Made by a program: the position numbers and the translations under genes
Shown here: in pieces, positions 1 to 41,048 of the stretch
How the letters are laid out: each line of letters opens with the position of its first letter
Position numbering within the stretch: position 1 is the stretch's first letter
Notes under the pieces: model-generated
What the model saw: the letters and a program-made list of their open reading frames with translations, nothing else
The model's database searches: none
What the model was told of the DNA's origin: nothing
Source of the DNA: an archaeon
Lineage (GTDB): Archaea; Nanobdellota; Nanobdellia; Woesearchaeales; ARS49
Assembly: GCA_020051845.1 (NCBI GenBank)
Contig: JAGVQG010000042.1
Span: forward strand, 1 to 41,048
Direction: 5' to 3'
Length of the DNA stretch: 41,048 nt

Positions 1-1497
1 GAATTTTTCAGAAAGGAATCCCCTTTGTCTTGCGACCTCGAGCAGGTGTCTGTTAACTTCGACCTCCCCCTTCCTTTCGAGGATGGTGTGCGTGAACGCC
101 AACCCGAATAGCGGCTCGATTCCGCTGCTGCAGCCGCATATCAACGACAATGTCCCTGTGGGCGCGAGCGCCGTGCGCGTGGCGTTGCGCACCCTGTCGT
201 TTTTCCTGCCCGTATCATAGCTGCTTCCCTTGAAATTTGGGAAGACGCCGCGCTTGAGCGCGAGCGTGGCGCTTGCTTTCTTTGCCTGGTCGTTGATGAA
301 TCCCATGAGGCTCTCGGCTGTCACTAGAGCCTCGTCCGATGAATAGCTCACTCCGAGCTGGACGAGCATGTCCGCGAATCCCATGATCCCAAGACCTATC
401 TTGCGGTTTCCTTTGACGGTAGATGCTATCTCAGGCAACGGGTAGTTGGACATGTCTATGACATTGTCGAGGAAGTGGACAGCATCCCATACGACCTCGC
501 CAAGGCGTCCGTAATCTATCACGCCGTGCTTGACGAACCGCGACAGGTTGATGCTGCCGAGATTGCATGCCTCGTATGGTAGCAGAGGCAATTCTCCACA
601 AGGATTCGTGCTCTCGATTCTGCCTAGTTTGGGCGTTGGGTTGTGTTTGTTTATGGTGTCAAGGAATATTATTCCCGGATCAGCCGTCTTCCATGCGGTC
701 TTGCACATCAGATGGAATATGTCGCGTGCTTTCCTCTTCGCCGATATCTTGCCTGTCCTCGGGTTCACAAGAGCATAGCTCTTGCCCTTCTTGACCGCAT
801 CCATGAACGAGTCGGTGGCGGCGACAGATATGTTGAAATTGCGCAGCAATGCCTCGTCTTCCTTCACTGTTATGAATTCGGCGATGTCAGGATGGTCGAC
901 GCGCAGGATGCCCATGTTCGCGCCCCTGCGTCTGCCGCCCTGTTTTATCTCCTCTGTCGCCGAGTCGAATATCTTCATGAACGACACCGGTCCTGAGGCG
1001 ACGCCTTGCGTCGAGCGAACGCTGTCCCCTGCCGGTCTGAGCCGTGAGAACGAGAATCCTGTGCCTCCTCCGCTCTGGTGTATGAGCGCCGTGTCGTGTA
1101 TCGCCTTGAATATGGCGTCTATGCTGTCATGGACAGGTATCACAAAGCATCCGGCGAGCTGCTGCAACTCACGGCCTGCGTTGAATAGCGTCGGCGAGTT
1201 CGGAAGGAAGTCGAGGGATGACATCATCCTGTAGAACTTGGATGAAGTCGACCTGTACTCCTTGTCGCGGGCAGCGGTTTTCTTGAACTCCTGCCTGTCA
1301 GCCAGCATGAAGAACTGGTCGTCCTGTCGTCGCAGCAATCGTTTGACAAGTGCAGGTCTTGAATATTTCAGATCGGCCAGCGCGACGTTGTCGGCGACGC
1401 GATGGAGCATTGCCTCGAAAGTCTCCTTCTTGCCGTTCTTGTCCTTGCGAAGGTAGCGCGCCTCGAGCACGACCTTGGCGTTTGGTGTCAGTACCAT
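1..1497 (-). CDS. nrdJ: Class II (adenosylcobalamin-dependent) ribonucleoside reductase, N-terminal part
   Basis: This enzyme would reduce ribonucleotides to deoxyribonucleotides for DNA synthesis. It is read on the minus strand from ATG at 1497 and is open for 499 codons to the left edge, so the C-terminus lies outside the window. The three catalytic cysteine positions of the family are visible: AGCFV (first redox Cys, near 1150), NPCGE (Asn, thiyl-radical Cys and Glu, near 590-606) and ACNLGSINLS (second redox Cys, just after it). The APTGTLS motif follows. NPCGE together with APTGTLS is the class II form; class I usually has NLCxEI. There is no N-terminal ATP-cone, and no intein interrupts the conserved motifs, a common insertion place in archaeal reductases. 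A TATA box at 1551-1560 gives a short leader. B12 dependence is inferred from the family. Confidence 0.92.
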   Translation of the reverse strand, partial: MVLTPNAKVVLEARYLRKDKNGKKETFEAMLHRVADNVALADLKYSRPALVKRLLRRQDDQFFMLADRQEFKKTAARDKEYRSTSSKFYRMMSSLDFLPNSPTLFNAGRELQQLAGCFVIPVHDSIDAIFKAIHDTALIHQSGGGTGFSFSRLRPAGDSVRSTQGVASGPVSFMKIFDSATEEIKQGGRRRGANMGILRVDHPDIAEFITVKEDEALLRNFNISVAATDSFMDAVKKGKSYALVNPRTGKISAKRKARDIFHLMCKTAWKTADPGIIFLDTINKHNPTPKLGRIESTNPCGELPLLPYEACNLGSINLSRFVKHGVIDYGRLGEVVWDAVHFLDNVIDMSNYPLPEIASTVKGNRKIGLGIMGFADMLVQLGVSYSSDEALVTAESLMGFINDQAKKASATLALKRGVFPNFKGSSYDTGRKNDRVRNATRTALAPTGTLSLICGCSSGIEPLFGLAFTHTILERKGEVEVNRHLLEVARQRGFLSEKF

Positions 1498-1550
1498 CAG
1501 TAATCTATGCCTTTCCCTCTGTTTTCATTCAGCTTCATCTGTCCGGCCGC

Positions 1551-1560
1551 TTTAAATACA
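1551..1560 (-). promoter_or_regulatory. TATA box of the ribonucleotide reductase gene
   Basis: The minus strand reads TGTATTTAAA. Transcription would start about 26 bases downstream, near 1529, giving a leader of about 30 bases before ATG 1497. Confidence 0.5.
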
Positions 1561-1745
1561 TTTGCGTCGAGAGATGAAACAAATCAGATCACCGGAATTC
1601 CACACAAGACATCCCGTAAGATTTTCGTTAGACCTCATTGATCGACATTACCTCGTTTTCAGACAGTCAAGAAGCCAATACACACCGAATCCTCACTTGA
1701 CATCACCTCGTAAACGATGTTAACAGGAGAACACCAAACCATCGC

Positions 1746-1961
1746 ATGAAACACCCCTGGTTAAGACAGATGTGGAAGGACGCTGAGAAGGAGAAGCTGC
1801 GGTTCATCAAAACGATCTCTGACATCGAGATCAGTTATCTGAGAAAGCACAAACTAAGGAAAGCCGATGTGAAGTTCATCTGGCTCGATGAGCTTCTGAT
1901 AGGCATCGATGTCCGCGATTGCAAAGAAAGCAAGGTCTACTATGATGAAGACCTCAGATAA
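1746..1961 (+). CDS. Small charged protein, first gene of a nucleotidyltransferase cassette
   Basis: This encodes 71 residues rich in Lys, Asp and Glu (begins MKHPWLRQMWKDAEKEK). It has no signal peptide or membrane segment. I do not recognise the family. It looks genuine because its last 20 bases overlap the start of the nucleotidyltransferase gene, which in turn overlaps a third small gene, so the three appear translationally coupled. The ribosome site is weak: GGAG lies about 16 bases upstream of ATG 1746, and ATG 1770 is an alternative start. By position it could be a partner or antitoxin of the nucleotidyltransferase, but the sequence does not show this. Confidence 0.5.
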   Translation: MKHPWLRQMWKDAEKEKLRFIKTISDIEISYLRKHKLRKADVKFIWLDELLIGIDVRDCKESKVYYDEDLR

Positions 1962-2595
1962 TGCCGTCATAGTTATTAAGGGAAAAGATCTTCCCATGAC
2001 TATGGAAGTGAAGTTCACGAAGGCAGGCATCGTTTTTGACAAAGTGCTGAATCAACTCGATGACCTGGTCATAGATACGACGGCTATCCTGAATGATGCT
2101 GGTGTGAACTATGTCATAATTTCAGGATATGTCGCCATTCTTTTTGGTAGAAGCAGATCATCGGAAGATGTGGACATGATAATTAAGCGGATGGATCGTG
2201 AGTCATTCGGCAAAGTTTGGGATGGATTGATTGCGAAGTTTGATTGCATAAATGCATCATCGGCTGATGACGCATTCGAAAGCTTGCAAGAGAATGTCGC
2301 GATAAGATTCGCAAGAAAGAAAGAATTTATGCCTAATATGGAGATTAAATTCAATAAAACAGTTCTTGACCGCCGTACGCTCGAGGATAAGCAGAAGGTC
2401 ATCCTCAATGGGAATGAGTTCTTCATCTCTCCTTTCGAGATGCAGATCGCGTTCAAACTTCAACTTGGAAGCGAGAAGGATATAGAGGACGCGAGACATC
2501 TTTATGGCATCTTCAAGGATAGGTTGGATATGCACATGCTTGATGAGGCTGCCAGAAAACTTGAAATACAGGAGCTCATCAAGAGGTATCTATGA
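1942..2595 (+). CDS. Nucleotidyltransferase-fold protein, AbiEii/MNT-like
   Basis: A protein of about 217 residues from ATG 1942 (ATG 1945 is adjacent). The segment ISGYVAILFGRSRSSEDVDM carries the Pol-beta-type nucleotidyltransferase signature: a Gly-rich turn followed by an Asp-x-Asp pair that would bind metal and nucleotide. A downstream Glu/Lys strand (MEIKF) could hold the third carboxylate. Related archaeal and bacterial proteins of the AbiEii and MNT groups act as toxins or antitoxins by transferring nucleotides to tRNA, protein or partner. The gene overlaps its upstream neighbour by 20 bases and shares ATGA with its downstream neighbour. The target is unknown. A longer in-frame start at 1909 would lie deep inside the preceding gene and is less likely. 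Confidence 0.75.
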   Translation: MMKTSDNAVIVIKGKDLPMTMEVKFTKAGIVFDKVLNQLDDLVIDTTAILNDAGVNYVIISGYVAILFGRSRSSEDVDMIIKRMDRESFGKVWDGLIAKFDCINASSADDAFESLQENVAIRFARKKEFMPNMEIKFNKTVLDRRTLEDKQKVILNGNEFFISPFEMQIAFKLQLGSEKDIEDARHLYGIFKDRLDMHMLDEAARKLEIQELIKRYL

Positions 2596-2747
2596 AGCCT
2601 TTTCCCGATGTTGACCTGGACGAACTCAAAAAGGATAAAGAGGAGAATTTCAGGCAAAGGTTGGCTTATCTCGATGCATACGTCGCCTGGCTCAAGCGCA
2701 CCCCTAACAAGGTCTGGAGCAAGCAACAGAAGAACCTCATCGGCTGA
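2592..2747 (+). CDS. 51-residue protein coupled to the nucleotidyltransferase
   Basis: ATG 2592 overlaps the TGA of the nucleotidyltransferase gene (ATGA), and the frame closes with TGA at 2747. The product is 51 residues, begins MKPFPDVDLDELKKDKEENF and contains the segments DAYVAWLKRTPNKVW and WSKQQKNLIG. The Trp-rich pattern VxWLKRTPNxVWSxQQ looks like a conserved small domain that I recall following archaeal nucleotidyltransferases, but I cannot name the family. The exact four-base overlap and the good amino-acid composition argue that it is real. It may be the antitoxin or a regulatory subunit. Confidence 0.6.
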   Translation: MKPFPDVDLDELKKDKEENFRQRLAYLDAYVAWLKRTPNKVWSKQQKNLIG

Positions 2748-2753
2748 CAGCAC

Positions 2754-2763
2754 CTTTTTATTG
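2754..2763 (+). promoter_or_regulatory. TATA box of the JAMM protease gene
   Basis: CTTTTTATTG is centred about 26 bases upstream of ATG 2785. This predicts a leaderless mRNA and supports that start. Confidence 0.5.
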
Positions 2764-2784
2764 TGCGCCTGAAGATGACCACCA

Positions 2785-3228
2785 ATGACCAGATCACCCG
2801 GGTTGTTCAGACGTTTCTTGCGTTGGCTTTCAAGCGCGGACAACTATTCCTTCAACGCTGTCGTACTGACAAAGGATGCCGAGTCGCAGATGATCGAGTT
2901 CGCGAGGCGCTCGCATCCCAAGGAGTTCTCGGCGTTACTCGGCGGAAGACTGAAGGACAGGACTCTCACGATCACGCACATAATCTACCAGCATTTCGAG
3001 GCGACTGAACGCAGCGCGTTGATCCATCTCAACGTCCCTACCACGACAGAGGTCAAGGGCACCTGCCATAGCCATCCTACGCCGGACAACAGGCCGAGCG
3101 CCGCTGACAGGCGTTATTTCAACAAGTACAGCTATGTGAACTTCATAATCGGATACCCTTACAACAGGTCATCTATTGCTTGCTACGACTTGTACGGCAG
3201 GCCACTTCCATTCCGACAACAACATTAA
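2785..3228 (+). CDS. JAMM/MPN+ zinc metalloprotease
   Basis: 147 residues. The full JAMM signature is present: a Glu in HPKEFSALLGG (about residue 46), then HSHP followed by seven residues, Ser, two residues and Asp (HSHPTPDNRPSAAD, about residues 95-108). This is the zinc site of isopeptidases that remove ubiquitin-like modifiers. Archaeal stand-alone JAMM proteins such as the Haloferax desampylase cleave SAMP-type conjugates, so this protein may process ubiquitin-like or sulfur-carrier proteins. It is short, consistent with a single catalytic domain, with a basic N-terminal helix of about 20 residues. The TATA position argues for leaderless translation from ATG 2785. Confidence 0.85.
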   Translation: MTRSPGLFRRFLRWLSSADNYSFNAVVLTKDAESQMIEFARRSHPKEFSALLGGRLKDRTLTITHIIYQHFEATERSALIHLNVPTTTEVKGTCHSHPTPDNRPSAADRRYFNKYSYVNFIIGYPYNRSSIACYDLYGRPLPFRQQH

Positions 3229-3233
3229 TATAT
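3224..3233 (+). promoter_or_regulatory. TATA box of the Nudix gene
   Basis: ATTAATATAT is centred about 26 bases upstream of ATG 3254, so the Nudix mRNA is probably leaderless. The box overlaps the end of the JAMM gene. Confidence 0.5.
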
Positions 3234-3253
3234 CATCCTTCTACCGGAAGAGC

Positions 3254-3670
3254 ATGGCAAAAGAGGTGAGCGCTGGCGCTGTCATCTTCCGCGTTGTGGA
3301 TGACATCCCGAAGTTCTTGTTGCTGCATGCCAGGGGCTCGAAGCTTGTCTGGGGTTTTCCGAAGGGCAAGATCGAACAAGGAGAGCAACCTATAGAGACA
3401 GCGAGGCGCGAGATAAAAGAGGAGACCGGCCTGATAGACCTTGATTTCAAGGAGGGTTTTGCCGAGACGATCCATTACTTCTTCAAGCAGAAGGAAGAGA
3501 CGATCAGCAAGGACGTGCATTTCTTCCTCGTCGAGACTAGGACTGACAAGGTCACGCTTTCAAAGGAGCACATAGGCTACATCTGGCTCAGCTATGAGAC
3601 TGCGCTCAAGAAGCTGAGTTTCAAGAACAGCCAGGACGTGCTCAAGAAAGCGAATGCGTACCTGGTATGA
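3254..3670 (+). CDS. Nudix hydrolase, Ap4A-hydrolase-like
   Basis: 138 residues. The Nudix box is complete and starts at GKIEQGEQPIETARREIKEE: Gly, five residues, Glu, seven residues, Arg-Glu-Ile, Lys, Glu-Glu, Thr-Gly-Leu. It binds the divalent metal for hydrolysis of a nucleoside diphosphate linked to X. The flanking SAGAVIFR start and the WGFPKG segment resemble bis(5'-nucleosyl)-tetraphosphatase (NUDT2/MutT-like) enzymes, so clearance of diadenosine polyphosphates is the best guess. I chose ATG 3254 because it follows a TATA box by the leaderless distance and begins the conserved domain; an upstream in-frame ATG at 3176 lies inside the JAMM gene. Confidence 0.85.
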   Translation: MAKEVSAGAVIFRVVDDIPKFLLLHARGSKLVWGFPKGKIEQGEQPIETARREIKEETGLIDLDFKEGFAETIHYFFKQKEETISKDVHFFLVETRTDKVTLSKEHIGYIWLSYETALKKLSFKNSQDVLKKANAYLV

Positions 3671-3725
3671 TTCACGTTGTAGTACTGCTGATGTTTGACC
3701 ATCGCGTTGTAACGAGGTCCACACC

Positions 3726-5438
3726 ATGAACAACCAGCGTCTTGCGCAATTGTTCTATGAGCTTGCCGATCTGCAGGATATTCTCGGGATTGAATGGAAG
3801 CCCATAGCCTTCCGCAAGGCCGCCCGTAACATCGAAACGCTCAATGATGACGTGGCCGACATCTTCAAGAAAGGCGGATTGAAGGCGCTGGAAGATATAC
3901 CCGGCGTCGGTGAAGCGATCGCCAAGAAGACCGTGGAATTCCTCGAAAAAGGCACGTTCGATGAGATCGAGAAGACCCGCAAGATGCTTCCAGAAGGCAT
4001 CATCGGATTGATGCATATCAGGGGCGTCGGACCGAAGACCGTGAAAGTTCTTTACGACAAGCTGAAGATACATTCAGTCGACCAGCTCGAGAAGGCCGCG
4101 AGATCAGGGAAGATAAGGACGCTCGGGGGTTTTGGCGAGAAGAGCGAGCAGGACATCCTGGAATCGATAGAGTTCATGCGCAAGGGCGATGAACGTGTGC
4201 CGCTTGGAAAGGTCCTGCCTCTGGCAAGGACGGTCTTGGCGACGATCTCGAAGGTCGATGGCGTCGAGAAAGCGATGATCGGCGGCAGTGTCAGGCGCAT
4301 GCGTGAGAGCTGCAAGGACATCGACATCCTGGTCCTATCGAGACAGCCAGGAAAAGTCATGGACGCTTTCACGTCAATGCCCAATGTCGAGAAGATCACA
4401 GGACGCGGCGATACCAAGAGCAGCGTGCTGTTGGAAGAAGGGCTTCCTGTCGACGTAAGGGTCGTCCCTGCGAAGAGCTTCGGCGCAGCGCTCCAATATT
4501 TCACGGGCAGCAAGGAGCATAACGTGCGTCTACGCCAGCTTGCGTTGAGGAAAGGGTTTTCTTTGAGCGAGTACGGCTTGTTCACTGTCAAAGGGAAGAA
4601 GTACGTCTGCGGCAGGACCGAGGAGGAGGTATACAAGAGGATCGGCGCTCCTTTCGTTCCGCCCGAGATCAGGGAGAATGCGGGCGAGTTCGATCTGAGA
4701 AGATCACCCGACCTAATCCCCTATGGTTCACTAAAGGGAGACCTGCACACCCATTCCATCTGGAGCGATGGCGTCACAAGACCGCAGGCCATGGTCGACG
4801 CCGCAAGAGACCGCGGCTATGAATACATCGCACTCACCGATCACAGTGTCAGCGAAGTGCAGGCGCATGGCATGGATGCCAAGCGTTTGCTCGCGTACGT
4901 TAAAGAACTCAGGCTGTTGCAGAAGAAGAATGACGACATCGACATATTGATCGGAAGCGAGGTCGACATAAAGCCTGACGGCTCGCTTGATTATCCTGAC
5001 CGGTTGTTGGGTGAGCTGGACATCGTGATCGCGAGCGTGCACTCCTCTTTCAGGCAAGACGCTGATGTGATGACTAAGCGCATCGTTAATGCGCTCTCCA
5101 ACGACCACGTAACTATTCTCGGCCATCCTACCACGCGTCTTATCGGCGCCAGGCCTGCGATCGATTTCGATGCTGATACCGTGTTCCAAGCGGCGAAGGA
5201 CAACGATGTCTTGTTGGAGATCAACGGAAATCCTTTGCGCATGGACCTCACTGACACGCTTTGTCGTAAGGCGAAAGACATCGGCTGCCGCTTTGTTGTC
5301 TGCACCGACAGCCACCATCCTGACCAGTTGGCTTTCGAGGAGTTGGGTATCGCAGTGGCAAGGCGCGGCTGGCTTGATAAGAAGGACGTGGCCAATACTT
5401 TGCCATGGAAGAGATTCTCAAGGCTCGTCGGTATTTGA
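3726..5438 (+). CDS. polX: DNA polymerase X family with C-terminal PHP phosphoesterase
   Basis: 570 residues, the usual length of bacterial/archaeal PolX. The N-terminal half has helix-hairpin-helix elements (IPGVGEAIAKK, IRGVGPKTVK) and the nucleotidyltransferase palm GGSVRRMRESCKDIDILV near residues 182-199, where Gly-Ser and the Asp-x-Asp pair bind dNTP and metal. The C-terminal half (from about residue 337) is a PHP domain with DLHTHS, LTDHS, GSEVDI, SVHSS, GHPTTR, EINGNP and CTDSHH, the metal ligands expected for an active 3'-5' exonuclease/phosphoesterase. The family fills gaps in base-excision and end-joining repair. A GAGGT ribosome site sits seven bases before ATG 3726. A T-rich run follows the stop codon. 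Confidence 0.95.
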   Translation: MNNQRLAQLFYELADLQDILGIEWKPIAFRKAARNIETLNDDVADIFKKGGLKALEDIPGVGEAIAKKTVEFLEKGTFDEIEKTRKMLPEGIIGLMHIRGVGPKTVKVLYDKLKIHSVDQLEKAARSGKIRTLGGFGEKSEQDILESIEFMRKGDERVPLGKVLPLARTVLATISKVDGVEKAMIGGSVRRMRESCKDIDILVLSRQPGKVMDAFTSMPNVEKITGRGDTKSSVLLEEGLPVDVRVVPAKSFGAALQYFTGSKEHNVRLRQLALRKGFSLSEYGLFTVKGKKYVCGRTEEEVYKRIGAPFVPPEIRENAGEFDLRRSPDLIPYGSLKGDLHTHSIWSDGVTRPQAMVDAARDRGYEYIALTDHSVSEVQAHGMDAKRLLAYVKELRLLQKKNDDIDILIGSEVDIKPDGSLDYPDRLLGELDIVIASVHSSFRQDADVMTKRIVNALSNDHVTILGHPTTRLIGARPAIDFDADTVFQAAKDNDVLLEINGNPLRMDLTDTLCRKAKDIGCRFVVCTDSHHPDQLAFEELGIAVARRGWLDKKDVANTLPWKRFSRLVGI

Positions 5439-5506
5439 TATTATTTTAATATAGAAATTAATACCCACGAACACTGGCATAAACACTAATGTTCACGTCC
5501 ATAAAC

Positions 5507-5515
5507 CTTAATATA
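5507..5515 (+). promoter_or_regulatory. TATA box of the nucleotide-sugar dehydrogenase gene
   Basis: CTTAATATA is centred about 27 bases upstream of ATG 5538, predicting a leaderless transcript. Confidence 0.5.
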
Positions 5516-5537
5516 GCGCTCTGGCAAGCCCAAATCT

Positions 5538-6809
5538 ATGAACATCGTCATCGTCGGCCTTGGCTACGTGGGCTTGCCGCTCGCCTGCCTTTGTGCCAAA
5601 AAGGGGCACCGCACAGTCGGTTTGGATATCAACGAAGAGATAGTGGACAGGGTCAACCGCGGCCTCAGTCACATCAAAGACGCGCGCTTGGAAGAATCCG
5701 TCGCATCAGTGAAAGGCATTCTCAAGGCTGATGTGAACCCTGAGGTCGTCGCCGATGCTGACATCGTCGTCGTCTGTGTGCCCACTCCTGTCGACCACTT
5801 GCACCATCCTGATCTCACGCCAGTGCGCAAGGCTTGCGAAGCGATAGCTCCCAACATGAAGAAGGGCCAGCTCATCGTCATCGAAAGCACGATCTATCCT
5901 GGTACAGTGGAGGAATTCTGCGTGCCGATACTCGAGACATCCGGCCTCAAGGCCGGCGTCGACTTCAGCATATCACACTGCCCAGAACGCATCGATCCAG
6001 GCAACCCGAAATGGCACGTCGGCAACATCCCGAGGGTCTGCGGCGGCATCGACAAGAAAAGCACTGATCGGACAGCGGAATTCTACCGTTCAGTGATCGA
6101 CGCCGAGATCACACCGCTCAGCTCGGTCAAGGCTGCCGAGGCTGTGAAGATAATGGAGAACACCTTCCGCGACGTCAACATCGCCTTCGTGAACGAGATG
6201 GCGCGCAGCTTCGCCAAAGCCGGCATCGACATAACCGAGGTCATTCGCGGCGCGACGACAAAACCGTTCGCGTTCATGCCGCACTATCCTGGTTGTGGCG
6301 TCGGAGGCCATTGCATCGCCGTCGATCCTTACTATCTCATCGAGAAGGCGAAGAGCTACGGCTTCGACCACCAGTTCCTGAGCCTGGCGCGCAAGATAAA
6401 CAATGGCATGCCAGAATACACGGTCGAGCTTGCCACCGAGGCGCTCAATGCCAGTGGCAAAAGCGTCAAGGGCAGCCGCATCGGCATCCTGGGCATAACG
6501 TACAAGGGCAACGTGGACGACACCCGTGAAAGCCCTGCCTACGATATAATCAAACTCCTCAAGGAAAGGGGCGCGCAACTCATAATCTTCGATCCATGGG
6601 TGCCTGCCGAGAGCACGGCGACCAGCCTCAACGAGTGCATCAGCCGCAGTGAGATACTGGTTCTCTGTGCCAACCACAAGCAGTTCCTGACCATGGACTT
6701 CGCACAGGCCGCGAAAGCGGGCATTAAGGCCATCGTCGACGGACGCAACTTCCTCGACAAGAAAGCTGTCCAGGACGCAGGCATCATCTACAAAGGAATC
6801 GGTCGATAA
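5538..6809 (+). CDS. UDP-N-acetyl-hexosamine 6-dehydrogenase (WbpA/WecC-type)
   Basis: 423 residues. It would oxidise a UDP-sugar at C6 twice with NAD+ to give a UDP-uronic acid, a donor for surface glycans. Visible elements are the N-terminal Rossmann motif GLGYVGLP (residues 7-14), VCVPTPVD, ESTIYPGT, the substrate loop CPERIDPGN, the catalytic-cysteine motif GVGGHCIAVDPYYL (about residues 254-267) and the C-terminal ITYKGNVDDTRESPA. CPERIDPGN with GGHCI is typical of the UDP-GlcNAc/UDP-ManNAc branch rather than UDP-glucose dehydrogenases, so the substrate is probably an N-acetylhexosamine. The gene stands apart from the main glycosylation locus (22254 onward) but probably feeds it. The TATA distance predicts leaderless translation. 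Confidence 0.9.
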   Translation: MNIVIVGLGYVGLPLACLCAKKGHRTVGLDINEEIVDRVNRGLSHIKDARLEESVASVKGILKADVNPEVVADADIVVVCVPTPVDHLHHPDLTPVRKACEAIAPNMKKGQLIVIESTIYPGTVEEFCVPILETSGLKAGVDFSISHCPERIDPGNPKWHVGNIPRVCGGIDKKSTDRTAEFYRSVIDAEITPLSSVKAAEAVKIMENTFRDVNIAFVNEMARSFAKAGIDITEVIRGATTKPFAFMPHYPGCGVGGHCIAVDPYYLIEKAKSYGFDHQFLSLARKINNGMPEYTVELATEALNASGKSVKGSRIGILGITYKGNVDDTRESPAYDIIKLLKERGAQLIIFDPWVPAESTATSLNECISRSEILVLCANHKQFLTMDFAQAAKAGIKAIVDGRNFLDKKAVQDAGIIYKGIGR

Positions 6810-6829
6810 TGCATGATCCACGATAATAA

Positions 6830-7303
6830 ATGAAAAAAACAATATTAGCCATCACGAATCCACGTGAGGGAAAGATCGCCGAGCTTGCGAGGAAGACCGA
6901 CCACAAGATTCTGGCGACATGGGCTCTTGATTGCGCCGAGCGCGTATTGCCTTACTTCGAAAGCAAATACCCGGAAGATGACCGTCCCAGAATGGCGATT
7001 GAGGCAGGACGGGCATGGGTCAAGACCGGCGTGTTCAGTATGGTCGTCATACGCAAGGCATCGCTTGATTCCCACGCCGCGGCCCGTGGGGTGGAAGATG
7101 ATGATGCGGCCCGCTCAGCTGCCCGTGCCGCAGGACAAGCTGTGGCAACGGCACACGTCCCTGCACATGCTCTCGCCGCTGCGGTCTACGCAGCAACCGC
7201 AATTCGTGACTTCACCAACCCTGCCAATGCCGACGCAGCCATAGCCAAAGAACGGGAGTGGCAATATCTGCATTTGTTGAGACTTGGAAAAACGAATCAG
7301 TGA
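6830..7303 (+). CDS. Putative immunity protein, Imm-5-like
   Basis: 157 residues, Ala-rich and helical. The segments LDCAERVLPYFE, DDRPRMAIEAGRAWV and AARAAGQAVATAHVPAHA match the pattern of proteins annotated as putative immunity protein (Imm-5-like) in bacteria and some archaea: conserved Trp/Asp-Cys-Ala-Glu, DDRPR, and repeated Ala/His helices. Family members are proposed to neutralise toxins of competing cells, but many occur alone, as here. No toxin gene lies nearby. The gene starts 20 bases after the dehydrogenase stop. The C-terminus (EREWQYLHLLRL) is also family-like. Function in this organism is unproven. Confidence 0.65.
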   Translation: MKKTILAITNPREGKIAELARKTDHKILATWALDCAERVLPYFESKYPEDDRPRMAIEAGRAWVKTGVFSMVVIRKASLDSHAAARGVEDDDAARSAARAAGQAVATAHVPAHALAAAVYAATAIRDFTNPANADAAIAKEREWQYLHLLRLGKTNQ

Positions 7304-7313
7304 CATTTAAAAA
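7304..7313 (+). promoter_or_regulatory. TATA box of the DUF192 gene
   Basis: CATTTAAAAA is centred about 27 bases upstream of ATG 7336, which argues for leaderless translation from that ATG rather than from an overlapping ATG at 7326 in another frame. Confidence 0.45.
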
Positions 7314-7335
7314 CAACAGAATCTGGTGATATACC

Positions 7336-7656
7336 ATGAAGTTGTTCAACTCCACGAAAAAGAAGACCATAACCGACAGTTGCAAGCAAGTCAATCCCTA
7401 TCTCGGCTTGATGTTCCAGCGTCCGCATCCGGTGGTCTTCAGCTTCCGCTCGCCGAGGATCATCGCATTGCACAATCTGTTCGTCTTCGGAGCGACCGAC
7501 GTCCTCTTCTTGCATGGCGGAAAAGTCGTGGAGATCAAACGGGATTTCCGGCCTTTCACGTTCTACACACCGAAAGAGAAGGCGACCCACTGCATCGAGT
7601 TGCCCGCAGGCCTTGCCGGATGCACCTCTGTCGACGACAGAATCAAGATGGGTTGA
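7336..7656 (+). CDS. DUF192 family protein
   Basis: 106 residues. The pattern GLMFQRP, ALHNLFVFGATDVLFLHGGKVVEI and CIELPAG is that of DUF192: a Gly-Leu-Met-Phe turn, a hydrophobic segment ending in DVLFL, and a late LPAG turn. The biochemical role of the family is not established. There is no signal peptide, as is usual for the archaeal versions. The gene is convergent with the GMP synthase gene, with only six bases between the stop codons. Confidence 0.8.
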   Translation: MKLFNSTKKKTITDSCKQVNPYLGLMFQRPHPVVFSFRSPRIIALHNLFVFGATDVLFLHGGKVVEIKRDFRPFTFYTPKEKATHCIELPAGLAGCTSVDDRIKMG

Positions 7657-7662
7657 AGCGAT

Positions 7663-9516
7663 CTATTCCCATTCGGTCGTCCCGGGTGGTTTGGACGTGA
7701 GGTCGTACATCACGCGCGAGATCCCCGAAACCGTGCTTACCGTAGTGACGACATCATCAAGGCATTTCTCGGGGAACTCGACGCCGGGCTTTGCCGCTGT
7801 TCCTGTCATGAAATCGTTTGTTATGAACGGCCGGATGACGATCGACCTGTTCCCAGTGTTGCCGAAAGGCAAGGGCACTGATATCACAGGCACCTGGCTG
7901 AGGGTCTTCATAAGGCCATATTCAAGGAGTTTTTTGTTGACCAGATCATCGGCGATCTGCAACTGACCGACGCTTTCACGAGATAGGTATGTTTGCGTGA
8001 TGCCGTCGACAGTTGGCTCGTCTCCGAAGATTCGCACGACCCTGTTGACTGAGTGGAAGTGCTTGGGTATCTCCTTGGCCAGTTCAAAAAGTGTGGACCA
8101 ATCGCTGTTGCCGCTGAGGGCGACCGCGTAGCTGTAGCTCCTTCCGTCTCCCTGGACTCCGACTGTCTTGATCGGGAGAAGATGGGCCGGTACATCGCGA
8201 CAATAGTCCCTTATCGAGATGTTCAATTCCTTGAAATCTTCAGTCATGTAGGGTTTGTCGGCGCACAGCAACCGAACAGCCAACCCTGGTCCTGGGAATG
8301 GCTGTCTCCAGACGAATTCTTCGGGAAGCCCTAGGCTCTTGCCTAGCTGCCTCACCTCATCCTTGTGGAGGTCCTTGAGCGGCTCGATCACACGCCCCTC
8401 ATCGCGCAATTTCCTGACGAGATATGTGTCGTTGTGGTGCGTTTTGATGGTGTTCGCCTTCTTGCTTGCGAGCGTCGATGCGCTTTCTATGAGATCAGGA
8501 CGTAACGTGCCTTGCGCGAGGTACACTTGGGCAGGATCCAGATTCAATCTCTTGATCTCGCGCTCGACGACACGTATGAATTCGTCGCCGATTATGTTGC
8601 GCTTCTCCTCAGGATTCGTGGTCTGCATCAACGTCGGTGTCTGACGCCCCTTAATGGTCGTGGATGAGTTGTAGAAGTCCTCAGACGCGTCGACCACACG
8701 CAGGTCAAGTCCAAGACCGGATAATGCCGCCTTGACTTTCCTGCTCTCATCGAGACGCATGAAACCGTTGTCGACGTGGATCGCATGTATTCTCTTCGGC
8801 CCGATCGCCTTCATCAGTAGAGCCGCAAGGACCGTCGAATCCACCCCTCCGCTGACGAGCGCGAGCACTTGCTTGTCACCGACTTCCTCCTGTATGTACC
8901 TTATCGCCGCCGCCTCGCGGTTCTCCATGGTGTAATTGCCTGACAAGCCCGCGATTTTGTAGAGGAAATTATGAAGCATCTGTTTGCCGTGTTCTGTGCG
9001 GTCCACTTCAGGATGGAACTGCAGTCCGTAAAGTTTGTATGCTCTGTTGACTATTGCCGTGATGCTGCCGTTCGATCTTCCGACTTCCTCGAATCCTGGC
9101 GCGAGCGTGGTGACGCAATCACCGTGTGTCAGAAGCACGTCCTGCTGCTCGGCGAGACCGTCAAATAGCAGCACGGGTCTCACGCGTATCGTTTCTGTGC
9201 CATCCTCGCGCACCTCTGATTTTCCAACACCACCGCCGAACGCGTGGTTCATGAGTTGCATTCCATAGCATATGCCTAGCACAGGTATGCCCATCTTGAA
9301 GATGCGTGGATCGCATCGCGGAGCGGCAGGATCATAAACGCTTTCAGGCCCGCCGGATATTATTATCGCACGATAATCCAGAAGGCGTTCTGCTGGCGTG
9401 TCCATCGGCAGTATCTCTGATTCTACCTTCAATTCCCGCACCCTGCGGTCTATGCACTTGCCATACTGCGCCCCCGCATCTAGAATCGCGACCTTCTCAT
9501 TGGGCTTTTCCGTCAT
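7663..9516 (-). CDS. guaA: GMP synthase (glutamine-hydrolysing), single-chain
   Basis: 617 residues. It converts XMP, glutamine and ATP to GMP. The N-terminal class I amidotransferase has Cys83 in GICYGMQ and His168/Glu170 in FHPE; the ATP-pyrophosphatase has the P-loop SGGVDS (residues 222-227); the C-terminus ends PPGTTEWE as in other GuaA proteins. It is longer than the roughly 525 residues of common bacterial GuaA, with extra sequence in the C-terminal dimerisation region as in the long eukaryote-like form. Many archaea split the enzyme into two genes, so a fused long form suggests acquisition by transfer (inference). ATG 9516 is chosen because a BRE/TATA at 9539-9554 predicts transcription starting at about 9517. 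Confidence 0.95.
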
Positions 9517-9538
9517 AGCGAAGGTGGTTGACCATCGT

Positions 9539-9554
9539 CTTATATCGTTTTCGC
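9539..9554 (-). promoter_or_regulatory. BRE/TATA promoter of guaA
   Basis: The minus strand reads GCGAAAACGATATAAG: a purine-rich BRE followed by GATATAAG. The TATA centre is about 27 bases from ATG 9516, so the mRNA should be leaderless. Confidence 0.55.
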
Positions 9555-9622
9555 CACAGCACAATAACCGACGTGATTATCGCGGCGATGGCCGTGATTT
9601 ATCGTCTAATATACCCCAAAAG

Positions 9623-9631
9623 ATATTTAAA
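9623..9631 (+). promoter_or_regulatory. TATA box of the tRNA-Trp gene
   Basis: ATATTTAAA, preceded by an A-rich BRE-like run, lies about 30 bases upstream of the tRNA 5' end. Confidence 0.55.
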
Positions 9632-9657
9632 CAGGATTCCGAGCCCGGGATATCATA

Positions 9658-9731
9658 GGGTGCATAGGACAACCTGGCTAGTCTAGCCGCCTCCAGAGCG
9701 GCCGATCTGAGTTCAAATCTCAGTGCGCCCA
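9658..9731 (+). tRNA. tRNA-Trp (anticodon CCA), intronless
   Basis: The cloverleaf folds by eye. The acceptor GGGTGCA pairs with TGCGCCC (one G-U pair). The D-stem is GGAC/GTCT. The anticodon stem is GCCGC/GCGGC with loop CTCCAGA, so bases 34-36 read CCA, decoding UGG. The variable loop has four bases and the T-stem CTGAG/CTCAG carries loop TTCAAAT. The discriminator is A at 9731, and the 3' CCA is not encoded. Total length is 74 bases. Many euryarchaeal tRNA-Trp genes contain a large intron holding a box C/D RNA; this one has none. Confidence 0.95.
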
Positions 9732-9809
9732 GGACAGAAAGATTAGATGTTACATAATATATATCCAAGTATATAGTTCGTGATATATATTTCAAAAAAG
9801 AGGTGTGCA

Positions 9810-10931
9810 TTGGATCTTAAGACATGGGATGCTACAGCAACTTTGCTAGGCGCAGTCATAGGTGCTGGCATTCTCGGCATTCCGTATGTCGTCGCCAAGG
9901 CCGGCCTTATTCCAGGCCTCGCCAACATAATCATGATCGCTTTGGCGCTCCTGGCATTGAATCTCATGGTGGGAGAAGTCGTCCTGCGCACCAAGGGCGA
10001 CCACCAACTTACAGGATACGCGAGGATACACGTCGGCAAGACAGCCGGCGCGTTGATGGCGCTGTCGATGGTGATCGGTGTCTTCGGAGCCTTGCTTGCC
10101 TACTTCCTCGGCATGGGCGAGGCGTTGAGCAGCCTCATTGGTGGTTCGCAATGGCTATGGATAACCGTGACTTTCGTGGTGATGGGTTTCCTGCTCGCGC
10201 AGCGTCTTGAACTTATCGAGAGATCGGAGCGGTATCTGACCGCGCTGAAGATCATCGCCATACTCATCATAGGTGCTGTCGCTTTCTTCTCCACGAAATT
10301 CTCGACGGACAATTTCTCAGCCCCATCATCTTGGACTTTGCCTTTTGGCGTTGTCCTTTTCTCGCTTCTTGGCACTGCGGTGATCCCCGAGATGCGCGAA
10401 GAGCTCAAAGGGCAGTACAGGAAGCTGAAGCCTGCGCTGATATGGGCGAGCGCGATAGCGATAGTCGTCTACATCTTGTTCGCCGTGAGCGTCGTCGGAG
10501 TGACGGGCGTCGCCACGACTGAGATCTCCACAGTCGCGCTTGGCAGTGTGTTGGGGTCTGCGGCTGTCGCGCTTCTGAACATTTTCGCGGTTCTGGCGAT
10601 GGCATCCGCCTTCCTTGCATTGGGAGAGGCTCTTAAGAAAGCTTTCATCGAGGATTACGGCTGGGATCCGCGCGTCGCCTGGGCTACGACCATGATTGTG
10701 CCGCTGGCGCTTCTTCTGCTAGGTGCAAGGTCGTTCATCAACATAATAGGCATCACTGGCGCTGTCGCAGGCGGCATAGACGGGATAATCATAGTGATGA
10801 TGTACAGGAATGCAATGAAGAACAGCCAAAGAAAGCCGGAATACGTGCTGAACATGCCATCGAGTATCCAGATAGCGGTGCTTCTGCTGTTCGTCTTCGC
10901 CTTGTTCTGGGCTGTCGCTCAGATGTTCTAG
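9810..10931 (+). CDS. Amino-acid permease, APC superfamily (AAAP/Trp-Tyr type)
   Basis: 373 residues from TTG 9810, an integral membrane protein with about 10-11 hydrophobic segments. The N-terminal GAVIGAGILGIPYVVAKAG is the substrate-binding broken-helix signature of the APC superfamily, most like the AAAP and aromatic amino-acid permeases. It would import an amino acid with H+ or Na+; aromatic substrates are possible but not shown. I prefer TTG 9810 because GAGGTG sits four bases upstream and the protein then starts just before the first helix; ATG 9780 is in frame but lies in a TATA-like AT-rich stretch. Its stop overlaps the stop of the facing envelope gene in a shared CTAG. Confidence 0.8.
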   Translation: MDLKTWDATATLLGAVIGAGILGIPYVVAKAGLIPGLANIIMIALALLALNLMVGEVVLRTKGDHQLTGYARIHVGKTAGALMALSMVIGVFGALLAYFLGMGEALSSLIGGSQWLWITVTFVVMGFLLAQRLELIERSERYLTALKIIAILIIGAVAFFSTKFSTDNFSAPSSWTLPFGVVLFSLLGTAVIPEMREELKGQYRKLKPALIWASAIAIVVYILFAVSVVGVTGVATTEISTVALGSVLGSAAVALLNIFAVLAMASAFLALGEALKKAFIEDYGWDPRVAWATTMIVPLALLLLGARSFINIIGITGAVAGGIDGIIIVMMYRNAMKNSQRKPEYVLNMPSSIQIAVLLLFVFALFWAVAQMF

Positions 10932-13900
10932 TCTTCGTCCAAGAATTTCTTGAGAGGCGCCCTGTATTCGATCGCCAATATCAACGCGACCAGCACGCAG
11001 ACGGCAACGATGATGTACACCAGATAGTCCTTGGCATAGCTGCCGATCTGCTGCATCATCGTCATAGGCGGCGGATTATACACGATCAACGGCACTGCGT
11101 TGCTGCTTGCCTTGCCGCCTTCGCTGTCGGTTGCGACGAATGTGATGTTGCGCTCGCCTACGAAGTCCTTCTTCGGCATGAAAGTCACTAGACCGTCCTT
11201 GACAGTGACCACCATGTCCTGCACTGGTGTGTAGGTTATGGCAAGGGTCTCGTTGTCAGGGTCGATGAATGCCTTTGAGATGTTGAGTGTGTGCTGCGTG
11301 TTGACCGGCCAATACTGTGCAGGGATTCCATTCACTTCCTCTGCAGGCAGTTGCGGCACATAGGGCGCTGGCGTGAACGTGCTGAGCGCATACGCCCCGC
11401 CTATCACGATGATAAGCACAAGCACCGCGAGTATCAAAGGCCAGGGGAGCTTCACAGGCGGCTCTTTTGGCTTCAGGCTTCCTTCCTTTCCTACGATTGC
11501 GAAGTGGCCGAATGAGTCGACCTCTGCGGAATAGTAGTAGTTGTCCTTGTCCTCGCTCACAAGCTCGGTTTCGACCTGTTTCCAATTGTCCTTGAACCTG
11601 GCGAGCTTGACACGGGCAGGGTCTATCAAACGCTTGTCGAGCCACCGCTTCGGCACTGCGAAGCGCAAGTCTATGCTGTCGACATCATCATCGACCATTC
11701 CCTTGCCTTCGACTCCGAAGTACTCGAGGACTGCGTCGTCGTGGGCGACGAATTGGGTCGGCTTGTTGCCGCGCCAGACGCGCACGATCACTTTGGACAG
11801 CACCTGGTTGACCGTCAGACCTATTTCGCCTATGCCCGTCTTCCAGCGGGTCTGCAGCGCGAGCTTCTTGGGCTTGATTATCTTGAGTCTGTAGACGCGT
11901 TGTCTTTGGCCCATCGAAAGCTCGATGAATATCAGTATCACTATAATTATCAGCGCGCATCCGATCCCGACGAGGATCTGCTCGGTGTAGTCGACGAGGA
12001 ATGGCACGTAGTTCCATGTGACGATCGCGGCGACAGCCAGTATGACGAGCAATAGTGCGAGCCACCATATGGTGTAGCGTGGATCCTTGCCTTCGAGCGT
12101 GCGTTTCGGCACGATGACGTTGTTCTTCCTGAGTTCGCGTTCGGCTGCCAGTGTGGCTGCTGCGAAGAATTCCTTGCCTTGGCGCCGCTCCTCTTCGCGC
12201 TTCATGCGCTCGAGTTCTTTCCTGCGCTGGCTTTCTATGGCTTCCTGCTCGCGCTTCTTGCGGTCGAGCTCTTTCTGTCGTTCCTTGTCCAGGGCCGCTA
12301 CCGCCTTCATGCGGTCGCGATCGAGCGCTTCCTGCTCGCGCTGCTTGGTGTCTATCTCTTTCTGTCGTTCTTTTTCCTTGAGCAATCGGGCGTGTTCTTT
12401 CTCTGCCTTGCGCTGCTCCTTGAGCTTGATCTTATCGGCTTTGCGCTTCTCGCGTTCGTGTGCCTTGTCGGCCTTGCGCTGCGCCTTGAGCCTGATCTTC
12501 TCGGCCTTTCTCTTTGCTTTCTCGGACTTGCGCTGCGCCTTGAGCCTGATCTTCTCGGCCTTTCTCTTTGCTTTCTCGGACTTGCGCTGCGCTCTCAGTT
12601 TGGCTTTCTCTGCCTTGCGTTGCGCCTTGAGCTTGGCCTTATCAGCCTTTTTCTTGGCTTTCTCTGCCTTGCGTTTTTCCTTGAGCTTGATCTTGTCTGC
12701 CTTGCGCTTGGCCTTGAGTTTTGCCTTCTCAGCCTTGAGTTTCTCCTTCAGCTTGGCTTTCTCTGCCCTTCTCTTCGCGCGCTCTTCCCTGCTGCGCTTG
12801 TACTCTTCACTTGAGTAATAATCGAATAGCCAGATTATGATCGCGACTATCAGTATGATTCCCGCGATTATGGCGATGCAGACCAACAGCGTCCTACCGA
12901 GATGGTCTGTGAACTGTTGCTTGAGCCAGGATGGCTCGTAGATGCGGACAGGCACGTCGATCGAATATGCTGCCTTGCCTGTCTTGGCGCTGACATTGAG
13001 ATGATACTCGCCCATGGGCGCTGTGCCGCGTGGCGGCGTTAGGATCAATGGTATGCTCTTTGTTTCATCAGGGAAAAGGTCTATCATGCTGATGTTGGCC
13101 TTTGCCCAAGGCGCGCCTGTCACGCTTATGTCGTATGTGCTCTTGATGACACCCTTGTTCGTGATCTCGACGCTCGCCGTGCTCGGCCTGTAGTCTGTGA
13201 GTATGCGGTCTTCGCGCATCGAGAGCGCGGCCATGCCTTCAGGCCTTATCGTCAATGCAAGGTCGAGTTCTGCCTGGAGTTCAGTGACCTTTGTGTTGAC
13301 CTGTAGCGTCAATGCCGCTGTCCCTGATTGGCTGCAGTCAGTGGGGATGACGTCTATAGATAGTGTCCTTGTCTCGTTGTTGAGGAGATAGACGCTCTTC
13401 TCCTTCTGCTGTATGTTGAGCGCTATTTTTGAGGGATTGATGACTTTGATATCGTATGTCTCTGCGAATGGCGCCGTGTTGTTCAGGCCGACCTTGAACG
13501 TGGTCGGTTCGCAGGGCTTGACCGATGCGGAATACACTATAGGGGTCAGGTCGATGTCTTGCATCACGCCGACGTTGACTGTCTGGGTTATCGATTGCTC
13601 AAGACCGTTGTCTGTGATGAACAAAGTGTTTAGTTCTGCGCTTCCTGAAGCGTCGCAGGGCGTGTCGAGAGTGACATTGACGGCCGATGTCTGGCCTGGC
13701 TCGAGCAAGAACCTGCCTGGGACCGCTTCTGCCCATTGGGCTGCCGCGCCTGAGATTTCGACGTTATATGCGCTTGTCTCGTCACCCGTATTGCTTATGA
13801 AAAGTGCCTGTTTTGTCTGGATGCAGCGAAGCGCGTCCACGCTTTCGCTGCCTGAGAGCTTGAAATCCTCGAACGCTATGACAGGCGCCGTTATCAGTAA

Positions 13901-13936
13901 CACTGCCAGAAATGCCAACACCACACGCCTGTTCAT
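10928..13936 (-). CDS. Five-span envelope protein with Lys/Arg coiled coil and PGF-pre-PGF-like domain
   Basis: About 1002 residues. Order (residue numbers counted from the alternative GTG start at 13942): signal peptide (1-23); about 320 residues of beta-sandwich-like repeats (NPS, NVT and NNT sequons; paired Cys); transmembrane helix at about 350-374; a 240-residue coiled coil made of RKAEKAKLK-type units; two helices at about 624-645 and 655-677; a domain of about 120 residues with FAVPKRWLDK and FGHFAIVG, the pattern of PGF-pre-PGF domains of archaeal surface proteins; a helix at about 832-852; a cadherin-like domain (FIDPDNETLAIT, FVATDSEGG); a last helix at about 972-992; and a short basic-acidic tail. 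It probably links surface layer and cytoplasm, but function is unknown. ATG 13936 has GGTGG nine bases upstream; GTG 13942 is the alternative start. Confidence 0.8.
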   Translation of the reverse strand: MNRRVVLAFLAVLLITAPVIAFEDFKLSGSESVDALRCIQTKQALFISNTGDETSAYNVEISGAAAQWAEAVPGRFLLEPGQTSAVNVTLDTPCDASGSAELNTLFITDNGLEQSITQTVNVGVMQDIDLTPIVYSASVKPCEPTTFKVGLNNTAPFAETYDIKVINPSKIALNIQQKEKSVYLLNNETRTLSIDVIPTDCSQSGTAALTLQVNTKVTELQAELDLALTIRPEGMAALSMREDRILTDYRPSTASVEITNKGVIKSTYDISVTGAPWAKANISMIDLFPDETKSIPLILTPPRGTAPMGEYHLNVSAKTGKAAYSIDVPVRIYEPSWLKQQFTDHLGRTLLVCIAIIAGIILIVAIIIWLFDYYSSEEYKRSREERAKRRAEKAKLKEKLKAEKAKLKAKRKADKIKLKEKRKAEKAKKKADKAKLKAQRKAEKAKLRAQRKSEKAKRKAEKIRLKAQRKSEKAKRKAEKIRLKAQRKADKAHEREKRKADKIKLKEQRKAEKEHARLLKEKERQKEIDTKQREQEALDRDRMKAVAALDKERQKELDRKKREQEAIESQRRKELERMKREEERRQGKEFFAAATLAAERELRKNNVIVPKRTLEGKDPRYTIWWLALLLVILAVAAIVTWNYVPFLVDYTEQILVGIGCALIIIVILIFIELSMGQRQRVYRLKIIKPKKLALQTRWKTGIGEIGLTVNQVLSKVIVRVWRGNKPTQFVAHDDAVLEYFGVEGKGMVDDDVDSIDLRFAVPKRWLDKRLIDPARVKLARFKDNWKQVETELVSEDKDNYYYSAEVDSFGHFAIVGKEGSLKPKEPPVKLPWPLILAVLVLIIVIGGAYALSTFTPAPYVPQLPAEEVNGIPAQYWPVNTQHTLNISKAFIDPDNETLAITYTPVQDMVVTVKDGLVTFMPKKDFVGERNITFVATDSEGGKASSNAVPLIVYNPPPMTMMQQIGSYAKDYLVYIIVAVCVLVALILAIEYRAPLKKFLDED
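12481..12588 (-). repeat. Perfect 54-base tandem duplication in the coiled coil
   Basis: Bases 12481-12534 and 12535-12588 are identical and encode two copies of an 18-residue unit containing RKSEKAKRKAEKIRLKAQ. Less exact copies flank it, so the coiled coil grows by unit duplication. Confidence 0.9.
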
Positions 13937-13998
13937 TTTCACTATCCACCCCGTGGCTTATTGCCACCTTTTATGCCCCTCGAAAAAATGGGGGGAAG

Positions 13999-14016
13999 AA
14001 AAAAAAAGAAAATTCA
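13999..14016 (-). terminator. T-tract terminator after the putative S-layer gene
   Basis: On the minus strand, just after the TAA at 14022, the sequence contains TTTT, C and then nine T. Archaeal RNA polymerase terminates at such T-tracts without needing a hairpin. A new TATA-like element (CATAAAAG, about 13968-13975) then precedes the next minus-strand gene. Confidence 0.6.
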
Positions 14017-14021
14017 CGTAC

Positions 14022-15293
14022 TTAGTAGTACGTTTGTGCCTTGCCGGACTCGTCGTCCTGGCCCTTCATGCGGCTGATGCCGACGATGAGGCCGAGGATG
14101 ACAAGCAGCGCGACGAGCAGGATCAGTGCGACTATGAGCACGCTCTTCAGCGTGTCCCAGCCGCTCTTCTTCTGCTCAGCGACGTTGGCGGTCAAGGTGA
14201 GGTCCTGGAGCTTCTCCGTGCCTGACATGATGGTGGCGGTCATCGTGTGAGGACCTGCCTTTGCGTCATCATTGACGGTCACGAAAGCGTTGATCGTCTG
14301 GCTCTTGCCAGGGTCGACGACGACAGTGCTCGCCGGGCTCAGCTTGACGTCAGCCCAGTCGTTGCCTGCGATGAGGACACTGTAGCTGCGTGCGCTTGCG
14401 CCGTTGTTGGTCAGGGTCATTGGGAAGATTATGTTTCCGCCCTGTGATGCCTGCTCGACCTGTGTGCCGAGCGTGATCATCGTTGAGGGGCCCTGGGGCA
14501 CGACAGGTGCAGGTGTGCACGTGTCGTCAGCCGTGACCTTTATCGGGTAGACCTTGTTGTCCTTCTCGTGTCCGCGGCTGTAGTCGACGTTGACAGTGAG
14601 GTCGTAGGTGCCTGCCTTCGCGCATTTAGGTATGCGGAGGTAGAGCTCCTCGGTGTCCTTCTGTTTGCCTGACTTGATCTCGTCGAGGTAGTCGGTGGCG
14701 CTGATGCCCAATGCGGGTATCGCTGCCGTGACCTTCACGTCCTTCTCGGTGTTCTGGCCGTAGTTCTCGACACGTACTGTGGCGAGCAAGGCGCTGCCCG
14801 AACGTACTTCGCCGGAAGGGCTGAGAGTGACGTCGGTTATCGTGATGCTGTGGCGCACCGCGTCGATCTTGAGGTTGTAGTTCGCGACTAGTTCCTGGCC
14901 ATTGCGGTCAGATACCAGAACGCGGACCTTGTAGCTGTCGCGGTCGACGTCGGTCGGCAACGAGAGATGGAGGCGCTTCACGTACGTGACGTTGGGCTCC
15001 ATGTCGAAGATGCCGCTCGTGTCGGATAAACGCGAGTCCGAATAGTCGTTGTACTCGTATCCCGAGATGAACGCCTCTACTTCGGCGTTAGCGACTACAT
15101 CCTGCGCAGTGACCGGGACTTCGATCTCGAATTCCTGGCCGCGCTCGATGCTGAGGCTGTTTATGTCGTTCTCGTACACGTCTGTGCCGTCGATCTGCAC
15201 CTGGCCGAGCGTGACCGGTATGGCATGCACCGCTGCAGCCGCCAGTACGCTGACTAGGAGAAGCGCGACAACGCTCAATAGTTGTTTCTTCAT
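14022..15293 (-). CDS. Putative S-layer / surface protein, type I membrane-anchored
   Basis: 423 residues: a signal peptide (1-24, KKQLLSVVALLLVSVLA then AVHA), three or four extracellular beta-sandwich modules of CARDB/NPCBM type (IERGQEFEIEV, RVENYGQNTE, IPKCAKAGTYDL, LTNNGASARSYSV), a C-terminal transmembrane helix (about 385-410) and a short cytoplasmic tail. The layout and the start IPVTLGQVQIDGTDVYEN match proteins annotated as putative S-layer protein in Woesearchaeota and Pacearchaeota (recognised from memory). An NVT sequon is present. A strong GGGGGG ribosome site lies six bases before ATG 15293. It has its own BRE/TATA promoter (15426-15444) and a 5' hairpin, and a T-tract terminator follows, all consistent with an abundant product. 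Confidence 0.8.
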   Translation of the reverse strand: MKKQLLSVVALLLVSVLAAAAVHAIPVTLGQVQIDGTDVYENDINSLSIERGQEFEIEVPVTAQDVVANAEVEAFISGYEYNDYSDSRLSDTSGIFDMEPNVTYVKRLHLSLPTDVDRDSYKVRVLVSDRNGQELVANYNLKIDAVRHSITITDVTLSPSGEVRSGSALLATVRVENYGQNTEKDVKVTAAIPALGISATDYLDEIKSGKQKDTEELYLRIPKCAKAGTYDLTVNVDYSRGHEKDNKVYPIKVTADDTCTPAPVVPQGPSTMITLGTQVEQASQGGNIIFPMTLTNNGASARSYSVLIAGNDWADVKLSPASTVVVDPGKSQTINAFVTVNDDAKAGPHTMTATIMSGTEKLQDLTLTANVAEQKKSGWDTLKSVLIVALILLVALLVILGLIVGISRMKGQDDESGKAQTYY

Positions 15294-15350
15294 TTTCTTC
15301 CCCCCAAATTACTTTGGAATCTGATGTTTGATATGTGGGGTTTCTGCCCT

Positions 15351-15362
15351 TCACATATATAA
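15351..15362 (-). promoter_or_regulatory. Possible second TATA box for the putative S-layer gene
   Basis: The minus strand reads CCTTATATATG. This would give a leader of about 37 bases, an alternative to the stronger promoter at 15426-15444. Confidence 0.35.
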
Positions 15363-15379
15363 GGATTTCTTTGTTTCTT

Positions 15380-15402
15380 CATACGGGAGTAGTTCCCGCA
15401 TG
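15380..15402 (-). other. Hairpin at the predicted 5' end of the putative S-layer mRNA
   Basis: On the minus strand CATGCGGGA, loop ACTAC, TCCCGTATG forms a nine-pair stem with one G-T pair. It starts about five bases after the transcription start predicted from the 15429-15436 TATA box, so the mRNA would begin with a stem-loop. Confidence 0.5.
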
Positions 15403-15425
15403 TTGTCACTACATAGTAAATAAAG

Positions 15426-15444
15426 TAATATATAAAGCTTTCGG
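15426..15444 (-). promoter_or_regulatory. Strong BRE/TATA promoter of the putative S-layer gene
   Basis: The minus strand reads CCGAAAGCTTTATATATTA: a BRE (CGAAAG) joined to TATA (TTTATATA). The identical 19 bases occur at 22130-22148 before the 1089-residue envelope gene. Predicted start of transcription is about 15407, with a leader of about 114 bases. Confidence 0.75.
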
Positions 15445-15455
15445 TGGTTCTCCCT

Positions 15456-18400
15456 CTAGGGCAGTACCTCAAGGTCCCTGTAGACCACGCGCACTGTGTC
15501 ATCATTGCTGATGGTTATGCGCAAGGAGTACAGGCCTGGTTCTGGGTTGGTGTCTTCCAGCCTGAACATGACCTTCTTGGTCATCTGGTCGTTCCTGCCG
15601 AGGTCGAACTTTCCTACACTTCCGCGCAGACCGAGTTCAGTGCTCACGACCGCCAGTTTGACTCCATCAAGGTTGGTCTCGCCGTCGTTCTTGAACGTCA
15701 CCATTATCGGCACTTCGCCGGTTTGGGTGTTGATCTCGGGTATGCGGATGCTGCCGACGAAAAGCCCCATCTGAGGCTCCTCTGGCTGCGGCGCAGGCCT
15801 TGTGCGGCTGAGTTCGACGATTATGTACACGTCGCTTCCAGCAACGGTCACTATGCCGTTCGCCGTGTTGTAGCTGCTTGCCGCGACGTTGAACGAGTAG
15901 GTGCCATCAGCCACTGGGCTGAAGGCGGTCTCGCCAAAGACATTCGTGGTGCCCTGTGTCGCGAACGCGCTGACGACAGCGCCGGCTATGGGCTGTGATG
16001 TCGATGCGTCACGCACGAGGACGGTCACCGTGTGTGTCGGAGGCACGATCTGCGGGTTCAATGGGACCTGTAGCACGAGGTTTCCATTCACTGTCGATGT
16101 TCCAGCCGCCGGATCATAGTTGACGAGCGTCACGTCCCAGGGGAACGAGCCGGTGGGCACGTTGCTGAAGACTATGTTGCCCGCGACGTCCGTCGAGCCT
16201 TGCTGGCCGTCGAAGCGCACGAAAGCGCCCGGCAGGTTGGCCGTTGTCACGGCGTCATAGACATGTACTGTCACGGTGTTGTTGCCTGTCATCACATACA
16301 TCAACACGTTGACCGTTACGTCGGCGCCGTTGACTGTGAAGCTTCCGCTCGCCGGGTTGTAGCCGTTGAGCGTGGCTGTGTAGTTGTAGGTCGTGTCAGG
16401 CACGTTGTTGAAGACGATCTGGCCGCCGTTGTCCGTGGTGCCGCTGCGTCCATCGAAGACGACCGCGACGCCAGGCAGGTTGATGCCTGTGTTGCCGTCG
16501 GTGACGTGGAATGTCACCTGGTGGACTGTTCCGACACGGGTCAATGGCACGACCACGACGACATCGGCTCCGGTGACTTGCGTCGTTCCGCTGGCAGGCA
16601 AGTAGCCGCCGAGCGTCACGCCGAAGTTGTAGGTGCCGTCAGCCACTTGCGTGTAGACGACATTGCCGTTGGCGTCGGTTGTCAATGGCACGCCGTTGAA
16701 GACGACGCCCGCTCCTGAGAGCGAGGCTCCGCTTGTGGCGTCGATGACATGGTAGGTCACGCTGTGCGTGTCCGGCACTATATTGCGTGTCAATGCTACC
16801 TGGACGGTCACATCTTGTATGACGTTGACTCCGCCCTGGGCAGGGTCGTAGCCTGCGAGGCTTACGAACCAGCTGTAGCTGCCCTGCGGTATGCTTGCGA
16901 AGACGGCGTTGCCGTTTCCGTCGGTCGCGATCGTCCATCCGTTGGGAGGCGAGTTCGGACCGGTGAGCGTCACGCTGGCGCCAGGCAGGTTCGCGCCCGT
17001 GGCCGCGTCATAGACGTGGACAGTCGCTGTGCGAGGACCGCCGTCGTTGGTTGGCGTCAATGCGACGTAGACTTGCTGGTCGTCATGGCCGTTCGTTGAG
17101 ACTGTGCCGCTGGCAGGATTGTATCCTGTGGCAGCCGCTCCCCATGCATGGTCGCCGGCAGGCGCGTTGTTGAACATGACCATGCCGTCGATGTCTGTGG
17201 TGCCTGTGAGGCCGCGGAAGCTGATGACCGCTCCCTGGATGTTGGCCTGGGTCAACGAGTTGTGGACCTCGAAGATGACCTTGCCGGTGTTGCCGTTGGG
17301 GTCGACCTGCAAAGTCAGGTACATGTCCGCGTCTGTGTCGACGAGGTGCACGAGACCGCCCTGCGAGATGTAGTCTGTCTTGCCTGCGGTGTAAGTGTAG
17401 TCACCGGGCGCGACAGATGTCGCCGTGGCTGCGCCGCCCGCGTCTGTCGTGAGCGTCTGGCCCGCGACGGTTATCGTCACTCCGTCGAGCGGAGCGCCGT
17501 TGGCGTTGATGACGTGGAACCTGATGTTATAGCGTGGAGGCTCGATCACGTTGACGTTGAGCGTCACCGTGTTCGGTATGTTGAGCAATCCTGCGCACGC
17601 TGCCGAGCTCGCGAGGCCTGTGACGCTGACCGTGTGCATTCCGCTCTGCGCCGGCGTGAAGCCGAATGTCTGCACAGACGGGATGTAGTTGTCGGCGTTG
17701 GCTCCGGCCGTGAAGCCGGATGTCGCGACTACGCCCACTGGTCCTGTGACCGTCCAACTGATGCTGGTCGGTACTGGCGTGAGCGCGTAGTTCGGGTCGC
17801 CGTTGAACGCGTAATTGTTGGCGTGGTTGGTTATCTTGTTGAATGTCAACGAGACTCCCTGGCCCACTGTGCCGACGAATGGATTGGCTGCGAGGCCGTT
17901 GAGTATCGTGTAGCACTGGTTCTGTGGTAGCGCGGGCAGGACGTTGAATTGTGAGCTTGAGCTCTGCGGCACCTGGGATGCGCACTGGTCGTCCAACACT
18001 GTTGTCGTGATGACAGCGCGGTAGACTCCGTCTGTCGAAGGTGTCCAGCTGAATTCCACTGCCCTGTTCTCTCCTGCGAAGAGCGGGTTGCCGTTCGCGG
18101 CTGTGAGGTCCTGTGTCTGCTGGTTTACCACTGCGCCATTGCCACCATATATAGTGAGGGTGACGCGTGTGTCTGCGCTGTAGTAGACGTCCTTGAGTTC
18201 AGGAGGCACGTAGCCGACTCCGGTTGTCGTCAAGGAGAATGCGCTGCGGGTGATCGCGTCGAGTGACGCAGACATACGCACGACGAGAGGAACGTTCGCG
18301 TGCGCGTCGTTGGTCACCGTGAAGGTGTCTATGACGCTGCTGCATACAGGCACTTTCTCGAAGTCGAGCTGGCGCTGGGCTGCTCCGTTGCCCCACCATG

Positions 18401-18692
18401 TGGCGACTCCTTCCTTGGGGATGTAGCCAGGGCTGACGAAGAACAGCATGTAGCCGTTCGCCGATTGGAGGTGCGTCGGGTAGCGTACGAGCATCTGACC
18501 GTTGGTCGTGCTCGCTCCGTTGGGGAAGCTGCCGCTGAAAGTCGCGGGCGTGTTGCAGCCTGCGTCAGCGCAATTGTACGCTAGTCCTTGCACGTTGTTC
18601 GAGTTGAACACGTACGTTATGTCTGCGACCGCGAACGCCGATGCTGCGAAGAGCACCAACATGACCGCCGCGACGATTCCGAATTTGTTCAT
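15456..18692 (-). CDS. Secreted surface protein with seven carboxypeptidase-regulatory-like repeats
   Basis: 1078 residues with a signal peptide (about 1-22, AAVMLVLFAASAFA) and no C-terminal membrane helix. An N-terminal region of about 380 residues with several Cys and Ig-like pieces is followed by seven tandem units of about 80 residues (positions 15803-17538). Each unit has the pattern VxVxDAxTGANLPGAxV, TTDxxGxxxF, a Tyr-containing turn and GYxPAxG, as in CarboxypepD_reg/Cna-B-like beta-sandwich domains. The last 110 residues form a CARDB-like domain (VGSIRIPEINTQTGEVPI). It is probably a rod-like exoprotein held to the surface by partners. It follows the 1089-residue gene by 35 bases with AGGAGG before ATG 18692, so the two form an operon. 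Confidence 0.8.
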   Translation of the reverse strand: MNKFGIVAAVMLVLFAASAFAVADITYVFNSNNVQGLAYNCADAGCNTPATFSGSFPNGASTTNGQMLVRYPTHLQSANGYMLFFVSPGYIPKEGVATWWGNGAAQRQLDFEKVPVCSSVIDTFTVTNDAHANVPLVVRMSASLDAITRSAFSLTTTGVGYVPPELKDVYYSADTRVTLTIYGGNGAVVNQQTQDLTAANGNPLFAGENRAVEFSWTPSTDGVYRAVITTTVLDDQCASQVPQSSSSQFNVLPALPQNQCYTILNGLAANPFVGTVGQGVSLTFNKITNHANNYAFNGDPNYALTPVPTSISWTVTGPVGVVATSGFTAGANADNYIPSVQTFGFTPAQSGMHTVSVTGLASSAACAGLLNIPNTVTLNVNVIEPPRYNIRFHVINANGAPLDGVTITVAGQTLTTDAGGAATATSVAPGDYTYTAGKTDYISQGGLVHLVDTDADMYLTLQVDPNGNTGKVIFEVHNSLTQANIQGAVISFRGLTGTTDIDGMVMFNNAPAGDHAWGAAATGYNPASGTVSTNGHDDQQVYVALTPTNDGGPRTATVHVYDAATGANLPGASVTLTGPNSPPNGWTIATDGNGNAVFASIPQGSYSWFVSLAGYDPAQGGVNVIQDVTVQVALTRNIVPDTHSVTYHVIDATSGASLSGAGVVFNGVPLTTDANGNVVYTQVADGTYNFGVTLGGYLPASGTTQVTGADVVVVVPLTRVGTVHQVTFHVTDGNTGINLPGVAVVFDGRSGTTDNGGQIVFNNVPDTTYNYTATLNGYNPASGSFTVNGADVTVNVLMYVMTGNNTVTVHVYDAVTTANLPGAFVRFDGQQGSTDVAGNIVFSNVPTGSFPWDVTLVNYDPAAGTSTVNGNLVLQVPLNPQIVPPTHTVTVLVRDASTSQPIAGAVVSAFATQGTTNVFGETAFSPVADGTYSFNVAASSYNTANGIVTVAGSDVYIIVELSRTRPAPQPEEPQMGLFVGSIRIPEINTQTGEVPIMVTFKNDGETNLDGVKLAVVSTELGLRGSVGKFDLGRNDQMTKKVMFRLEDTNPEPGLYSLRITISNDDTVRVVYRDLEVLP
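15803..17538 (-). repeat. Seven tandem repeats of about 80 codons
   Basis: The units begin near YNIRFHVINANG, GKVIFEVHNSL, RTATVHVYDAATG, HSVTYHVIDATSG, HQVTFHVTDGNTG, NTVTVHVYDAVTT and HTVTVLVRDASTS. They are divergent in protein sequence, so this is a domain array rather than recent DNA slippage. Confidence 0.85.
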
Positions 18693-18727
18693 TTTTGTTC
18701 CTCCTGTATATTGTCAGTCATTGTCAA

Positions 18728-21700
18728 TCAAAACCCTGTGGCTGGGCCGACTCCGTTCCAGAAGCCGTCGCCGTTGCCTAATCCTGATGCAGGGCCGCCG
18801 CCGTTGTTGGGGCCGATGCCGTCCCAGAAGTTGTCGCCGTTGTGCAGGCCCATCTTGCCGTGCTTCACGACGTGCGACGCTCCGTTGGTCAGGTTGATCG
18901 CCGTGACCGTGTATGAGGCGGTCTCTGCGATGTTCTTCACCAGGTAGAGTATGTTGCCGATTATGCGCGACTTGATGACGTTCGGGCCGATCGTCTTCTG
19001 GAGGTCCTTGAGCGTCTGCAATTCCTGCTGTCCTGACTTGTTGACATAGGTCTTGCTTCCGCCGTTGTCGCTCCAGACGTCCATCAGGTCGCCGAGTACG
19101 CCACGGATGACCTTCTTGGTGTTGCCGTTGGCGTGGTTGTTGTCGCTCACGAGTCCTTCTGCGGCTGTCATGTTCCTGCCTATCTCGAAGAGCTCGCTCC
19201 AGTTCGCGAGGCCGTTGTTCCTGCTGAGCTGTGCGTACGAGCTGAAGAACAGGTCAAGGCCTATCTTGTTGGCGATGTAGCGATCAGGGTTCTCCCCGAT
19301 TATCGTCTTCAGCGCGTCCGAGTTGGACAGCTGCACATACGACTCAAGTGAGACCTCGTTGCCTGCGCGCAATTGCGCCGCTGTCGGCGCTGACGGGAAG
19401 GTCAATCCCCAAGTGAGGTTTGCGTTCCACGCGTCCGCGTCCCAGAAGGGCACGAAGCTCTTGAGGGCGTTGGCGAATTTGAGGAATCCGAGCATGACGC
19501 TCGAGTCCATCGCTTTCTGGTCGATGCCTTCCTCCTTGAGTATGCGCTCGCCTTCTGCCTTTGCGGCCTTCTCGAAGGCCTTCAGCTCTGCCGAGCAGTT
19601 CTTCTTGAGGAAGTCTTCCGCGACCTTGCGGACCTTCTTGCCTGACGCGCGTGTCGCGTCGTCCTGGCTTATCTGCGCGATGTATCCGAGGGCGAATGCC
19701 TGGAAAGCAGAGTCCTTTGCCCTGCCGAGCTCGCCGTTCTTGGCGTTCTCCTGCATCTCAATGATGTGGTTCCACGCGCCCTTCCTTCCCTGGTATCCTG
19801 TGAGGAAACTGCGGGCAAGGAAGTCCTCAATCATCTCGCGGGCATGGTCGTAGTTGTGTATCTTGCCCTTCAGACCCTTGAATGTCTGGTATGCTGTGAA
19901 CGGGTTCTGCACGACTTTGTCGAGAGGGCCGTACTTCCTGAGCACGTCGTCGACGACGAGCCTTTGCTCGAGGTCGTTGAGCACAGGCACTTTTCCGTCA
20001 GAACGGGTGCATTGAGGCGCGTCGCTGTACCTGTCTTTGGCGGCTGTCCTGTTGATCAGCGTCTTGTCTGCGTTGTACTTGGCGAAGTGCTGCTTGCGCC
20101 TGTCCTGCAGCTTCTCGTTGAGCTGTTCTGCCTTGTCCGTCTTGCCGGCCATCTGTGCTTCGTAGACTGCGAGCTCGAGCAGGATGTCTGCCTGGGCGCG
20201 GTCTCCGTGCGACGCGAATTGTGCGCGGTAGTCTGACTGCTTGTCGAGCTTGTCGATGAGCGTGTCAGTGTTCATGTTGGCGACGTCTTTGTTCTTGTCC
20301 TTGATGACAGAACGGTCGACCTTGACAGGTTCCACGTAAGGAATTGTCGTGGTCGTGACTGCGCGAAGGGCTTTCTCCTTGCGATCTGCGAGCTCGTACT
20401 TCTTGCCTTCCTTCGGAGTCTCGTAATTGATGGCTCCTTGGGGGTTGACGATCGGTCCGTTCGACGTCTTCTGAGGCGCGCGCCAGACCGGTTTGTCGTC
20501 GGTCTTTGGCTGCGCGGCAACGTTTGATTGCGTTGTTGATTGCGTCTGAACCGGCGTGCCGTTCTGTTGCTTGACAGCGACTTTCACGGCACCGTCATTG
20601 TTGCTGACGTATGCAGGGACGTTCTCTTTCTTGGTCTCTGATGCAACCGGCATTTCTTTTTTCGCCGGCGCTTCAGAACCGGAATTCAGCCAGTCCAAGA
20701 ACATCCAACTTGCGCCGACAACTGCGGCTCCGCCCACTGCACCGACGACGTATTTCCCGTTGCCGGAGTCTGCCTTGCCGTCCTGGGCAAGCCTGTCCTT
20801 GAGGTCCTTGACCTCGTTCCTGTGGCTGCCTTGTTCCTGGGCGAGTATCGCCGCAAGGGTCTTGGCGTCTGAGAGATTCTTTTCCGCCCGGGTCTGCTCA
20901 GCTGAAATCTGGGTCTGCGCCGTTTTGTAATCTGATGTGAGCTTCTCGTTCGACTTCTTGAGGCCGTCGAGCTCTTCCTGCGTCTTCTGAGGTATGACGA
21001 CAGGCGCGTTCTTTGCTGCGAGTTCCTTGTTCTTGATCTGCTGATCACGGGCTTCAAGAGCCTTGTCGCGATCCGCGAGTTCCTTGTCGCGATCTGCTAG
21101 CTGCTGGTCGCGTGCCGCGAGCTTCTGGTCAAGTTCACTCAATTCCGTGCTCTTCGCGTTGACCTTGACGAGTTCGGCTTCGTACAATCTCTTTGCTTCC
21201 TTTTCGGCGTCTGCCTTGACAGAGTCGAACTTCTTTTCAAGATCGGAATATCTCTTCTCGAATTGTTCATTGAGGCGTTGCTCGGCTGCCGCGACTTTCG
21301 CGTCTGCCTTGCCTTCGCCGATGAGTACGCCGACATATCCTGTCGCGCCTAGGGCTATCGCGGCCGCTGCCACGACTCCTACTGCACCCATCTTGACTTG
21401 CTTCGCTTTCTCGGCGACTGAGTTGTAAGCTGCCTGGTACCATGGCTGTTTTTCTGAGACGTAGGCAATGACCTTGCCGACTTGAGGCGTGGTCGATGGA
21501 GCGCCGACGACTTCGTCGAGGCTTCCCAAGGGCGCTTCACCGTCGGGTCCTATAATCATCTCATTGCCATCTGCAGGTAGGTCGTTCAAGCCTGCGGCTT
21601 CCAATCTTTTCTGGAAATCGAATTCGGGATCTGCATAGGCTTGCTCTATCGTTAGACGACCCGCATTGATGACCTCATTACGGGCTTGCTCTTCAGTGAG

Positions 21701-21997
21701 ACGGCCTGCGTTTGCGTAATCGCCTTGGTTTCCGCCGTATAATTTCATCGCTGCTTCGGTGAATTGCTGCCTTTTCTCGGCGGGGATCTGGTATGCGTCC
21801 ATGACACCGGAGATTCCATCAGGGCTCTCCTCGATCGCTTTGCGGAAGCCGGATCCTATCTCTGCGCCTGCAAGTGTTTCAAGTGTGGCTAGCGCTGCGT
21901 CCTTTTCATTGACGGCTGGCTGCTCCTTTTGATCGAGAACTTGTACGCCTTGATTGGACGCGTAACCTGGACTTGCCGACTCTTCCTTCGTTGTCAT
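18728..21997 (-). CDS. Large two-span coiled-coil envelope protein, family not recognised
   Basis: 1089 residues from ATG 21997 (GGGGG seven bases upstream; ATG 22018 is an alternative). There is no signal peptide. Order: an acidic N-terminal domain with a repeated NAGRLTxEQA unit; a helix at about 204-226 (VVAAAAIALGATGYVGVLIG); a coiled coil at about 233-408 with runs such as ADRDKELADRDKALEARDQQ; a second helix at about 415-435 (YVVGAVGGAAVVGASWMF); a Gln/Thr/Asn-rich linker; then about 530 residues of mostly helical sequence ending in two Gly-Asn-Trp units (NGDNFWDGIGP, NGDGFWNGVGP). With both helices used, both ends would be cytoplasmic and the coiled coil outside. I know no matching family. 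It heads the operon with the repeat protein and has a strong promoter. Confidence 0.75.
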   Translation of the reverse strand: MTTKEESASPGYASNQGVQVLDQKEQPAVNEKDAALATLETLAGAEIGSGFRKAIEESPDGISGVMDAYQIPAEKRQQFTEAAMKLYGGNQGDYANAGRLTEEQARNEVINAGRLTIEQAYADPEFDFQKRLEAAGLNDLPADGNEMIIGPDGEAPLGSLDEVVGAPSTTPQVGKVIAYVSEKQPWYQAAYNSVAEKAKQVKMGAVGVVAAAAIALGATGYVGVLIGEGKADAKVAAAEQRLNEQFEKRYSDLEKKFDSVKADAEKEAKRLYEAELVKVNAKSTELSELDQKLAARDQQLADRDKELADRDKALEARDQQIKNKELAAKNAPVVIPQKTQEELDGLKKSNEKLTSDYKTAQTQISAEQTRAEKNLSDAKTLAAILAQEQGSHRNEVKDLKDRLAQDGKADSGNGKYVVGAVGGAAVVGASWMFLDWLNSGSEAPAKKEMPVASETKKENVPAYVSNNDGAVKVAVKQQNGTPVQTQSTTQSNVAAQPKTDDKPVWRAPQKTSNGPIVNPQGAINYETPKEGKKYELADRKEKALRAVTTTTIPYVEPVKVDRSVIKDKNKDVANMNTDTLIDKLDKQSDYRAQFASHGDRAQADILLELAVYEAQMAGKTDKAEQLNEKLQDRRKQHFAKYNADKTLINRTAAKDRYSDAPQCTRSDGKVPVLNDLEQRLVVDDVLRKYGPLDKVVQNPFTAYQTFKGLKGKIHNYDHAREMIEDFLARSFLTGYQGRKGAWNHIIEMQENAKNGELGRAKDSAFQAFALGYIAQISQDDATRASGKKVRKVAEDFLKKNCSAELKAFEKAAKAEGERILKEEGIDQKAMDSSVMLGFLKFANALKSFVPFWDADAWNANLTWGLTFPSAPTAAQLRAGNEVSLESYVQLSNSDALKTIIGENPDRYIANKIGLDLFFSSYAQLSRNNGLANWSELFEIGRNMTAAEGLVSDNNHANGNTKKVIRGVLGDLMDVWSDNGGSKTYVNKSGQQELQTLKDLQKTIGPNVIKSRIIGNILYLVKNIAETASYTVTAINLTNGASHVVKHGKMGLHNGDNFWDGIGPNNGGGPASGLGNGDGFWNGVGPATGF
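18731..18850 (-). repeat. Duplicated Gly/Asn/Trp tail of the 1089-residue protein
   Basis: The last 40 residues contain two copies of GLxNGDxFWxGxGP about 22 residues apart. The two copies differ at the DNA level by several substitutions. Confidence 0.7.
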
Positions 21998-22043
21998 TTG
22001 TATTCCCCCTGTGGCCATTCAGCGATTTGTGTGATCGAGCATA

Positions 22044-22058
22044 GCGCGCCCTGCGCGC
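22044..22058 (-). other. GC hairpin in the leader of the 1089-residue gene
   Basis: GCGCGC, three bases, GCGCGC: a perfect six-pair GC stem about 50 bases upstream of ATG 21997, within the predicted 114-base leader. Confidence 0.45.
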
Positions 22059-22129
22059 AAGAGCCAGCCCTGCGGCCCCTCACCCCTATTTTTTCTAGAA
22101 CACCAGTTTTTAGACAAGAACAGAGAATC

Positions 22130-22148
22130 TAATATATAAAGCTTTCGG
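22130..22148 (-). promoter_or_regulatory. Strong BRE/TATA promoter of the envelope operon
   Basis: The minus strand reads CCGAAAGCTTTATATATTA, identical over 19 bases to the putative S-layer promoter at 15426-15444. Predicted transcription start is about 22111. Confidence 0.75.
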
Positions 22149-22220
22149 ACTGTTATTATTGTCGAGTAACAACTTTATTAACCGCGCATCGCGATTTTCC
22201 GTAATAAAACAGGTGCGCAA

Positions 22221-22230
22221 ACCTTATTAC
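22221..22230 (+). promoter_or_regulatory. Possible TATA box of the geranylgeranyl reductase gene
   Basis: ACCTTATTAC is centred about 27 bases before ATG 22254. A GGTGA ribosome site also lies five bases before the ATG, so leadered translation is equally possible. Confidence 0.35.
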
Positions 22231-22253
22231 CCGACACGAACGGATGGTGATGC

Positions 22254-23354
22254 ATGATCACGGTGATTGGTGCAGGGCCTGCTGGTGCGCAAGCGGCGTA
22301 CGCGCTTGCGAAGGCAGGGCACAAGGTCGAATTGTTCGAGGAGCACGCGGCGATAGGCGTGCCTGTCGCTTGCACTGGTCTTCTCACCAAGACGATCCAT
22401 GGATTATTGTCCAAGGATGAACTCGAAAGCGTCCTCGTCAACCAGCTCGACGCAGTGGATGTCGTCGCGCCAGGCGGTCACACTGTGAGGATCAAGACCC
22501 ATGAGTACGTCGTCGACAGGGCCGCCTTCGACAGGATGCTTGTGAGGAAAGCGATAGACGCAGGCGTTGTCCTTCGCACAAGCCACATCTTCACAGGGAA
22601 GAAAGGCAGCACCGTCTTCCTCAGTCATAAAGGAAAGACGGTCGAAAGAGAAATCGATTTCCTTGTGGGCGCGGACGGTCCGACAAGCCCTGTCGCGAAA
22701 TCTACAGGTATATACGGCAACCGTGAATTCTACGTCGGCCTGCAGGCGACGATGCGTGGCGGCTTTGACAAAAAAGTCTTCACGACCTGGTTCGGGGACG
22801 CGGCTCCTGATTTCTTCGCCTGGAGCGTGCCTGAGACGGATTCGCTCTCACGTGTGGGCGTCGCTTCGCAGACGAACACAAGGGCGCTTTTCGAATCTCT
22901 GACAAAACGCGTCGGTGGGATGATGGTCGCCAGACAAGCCGGCCCGATTCCTATCTTCAAACCAGGATTAGTCGCATCCTCACCAAAGCAAGGCGTCTTC
23001 CTCGTCGGCGATGCCGCCGCTCTTGTCAAGGCGACTACAGGCGGCGGCATCATCACAGGGATGCAATCCGCCGATATTCTTGCGGACTGCATCACCCGGG
23101 AAAAAGATTACGAGAAATCTTTGGCGCCTTTGCGCAGGGAGCTGTGGTTGCATCTCCTGATAAGGAAGACGCTCAATGGTTTCGGCCAGAAGGATTATGA
23201 CAAGCTCGTCGCGCTCATGGATGACAGGCGCGTGCAGGATTTGCTTGCCGAGAACCCGCGTGAGTATCCATCACGGTTCATCATCAGGCTTCTTGCGACG
23301 AAACCAGGGCTGTTGCGCTTCGCGCCGAAAGGGATCTCTGCCCTCATCCGATGA
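22254..23354 (+). CDS. Geranylgeranyl reductase family flavoprotein
   Basis: 366 residues. The N-terminal FAD-binding GAGPAGAQAAYALAKAG starts at residue 5, CTGLLT matches the Cys-x-Gly motif found near the flavin in this family, and LVGADGPTSPVAK and FLVGDAAALVKATTGGG are the two later FAD motifs. Family members saturate the isoprenoid chains of archaeal lipids or, in some archaea, isoprene units of dolichol phosphate. Its position next to a UbiA-type prenyltransferase and AglB favours a role on the glycan lipid carrier (inference), but general archaeol reduction is equally possible. The C-terminal helical region (from about 290) is shorter than in the longest family members. Confidence 0.88.
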   Translation: MITVIGAGPAGAQAAYALAKAGHKVELFEEHAAIGVPVACTGLLTKTIHGLLSKDELESVLVNQLDAVDVVAPGGHTVRIKTHEYVVDRAAFDRMLVRKAIDAGVVLRTSHIFTGKKGSTVFLSHKGKTVEREIDFLVGADGPTSPVAKSTGIYGNREFYVGLQATMRGGFDKKVFTTWFGDAAPDFFAWSVPETDSLSRVGVASQTNTRALFESLTKRVGGMMVARQAGPIPIFKPGLVASSPKQGVFLVGDAAALVKATTGGGIITGMQSADILADCITREKDYEKSLAPLRRELWLHLLIRKTLNGFGQKDYDKLVALMDDRRVQDLLAENPREYPSRFIIRLLATKPGLLRFAPKGISALIR

Positions 23355-23413
23355 TTTCTGCCTTTATATCAAATCGCGTAAATTTTGGCGATATGGACCG
23401 CTGATTTGATATT

Positions 23414-23455
23414 TAGTAACGCGCACAAAATTTCCATTGTCTTTGCGCGTTACTA
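23414..23455. repeat. 12-base perfect inverted repeat between convergent genes
   Basis: TAGTAACGCGCA (23414-23425) and its exact complement TGCGCGTTACTA (23444-23455) enclose an 18-base loop. It lies between two convergent genes and touches the stop codon of the prenyltransferase gene, so a bidirectional 3'-end structure is likely. Confidence 0.7.
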
Positions 23456-24412
23456 TTATCCGACGGTGAGCCAGTTTCCGGCTGACGCAGGGATGAGATA
23501 AATCACGAGCAGTGTCAGCAGTCCCCACAACACTATGGAGGCAAGCATGCGTCCGTCCAACAACAGCAGATGCGGATGCCGTGCAGCCTTGTCTCCTTCA
23601 AGCGCGAGTGATAGATAGCGCATCACGGCATAAGAAGCGAAAGGTAATGTGAAGATGAGCATCCTATAGTTGTGCAGGAAAGAATAGAGCGCATAAGAGA
23701 TCAGCAGCACTGTGGCCGCAATGCTCATCAGCAAGCGCAGATTGTCCGATGTATAGCTGCGCAAAGATGATCTGTGACGGATGGCTCCGGCTCCCAACAA
23801 TCTCATCTCGGAATGACGTTTTCCGAATGAAAGCAGCAACGCAAGGAAGAAACCGCAGATGAGCAGCCATGGCGATATCGCGACAGATATCGCGAACGCT
23901 CCGACCGCGGCGCGAAGGACGAAATTGACGCCGAGCATCATCACGTCGACCAAGGGTTCGTTCTTCAGCCAGAGCGTGTAGGCTGTCGTGATCGCGACTA
24001 TGGCCAGCCCGCCCACGAATGGCGCCATGCCGATGATCGATAACAACACCAGACCCGGCACGCCCAATGACACTGTCATGAACGCGGCGACTCCAACCGA
24101 CAATTTTCCAGCCGCTATAGGCCTTTGGCTTTTCTCAGGATTGAGTCTGTCGCTCTGCGCATCCACCATATCATTAAGGCAATAACAGCTAGATGACACG
24201 AGACAGAGAGCGATGAAAGAAAGCACAACAGCAGGCAAAAGACCGACATCAGTCAGCCCGCCGACGAATATCAACGGCACGAGGACCATCAGGTTCTTGT
24301 ACCACTGATATGGTCTGAGAAGATGATAGAACGCAAGAAGAACGTGCCCCATACCCATGATGTCTTTCTTTCCAGACTCCATTATTAATGTTATATGTGC
24401 GTGAGAAAACAT
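23456..24412 (-). CDS. UbiA-family prenyltransferase, DPPR-synthase-like
   Basis: 318 residues, about nine membrane helices. LLRPYQWYKNLMVLVPLIF, then NDMVDAQSDRLNPEKSQRPI (Asp-rich motif NDxxDxxxD) and the later TLWLKNEP region match the branch of UbiA that contains decaprenyl-phosphate phosphoribosyltransferase, which attaches phosphoribose to a polyprenyl phosphate. This would make a pentose donor for surface glycans; other UbiA reactions cannot be excluded. ATG 24412 lies about 26 bases from the TATA octamer 24435-24442 shared with aglB, so leaderless translation is plausible; ATG 24382 or 24358 is closer to the conserved region and could be the true start. Confidence 0.8.
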   Translation of the reverse strand: MFSHAHITLIMESGKKDIMGMGHVLLAFYHLLRPYQWYKNLMVLVPLIFVGGLTDVGLLPAVVLSFIALCLVSSSCYCLNDMVDAQSDRLNPEKSQRPIAAGKLSVGVAAFMTVSLGVPGLVLLSIIGMAPFVGGLAIVAITTAYTLWLKNEPLVDVMMLGVNFVLRAAVGAFAISVAISPWLLICGFFLALLLSFGKRHSEMRLLGAGAIRHRSSLRSYTSDNLRLLMSIAATVLLISYALYSFLHNYRMLIFTLPFASYAVMRYLSLALEGDKAARHPHLLLLDGRMLASIVLWGLLTLLVIYLIPASAGNWLTVG

Positions 24413-24434
24413 ATGGGGCTTCCAACGCCAAAAG

Positions 24435-24442
24435 CTTTTAAA
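24435..24442. promoter_or_regulatory. Shared bidirectional TATA octamer (prenyltransferase / aglB)
   Basis: CTTTTAAA reads as a TATA box on the plus strand (start about 24464, aglB leader with GAGGGG) and TTTAAAAG on the minus strand (start about 24412, at the prenyltransferase ATG). The core AAAAGCTTTT at 24430-24439 is palindromic. Confidence 0.55.
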
Positions 24443-24477
24443 CGGTGTGCCGTTTCCGCGACTCTAGAGGGGTTTAT

Positions 24478-27400
24478 GTGAGCGACAAAGGATTCGATTT
24501 GAGCGGCATGTTCGGAAAGTCTGCTTCTAATCAGGATATCAAGAAAGAAGAGAAGAAAGTCGAACAGCTCCGTGAGGAGAAGAAGATCCTCCAGGATGAG
24601 GTCCAGGAGAAGAAGGAATCATTCTTAGGCGTCGAATCCGACGAAAAGCGCGTCGAGCGCCAATTGGATAGGGAAGAAAGCAGGCTCGACTCGATGAAAG
24701 GCGGTTTCTCGCTCAAGGGTATTTTCGAATCGAAGGGATCAGGTCGTTCAGAGGAATCTCCTATTGATCTTTCTAGGATTTGGCGTTGGATCGTCAAGAA
24801 CAAGATGTTGTTCCTCATCCTTATCCCGTTGCTTTTGAGCATCTATGTGCGCACAGGCACCAAGGACATGCCCATAGTCACTGACTGGGCGGCCAACAGC
24901 GTCAACAGTTTCATCAGGAGCGACATCGAGACGGTCATCAACGCGCAATATCCCAATCTTCCTGCTGACAGCAAGACCAAGCTCATCGACCAGCAGTTCG
25001 CAAAAGCGACCAAAGACGCCACGTACACTATCCAGACAGGCCAGTACCGTGGCCAGACGATGAACATCGCCAATGAGGTCCAGAACAACGCGGCTCAGCT
25101 CAAGCAGTTCTGGCAGTATGACCTCAACGGCAAGCAAGTCACATACATGCCAGATATAGATCCGTATTTCTACCTTAGATACGCCCAAAATCTGCTCACT
25201 AAAAGAATGTTGGGCGATGTCGCTACTCCATCAGGTGGATCCTTGGACAACCACATGAAAGCACCGATAGGCGAAGGCGTGGATTACGAAACGGTGGGCG
25301 TAATTCCTTATGTAATCGCTTGGAATCACAAACTGATGTCTTTGTTCGAAGGTGGAATCGACATTATGCAGACTGCTGCAATGGTACCAGTAATCATCAT
25401 GGCATTGGCAACTATTCCCGCTTTCCTATTAGGTAGACGTCTGGCAGGGAATATGGGTGGGTTCATGGTCGCAACAATGGTTGCCATAAATGGAGCTGCA
25501 CTAAGCAGGACATTATGGGGTCATCCTGACACCGACGGATTCCAGCTTCTGTTTCCCATGACAGTCATGTGGCTAACTGTGGAATCCATTATCGCCAAGA
25601 AAATGCTCAGGAAGATCATCTTTGCCACGATAGCGGGTGCAACTACTGCGGTCTATTCCATTGCCTGGGTAGGGTGGTGGCATCTTTTTGATTTCACACT
25701 GGCAGCCTTAGGCGCATACGGCCTGTGGACAATTGTAAGAAAACACGAGGATGGATTGAAGGCTATCGACCCACGCAATAATATTGAATGGCGTGATGCT
25801 CTACTCTTCGGATTAGTGTTTTTGGTTGTCTGTGGCACGTTCATGATAGGATTAAGCACCTTCGATAGATTCACTAATGCAGCCTCATTACCTTTCGGAT
25901 TCTCATCGGACTTCAAGGTAGCGGCAAGACCCAGTCTTTGGCCAAATGTTTACACAACAGTCGCTGAACTCAATCCAGCATCATTCGCCTCAGCAATCCA
26001 CTCTGTCGGAGGCAACATACTGCTCGCAATAGCAATCCTAGGCATAGTTTTGTTACTTTTGCAGCGCGAGCAACAAACCGCTTCGGTTTTCACCGCAATA
26101 ATCATCACATTATGGCTCATAGGCACTATCTACGCATCAAGCAAAGGGATTAGATTCACATTACTCATCGTGCCTGCTGTCTCGGCAGGTTTTGGTATAG
26201 GAATCGGCCTTTTGCACAAGCATCTTGTAAGATTCTCACGTGAAGGCCTAAGATTGCCTAATTTCGTAACAACTACTGCCTTCCTGATTGCAGTATTCGT
26301 TTTATTATTATGGGCACCTATCTCCTCTGCCCGTGAACAAGGCGCCCAAGATGTGCCAATAATGAATGATGCATGGTGGACCGCCCTTACCAAGATCAAG
26401 GACAACTCAAAGACTGATGCAGTCATCAATTCGTGGTGGGACTTCGGACATCACTTCAAGTATGTCGCCGACCGCGCAGTCACTGCCGATGGTGCTTCCC
26501 AAAATAGTCCACCTGCACACTGGATAGGCCTTGTCCTTATGACTGATGATGAGGAATTCGCAACTAATGTACTTCGAATGCTCGATTGCGGGAACAAAAG
26601 AAGCATCGAGATGTTGGATGAGTTCACGCCGAATACCGCGATCAGCGTCAAGCTGATGAAAGAGGCCATTATGATGCCAAAAAATCAGGCAAGAACCTTA
26701 TTCATCGAGAATGGCGTTCCAAAGGACAAAGTCGATGAATTGATCAAGCTCACGCATTGCGTCCCTCCAGAGAACTTCTTCATAACGTCCGATGACATGG
26801 TCGGTAAATCAGGCGTGTGGGGTCATTTCGGAAGCTGGGATTTCATGCGCGCCTACTTGCATATCAATCACCACAGCTCCACAAGGGATGTTGCTGTGGC
26901 TGACCTGGTCAAGACTTTCAACATGAGCGAGAAGAACGCCGAGAACCTCTACTTCGACGATCAGGGACTCACTGATGAGAACTCTGCCAACCAGTGGATA
27001 GCACCCTGGCCTAGCTATGTAAGCGGCCTCGCAGGATGCTCTGTTCGTGGCCCAATCATGCAATGTGGCAATGGCCTGCAGCTCAACTCGACCAACGGTG
27101 AAGCCACTGTACAGGTGCAGGGCGGTACTGTGCGGCCGAAATCCATCGTCTACATCAATGAGACAGGAGACTTTGTCGAGCGCAACTACAACGACAGCGG
27201 CGTTGATATCAGCGCCGCGATAATTCCCGCCAACGGCGGCTTCCAAAGCATACTGATGAGCCCGCAGCTTGCCAGTAGCATGTTCACGCGGCTGTTCTTC
27301 TTCAGGGGCCATGGCTTGAGCCATTTCAAGTTGTTCGATGAACAGCGCCAGCTCACGGGCGGTAATATCCTAACTTGGAAGATCGACTGGGAAGGTAAAG

Positions 27401-27621
27401 AACCAAACGAAGTTTTCACTTCGGCCGAGTCTGAACCCGAGATACAGAAGCCTAAAGAAGGCGACTTGACGAACTCGACGGTGGTCACAAACAACACATC
27501 CACCCAAAACAAGTCCGCGATCACGAACAAAACAACAACCGGGATCGCCACAAACAAAACATTGGACAATGTGACCACCGAGAATGCCACAGCGAACACG
27601 ACCGATGCCAGCGCAGCCTGA
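24478..27621 (+). CDS. aglB: Oligosaccharyltransferase AglB/STT3 with coiled-coil N-terminus and sequon-rich tail
   Basis: 1047 residues from GTG 24478, with GAGGGG five bases upstream. It transfers lipid-linked glycan to Asn of Asn-X-Ser/Thr. Motifs: first Asp-x-Asp DIDPYFYLRYAQN (about 226), second GHPDTDGF (about 347), the acceptor-binding WWDFG (about 652; usually WWDYG) and SDDMVGKSGVWGHFGSWDF (about 770), the region of the DK motif. About 12-13 membrane helices lie between residues 100 and 630. Two oddities: a charged coiled-coil extension of about 95 residues before the first helix, and a final Thr/Asn-rich tail with nine sequons. It heads a plus-strand operon of four genes and shares a TATA octamer with the divergent prenyltransferase gene. 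Confidence 0.95.
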   Translation: MSDKGFDLSGMFGKSASNQDIKKEEKKVEQLREEKKILQDEVQEKKESFLGVESDEKRVERQLDREESRLDSMKGGFSLKGIFESKGSGRSEESPIDLSRIWRWIVKNKMLFLILIPLLLSIYVRTGTKDMPIVTDWAANSVNSFIRSDIETVINAQYPNLPADSKTKLIDQQFAKATKDATYTIQTGQYRGQTMNIANEVQNNAAQLKQFWQYDLNGKQVTYMPDIDPYFYLRYAQNLLTKRMLGDVATPSGGSLDNHMKAPIGEGVDYETVGVIPYVIAWNHKLMSLFEGGIDIMQTAAMVPVIIMALATIPAFLLGRRLAGNMGGFMVATMVAINGAALSRTLWGHPDTDGFQLLFPMTVMWLTVESIIAKKMLRKIIFATIAGATTAVYSIAWVGWWHLFDFTLAALGAYGLWTIVRKHEDGLKAIDPRNNIEWRDALLFGLVFLVVCGTFMIGLSTFDRFTNAASLPFGFSSDFKVAARPSLWPNVYTTVAELNPASFASAIHSVGGNILLAIAILGIVLLLLQREQQTASVFTAIIITLWLIGTIYASSKGIRFTLLIVPAVSAGFGIGIGLLHKHLVRFSREGLRLPNFVTTTAFLIAVFVLLLWAPISSAREQGAQDVPIMNDAWWTALTKIKDNSKTDAVINSWWDFGHHFKYVADRAVTADGASQNSPPAHWIGLVLMTDDEEFATNVLRMLDCGNKRSIEMLDEFTPNTAISVKLMKEAIMMPKNQARTLFIENGVPKDKVDELIKLTHCVPPENFFITSDDMVGKSGVWGHFGSWDFMRAYLHINHHSSTRDVAVADLVKTFNMSEKNAENLYFDDQGLTDENSANQWIAPWPSYVSGLAGCSVRGPIMQCGNGLQLNSTNGEATVQVQGGTVRPKSIVYINETGDFVERNYNDSGVDISAAIIPANGGFQSILMSPQLASSMFTRLFFFRGHGLSHFKLFDEQRQLTGGNILTWKIDWEGKEPNEVFTSAESEPEIQKPKEGDLTNSTVVTNNTSTQNKSAITNKTTTGIATNKTLDNVTTENATANTTDASAA

Positions 27622-28549
27622 TATCTCAGTAGTCATCCCTGCGTTCAATGAGGCCCAGAACGTCAGGCCGATGTATGATGCCCTTACTCGCGTCCTTAAA
27701 CCGAGTGGATTGTCTTACGAATTGATCTGGATCGATGACGGTAGCCGTGACTCGACATGGAAAGAGGTCGAGAATCTGCACATGTCCGACAAAAGGGTCA
27801 TTGGTGTCAGGTTCCGCAGGAATTTCAAGAAAGCGGCTGCTTTGATGGCTGGTTTTAGGGAGGCTAAAGGCTCGCTTGTTTTGACCATGGATGCTGATCT
27901 GCAGGATGAACCTGCCGAGATTCCGAGGCTGATTCAAGCCATGCGTGAAAGGAATCTCGACCTCGTGGTCGGTTGGAAAAGGAAACGAAAGGATCCCTGG
28001 CACAAGCTTGTTTCATCTTGGTCTTTCAACCTTCTCGTAAGAAAGTTCACAGGCATTACATTGCACGATTCTGACTGTAATTTCCGTCTGATGAAAAGGG
28101 ACGTTGTCGACCATCTCGATCTGTATGGCGGGCTTTTCAGGTACATCCCGTCCATTGCACACGCTAACGGTTTCCGTGTGGGTGAGATTCCTGTGGTCCA
28201 CAATCCTCGCAGGTTCGGTAAGAGCAAGTACGGCCTCAAGCGTCTCGTGACAGGACCGTTCGATCTTTTGACGATAAAGTTCTTGCTCGATTACAAGAGC
28301 ACACCTTTGCACTTCTTCGGATTCATAGGCCTCGGATCAGCGGGTCTTGGCGCTTTGATATCTGCATATCTGGTGGTTCAGAAGATAATAGATGGCACTT
28401 TACTCGCGAACAGGCCGCTCTTGCTTCTGGCCATCCTTCTGATAATTATCGGCGTGCAGTTCATGTCCTTCGGACTTCTTGCTGAATTGATTCAATCCGA
28501 GGGACGCCGTCGATCCACGCCTTACGTGGTGCAGACGGTGCTACGATGA
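27605..28549 (+). CDS. Dolichol-phosphate mannosyltransferase-like GT2 with two C-terminal helices
   Basis: 314 residues from ATG 27605, which overlaps the aglB end by 17 bases. The GT-A domain shows SVVIPAFNEAQNV, WIDDGSRDSTW, the metal site MDADLQD (about 95) and NFRLMKRDVV. It is followed by two transmembrane helices (about 232-255, 268-292), as in GtrB/DPM1-type enzymes that load a sugar from a nucleotide donor onto a polyprenyl phosphate on the cytoplasmic side. The GT39 enzyme at 32399-34090 is a possible user of the product. The sugar is not determined by sequence. An earlier in-frame ATG at 27584 would lie deeper in aglB. Confidence 0.9.
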   Translation: MPAQPDISVVIPAFNEAQNVRPMYDALTRVLKPSGLSYELIWIDDGSRDSTWKEVENLHMSDKRVIGVRFRRNFKKAAALMAGFREAKGSLVLTMDADLQDEPAEIPRLIQAMRERNLDLVVGWKRKRKDPWHKLVSSWSFNLLVRKFTGITLHDSDCNFRLMKRDVVDHLDLYGGLFRYIPSIAHANGFRVGEIPVVHNPRRFGKSKYGLKRLVTGPFDLLTIKFLLDYKSTPLHFFGFIGLGSAGLGALISAYLVVQKIIDGTLLANRPLLLLAILLIIIGVQFMSFGLLAELIQSEGRRRSTPYVVQTVLR

Positions 28550-29904
28550 GGTCTTTCTCGAACGTCATGCGGAGCCGCAAGAGCGTGCGAAGCTTCGAGA
28601 AAACCGAAGTCAAGGACGCCCTGATCGAGAAAGTCGTCGAGGCTGCGACCTTCGCGCCCACGAGCTGCAACCAGCAATTGTGGCAATTTGTCGTCGTGAA
28701 AGACTCGACGACAAAGCAAAAGCTGATCGAAGAGGCATCTTCATCGACTCTTATCAGCCGCGCTCCGGCGATGATAATCATCTCCTATGACGGCTGGAGT
28801 AAGAAGGAGGCTTTGCAGGCAGGCGCAATGGCAGTACAGAACATGCTGCTTGCCGCGACCGACTTGGGCCTCGGCGTGTTGGCGATGAACAGCTACGGCG
28901 ACGACAAGAAAGTCAAGAGAATAGTCGGCCTGCCTAGAAATCAAGTGATCTGCTGCTTTGTTCTTCTGGGATATCCTGACAAGCGCGCAGAAGCGGCGCC
29001 TATTGTGCCGAGAAAGTCAGTCAAAGAAGTTATGCATAAAGAACATTTCAGCGGCCACATCATGCCACGATTGTCGTACAATCCTGATAGGTGGACTCTG
29101 AAGGACATCATTAACCACCAAAGATACTACTGCCGCAAGACCTTCCTCGGCAAGGAGATGGACATAATGCATTCTCTCGAGAGGAATCTTGTCGCTCGCG
29201 AACTTGCTTCCCTTAAAGGCAAGGTTCTCGACATCCTCTCCTATGATGGCGCATATCTGAGGGAGTTCCCTGCCGTTGCACTCACCACAGCCGACCTATG
29301 TCAGGAGACTGCGGAATACTCAAAGGCGGCTGCCAGGCTCACAGTCAAGGTAGCGTCGAACATGAAGCACATCATCATCGAAGATGGCGACGTTGCCAAT
29401 GCCGCCAAAGACTTCGACGCAGCCACTCTAATCTACAAATTGGAGCGTCTGCCGACATCATTCCGCAAGGACATGATCAATATGGCGTTCAGGCACGTGA
29501 AGCCAGGCGGTGAGATCATCGTGATATCCCGCCGTGACAATGCGCTGATGCTGCTTTTCCTGTTTGTCATAAGGACTTTGTTCGGCGATGACGTGCGCAA
29601 GACAGGCATCTACTCTTTTTTCGGCGGCTACAAGCCGATCAACAAGCGTAAGACATTGCGTCTGTTACGCTCATGCGGATGGACGAATGTCAGCGCGAAG
29701 TCATACTTCTTCATGCCCGCTTTCTTCGACCAGGCATTGCAGATGTTGCTTCAATACATCGGAAGCGGCGGTTCAAGCTATCTGCACAGGGTGAGACGGG
29801 AGAACATCCTCACCAAGACGCTTTCGCTGTTGCTCGCGATGCAGGGATCGCGCCGTTGTCTGTTCGGAAGTGTCGTCGTGATCCGCGGACGGAGAAAACA
29901 ATGA
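28546..29904 (+). CDS. Nitroreductase-methyltransferase fusion protein
   Basis: 452 residues, starting with an ATGA overlap on the GT2 stop. Residues 1 to about 165 are a nitroreductase-family FMN domain: RSRKSVRSF (FMN phosphate Arg-Ser-Arg), APTSCNQQLWQFVVV, and MAVQNMLLAATDLGLG. Residues about 200-440 look like a class I SAM methyltransferase: GKVLDILSYDGAYL at about 225 in the place of motif I, a later helix-strand HVKPGGEIIVISRR, and a C-terminal extension like Methyltransf_11 proteins. The motif I glycines are partly lost (VLDILSYDG instead of VLDxGxGxG), so SAM binding is uncertain. The fusion inside a glycosylation operon is unusual; it could redox-modify and methylate a sugar or polyprenyl group. 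Continuity looks genuine: there is no stop or frameshift at the joint. Confidence 0.8.
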   Translation: MRSFSNVMRSRKSVRSFEKTEVKDALIEKVVEAATFAPTSCNQQLWQFVVVKDSTTKQKLIEEASSSTLISRAPAMIIISYDGWSKKEALQAGAMAVQNMLLAATDLGLGVLAMNSYGDDKKVKRIVGLPRNQVICCFVLLGYPDKRAEAAPIVPRKSVKEVMHKEHFSGHIMPRLSYNPDRWTLKDIINHQRYYCRKTFLGKEMDIMHSLERNLVARELASLKGKVLDILSYDGAYLREFPAVALTTADLCQETAEYSKAAARLTVKVASNMKHIIIEDGDVANAAKDFDAATLIYKLERLPTSFRKDMINMAFRHVKPGGEIIVISRRDNALMLLFLFVIRTLFGDDVRKTGIYSFFGGYKPINKRKTLRLLRSCGWTNVSAKSYFFMPAFFDQALQMLLQYIGSGGSSYLHRVRRENILTKTLSLLLAMQGSRRCLFGSVVVIRGRRKQ

Positions 29905-31460
29905 AGGACGACACCTACCTGCTTTCTTTGATCGACGCCATGCCGAGGATCATCAACCAGATAGACCGCAACCCGGCGTCGCCCACATTCGGATGCTGCG
30001 ACAGGGATTTTTGGCATTACAAGATCGTCGACTTCGCCTGCGCAAGGAAGCAGGAAGCGGCATTGACTCTCGCGCTCGTCGCATCCATCAAGCACCCAAA
30101 GAATCCATACTATGATAACGTGATGATTCGCGGTCTTGCGGATGCCGCGATCCGTTTCTGGTCATCGATCCAAGCGAATGATGGCTCGTTCTCTGAATGG
30201 TATCCCAACGAGCACAGTTTTGTCGCCACCGCATTCTCGTTGTACGCTATCACCGAGGCGTTGATCGTGTCAAGACGATCCCCTTCACCCAAAGTGCGCT
30301 ACGCAATACTGGATGCGGCGCACTTCCTTGCGAATATCGTTGAAAGAAGGGTCCAGAACCAGGAGTCAGGCGCGATAGCCGCGCTCCACAACGCATCAGT
30401 GGTCTTGCAAGAACCTATCTTCGCCGCCATTGCAAAGGATCGCATGGCCTCACTCGTGCGTCAACAGCATCCTGAGGGATGGTTCAAGGAATATGGCGGG
30501 CCTGATATTGGATACCTTTCTTTGACAATGGACTACGTCGGTAAATACCATGACAAGACAGGTGACAAGAACGCAGAAGCACTGATAAGAAGAGCTGCCA
30601 GCTTCATGCGCTGGTTCATGCATCCTGACGGTTCTATCGGCGGCGTCTACACGAGCAGGAACACTGAATATCTGATACCCAGCGCGTTCGAGCATGTCAG
30701 GGATGAGAATACCGTCAGACTATCGTCTTTCTGCCACAATGGTGTCAGGTCAGGGATTCTTCCCTCCTGCCGCACGCTCACTGACAGGTACTTGATGTAT
30801 AACGGCTACACCTATGCGCAGGCGTTCTTGGCGCAGCGTTCCGCGTCAGTGAAGCCTTCTTTTGCGGATCCATTCGATAAACGTTTCCCTGGTTGCGGTT
30901 TGCGTGTCGTTGACAAAAAGTCATATTTCATCGTCATTAACGAGAAGAAGGGTGGCGCGTTCTTCTTCAATGGCAAGCGCACAGGCACTGTCGTGCAAGA
31001 TTCCGGTGTGGCTGTGAGTATTGGCAGGACAGCGTTCCATGCAGGCTACCTTGGATCAGCGTCATCTAGCGATGACGGTTCTATTACTGTCACAGGATCA
31101 CTCCAACCAATCAAAGGACAGACCCTATCTCCTATAAAAAACGCCGCTTTGAGGATTTTCCAGTCCACATTTGGTATAAGTGGGTTATTGAGTAAGACTG
31201 TCAAGGAGAGGCTGCGTGACAGGGTGATTACCCCGACAAATCGTTCTCACTCGAAGTTTTCCCGATCAATAATATTAGGCGATGATTCTGTCACCGTTTC
31301 CGACGCCGTTGAAGGAGTGCCCGACGGTTCGACACTTATCGTCGGAGCGAAGCAATCTACGCAATATGTGCCAAGCGCAAGGTTATTTGTGCCGAATGAC
31401 GCTCTCGCGCAACCGCCTTTATTCTTGAAGCGATCCGATTTTAGGCGTGTGCTTCGTTGA
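29901..31460 (+). CDS. Alpha/alpha-toroid-like protein, possible polysaccharide lyase or glycosidase relative
   Basis: 519 residues, starting with an ATGA overlap on the fusion gene. Its N-terminal 330 residues are helical with DGSFSEWYPNEHSFVATAFS, a pattern I recall from proteins annotated heparinase-like or toroid cyclase-like. Further blocks are PEGWFKEYGGPDIGYLSLTMDY and HPDGSIGGVYTSRNTEYLIP. The last 170 residues have a beta-rich look (KSYFIVINEKKGGAFFF), as in the C-terminal sandwich of heparinase II/III-type lyases. It has no signal peptide. The target could be a glycan intermediate. Its last 42 bases overlap the convergent gene at 31419. A start at 29673 would run through the upstream gene and is not credible. 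Confidence 0.6.
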   Translation: MKDDTYLLSLIDAMPRIINQIDRNPASPTFGCCDRDFWHYKIVDFACARKQEAALTLALVASIKHPKNPYYDNVMIRGLADAAIRFWSSIQANDGSFSEWYPNEHSFVATAFSLYAITEALIVSRRSPSPKVRYAILDAAHFLANIVERRVQNQESGAIAALHNASVVLQEPIFAAIAKDRMASLVRQQHPEGWFKEYGGPDIGYLSLTMDYVGKYHDKTGDKNAEALIRRAASFMRWFMHPDGSIGGVYTSRNTEYLIPSAFEHVRDENTVRLSSFCHNGVRSGILPSCRTLTDRYLMYNGYTYAQAFLAQRSASVKPSFADPFDKRFPGCGLRVVDKKSYFIVINEKKGGAFFFNGKRTGTVVQDSGVAVSIGRTAFHAGYLGSASSSDDGSITVTGSLQPIKGQTLSPIKNAALRIFQSTFGISGLLSKTVKERLRDRVITPTNRSHSKFSRSIILGDDSVTVSDAVEGVPDGSTLIVGAKQSTQYVPSARLFVPNDALAQPPLFLKRSDFRRVLR

Positions 31461-32402
31461 ACGAAGCAATATCACGCCTGCCAATCCTACGATTATTGCG
31501 GAAAGCAATTGCATTATGTGCACGGAGAATGCGCTCACAATCGCGATGTCATGACTTATCCCTAGTACTATGAACGCTCCTGCCCAACTCAGTTCTGTCG
31601 TGCCGAATCCTGCCAGGCCCGAGATCGGCAATATCGTGACCAAACGGTACAATGATGTCCCAAGTGCGACTGCCGCGAACGGCACATCATAGCCGAAGCC
31701 TACCATCAAAAGATATGTCTGCACATAGGCGAACAGCCAGACAAGCAGGCTTGTGACGATTATCATCGAGTAAGTGCGCGCTCCGCGTATGCTTTCAATC
31801 GCTGCAGCGACCTCACACATCTTGGCCAACGACCATTGCACGACGCGGATGTGTGCTATGCCCAGGATTGATGCAACTCTCCTGCCGAATGCCTCGATCT
31901 TGTGCCGCATTAAGACGAACATAACCAGGAGCAGGAATATCAACAGAAGCGCCGCTCCCATTATCATAAGCAATGTGCGGAAAGATGAAGGTGCGTCTCT
32001 GACGAAGAATAGCGCGACAAGCGTCAGTATGAAAACAGCGGCGATATCGAACACGCGACAGACTATCAGAACTGCCGCGGAATGACCTATGTTAATTCCT
32101 TGACGTCTTACCATGTAGATATAACTCATCTCGCCGAATATTCCTGGAAGTAGGTTCAGTAAGCATGTATGAACGAAGGTTATTGGAATCATTACTTTAG
32201 CCGGAACTTTGAGTAGACGCTGGAATCGTATCGCGCGCATGACCACGCTGAGGAGATAGATCAACAGGCTAGCGACCAAGAACAAGGGGTTTATCGCCAG
32301 CACGGTCTTGGACACTTCTGATGCGTCGACGTATCGTAGAAGCCACCAGACAAGAACCACAGTCAGCAATAGCGCTAGTGCCAGACGGAAAGAACGTTTC
32401 AT
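31419..32402 (-). CDS. LPG-synthase-type membrane protein (UPF0104/AglD-like flippase family)
   Basis: 327 residues with about eight membrane helices. The pattern VVMRAIRFQRLL near the start, then NLLPGIFGEMSYIYMVRRQGI, CRVFDIAAVF and ISGLAGFGTTELSWAGAF is that of the lysylphosphatidylglycerol synthase transmembrane family. In archaea such domains are the C-terminal part of AglD and are suggested to move polyprenyl-phosphate sugars across the membrane. It starts with an ATGA overlap on the GT39 gene, so the two form an operon and may act on the same lipid-linked sugar. The 3' end overlaps the convergent toroid gene. Confidence 0.8.
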   Translation of the reverse strand: MKRSFRLALALLLTVVLVWWLLRYVDASEVSKTVLAINPLFLVASLLIYLLSVVMRAIRFQRLLKVPAKVMIPITFVHTCLLNLLPGIFGEMSYIYMVRRQGINIGHSAAVLIVCRVFDIAAVFILTLVALFFVRDAPSSFRTLLMIMGAALLLIFLLLVMFVLMRHKIEAFGRRVASILGIAHIRVVQWSLAKMCEVAAAIESIRGARTYSMIIVTSLLVWLFAYVQTYLLMVGFGYDVPFAAVALGTSLYRLVTILPISGLAGFGTTELSWAGAFIVLGISHDIAIVSAFSVHIMQLLSAIIVGLAGVILLRSTKHTPKIGSLQE

Positions 32403-34090
32403 GGTTCGATGTTTATGTATTCAAGCTTGACCGGGCCGCTCGTCAGTTCGTAGTTCTTGCTGCGCGGACTTTTTCCTGCTAGCATGGTGTTTATGTCGTC
32501 TACACTGAAATTCCCGCCTTTGCGGAGGAGCATGTAGACCGGTGCGGGTTGCCCTCGGTTCACGAAGCCGATCTGGACAAGGTGATAATTCTGTGATATG
32601 TGATCCTTGATCGCGCTGCGCTCAGGGTCAGAGAATATGTCAAAATTCCATTGGTAAAGGAATAACCAACTGGCGTTCCACTTGTTTTCATAGAACCGGT
32701 AGTCTTCCACAGTTCCTGGAAGTGACATACCTTTGATATCACCGTGCCATAGAATGCCGTATGCCTGGTGGCTGCTCCTGATAAGCCTGTCACCTGGCTG
32801 TTTGTGCTGTTTGATATAGTCACCGGCTACGTCAAGACCGAAGAACTGTGTATCGAACTGCCTGTCCTTCGCCTCCATCGACGAGAAATAAAGAGTGCTT
32901 GAACCAAGACCACTTACTGCGTATGAGAACACCGGGACTGGAACCAAGAACAGCGCGACCATCACCAATGCTTTCGAGCCAGGGAATCGCAGGAAGCTGC
33001 CGATCGTGTTGCCTGCCACAGTGATGAATAGTGCCATGAAGATTATGAAGACTGACGCCAATGGGAATTGGTGATAGCTGTGACCGCGCAAAGATTCTGA
33101 CACGAGTATTGGCAATAACAACGAGCTCGCGCAGTAAGCGACCATGAACCATCTTGTTCTCTTCTCAAGTTTCTTCCACATGAGCGCGAAGACAACTATG
33201 CCCAATACCGCGAAAAGCACTCCGACGAGAGTATAATTATCCGCAAGATACGGCTTCACGGCAGCCATCGTCTCAGGCTCGAAAAGCGCGGCTATCCTTA
33301 TCTTGTCCTCTCCCTGCGGCAAGCCGCCGAATACCGAGACTATGTACCTGCCAGAGTACCACCACCAAGCAGGCGATAGCAAGACCAGGACTCCTGACGC
33401 GGCAAGCGTCTTCATCCTGACCTTCCACTCCTTGAGTCTTGACCAGGGGAATATGAAGATGAATGGTATGAAACAGATGCCATACGTGTATTTGGTGACT
33501 ATCGCAAGCGTGGTGAACAAAGACGCGAGTACCAGGTCGTGCCATTTGTCATTGTCGATCCAACGGAAGAAGAAAATCCATGCCGCGAGCATGAACACGA
33601 AGCCGAACGGCATCTGGTCAACGTTATGGGAGAAGAATACGAAGAGCGGGCTTATCGTGGTCAAGCCTGCCGCGACAAGCGCCATATCATCACGGCCGAA
33701 TAGCTTTCGTATGAAGAAGAACATCAGGGGTATCGCGAGCAGGCTGAAGAGTATGACTGGCAAGCGCGCAGCCCATAATTCCAATCCGAATATCTTGAAC
33801 ATGACTGCCGCGGCTATCGCGCTCACCGGGAAGAAGTCGCTATGGATGCCATCCACATTCTCATTCTTTGCAGGATAGTCATACTCAGGCACGAAGAATC
33901 CATGCGCAAAGAAACCATCCCTATCGAAATTCCTCGCGGCGGTGACATACCTTGCTTCCTTCCAGTTGTGGTAGCCTATCGACGGATAATCGGCATGGTA
34001 GAACCGAAGATATGCGCCGAACACGACGAGTGCGAGCAGGATCACCCACACTAATTTCTTCGGATTGTTCAGCTTGACAGAATCATCCAT
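32399..34090 (-). CDS. GT39/GT83 family glycosyltransferase (polyprenyl-phosphate-sugar dependent)
   Basis: 563 residues with about 10-11 helices in the N-terminal two-thirds and a soluble C-terminal domain. The first outside loop has YHNWKEARYVTAARNF, where an acidic residue is the catalytic position in PMT/ArnT-type enzymes. IHSDFFPVSAI, FSHNVDQMPF and the WWWYSG segment are also typical. The enzyme would take a sugar from a polyprenyl phosphate on the outer face and add it to a protein or glycan. It probably uses the product of the GT2 enzyme (27605). GGGTGGT lies eight bases before ATG 34090, with a TATA box at 34127-34135. It is cotranscribed with the LPG-synthase-type gene. Confidence 0.85.
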   Translation of the reverse strand: MDDSVKLNNPKKLVWVILLALVVFGAYLRFYHADYPSIGYHNWKEARYVTAARNFDRDGFFAHGFFVPEYDYPAKNENVDGIHSDFFPVSAIAAAVMFKIFGLELWAARLPVILFSLLAIPLMFFFIRKLFGRDDMALVAAGLTTISPLFVFFSHNVDQMPFGFVFMLAAWIFFFRWIDNDKWHDLVLASLFTTLAIVTKYTYGICFIPFIFIFPWSRLKEWKVRMKTLAASGVLVLLSPAWWWYSGRYIVSVFGGLPQGEDKIRIAALFEPETMAAVKPYLADNYTLVGVLFAVLGIVVFALMWKKLEKRTRWFMVAYCASSLLLPILVSESLRGHSYHQFPLASVFIIFMALFITVAGNTIGSFLRFPGSKALVMVALFLVPVPVFSYAVSGLGSSTLYFSSMEAKDRQFDTQFFGLDVAGDYIKQHKQPGDRLIRSSHQAYGILWHGDIKGMSLPGTVEDYRFYENKWNASWLFLYQWNFDIFSDPERSAIKDHISQNYHLVQIGFVNRGQPAPVYMLLRKGGNFSVDDINTMLAGKSPRSKNYELTSGPVKLEYINIEP

Positions 34091-34126
34091 AAACCCATAC
34101 CACCCAATCCATCCCCACTCGACGAG

Positions 34127-34135
34127 CTATATAAG
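34127..34135 (-). promoter_or_regulatory. TATA box of the GT39 operon
   Basis: The minus strand reads CTTATATAG, about 40 bases before ATG 34090. Transcription would start near 34105. Confidence 0.5.
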
Positions 34136-34184
34136 ATTATCGAACATTTCAATCACATCGATTTTCATGCTTCATTACTCAACG

Positions 34185-34218
34185 AAGTTTCATAAATAGA
34201 CAGGGATTTATGAAACTT
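34185..34218. repeat. 12-base perfect inverted repeat in the divergent GT39/TylF promoter region
   Basis: AAGTTTCATAAA (34185-34196) and its exact complement TTTATGAAACTT (34207-34218) with a 10-base spacer. The right arm runs into the TATA box of the methyltransferase gene, so it could be an operator for a dimeric repressor. Confidence 0.7.
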
Positions 34219-34226
34219 TATTATAG
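34217..34226 (+). promoter_or_regulatory. TATA box of the TylF-like methyltransferase gene
   Basis: CTTTATTATA is followed, about 26 bases from its centre, by the ribosome site GGAG (34251-34254) and ATG 34260. Confidence 0.5.
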
Positions 34227-34259
34227 ACCTACCTAATCACCAAATCCTACGGAGACAAA

Positions 34260-34994
34260 ATGCGATTAATAAGTGTACTATTAGGTAAGCTAGGATATTC
34301 TATTATGCGCATCAAAGCTCTCGAGAATCCGGTCGATATGGACAAAGAGTTCTGGGAGTTATACAATCAGTGCAAGGACACAACCATGGTCACACGTGAG
34401 GGCGCGTACGCGGCTTTTTGCGCTGCAAGGCATATCGCGCTTAACAAGATTCCCGGTGACCTAGTGGAGTGCGGAGTTTGGCGAGGTGGAATCTGCAAAC
34501 TCATGGCTTTAACACTCAGAAAATATGGCGACCTTTCCCGTAAGATTTGGTTGTATGACACATTTGCAGGGATGACCCGACCCAGCGAACATGATAAGCG
34601 TTTGGCGGATGACACAAGTGCCATGGGAAAATGGGAGAAATCCCAGCAGGACGACCACAACAATTGGGTTTATGCCAGCATCACGGACGTCAAGAACAAT
34701 CTACTTGATTGTTACCCTTTCAAGCAATTCCAATTTGTCCAAGGAAGAGTAGAAGAGACCCTAAATCACACAATCCCGAAGAATATCGCCTTGTTGCGTC
34801 TCGACACTGATTTCTATGAAAGCACGAAATTTGAACTTGAAATATTATACCCTGCACTATCACGCGGCGGCGTCCTTCTGATTGATGATTATGGCCACTG
34901 GGCCGGAAGCAAGAAAGCAGTTGATGAATATTTCGATAAGAAAGCCCCACTACTTTGGCGCGTGGATTATGCTGGAAGAGGCATGATAAAATGA
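34260..34994 (+). CDS. TylF/MycF-type O-methyltransferase
   Basis: 244 residues. GDLVECGVWRGG is the SAM-binding motif I, YDTFAGM follows, and LRLDTDFYESTK with GGVLLIDDYGHWAG gives the acidic metal-binding loop of the macrocin/mycinose sugar O-methyltransferases. It probably methylates a hydroxyl of a glycan sugar. It stands alone between divergent and convergent neighbours, with its own TATA box, GGAG ribosome site and an adjacent inverted repeat. Its base composition is visibly more AT-rich than the genes around it (many ATA, TTA and AGA codons), which fits recent acquisition. Confidence 0.88.
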   Translation: MRLISVLLGKLGYSIMRIKALENPVDMDKEFWELYNQCKDTTMVTREGAYAAFCAARHIALNKIPGDLVECGVWRGGICKLMALTLRKYGDLSRKIWLYDTFAGMTRPSEHDKRLADDTSAMGKWEKSQQDDHNNWVYASITDVKNNLLDCYPFKQFQFVQGRVEETLNHTIPKNIALLRLDTDFYESTKFELEILYPALSRGGVLLIDDYGHWAGSKKAVDEYFDKKAPLLWRVDYAGRGMIK

Positions 34995-35003
34995 ATTGTA
35001 ATC

Positions 35004-35022
35004 ATTATTTGACATAAATAAT
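35004..35022. repeat. AT-rich hairpin after the TylF-like gene
   Basis: ATTATTT, five bases, AAATAAT: a perfect seven-pair inverted repeat just past the stop codon, followed by a T-rich stretch. It may mark the 3' end of the transcript. Confidence 0.4.
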
Positions 35023-35046
35023 CTTAACGATTTGATTTTCGCCGCG

Positions 35047-35748
35047 TCAATCTATCTTCCATATAGTTGTCATTCCGAACCTGTTGCTCAATGCAGGTAC
35101 AAGACCTTTGAAATCCTTGCGCGGATAACGTGATAGAAGCCCGTTCATGACGTCGGCATATTCCGGCCTGTATGAATTATCGAGCATTATGTAGCCTCCT
35201 TTTCGTACTTTGGGGATTGCATGAGCTATGCATGATGCCCGTGCACGGCCATCGACCAACACCAAGTCGAACGTTCCATCGGCATATTTGTCGATGGTTC
35301 GGACATAGTTGCTGAAATCCTGCCCTGCATAGGCTGGATTCATTGAGCTGTTACTAGTGGTCGTGTAACTTCTAGCCCCTGGATTTGGTTCTGGAGTCAC
35401 GAGCTCGATATGCGCAGTAGATGGGATTCTCTTGCTTACAACATTGTACCATGATTCGTCATGCTCGGTTGATATCAATTTACCTGCTTTGCCGGAAAAG
35501 AATAGCGTCGAACCGCCCGAACCGTATTCAAAAACAACCATCGAAAGCGTGAGATACTTGTTCAACCAGTTTATCGCGGGGTAGGCAAGCCATGGGACCC
35601 TATGTGATATGGGAGATGCCCCAGGCGCGAGAGTGCCGAACCAATGGAGTGTCCATCGCAGCGATTCGAAATCTCCGAGTAGCAGTGTCCTGAACCATAA
35701 CGCGACGGCTCGTCCGGAAGCGATGATTATCCCTTTGTATGATGTCAT
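35047..35748 (-). CDS. Class I SAM-dependent methyltransferase
   Basis: 233 residues. VVFEYGSGGSTLFFS is motif I with the Gly-x-Gly loop, ISTEHDESWYNVV follows the acidic residue that would bind the ribose of SAM, and FDLVLVDGRARASC is the post-II strand; KVRKGGYIMLDN comes next. The substrate is not visible from sequence; by context it is likely a glycan sugar or a small precursor. The N-terminal 60 residues are an unusual helical extension. The start ATG shares one base with the stop of the GT4 gene (TAATG), so this is the last gene of the flippase-GT4-methyltransferase operon. Confidence 0.75.
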   Translation of the reverse strand: MTSYKGIIIASGRAVALWFRTLLLGDFESLRWTLHWFGTLAPGASPISHRVPWLAYPAINWLNKYLTLSMVVFEYGSGGSTLFFSGKAGKLISTEHDESWYNVVSKRIPSTAHIELVTPEPNPGARSYTTTSNSSMNPAYAGQDFSNYVRTIDKYADGTFDLVLVDGRARASCIAHAIPKVRKGGYIMLDNSYRPEYADVMNGLLSRYPRKDFKGLVPALSNRFGMTTIWKID

Positions 35749-36896
35749 TATGTCCTCATTGAGCGTTCTATGAATTCCAATAGACGCGCGTTGTATTTTG
35801 GGCTGTCAATCTCCATTGCTTTGGACTGTGCGACCCTTCCCATCTTTCTCGCAGCGTCGCCATTGTCAAGGACGTATCTTATCCCTCTGACAAGTCCTTG
35901 CGCAGAACCGCGCCTATATATTAAACCGCTGACCTCGTGCGTGACGAACTCATCCACTCCATCCATGTCGCTTGTGACTATTGGAGCGCCTGCCGCCATC
36001 GCCTCGAAGAGCGCATTTGGAATCCACTCGCTAAGCGAGCAGAATATGGATACATCTGCTGTCACGTAATAGTCCTTCATCATTGACCAGGGCACTTTTC
36101 CTACGGAAACTATCCTTTCTTTGCACCATTCAGGCACGAGCCAGCTAAAACGCTCACCTACATGAAGCAGCTTCACGTCAGGATATGCTGAGAATATTTC
36201 TGGCAACGCTTTCTCTAATGTGTGCACCCCTTTTCGAACTCGTTCGCTGCCTGCTGAGACGAAAAGCAGATGTCTTCCCTTCAATGGAAGTCGTTTTCCA
36301 CCTCGGTACGAGGCGTGTTTGACCCCATTATGTGGAGTTAGGTATGGCCGTGGATTGCCGTATTCCGACAAAGAATATTGCCTGCTTTTTTCGGATGAGA
36401 ATATGAAAGCCTTTGCATGCTGGACGCATTTCTTCTCCATTCTGCGCTGGATAATGAAATGTATGGACCGCGCTGCCCGCGTTATCAAAGAGACTTCATC
36501 TTTTGCTATCTCCATGTTTCTTTGAAAAATACGGGCTGGCTGTCCCACGCGAAGCACGTATTTTCTGTCCAATACACCTAGTGCTGCCCTGCTGTTCGCC
36601 AAGATTATGTCCTGCGGACCAGGAGGATGCTTCTCGAAATACCGCTTCACGCGTCGGGATAGGAAAAAATACTCCAGGTTCATTCCGAGCAATGGAATCC
36701 TTGCCTTTGGAACCTTGAATCTGAAGACCTCTGCGTAAGGGAGGTGTTCATGTGTTGGTCCATCATCCTGCCGTTTGCAGAGTATTATCGGATGGAATCC
36801 TTTCCCAGATAGAAACTTGGCGAATTCTTCTACGAATCCTGCATACGATCCTGAGTTCTCCGTGTAATTATGGACGACGAAATAGAAGTTTCTCAT
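35748..36896 (-). CDS. GT4 glycosyltransferase (paralogue of 38576-39745)
   Basis: 382 residues from ATG 36896, overlapping the flippase stop by ATGA. GT-B fold: the N-terminal domain starts NFYFVVHNYTENSGSYAGFV; the C-terminal donor domain contains LLFVSAGSERVRKGVHTLE, WCKERIVSVGKVPW and SEWIPNALFEAMAAGAPIVT, where the usual E-G-x-P becomes E-W-I-P. It would add a hexose from a nucleotide sugar to the growing polyprenyl glycan. Many blocks are shared with the plus-strand GT4 on the other side of the flippase. An open frame extends upstream to 37460, but it runs over the flippase gene and is not a real start. Confidence 0.88.
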   Translation of the reverse strand: MRNFYFVVHNYTENSGSYAGFVEEFAKFLSGKGFHPIILCKRQDDGPTHEHLPYAEVFRFKVPKARIPLLGMNLEYFFLSRRVKRYFEKHPPGPQDIILANSRAALGVLDRKYVLRVGQPARIFQRNMEIAKDEVSLITRAARSIHFIIQRRMEKKCVQHAKAFIFSSEKSRQYSLSEYGNPRPYLTPHNGVKHASYRGGKRLPLKGRHLLFVSAGSERVRKGVHTLEKALPEIFSAYPDVKLLHVGERFSWLVPEWCKERIVSVGKVPWSMMKDYYVTADVSIFCSLSEWIPNALFEAMAAGAPIVTSDMDGVDEFVTHEVSGLIYRRGSAQGLVRGIRYVLDNGDAARKMGRVAQSKAMEIDSPKYNARLLEFIERSMRT

Positions 36897-38398
36897 GCTT
36901 GCCCCGCGGCCGACATCTTTTTCCTTCTGATCATCGACAACACCGTGTTGATGTCCTCGGTATGAATCACCTTCAATAAAAACAAAGCAACTGTGTAAAG
37001 TATTACGCCCGGTGCTACAACTGCGATTATCTGCAAGAATACATTCAAGTGAAGGTTGCCCACGAAGAATACCGGCACTATCAGCAGTCCGCTCGCCACC
37101 AGTGTCTTTATCCATGCCCTCCATGGCAGCGTGATGTGCAGGTATTTCCTTAGATACCAAAGAGATTGCACTGTTATCATGAAGCACGTAAGCGCGTCGG
37201 CTATTCCTGCGCCTATCATTCCGAAATGAGGCACGAACAACAGGTTTGCCACGACTCCGATAATCACGCCAGTCACTATGATGAATGCATATATGCGGGG
37301 CTTGTGTATACCTAGAAGTATCGTCTGGTTCACGAGGAAGAACGAGTAGAATACGATAGCCCATGCCTGGAATGGCACTGCTTCCGCTGCACCCAAGAAC
37401 TTTGTTCCGAACAAGACGAGGATTGTCTGGTTCGACAATACCGTGAGCAGCATCGCGCAAGGCAATACGACCACCGCGAGCAGCCTGAACAATCTAGAGA
37501 TTCCGGCACTCAATCCTGTGTTTTCCGTTATGTACAACTCCGTTGTCACCGGAAGCAGTATCGCGGTCAATGATCGTGGAATGAACCTGCTCACCCCTGC
37601 TATCGTGACCGCTATTCCATACAAGCCCACCTTCTCGAGCGGATAGAAATATGTTAGGAAAGAAACGTCCATCGATGTTATCAAAGACGTGCCTATCATG
37701 CCGATAGTAACTGGTATCCCGAATCTGATTAATTTCTTGAATATATCCACATCCAATTTCGCCTTGACTTTGAAGAAAGGGAACAGTGTCATCACAAAGA
37801 TGAAACATATTATTGCTACAAGCAGATAAGATATGAAAAACGCCCACGATGCCGAGACTGTGGAATTGTTGATGCGCATGAGGATGAACGCCGATACTAA
37901 GAATAATAGGGTCTGCAAGAACTCAACTATCGAGTACATCCCCATTTTCTGATACGCATTAAAAAAACCCCTGAATGCAGACATAAAGATGGAGAAGAAA
38001 TACGCTCCCGTGATTATGATTAACGGCCAGAATGCCTTGTCTGTCTTGAAGTAGCTATTGGTCAAGTATCCGGATAACAGCAGGATTACAAGGCACAGTA
38101 TTCCAAATAACACCAGTTGTATTAACAAGAAGGTAATAAGAACTTTTTTAATGCTACATATGTCATTCTTGGTCTTGTATTCTGTCACATATCTCACGAA
38201 CGCAGGTCCCGTGCCGATCTGTTTCAGGCCAAAAAGCAGACCGACGAAAGAAAGTATTGCGTAGAACAATCCGAAGTCGCTCAACGACAGCATCCTTGAA
38301 AGTACAAGCTGCAGTACGTATCCAAGACCTGCACCTAAAACAAGCGATATCAGGACGATTATTGAGCCCTTCATGACACGATGAGTATAATCAGTCAT
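36893..38398 (-). CDS. Wzx-type polysaccharide flippase (MATE/MviN superfamily)
   Basis: 501 residues with 12-14 predicted helices. GSIIVLISLVLGAGLGYVLQ, LSRMLSLSDFGLFYAILSFV, FVRYVTEYKTKND and the later DVSFLTYFYPLEKVGLYGIA are the landmarks of polysaccharide-export flippases. It would move the polyprenyl-linked glycan from the inner to the outer face for AglB or GT39. A TATA box (38421-38428, shared with the divergent GT4) predicts leaderless translation from ATG 38398. It is the first gene of an operon with GT4 and a methyltransferase. Confidence 0.92.
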   Translation of the reverse strand: MTDYTHRVMKGSIIVLISLVLGAGLGYVLQLVLSRMLSLSDFGLFYAILSFVGLLFGLKQIGTGPAFVRYVTEYKTKNDICSIKKVLITFLLIQLVLFGILCLVILLLSGYLTNSYFKTDKAFWPLIIITGAYFFSIFMSAFRGFFNAYQKMGMYSIVEFLQTLLFLVSAFILMRINNSTVSASWAFFISYLLVAIICFIFVMTLFPFFKVKAKLDVDIFKKLIRFGIPVTIGMIGTSLITSMDVSFLTYFYPLEKVGLYGIAVTIAGVSRFIPRSLTAILLPVTTELYITENTGLSAGISRLFRLLAVVVLPCAMLLTVLSNQTILVLFGTKFLGAAEAVPFQAWAIVFYSFFLVNQTILLGIHKPRIYAFIIVTGVIIGVVANLLFVPHFGMIGAGIADALTCFMITVQSLWYLRKYLHITLPWRAWIKTLVASGLLIVPVFFVGNLHLNVFLQIIAVVAPGVILYTVALFLLKVIHTEDINTVLSMIRRKKMSAAGQA

Positions 38399-38410
38399 GG
38401 GTTCGCCGCC

Positions 38411-38428
38411 CCGAAAATGGTTTATAAG
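38411..38428. promoter_or_regulatory. Bidirectional promoter between flippase and GT4
   Basis: On the plus strand CCGAAAATGG (BRE-like) leads into TTTATAAG; on the minus strand the same octamer reads CTTATAAA, about 26 bases from the flippase ATG. The plus-strand transcript would have a leader of about 125 bases before ATG 38576; a second weak TATA (CATTTATAGG) at about 38484-38493 is an alternative. Confidence 0.5.
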
Positions 38429-38575
38429 TATTGTGCACCCCTACTTCAGCATACAATGCACACTCGAACGGAGAATCATAACTCATTTATAGGATGCGTA
38501 GGCAGAACAGAACGCTGAAAATCATCAAGCGACCAGAATGGTCCATTGGATTGCGCGAAAAATCAAGGAATCAAT

Positions 38576-39745
38576 ATGAAACGTTTTATCGTCGTGTCGC
38601 AGATTTATGCCGCAGAAGAAGGGTCATTCTCTGGTTTCATAAAGGAATTGGTGACGCGCGCCTCCAAGGATTTTGAGGTGACCATCCTTTGCGGCAGGAG
38701 GAAAGGACAACCATATCGGGAAGTGCTTCCATATGGGACGATCATAAGATTCGATGTACCTAACTTCCCGATTTTCAGGAGCGTGCTCGAAGCGATGTTC
38801 CTTTGCATGAAGATACGCCGATTCCTTAGAAGAAATCCTCCTGGAAAGGACGCACTATTCCTCACGAACGGTGAAGCCGCGCTTGGTGTGTTGAAATATC
38901 CATACGTTATCCGTGCCGGAGATCAGCCCGTCCTTGCCATGCTCAAGAACATGTCATTGGCTGACGGATTCAGCTCGTTCCAATCGAGGGCTGCGCGCAG
39001 GATGCATGCCTATATGAGCTACGTGCTCGAGCATATCACGATAAGGCGCGCTAGCGGGATTCTTTTCTCGTCGGAAAAGAATCGCGGTCTGTTCATAAAA
39101 TATCACGGCGTCTCTGACGTTCCATCTTTCGTGCCAAGATCTGGTGTGGATTGCAAAGGAATGGGTTCTGGCAAGATTCTGCCGAGAAAGGGAAAGGTCC
39201 TGCTTTTCATCGCTTTGCGTGATGAAAAGATAAGGAAAGGCGCCATTTTCCTTGAACGGAGCCTTCCTTTGGTTTTCGCCGCTGACAAGGATGCCGTCCT
39301 TTTGCATGTCGGAGACAGATTCGAATGGAATGTCCCTTCATGGTGCAAAGAAAGGATAGTTTCCGTAGGCAGAGTTCCCTGGGACAGGATGAAGGATTAT
39401 TTTGCAACAGCAGATATCTTTGTTTCATGCTCGATAAGCGAGGGTTTTCCAAACGCGATTCTTGAGGCCATGGCCGCAGGTTTGCCAATAGTCACAAGCA
39501 ACATCATAGGAATCGATGAATTCATCAGGAACGGGAAAGATGGTTTGGTGTATGACGCGACCGACACCCAGGGTTTGTCTTCCGCGTTAGTATACCTCTT
39601 GAAAGACAAAAAACTGAGAACAAGTATGGGTGCATCGGCAAAGTGCCATGTTCTACCGCTAGACTATCGGACATACTCATCCGAACTTATGCGTTTCATC
39701 AATAAGCCGCAAGGCCACACGTGTCTGTTAATGAACAAGAAATAA
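38576..39745 (+). CDS. GT4 glycosyltransferase (paralogue of 35748-36896)
   Basis: 389 residues from ATG 38576. GT-B fold with KRFIVVSQIYAAEEGSFSGF at the N-terminus, and a donor domain with WCKERIVSVGRVPW, SEGFPNAILEAMAAGLPIVT (canonical E-G-F-P, unlike its paralogue) and IGIDEFIRNGKDGLVY. It would transfer a hexose to a lipid-linked glycan. The two GT4 genes share long blocks in the C-terminal domain and lie head-out on either side of the flippase, so they arose by duplication with inversion. An earlier in-frame ATG at 38546 lacks the conserved start. Confidence 0.88.
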   Translation: MKRFIVVSQIYAAEEGSFSGFIKELVTRASKDFEVTILCGRRKGQPYREVLPYGTIIRFDVPNFPIFRSVLEAMFLCMKIRRFLRRNPPGKDALFLTNGEAALGVLKYPYVIRAGDQPVLAMLKNMSLADGFSSFQSRAARRMHAYMSYVLEHITIRRASGILFSSEKNRGLFIKYHGVSDVPSFVPRSGVDCKGMGSGKILPRKGKVLLFIALRDEKIRKGAIFLERSLPLVFAADKDAVLLHVGDRFEWNVPSWCKERIVSVGRVPWDRMKDYFATADIFVSCSISEGFPNAILEAMAAGLPIVTSNIIGIDEFIRNGKDGLVYDATDTQGLSSALVYLLKDKKLRTSMGASAKCHVLPLDYRTYSSELMRFINKPQGHTCLLMNKK

Positions 39746-39789
39746 GCGGAATGAACGTATAATCTCGATGTTATTTGATAATATTGTTT

Positions 39790-40905
39790 TCAAAGCGCCT
39801 TCTTTGCCGCTTCGATGACCATCTTGGAAGAGATATCTAGCATATACGGAGAATAGACATCTATTAGTTCAGACTCGAAAATAGCACGTTCGTTCCACGA
39901 TGGCGGCCGAACTATTATCGATTGCTTGACACCCATAGGCCTTGTGCCTTCGGGGTTTGGCCTTCCGAACAAACTCACTGTCTGGCTACCAACTGATGCT
40001 GCTAGGTGCATTAGTCCTGAATCACTACCTATCACGAGTTTGCTGGATTTGAACAACGCCGCTATGGTCCCTAGAGAAGGCCCGCCGCAGATGTTAACGC
40101 AATGCGGAGCTAGACGTTTTATTTCATCACCGATCGTTTTCTCTGCGGCGCTTCCAACGAGCAATGTGCCAACTCCATGTGATTTCCTGAGGGCGTTGGC
40201 CACTTCCGCAAAACGTTCTGGCGGCCATTGCCTGTTCTTGTACCTCGCTCCGACCTGCATGCATATGAATGGTCTCTTGATCTTTGACATGCACAGCACA
40301 TCATTTGCGGAATGTTTCTCATCTATCGTCACACTTCTGCGTAACAACAAGTCGTCCTGTGATATCGGTATTCTTAGGACTCGGAGGATGTCTATTCCCG
40401 CGTCAGAAAGATGCACATTCGCTTCGCCTGTCGTCTCATGGTTGCGGAACGGGATTGTCACGCTCAGGAAACGCTCGAACACACTGCCAGGATAACTGAA
40501 TCCCGCACTCAACGGCACTCCTGCGAGGAAAGGGATTAGTTGATATGGTGAGAAGTTCGGTATGTAGACTAAGGCTAGTTGTGACTTACGTGCACGCACC
40601 TCTCTCACAACTCTCAAGAATAGACGGATCATTGAAACAGATTTGGAGAAAGAAGCCGCTTTCCCGCCGAGCGTGTTCAATTCCGACAGCTCTATGAACT
40701 CGTCAATGCTGCTGTCGTTCCCAATCAATGCATTTGTGGTCCTGCTGCCCGTTACTGACAACCTCACCCAGGGTGCGTGCCGCTTAAGACGCTGGGTAAT
40801 CGGGAGTATGTACAATGGATCACCTATGGTCGTGGTTATGAAGTTCAGGAAAACCACTCTTTTTACACGCGTCCAATCCACTTTCAGGCAATATTGCGGA
40901 TCCAT
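39790..40905 (-). CDS. GT9 family glycosyltransferase (heptosyltransferase-like)
   Basis: 371 residues from ATG 40905, which lies about 26 bases from a TATA box (leaderless); GTG 40917 is in frame but less likely. GT-B fold with IGDPLYILPITQRLKRH near the N-terminus, the acceptor-side LVYIPNFSPYQLIP, QVGARYKNRQWPPERFAEVA, and the donor motif SDSGLMHLAASVG followed by LFGRPNPEGTRPMG, typical of ADP-heptose:LPS heptosyltransferases. In archaea such genes are sparse and presumably transfer another sugar to a surface glycan. No ADP-heptose genes are seen in the window. Confidence 0.88.
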   Translation of the reverse strand: MDPQYCLKVDWTRVKRVVFLNFITTTIGDPLYILPITQRLKRHAPWVRLSVTGSRTTNALIGNDSSIDEFIELSELNTLGGKAASFSKSVSMIRLFLRVVREVRARKSQLALVYIPNFSPYQLIPFLAGVPLSAGFSYPGSVFERFLSVTIPFRNHETTGEANVHLSDAGIDILRVLRIPISQDDLLLRRSVTIDEKHSANDVLCMSKIKRPFICMQVGARYKNRQWPPERFAEVANALRKSHGVGTLLVGSAAEKTIGDEIKRLAPHCVNICGGPSLGTIAALFKSSKLVIGSDSGLMHLAASVGSQTVSLFGRPNPEGTRPMGVKQSIIVRPPSWNERAIFESELIDVYSPYMLDISSKMVIEAAKKAL

Positions 40906-40926
40906 GATTTTTGGCACTGAGAATCG

Positions 40927-40935
40927 GTTTTAAAG
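40927..40935 (-). promoter_or_regulatory. TATA box of the GT9 gene
   Basis: The minus strand reads CTTTAAAAC, centred about 26 bases from ATG 40905. It overlaps the stop codon of the preceding gene. Confidence 0.5.
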
Positions 40936-41048
40936 GTTGCGTACCAATTGGCTTAGTAGAAAGTCGTGATTGAGAGCCGCGCCTATGTTGTAGGCGATGA
41001 GTCGCATGTTTAGTTCTGCTCTTTGTGCGACTGCTGTGGCGGCACGCA
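40930..41048 (-). CDS. C-terminal fragment of an upstream gene
   Basis: An open frame enters from the right edge on the minus strand and ends with TAA at 40932-40930. The last 38 residues include AQRAELNMRLIAYNIGAALN and end with QLVRNL. The composition looks like real coding sequence and the neighbours are on the same strand, but the piece is too short to name. Confidence 0.45.
   Translation of the reverse strand, partial: RAATAVAQRAELNMRLIAYNIGAALNHDFLLSQLVRNL

Follow-up and report, generated by a model that had tools for sequence, protein, structure and literature searches.

Why does the single-subunit oligosaccharyltransferase AglB of this archaeon end in a tail packed with N-glycosylation sequons (N-X-S/T), and what do related AglB proteins carry in the same place? 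The window, i.e. the whole stretch of DNA that was analysed (41,048 nucleotides), is a 41-kb contig of a 1.33 Mb genome that is listed as 96.6% complete, and the nearest named relatives of this genome are metagenome genomes of Woesearchaeota and other Nanoarchaeia.

AglB, its C-terminal extension and its neighbours

The features referred to below are as follows.

24445..27621, + strand: AglB, single-subunit oligosaccharyltransferase by Pfam (STT3 and STT3-PglB_core) and Foldseek, 1058 amino acids from a GTG start
25153..25161, + strand: first acidic motif, D237-I-D239, invariant in the 38-sequence alignment
26434..26448, + strand: WWDFG motif (WWDYG variant), residues 664-668, with invariant columns W664, W665, D666, F667 and G668
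27391..27618, + strand: C-terminal extension, residues 983-1058 (76 amino acids) after ...TWKIDW, delimited by the end of the core HMM and the alignment
27421..27618, + strand: residues 993-1058 of the extension, taken as disordered because of an AF2 pLDDT below 50
27463..27618, + strand: sequon-dense 52 residues with nine overlapping or adjacent N-X-S/T sites, read from the sequence
27605..28549, + strand: next gene, GT2 family polyprenyl-phosphate glycosyltransferase (ArnC/AglJ-like; Pfam PF00535, E 6e-32)

The window AglB generated Pfam hits above the cut-off for both the transmembrane and the core domain, on STT3 (PF02516; E 3e-32, 113 bits, cut-off 24.5) and STT3-PglB_core (PF21436; E 1.3e-5, 26.1 bits, cut-off 23), and scored 52 bits, below the cut-off of 450, with the NCBIfam archaeal STT3 model. 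Its AF2 model had a mean pLDDT of 82.7, and the best Foldseek matches of the model were PglB (6gxc/5ogl) and AglB (7e9s). The catalytic motifs were intact, as D237, D239, D362, D364, E508, W664-G668, D784 and K788 were invariant among the 38 relatives aligned. The window AglB is thus an oligosaccharyltransferase by profiles, motifs and fold, with predicted transfer activity, and it was the only AglB found by a search of the host genome. The names and roles of the acidic, WWDxG and DK-type motifs in part follow the usual assignments. The Pfam domains, the acidic and WWDFG motifs and the fold are common to the window AglB and that of Archaeoglobus fulgidus (PDB 7e9s, 5gmy). The excerpt of PMC3703281 used here gives names and roles for these motifs and describes the A. 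fulgidus protein as a transmembrane region followed by a C-terminal globular domain. Unlike the A. fulgidus protein, AglB proteins of the order studied here can continue past the globular domain into a sequon tail or a prolyl isomerase. At the other end of the window protein, the GTG at 24445 may lie upstream of the true start, and a charged cytosolic N-terminal extension (residues 1-110; also in L036, L033 and L068) contains a repeated short motif resembling [DE][IL]S[IV]D[FW].

The last core strand closes at W982, which is invariant in the 38-sequence alignment, and the translation of 24445-27621 (+) ends with ...DLTNSTVVTNNTSTQNKSAITNKTTTGIATNKTLDNVTTENATANTTDASAA. From residue 991 onward, ten-residue blocks of the AF2 model had pLDDT values of 25-44. 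A preliminary description of the locus had listed nine sequons (NST, NNT, NTS, NKS, NKT, NKT, NVT, NAT and NTT) in the last 50 or so residues, and all of them are present; this description was correct and understated, and it missed both the order-wide spread of such tails and the isomerases of relatives. Thr, Asn, Ala and Ser are abundant in the tail; all nine Asn of the last 52 residues lie in sequons, as do nine of the ten in the whole extension. Shuffling of the 76 residues gave about 2.8 sequons on average, and the observed nine were reached in 7 of 200,000 composition shuffles. Mirror and spacing motifs in the same tail were not enriched (seen against expected: [ST]-X-N, 4 vs 2.9; N-[ST], 3 vs 3.0; N-X-X-[ST], 4 vs 3.1). 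The tail had also been placed outside the cell, which agrees with its position after the extracytoplasmic domain, and AF2 predicts it to be disordered. Pfam gave the STT3 domains alone for the window AglB, with no PPIase domain. A search for tandem repeats in the DNA beneath the tail returned no entries, and repeat expansion was therefore dropped as its origin.

The GT2 gene scored 181.6 bits with PRK10714 and 76.9 bits with AglJ in NCBIfam, both below the cut-off. Its start codon, an ATG at 27605 (or 27584), falls in the DNA that encodes the tail but is read in a different frame, giving an overlap of 17 (or 38) nt; the two genes are therefore probably co-translated, and the last tail codons (27584-27621) would be doubly coding. 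Glycosylation-type genes are found elsewhere on the contig (5538-6809, 22254-24412, 32399-40917), namely genes for a UDP-sugar dehydrogenase, a geranylgeranyl-reductase-like protein, UbiA, a PMT-like mannosyltransferase, GT4 and GT9 glycosyltransferases, a TylF-like methyltransferase and a flippase-like protein, and this predicted gene content is consistent with a surface glycosylation region. A 1096-aa protein with membrane-like segments, encoded at 18728-22018 (-), gave no match in Pfam or NCBIfam.

Sequons in AglB tails and in the host genome

AglB C-termini were classed as tails when at least 20 residues without an isomerase followed the core, and as short when they ended within 20 residues. 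From 183 loci, 143 distinct C-termini were kept after removal of 36 duplicates, 3 ORFs lacking their 3′ end and 2 partial ones; a second batch, freed of duplicates and of the open L257, added 33 C-termini from the same order and five from another order of the class. The 176 distinct C-termini of the order comprised 62 tails, 50 short ends, 38 FKBP fusions, 25 parvulin fusions and 1 cyclophilin fusion, class counts that are not unbiased frequencies because the loci were collected by similarity to the window AglB. The statement in the preliminary description that AglB normally ends in its folded domain fails in this order, where at least 20 further residues follow the core in 126 of the 176 sequences; the five proteins from the other order, all of family f119, have no residues beyond the core. 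Since 50 of the 176 relatives lack both a tail and an isomerase, neither can be essential throughout the order.

The check that had been proposed, setting related C-termini against shuffled tails, bore out the enrichment: the 62 tails contained 172 sequons against 53.3 ± 6.3 expected, a number reached in none of 500 shuffles. Ten independent tails of the second batch gave the same picture (22 vs 6.4 expected; 0 of 1000 shuffles). Related AglB rows are not independent, a limit that is partly answered by thinning the first 52 tails to 26, in which the ratio was retained (71 vs 23.4 expected). The enrichment held for the long related tails overall and not for each of them: 7 of the 62 had no sequon, and L030 (84 aa) and L143 (79 aa), both long and acidic, had a single one apiece. 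Among the control motifs, the mirror [ST].N was mildly enriched (78 vs 53.4 expected, 1.46-fold), so part of the sequon excess reflects clustering of N, S and T; the spacing control N..[ST] fell below expectation (39 vs 54.3), and Q.[ST] (17 vs 17.5) and D.[ST] (31 vs 27.4) were flat. Oligosaccharyltransferases prefer Thr over Ser at the +2 position of the sequon. The excess of Thr at this position in the 62 tails (114 Thr and 58 Ser, with 251 Thr and 240 Ser in the tails overall) agrees with that preference.

The sequons also crowd the free end. Of the 150 sequons in the first 52 tails, 93 lay in the last third and 14 were exactly C-terminal (null mean 4, maximum 12 in 1000); in 40 of these tails a sequon ended no more than 5 residues before the C-terminus (null 19.9, maximum 32 in 1000), as it did in 48 of the full set of 62. 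In the same AglB proteins, sequons were depleted in the cytosolic N-terminal part (50 vs 84.3 expected) and the membrane part (149 vs 336) and mildly enriched in the core domain (504 vs 386). The sequon pattern thus follows topology, with the cytosolic and membrane parts depleted and the tails enriched. The interpretation that the order-wide excess in AglB tails reflects selection for N-glycosylation, at sites that are themselves predicted, is well supported by these sequence comparisons. For the window protein we favour, with moderate confidence, the explanation that selection for N-glycosylation of AglB itself maintains the tail as a disordered extracellular acceptor segment, its glycans being predicted.

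The strongest alternative is that, in this group of archaea, sequons are abundant wherever an exported protein is exposed and that AglB is nothing special. A survey of the host genome (314 kb; 240 ORFs of at least 120 aa, split into membrane and exported-like proteins by a crude hydropathy rule) gave 362 sequons against 228.5 expected in exported-like proteins (1.58-fold) and 376 against 195 in membrane proteins (1.93-fold), and no excess in ORFs without membrane segments (158 vs 152), so that the genome as a whole displays sequon selection at its surface, with the AglB tail as the extreme case. Large secreted proteins contained the next-densest 52-residue windows, with 8, 7 and 7 sequons, so the tail is perhaps the extreme of a general habit, and the FKBP modules fused to related AglB proteins are sequon-rich as well (97 vs 32 expected in 37 modules). 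Against this, the tail ranked first among the 240 ORFs for sequons per 52 residues, with no other 52-residue window in the 314 kb holding more than 8. Hydrophilic 40-residue segments of other exported-like proteins had no excess (16 vs 15.9 expected), those of other membrane proteins were more weakly enriched (19 vs 11.0; 9 vs 4.1 in three segments rich in N, S and T), and C-terminal 50-mers had little or none (15 vs 12.2 in exported-like and 7 vs 6.8 in membrane proteins). Together with the placement of tail sequons at the extreme C-terminus, these results make a general surface property an unlikely explanation, although one with some force.

Prolyl isomerase modules at the position of the tail

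Behind the last core strand, where the window AglB has its tail, relatives carry modules of three unrelated prolyl isomerase folds (FKBP, parvulin and cyclophilin), and their presence there is more surprising than the tail itself. FKBP_C (PF00254) was above the Pfam cut-off in 6 of 6 typed FKBP modules, and PF13616/PF00639 in 5 of 5 typed parvulin modules. The cyclophilin (PF00160, E 7.4e-50) occupies the C-terminal 184 aa of a 1120-aa ORF on a 512-kb contig (L181, genome G230) and was the sole spanning match among the matches listed for 352 genomes of the order. Among the matches listed, no FKBP-AglB spanning match lay outside the order in 378 genomes of the class, and no parvulin-AglB match did so in 371 genomes of the phylum.

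The ligand-site motif FD[STA][STA] is retained in 32 of 37 fused FKBPs. The fused FKBPs of L011 and L017 are without most of the site motifs tested and, judged from these residues, are possibly non-catalytic. Two sequon columns recur in the fused FKBPs, HPLgNkT in 33 of 37 and N[IV]T in 25 of 37. The AF2 model of an FKBP-AglB (L036) had a mean pLDDT of 88.6, with about 82-92 in the FKBP part, which matched ER FKBP13 and FKBP12 with TM-scores of about 0.75-0.8 normalised by target. The module shares its fold (TM-score 0.79-0.82 normalised by target) and about 32% identity with ER FKBP13/FKBP2 (PDB 4nnr, 2pbc) and differs from them in its fusion to AglB, a longer inter-strand loop and conserved extra sequons. 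FG[YW]H[LI]I was present in 17 of 17 fused parvulins, a set chosen partly by that motif. Several parvulin fusions (L130, L259, L264, L267) have sequon-rich or acidic stretches flanking the domain. The extension of L263 (genome G346) has a parvulin-like start (IRASHILI...) followed by a sequon-rich tail and may be an intermediate between the two types of C-terminus.

Stand-alone isomerase genes beside tail-type or short AglB genes were not found in the loci searched. Gene fission was rejected, the matches being duplicate copies of fused genes or the solitary FKBPs and parvulin of the window genome. A secreted isomerase replacing the fusion in the window genome was also rejected, as these FKBPs (L101, L102) and the parvulin (L103) are without an obvious signal peptide by eye.

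On a tree of AglB cores without tails or modules (FastTree alone; 141 of 143 rows, those shorter than 330 residues being omitted), the minimum number of label changes was 7 for FKBP and 10 for parvulin. Parvulins were confined to one 33-row part of the tree, and FKBPs to a 74-row part and three rows elsewhere. Since the folds are unrelated, at least three fusions would have taken place. The change counts point to repeated loss or gain of modules and leave its direction unreadable. The window AglB belongs to a 21-row group (support 93; the program's mark is 95) in which 18 rows bear an FKBP; on its branch, an FKBP was probably either lost and replaced by the glycan tail or never present beside it.

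This position on the tree raises the alternative that the tail is the leftover of a decayed FKBP or parvulin, for which the extension of L263 could be taken as a parallel. We regard a remnant as distinctly unlikely: the window tail retains no FKBP similarity, decay alone would not increase sequons, and many tail lineages have no isomerase-bearing neighbours on the tree.

Possible roles of the AglB C-terminus

An acceptor segment for AglB itself would operate as follows. The C-terminal domain lies outside the cell, where the disordered tail would be within reach of the same or a neighbouring AglB; after translocation of the chain, AglB would modify its own tail, in cis or through such a neighbour, and a brush of N-glycans would coat the C-terminal end of the enzyme. 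Use of the sites, AglB as the modifier and a protecting or spacing brush are all inferred, protection and spacing of the enzyme end being the likeliest function. Since a single AglB was found in the genome, self-modification would be the likeliest route, and self-glycosylation of the tail is plausible by analogy with two known proteins: Archaeoglobus AglB glycosylates a tethered sequon peptide intramolecularly (PMC8342417, in part of its text), and AglB of Haloferax is itself N-glycosylated in vivo (PMC8241124, in the portion used). The Haloferax volcanii protein differs in that this portion of PMC8241124 reports no sequon-packed terminal tail.

The reaction in cis could also mean that the tail is a tethered substrate that regulates the enzyme by occupying the acceptor site until it is glycosylated or displaced by a client. 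The crowding of sequons at the free end would suit such a regulator, as would the N-terminal extension of GRP94, which occupies and inhibits human STT3A (PMC12804085, in part). Reactive sequons, however, would be consumed once and then cease to compete, the sequence showed no inhibitor feature, for example a conserved non-acceptor variant, and tails vary widely between lineages, so that regulation of this kind seems very unlikely. Drift of a low-complexity N/T/S-rich linker with sequons as a by-product of its composition is hardly tenable, since, in spite of the Thr, Asn, Ala and Ser richness of the tail and the mild enrichment of the mirror motif across tails, composition-keeping shuffles still fall 3-fold short of the observed sequons, N..[ST] is rarer than expected, Q.[ST] and D.[ST] occur about as often as expected, the +2 position favours Thr and no DNA repeat was found.

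The acceptor segment thus remains the preferred explanation of the tail. As the isomerases of relatives occupy its position, the C-terminal end of AglB would be an accessory site near the acceptor-binding face, which suggests a general docking place for helper modules. It may be, though we put this tentatively and lean slightly towards doubt, that the C-terminus is an evolutionary socket taking either one of three unrelated prolyl isomerases or a self-glycosylating tail, as a single-chain counterpart of the eukaryotic oligosaccharyltransferase (OST) with its folding factors. The isomerase in such a socket would hold acceptor chains in an open state or fold them while they are glycosylated, and a glycan tail would hold or shield the acceptor face in another way. 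The occurrence of three unrelated folds at one site would then imply that prolyl isomerisation, or a chaperone activity that they share, limits N-glycosylation.

In yeast and humans, Ost3/Ost6 (TUSC3/MAGT1) are oxidoreductase subunits of OST with a thioredoxin fold. Like the fusions, they attach a folding-related enzyme to OST, but as separate thioredoxin-fold subunits and not as prolyl isomerases. Human FKBP11 sits at the SEC61-OST-A translocon and so places an FKBP beside STT3 as the fusions of relatives do, but it is a separate, unfused membrane protein (PMC12804085, in part). CCDC134 buries the active site of FKBP11, and that part of the paper argues against isomerase activity, which weakens a simple interpretation of the fusions as isomerases. 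No link between AglB and a prolyl isomerase and no AglB acceptor tail was found in the titles and abstract openings of the literature searched, which covered few subscription journals, and the part of PMC4973528 consulted, on the evolution of N-glycosylation pathways, has no mention of Woesearchaeota, DPANN or an isomerase.

In eukaryotes, OST associates with folding enzymes that are subunits of their own. In this order the coupling occurs within one polypeptide, in several unrelated versions and in small genomes that keep little excess. Cutting or swapping the fusions within a single gene could show how isomerisation or a glycan tail affects site occupancy, and the AglB tails are a natural collection, obtained from genome data alone, of terminal acceptor sequences with closely packed sites.

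Follow-up and report, generated by a model that had tools for sequence, protein, structure and literature searches.

What does a nitroreductase joined in one frame to a methyltransferase-like domain do among the glycosyltransferase genes of an uncultured archaeon? The question is raised by a gene of the window, i.e. the whole stretch of 41,048 nucleotides of Woesearchaeales DNA that was analysed here, in which this gene lies downstream of aglB. An earlier note on this DNA had described the gene as a fusion inside a protein-glycosylation operon.

Gene organisation of the locus

The genes surrounding the fusion, in the order of their positions in the window, are as follows:

24445..27621, + strand: AglB / STT3 oligosaccharyltransferase (PF02516, 3e-32)
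27584..28549, + strand: GT2, ArnC/polyprenyl-phosphate glycosyltransferase-like (PF00535, 5.9e-32; NF007986, 1.8e-53, below the equivalog cut-off)
28546..29904, + strand: whole fusion gene including the stop codon, 452 aa
29901..31460, + strand: toroid protein, alpha/alpha toroid plus beta-sandwich with a polysaccharide-lyase-like fold (AlphaFold2 model and Foldseek)
31419..32402, - strand: LPG_synthase_TM family membrane protein (PF03706, 6.1e-34)
32399..34090, - strand: GT-C (PMT_2) glycosyltransferase (PF13231, 2.8e-19)

The fusion is encoded by a single open frame and shares an ATGA overlap with each of its neighbours, at positions 28546-28549 for the GT2/fusion junction and 29901-29904 for the fusion/toroid junction. 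The toroid gene thus starts at the ATG in position 29901, the mechanical list of open reading frames giving 29673. Both the continuity of the frame and its translational coupling to the GT2 and toroid genes, as proposed in the earlier note, were confirmed, the former by the full-length, stop-free frames of 8 other genomes and the latter by the overlap at each junction.

Directly upstream of aglB lie a geranylgeranyl-reductase-family gene (22254-23354, + strand; 173 vs 158.8 bits) and a UbiA-family gene (23456-24412, - strand), closest to decaprenyl-phosphate phosphoribosyltransferase with 188 bits for a cut-off of 234. A step involving lipid-linked ribose or arabinose would, in an archaeon, merit a look. 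Further away, a GMP synthase-like frame (7663-9564, - strand) encodes 633 aa, the usual length of GMP synthases being about 520 aa, and a long stretch between residues 305 and 573 lies outside its main Pfam matches. Finally, a 1096-aa protein without Pfam match (18728-22018, - strand) has a low-complexity, coiled-coil-like middle part and adjoins putative surface proteins.

Distribution of the fusion

Relatives were searched for in the archaeal phylum of the window, the phylum of Methanoperedens, phages, plasmids and IMG/VR, together with one pattern scan of genome contigs. The same full-length fusion was recovered in 8 further genomes, yielding 9 core genomes from two phyla. Six of these carriers belong to Woesearchaeota or the same class (G003/L021, G196/L022, G010/L024, G226/L055, G325/L056 and G053/L057) and two are Methanoperedens relatives, namely Methanoperedens sp. 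BLZ2 (L023) and a member of its family (G921/L097). The identity of the core fusions to the window protein was 34-50 % where measured. Four more divergent fusions (L058-L061) have the whole length of the second half in common, over 254 aligned columns (E 6e-23).

Within the order, the fusion was detected in 6 out of 353 genomes. The second half was never found unfused in these 353 genomes at E < 1e-12, apart from one weak match in G246 (a 261-aa frame matching columns 38-173, E 7.5e-14). The patchiness of this distribution suggests horizontal transfer.

A viral or phage origin was rejected, two IMG/VR scans having returned no relative and the phage records matching the NTR (nitroreductase) half only. 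Similarly, plasmid matches extend over no more than about half of the fusion protein, mainly its NTR part, and no plasmid record matches the second half.

The nitroreductase half

28546..29040, + strand: nitroreductase (FMN) domain, residues ~1-165 (PF00881, 4.6e-25; PDB matches by sequence and fold; conserved motifs)

The identification of a nitroreductase domain in the earlier note was upheld by sequence, motifs and modelled fold. Residues ~7-165 match the Pfam Nitroreductase family with 89.2 bits for a cut-off of 23.5, and the nearest solved relatives in a PDB sequence search are 4dn2, 3e10 and 1nox, in agreement with the fold search. When the whole AlphaFold2 model was submitted to Foldseek, the best 50 matches were all members of the NTR superfamily, with target-normalised TM-scores of 0.45 to 0.88 and the full NTR fold. 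The RxSxR motif (residues 11-15), N42 and R156 are conserved, and R11, S13, R15, N42 and R156 are invariant in the five-member alignment A1. We take these residues to be the FMN contacts of nitroreductases, i.e. the RxSxR motif, the Asn and the C-terminal Arg.

A tree of 52 NTR domains was built with a quick method. The 13 fused domains, 2 unfused ones from toroid loci and one from G170 form a single group (SH-aLRT 98), separate from the 36 other archaeal NTRs. The two unfused members (L099, 13821-14465, - strand; L100, 2059-2700, - strand) are both encoded with a toroid protein and a GT2, the one of L100 adjoining the toroid gene. Since fused and unfused NTRs of toroid loci form one clade, they are, to judge from this tree, a distinct glycan-locus NTR lineage, fused in part.

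Some other loci deserve mention. The L099 locus also contains two radical SAM genes, one of them with a B12-binding domain. An NTR with an extended N-terminus (L035/L112, 330-1187, - strand) groups with the fusion clade in the tree, and its short contig also carries a GT2-like gene. Two nitroreductase domains, possibly tandem copies, are found in the same short locus (L048 and L053).

The second half and its motif I loop

29071..29901, + strand: class I methyltransferase-fold domain with non-canonical motif I, residues ~176-452 (hhalign, AlphaFold2 strand order, PDB profile matches)
29227..29250, + strand: motif I region LDILSYDG, residues 228-235, with [S/T]YDG in place of the canonical GxGxG (alignments A2 and A6)

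Taken alone, the window sequence gives sub-threshold matches for the second half (Methyltransf_25, E 0.034 and 0.016 in two Pfam searches) and reaches none of the gathering cut-offs of Methyltransf_25 (16.4 vs 27 bits), Methyltransf_23 (16.7 vs 27) and Methyltransf_11 (14.3 vs 21.2). The nine core second halves were then compared using hhalign with eight canonical methyltransferases, most of them encoded near a toroid gene in other genomes. The two profiles align with a probability of 96.3 % (E 1.5e-9), VLDILSYDG being paired with LLEVGCGNG, and PDB profile matches of the second half to methyltransferases reach 1.1e-5. In the AlphaFold2 model of the fusion (pLDDT 88.2, pTM 0.84), the second half contains seven strands in the order of class I methyltransferases (226-230, 245-250, 273-279, 290-296, 318-330, 379-387 and 443-450). 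The fold was judged from profiles and strand order because the best 50 fold matches of the whole model were all NTRs. The methyltransferase-like assignment made in the earlier note is thus retained, the profile comparison having placed the second half in a methyltransferase fold. The fusion of a nitroreductase to a methyltransferase fold is a real, conserved two-domain protein.

The canonical GxGxG loop is absent from 12 out of 12 aligned fusions. Core members read LDxx[S/T]YDG instead, with D229, Y233, D234 and G235 invariant in 9 out of 9, and the divergent fusions read LGYDG, LGFAG, DISG or DVSG. The end of strand 2 carries a D in the window and five other core sequences, and an N in L023 and L024. 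The mean pairwise identity of the second half is 42 %, compared with 47 % for the NTR half, and 41 of its columns are invariant. Among its invariant charged residues are R197, K198, D206, E212, D229, D234, K298, E300, R301, R329, R351, H414 and R415.

In class I enzymes, the C-terminal strand edges form the cofactor and substrate binding side. Within the Rossmann core, 9 of the 12 invariant residues are located there (p 0.007), which corresponds to 9 out of 45 positions as against 3 out of 74 elsewhere; on the opposite edges the count is 1 out of 42. The motif had been called degenerate, which is right in that the loop is non-canonical in every aligned fusion. It is better described as remodelled: as far as the alignments tell, the loop is replaced rather than randomly decayed, since all core members keep [S/T]YDG, conservation differs little between the two halves and the invariant residues of the second one cluster on the active-site face. 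Given this clustering and a conservation close to that of the NTR half, the second domain most likely has a working pocket.

Conserved partners of the fusion

In all 9 core loci, no more than a few genes separate the fusion from a toroid homologue and a GT2; in L022, there are two genes between the fusion and the toroid gene. The toroid protein occurs in 20 of the 353 genomes of the order, and the 6 fusion genomes are all among these 20 (hypergeometric P 1.5e-8), with both genes in the same locus. aglB adjoins the cassette in 3 of the 9 core loci only, i.e. the window, L024 and L055. The placement downstream of aglB emphasised in the earlier note therefore holds for the window and is not a general link: "N-glycosylation operon" is a correct label here without applying to all loci, the constant partners being the toroid protein and the GT2.

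The AlphaFold2 model of the toroid protein (pLDDT 80.2, pTM 0.84) matches chondroitin AC lyase 1rw9 in Foldseek (E 7.9e-9, query-normalised TM-score 0.56), as well as PL33 and xanthan lyase; its fold is that of chondroitin AC, hyaluronate and xanthan lyases. No signal peptide or export signal was seen at its N-terminus on inspection by eye. The modelled lyase fold hints at uronate substrates. We found no support for such substrates in the genomes: toroid genomes do not have a UDP-sugar dehydrogenase significantly more often than the others (16 out of 20 vs 239 out of 333, p 0.61), and none was detected in the fusion carrier G010.

The LPG_synthase_TM family protein of the window is possibly a lipid-linked sugar flippase, and a similar gene lies near the toroid gene in L023, L097 and L104. 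Homologues of the GT-C (PMT_2) gene are present in L024 and L055. On a Phyllobacterium megaplasmid (L098, 10961-15796), a GT2, a toroid protein and further genes follow each other in a row without the fusion; part of the cassette therefore exists in bacteria too.

Proposed function and alternatives

We tentatively favour, from the sequences and models described above, the reading of the fusion as a cytoplasmic glycan-tailoring enzyme whose NTR half reduces a sugar or lipid-linked sugar intermediate held by the remodelled pocket of the methyltransferase fold; this would still fall somewhat short of an even chance. The ArnC-like GT2, the fusion and the lyase-fold toroid protein would together form a cassette for cytoplasmic glycan tailoring. 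The NTR half would bind FMN and reduce by two electrons a sugar or a polyprenyl-phosphate-linked sugar on the cytoplasmic side, before transfer of the glycan (by AglB where present). The second half would keep the substrate in its pocket, perhaps together with a nucleotide-like ligand such as SAM, and would serve for substrate holding or non-methyl chemistry rather than as an ordinary methyltransferase. Reduction is favoured as the direction of the NTR chemistry solely because the carriers are presumed anaerobes. Homology does not fix the direction, since members of the NTR superfamily can be oxidases (TyzC, PMC10404671).

A bolder version of the tailoring enzyme, which we consider quite improbable, would be a new enzyme class in which the FMN reductase and a [S/T]YDG pocket carrying out a non-methyl reaction jointly make a reduced sugar unseen in archaeal surface glycans. 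That reaction might, for instance, transfer a group from SAM or handle a sugar bound to a nucleotide or polyprenyl.

The best surviving alternative, although rather unlikely, is a bifunctional enzyme: the NTR would reduce, and the second half would bind SAM through its variant loop and methylate a sugar hydroxyl or carboxylate in the manner of AglP, which methylates in haloarchaeal N-glycans. The relatedness to class I methyltransferases in fold and profile speaks for it, as do the acid after strand 1 (D229), invariant in the core, and the D or N retained where strand 2 ends. Moreover, at least six toroid loci without the fusion encode a canonical methyltransferase with an intact GxGxG-type motif no more than about 2.3 kb away from the toroid gene, as if one had replaced the other; this would fit a fused domain that takes the place of a tailoring methyltransferase. 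However, no aligned fusion has the GxGxG loop, and the L097 locus of the Methanoperedens family carries the fusion and a canonical methyltransferase side by side.

The supply of SAM bears on the same alternative. In the window genome (G000, 96.6 % complete), neither the bacterial nor the archaeal family of SAM synthetase was recognised. The archaeal type was not found in ten other DPANN carriers and is present in both Methanoperedens relatives, the bacterial type having been looked for in the window genome only. These points count against methylation, although carriers without their own SAM synthetase could possibly import SAM. The suggestion of the earlier note that the fusion could reduce and methylate a sugar or isoprenoid intermediate thus remains a guess, of which methylation is the weaker half.

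Less likely again is a second half that acts as a non-catalytic docking or dimerisation module, placing the NTR next to the GT2 and the toroid protein. The absence of the canonical SAM loop would be expected from such a module, and the unfused NTRs of the same clade do stand beside toroid and GT2 genes without any second half (L099, L100). The invariant charged residues nevertheless argue for a working pocket, those of the Rossmann core clustering on the catalytic face.

That the NTR would act on an isoprenoid carrier (a dolichol-type phosphate) instead of a sugar appears very unlikely. The geranylgeranyl-reductase-family and UbiA genes just upstream in the window would fit this, and lipid-like molecules are known as substrates of NTR homologues (PMC10404671). 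Among the compared loci, however, a geranylgeranyl-reductase homologue was found in two only (the window and L024) and UbiA in the window only, while the GT2 and toroid genes are constant. Saturation of dolichol is, besides, already attributed to geranylgeranyl reductases. Finally, an assembly error or a chance read-through of two genes, for which nothing speaks except that most sequences come from MAGs, can be dismissed, the same junction being present across independent assemblies, in all 9 core fusions and in the 4 divergent ones, and the fusion gene being flanked by ATGA overlaps on both sides.

Comparison with known systems

Both folds, and fusions of NTRs such as the peroxiredoxin-nitroreductase 4eo3, are already known; no description of their pairing in glycan loci was found in the open literature searched. 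The statement of the earlier note that no role in N-glycosylation is described for such a fusion holds for these mostly open-access papers. Likewise, no paper linking the nitroreductase, methyltransferase-like and toroid parts was found there, which within this scope is weak evidence.

The NTR half resembles the minimal members (~165 aa) of the nitroreductase superfamily (PF00881), such as 4dn2, 3e10 and 8cqt, in its sequence score above cut-off, full fold and FMN-contact motifs. It differs from them in reading NQQLW where the usual motif is NxQPW, in its C-terminal fusion to a methyltransferase fold and in belonging to a separate glycan-locus clade. The second half has in common with class I SAM-dependent methyltransferases (Methyltransf_11/23/25, UbiE/UbiG-like) the order of the seven strands, profile kinship, the acid that closes strand 1 and a PGG-like segment before strand 5. 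It differs in lacking GxGxG, in the [S/T]YDG fixed in the core and, for the window protein, in scores below the Pfam cut-offs.

The window GT2 resembles ArnC of the ArnC/ArnT lipid-linked sugar modification, and a PMT_2 GT-C gene is close by; unlike ArnC it is archaeal and falls far under the equivalog cut-off (181.6 vs 529 bits). No NTR, methyltransferase-like or toroid gene is known from the Arn operon.

TyzC and other oxidases of the NTR superfamily share with the fusion an NTR-fold enzyme encoded in a gene cluster, in their case with a lipid product; TyzC is a stand-alone flavin-dependent oxidase that builds a lipid product by O2-dependent desaturation, without link to glycans (PMC10404671). 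A precedent for the second half is RquA of rhodoquinone biosynthesis, a class I methyltransferase-fold enzyme in which the canonical SAM motifs are disrupted and which still uses SAM, for a non-methyl chemistry, amino transfer (PMC9814641). No specific homology of RquA to the fusion was seen, its NCBIfam profile NF038261 matching residues 270-330 of the window protein weakly (E 4.5e-4) and far below cut-off (20 vs 175 bits), and RquA differs in acting on ubiquinone and in not being fused to a nitroreductase.

Very little is known of cell-surface glycan chemistry in uncultured archaea, Woesearchaeota among them. The conserved gene trio, which includes a flavin enzyme not expected there, suggests that sugars are modified in a way for which no description was found in the open literature, and it offers a definite target for expression. 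With its fixed [S/T]YDG motif, the second half joins the few methyltransferase folds that lack the canonical cofactor loop and keep a conserved active-site face.
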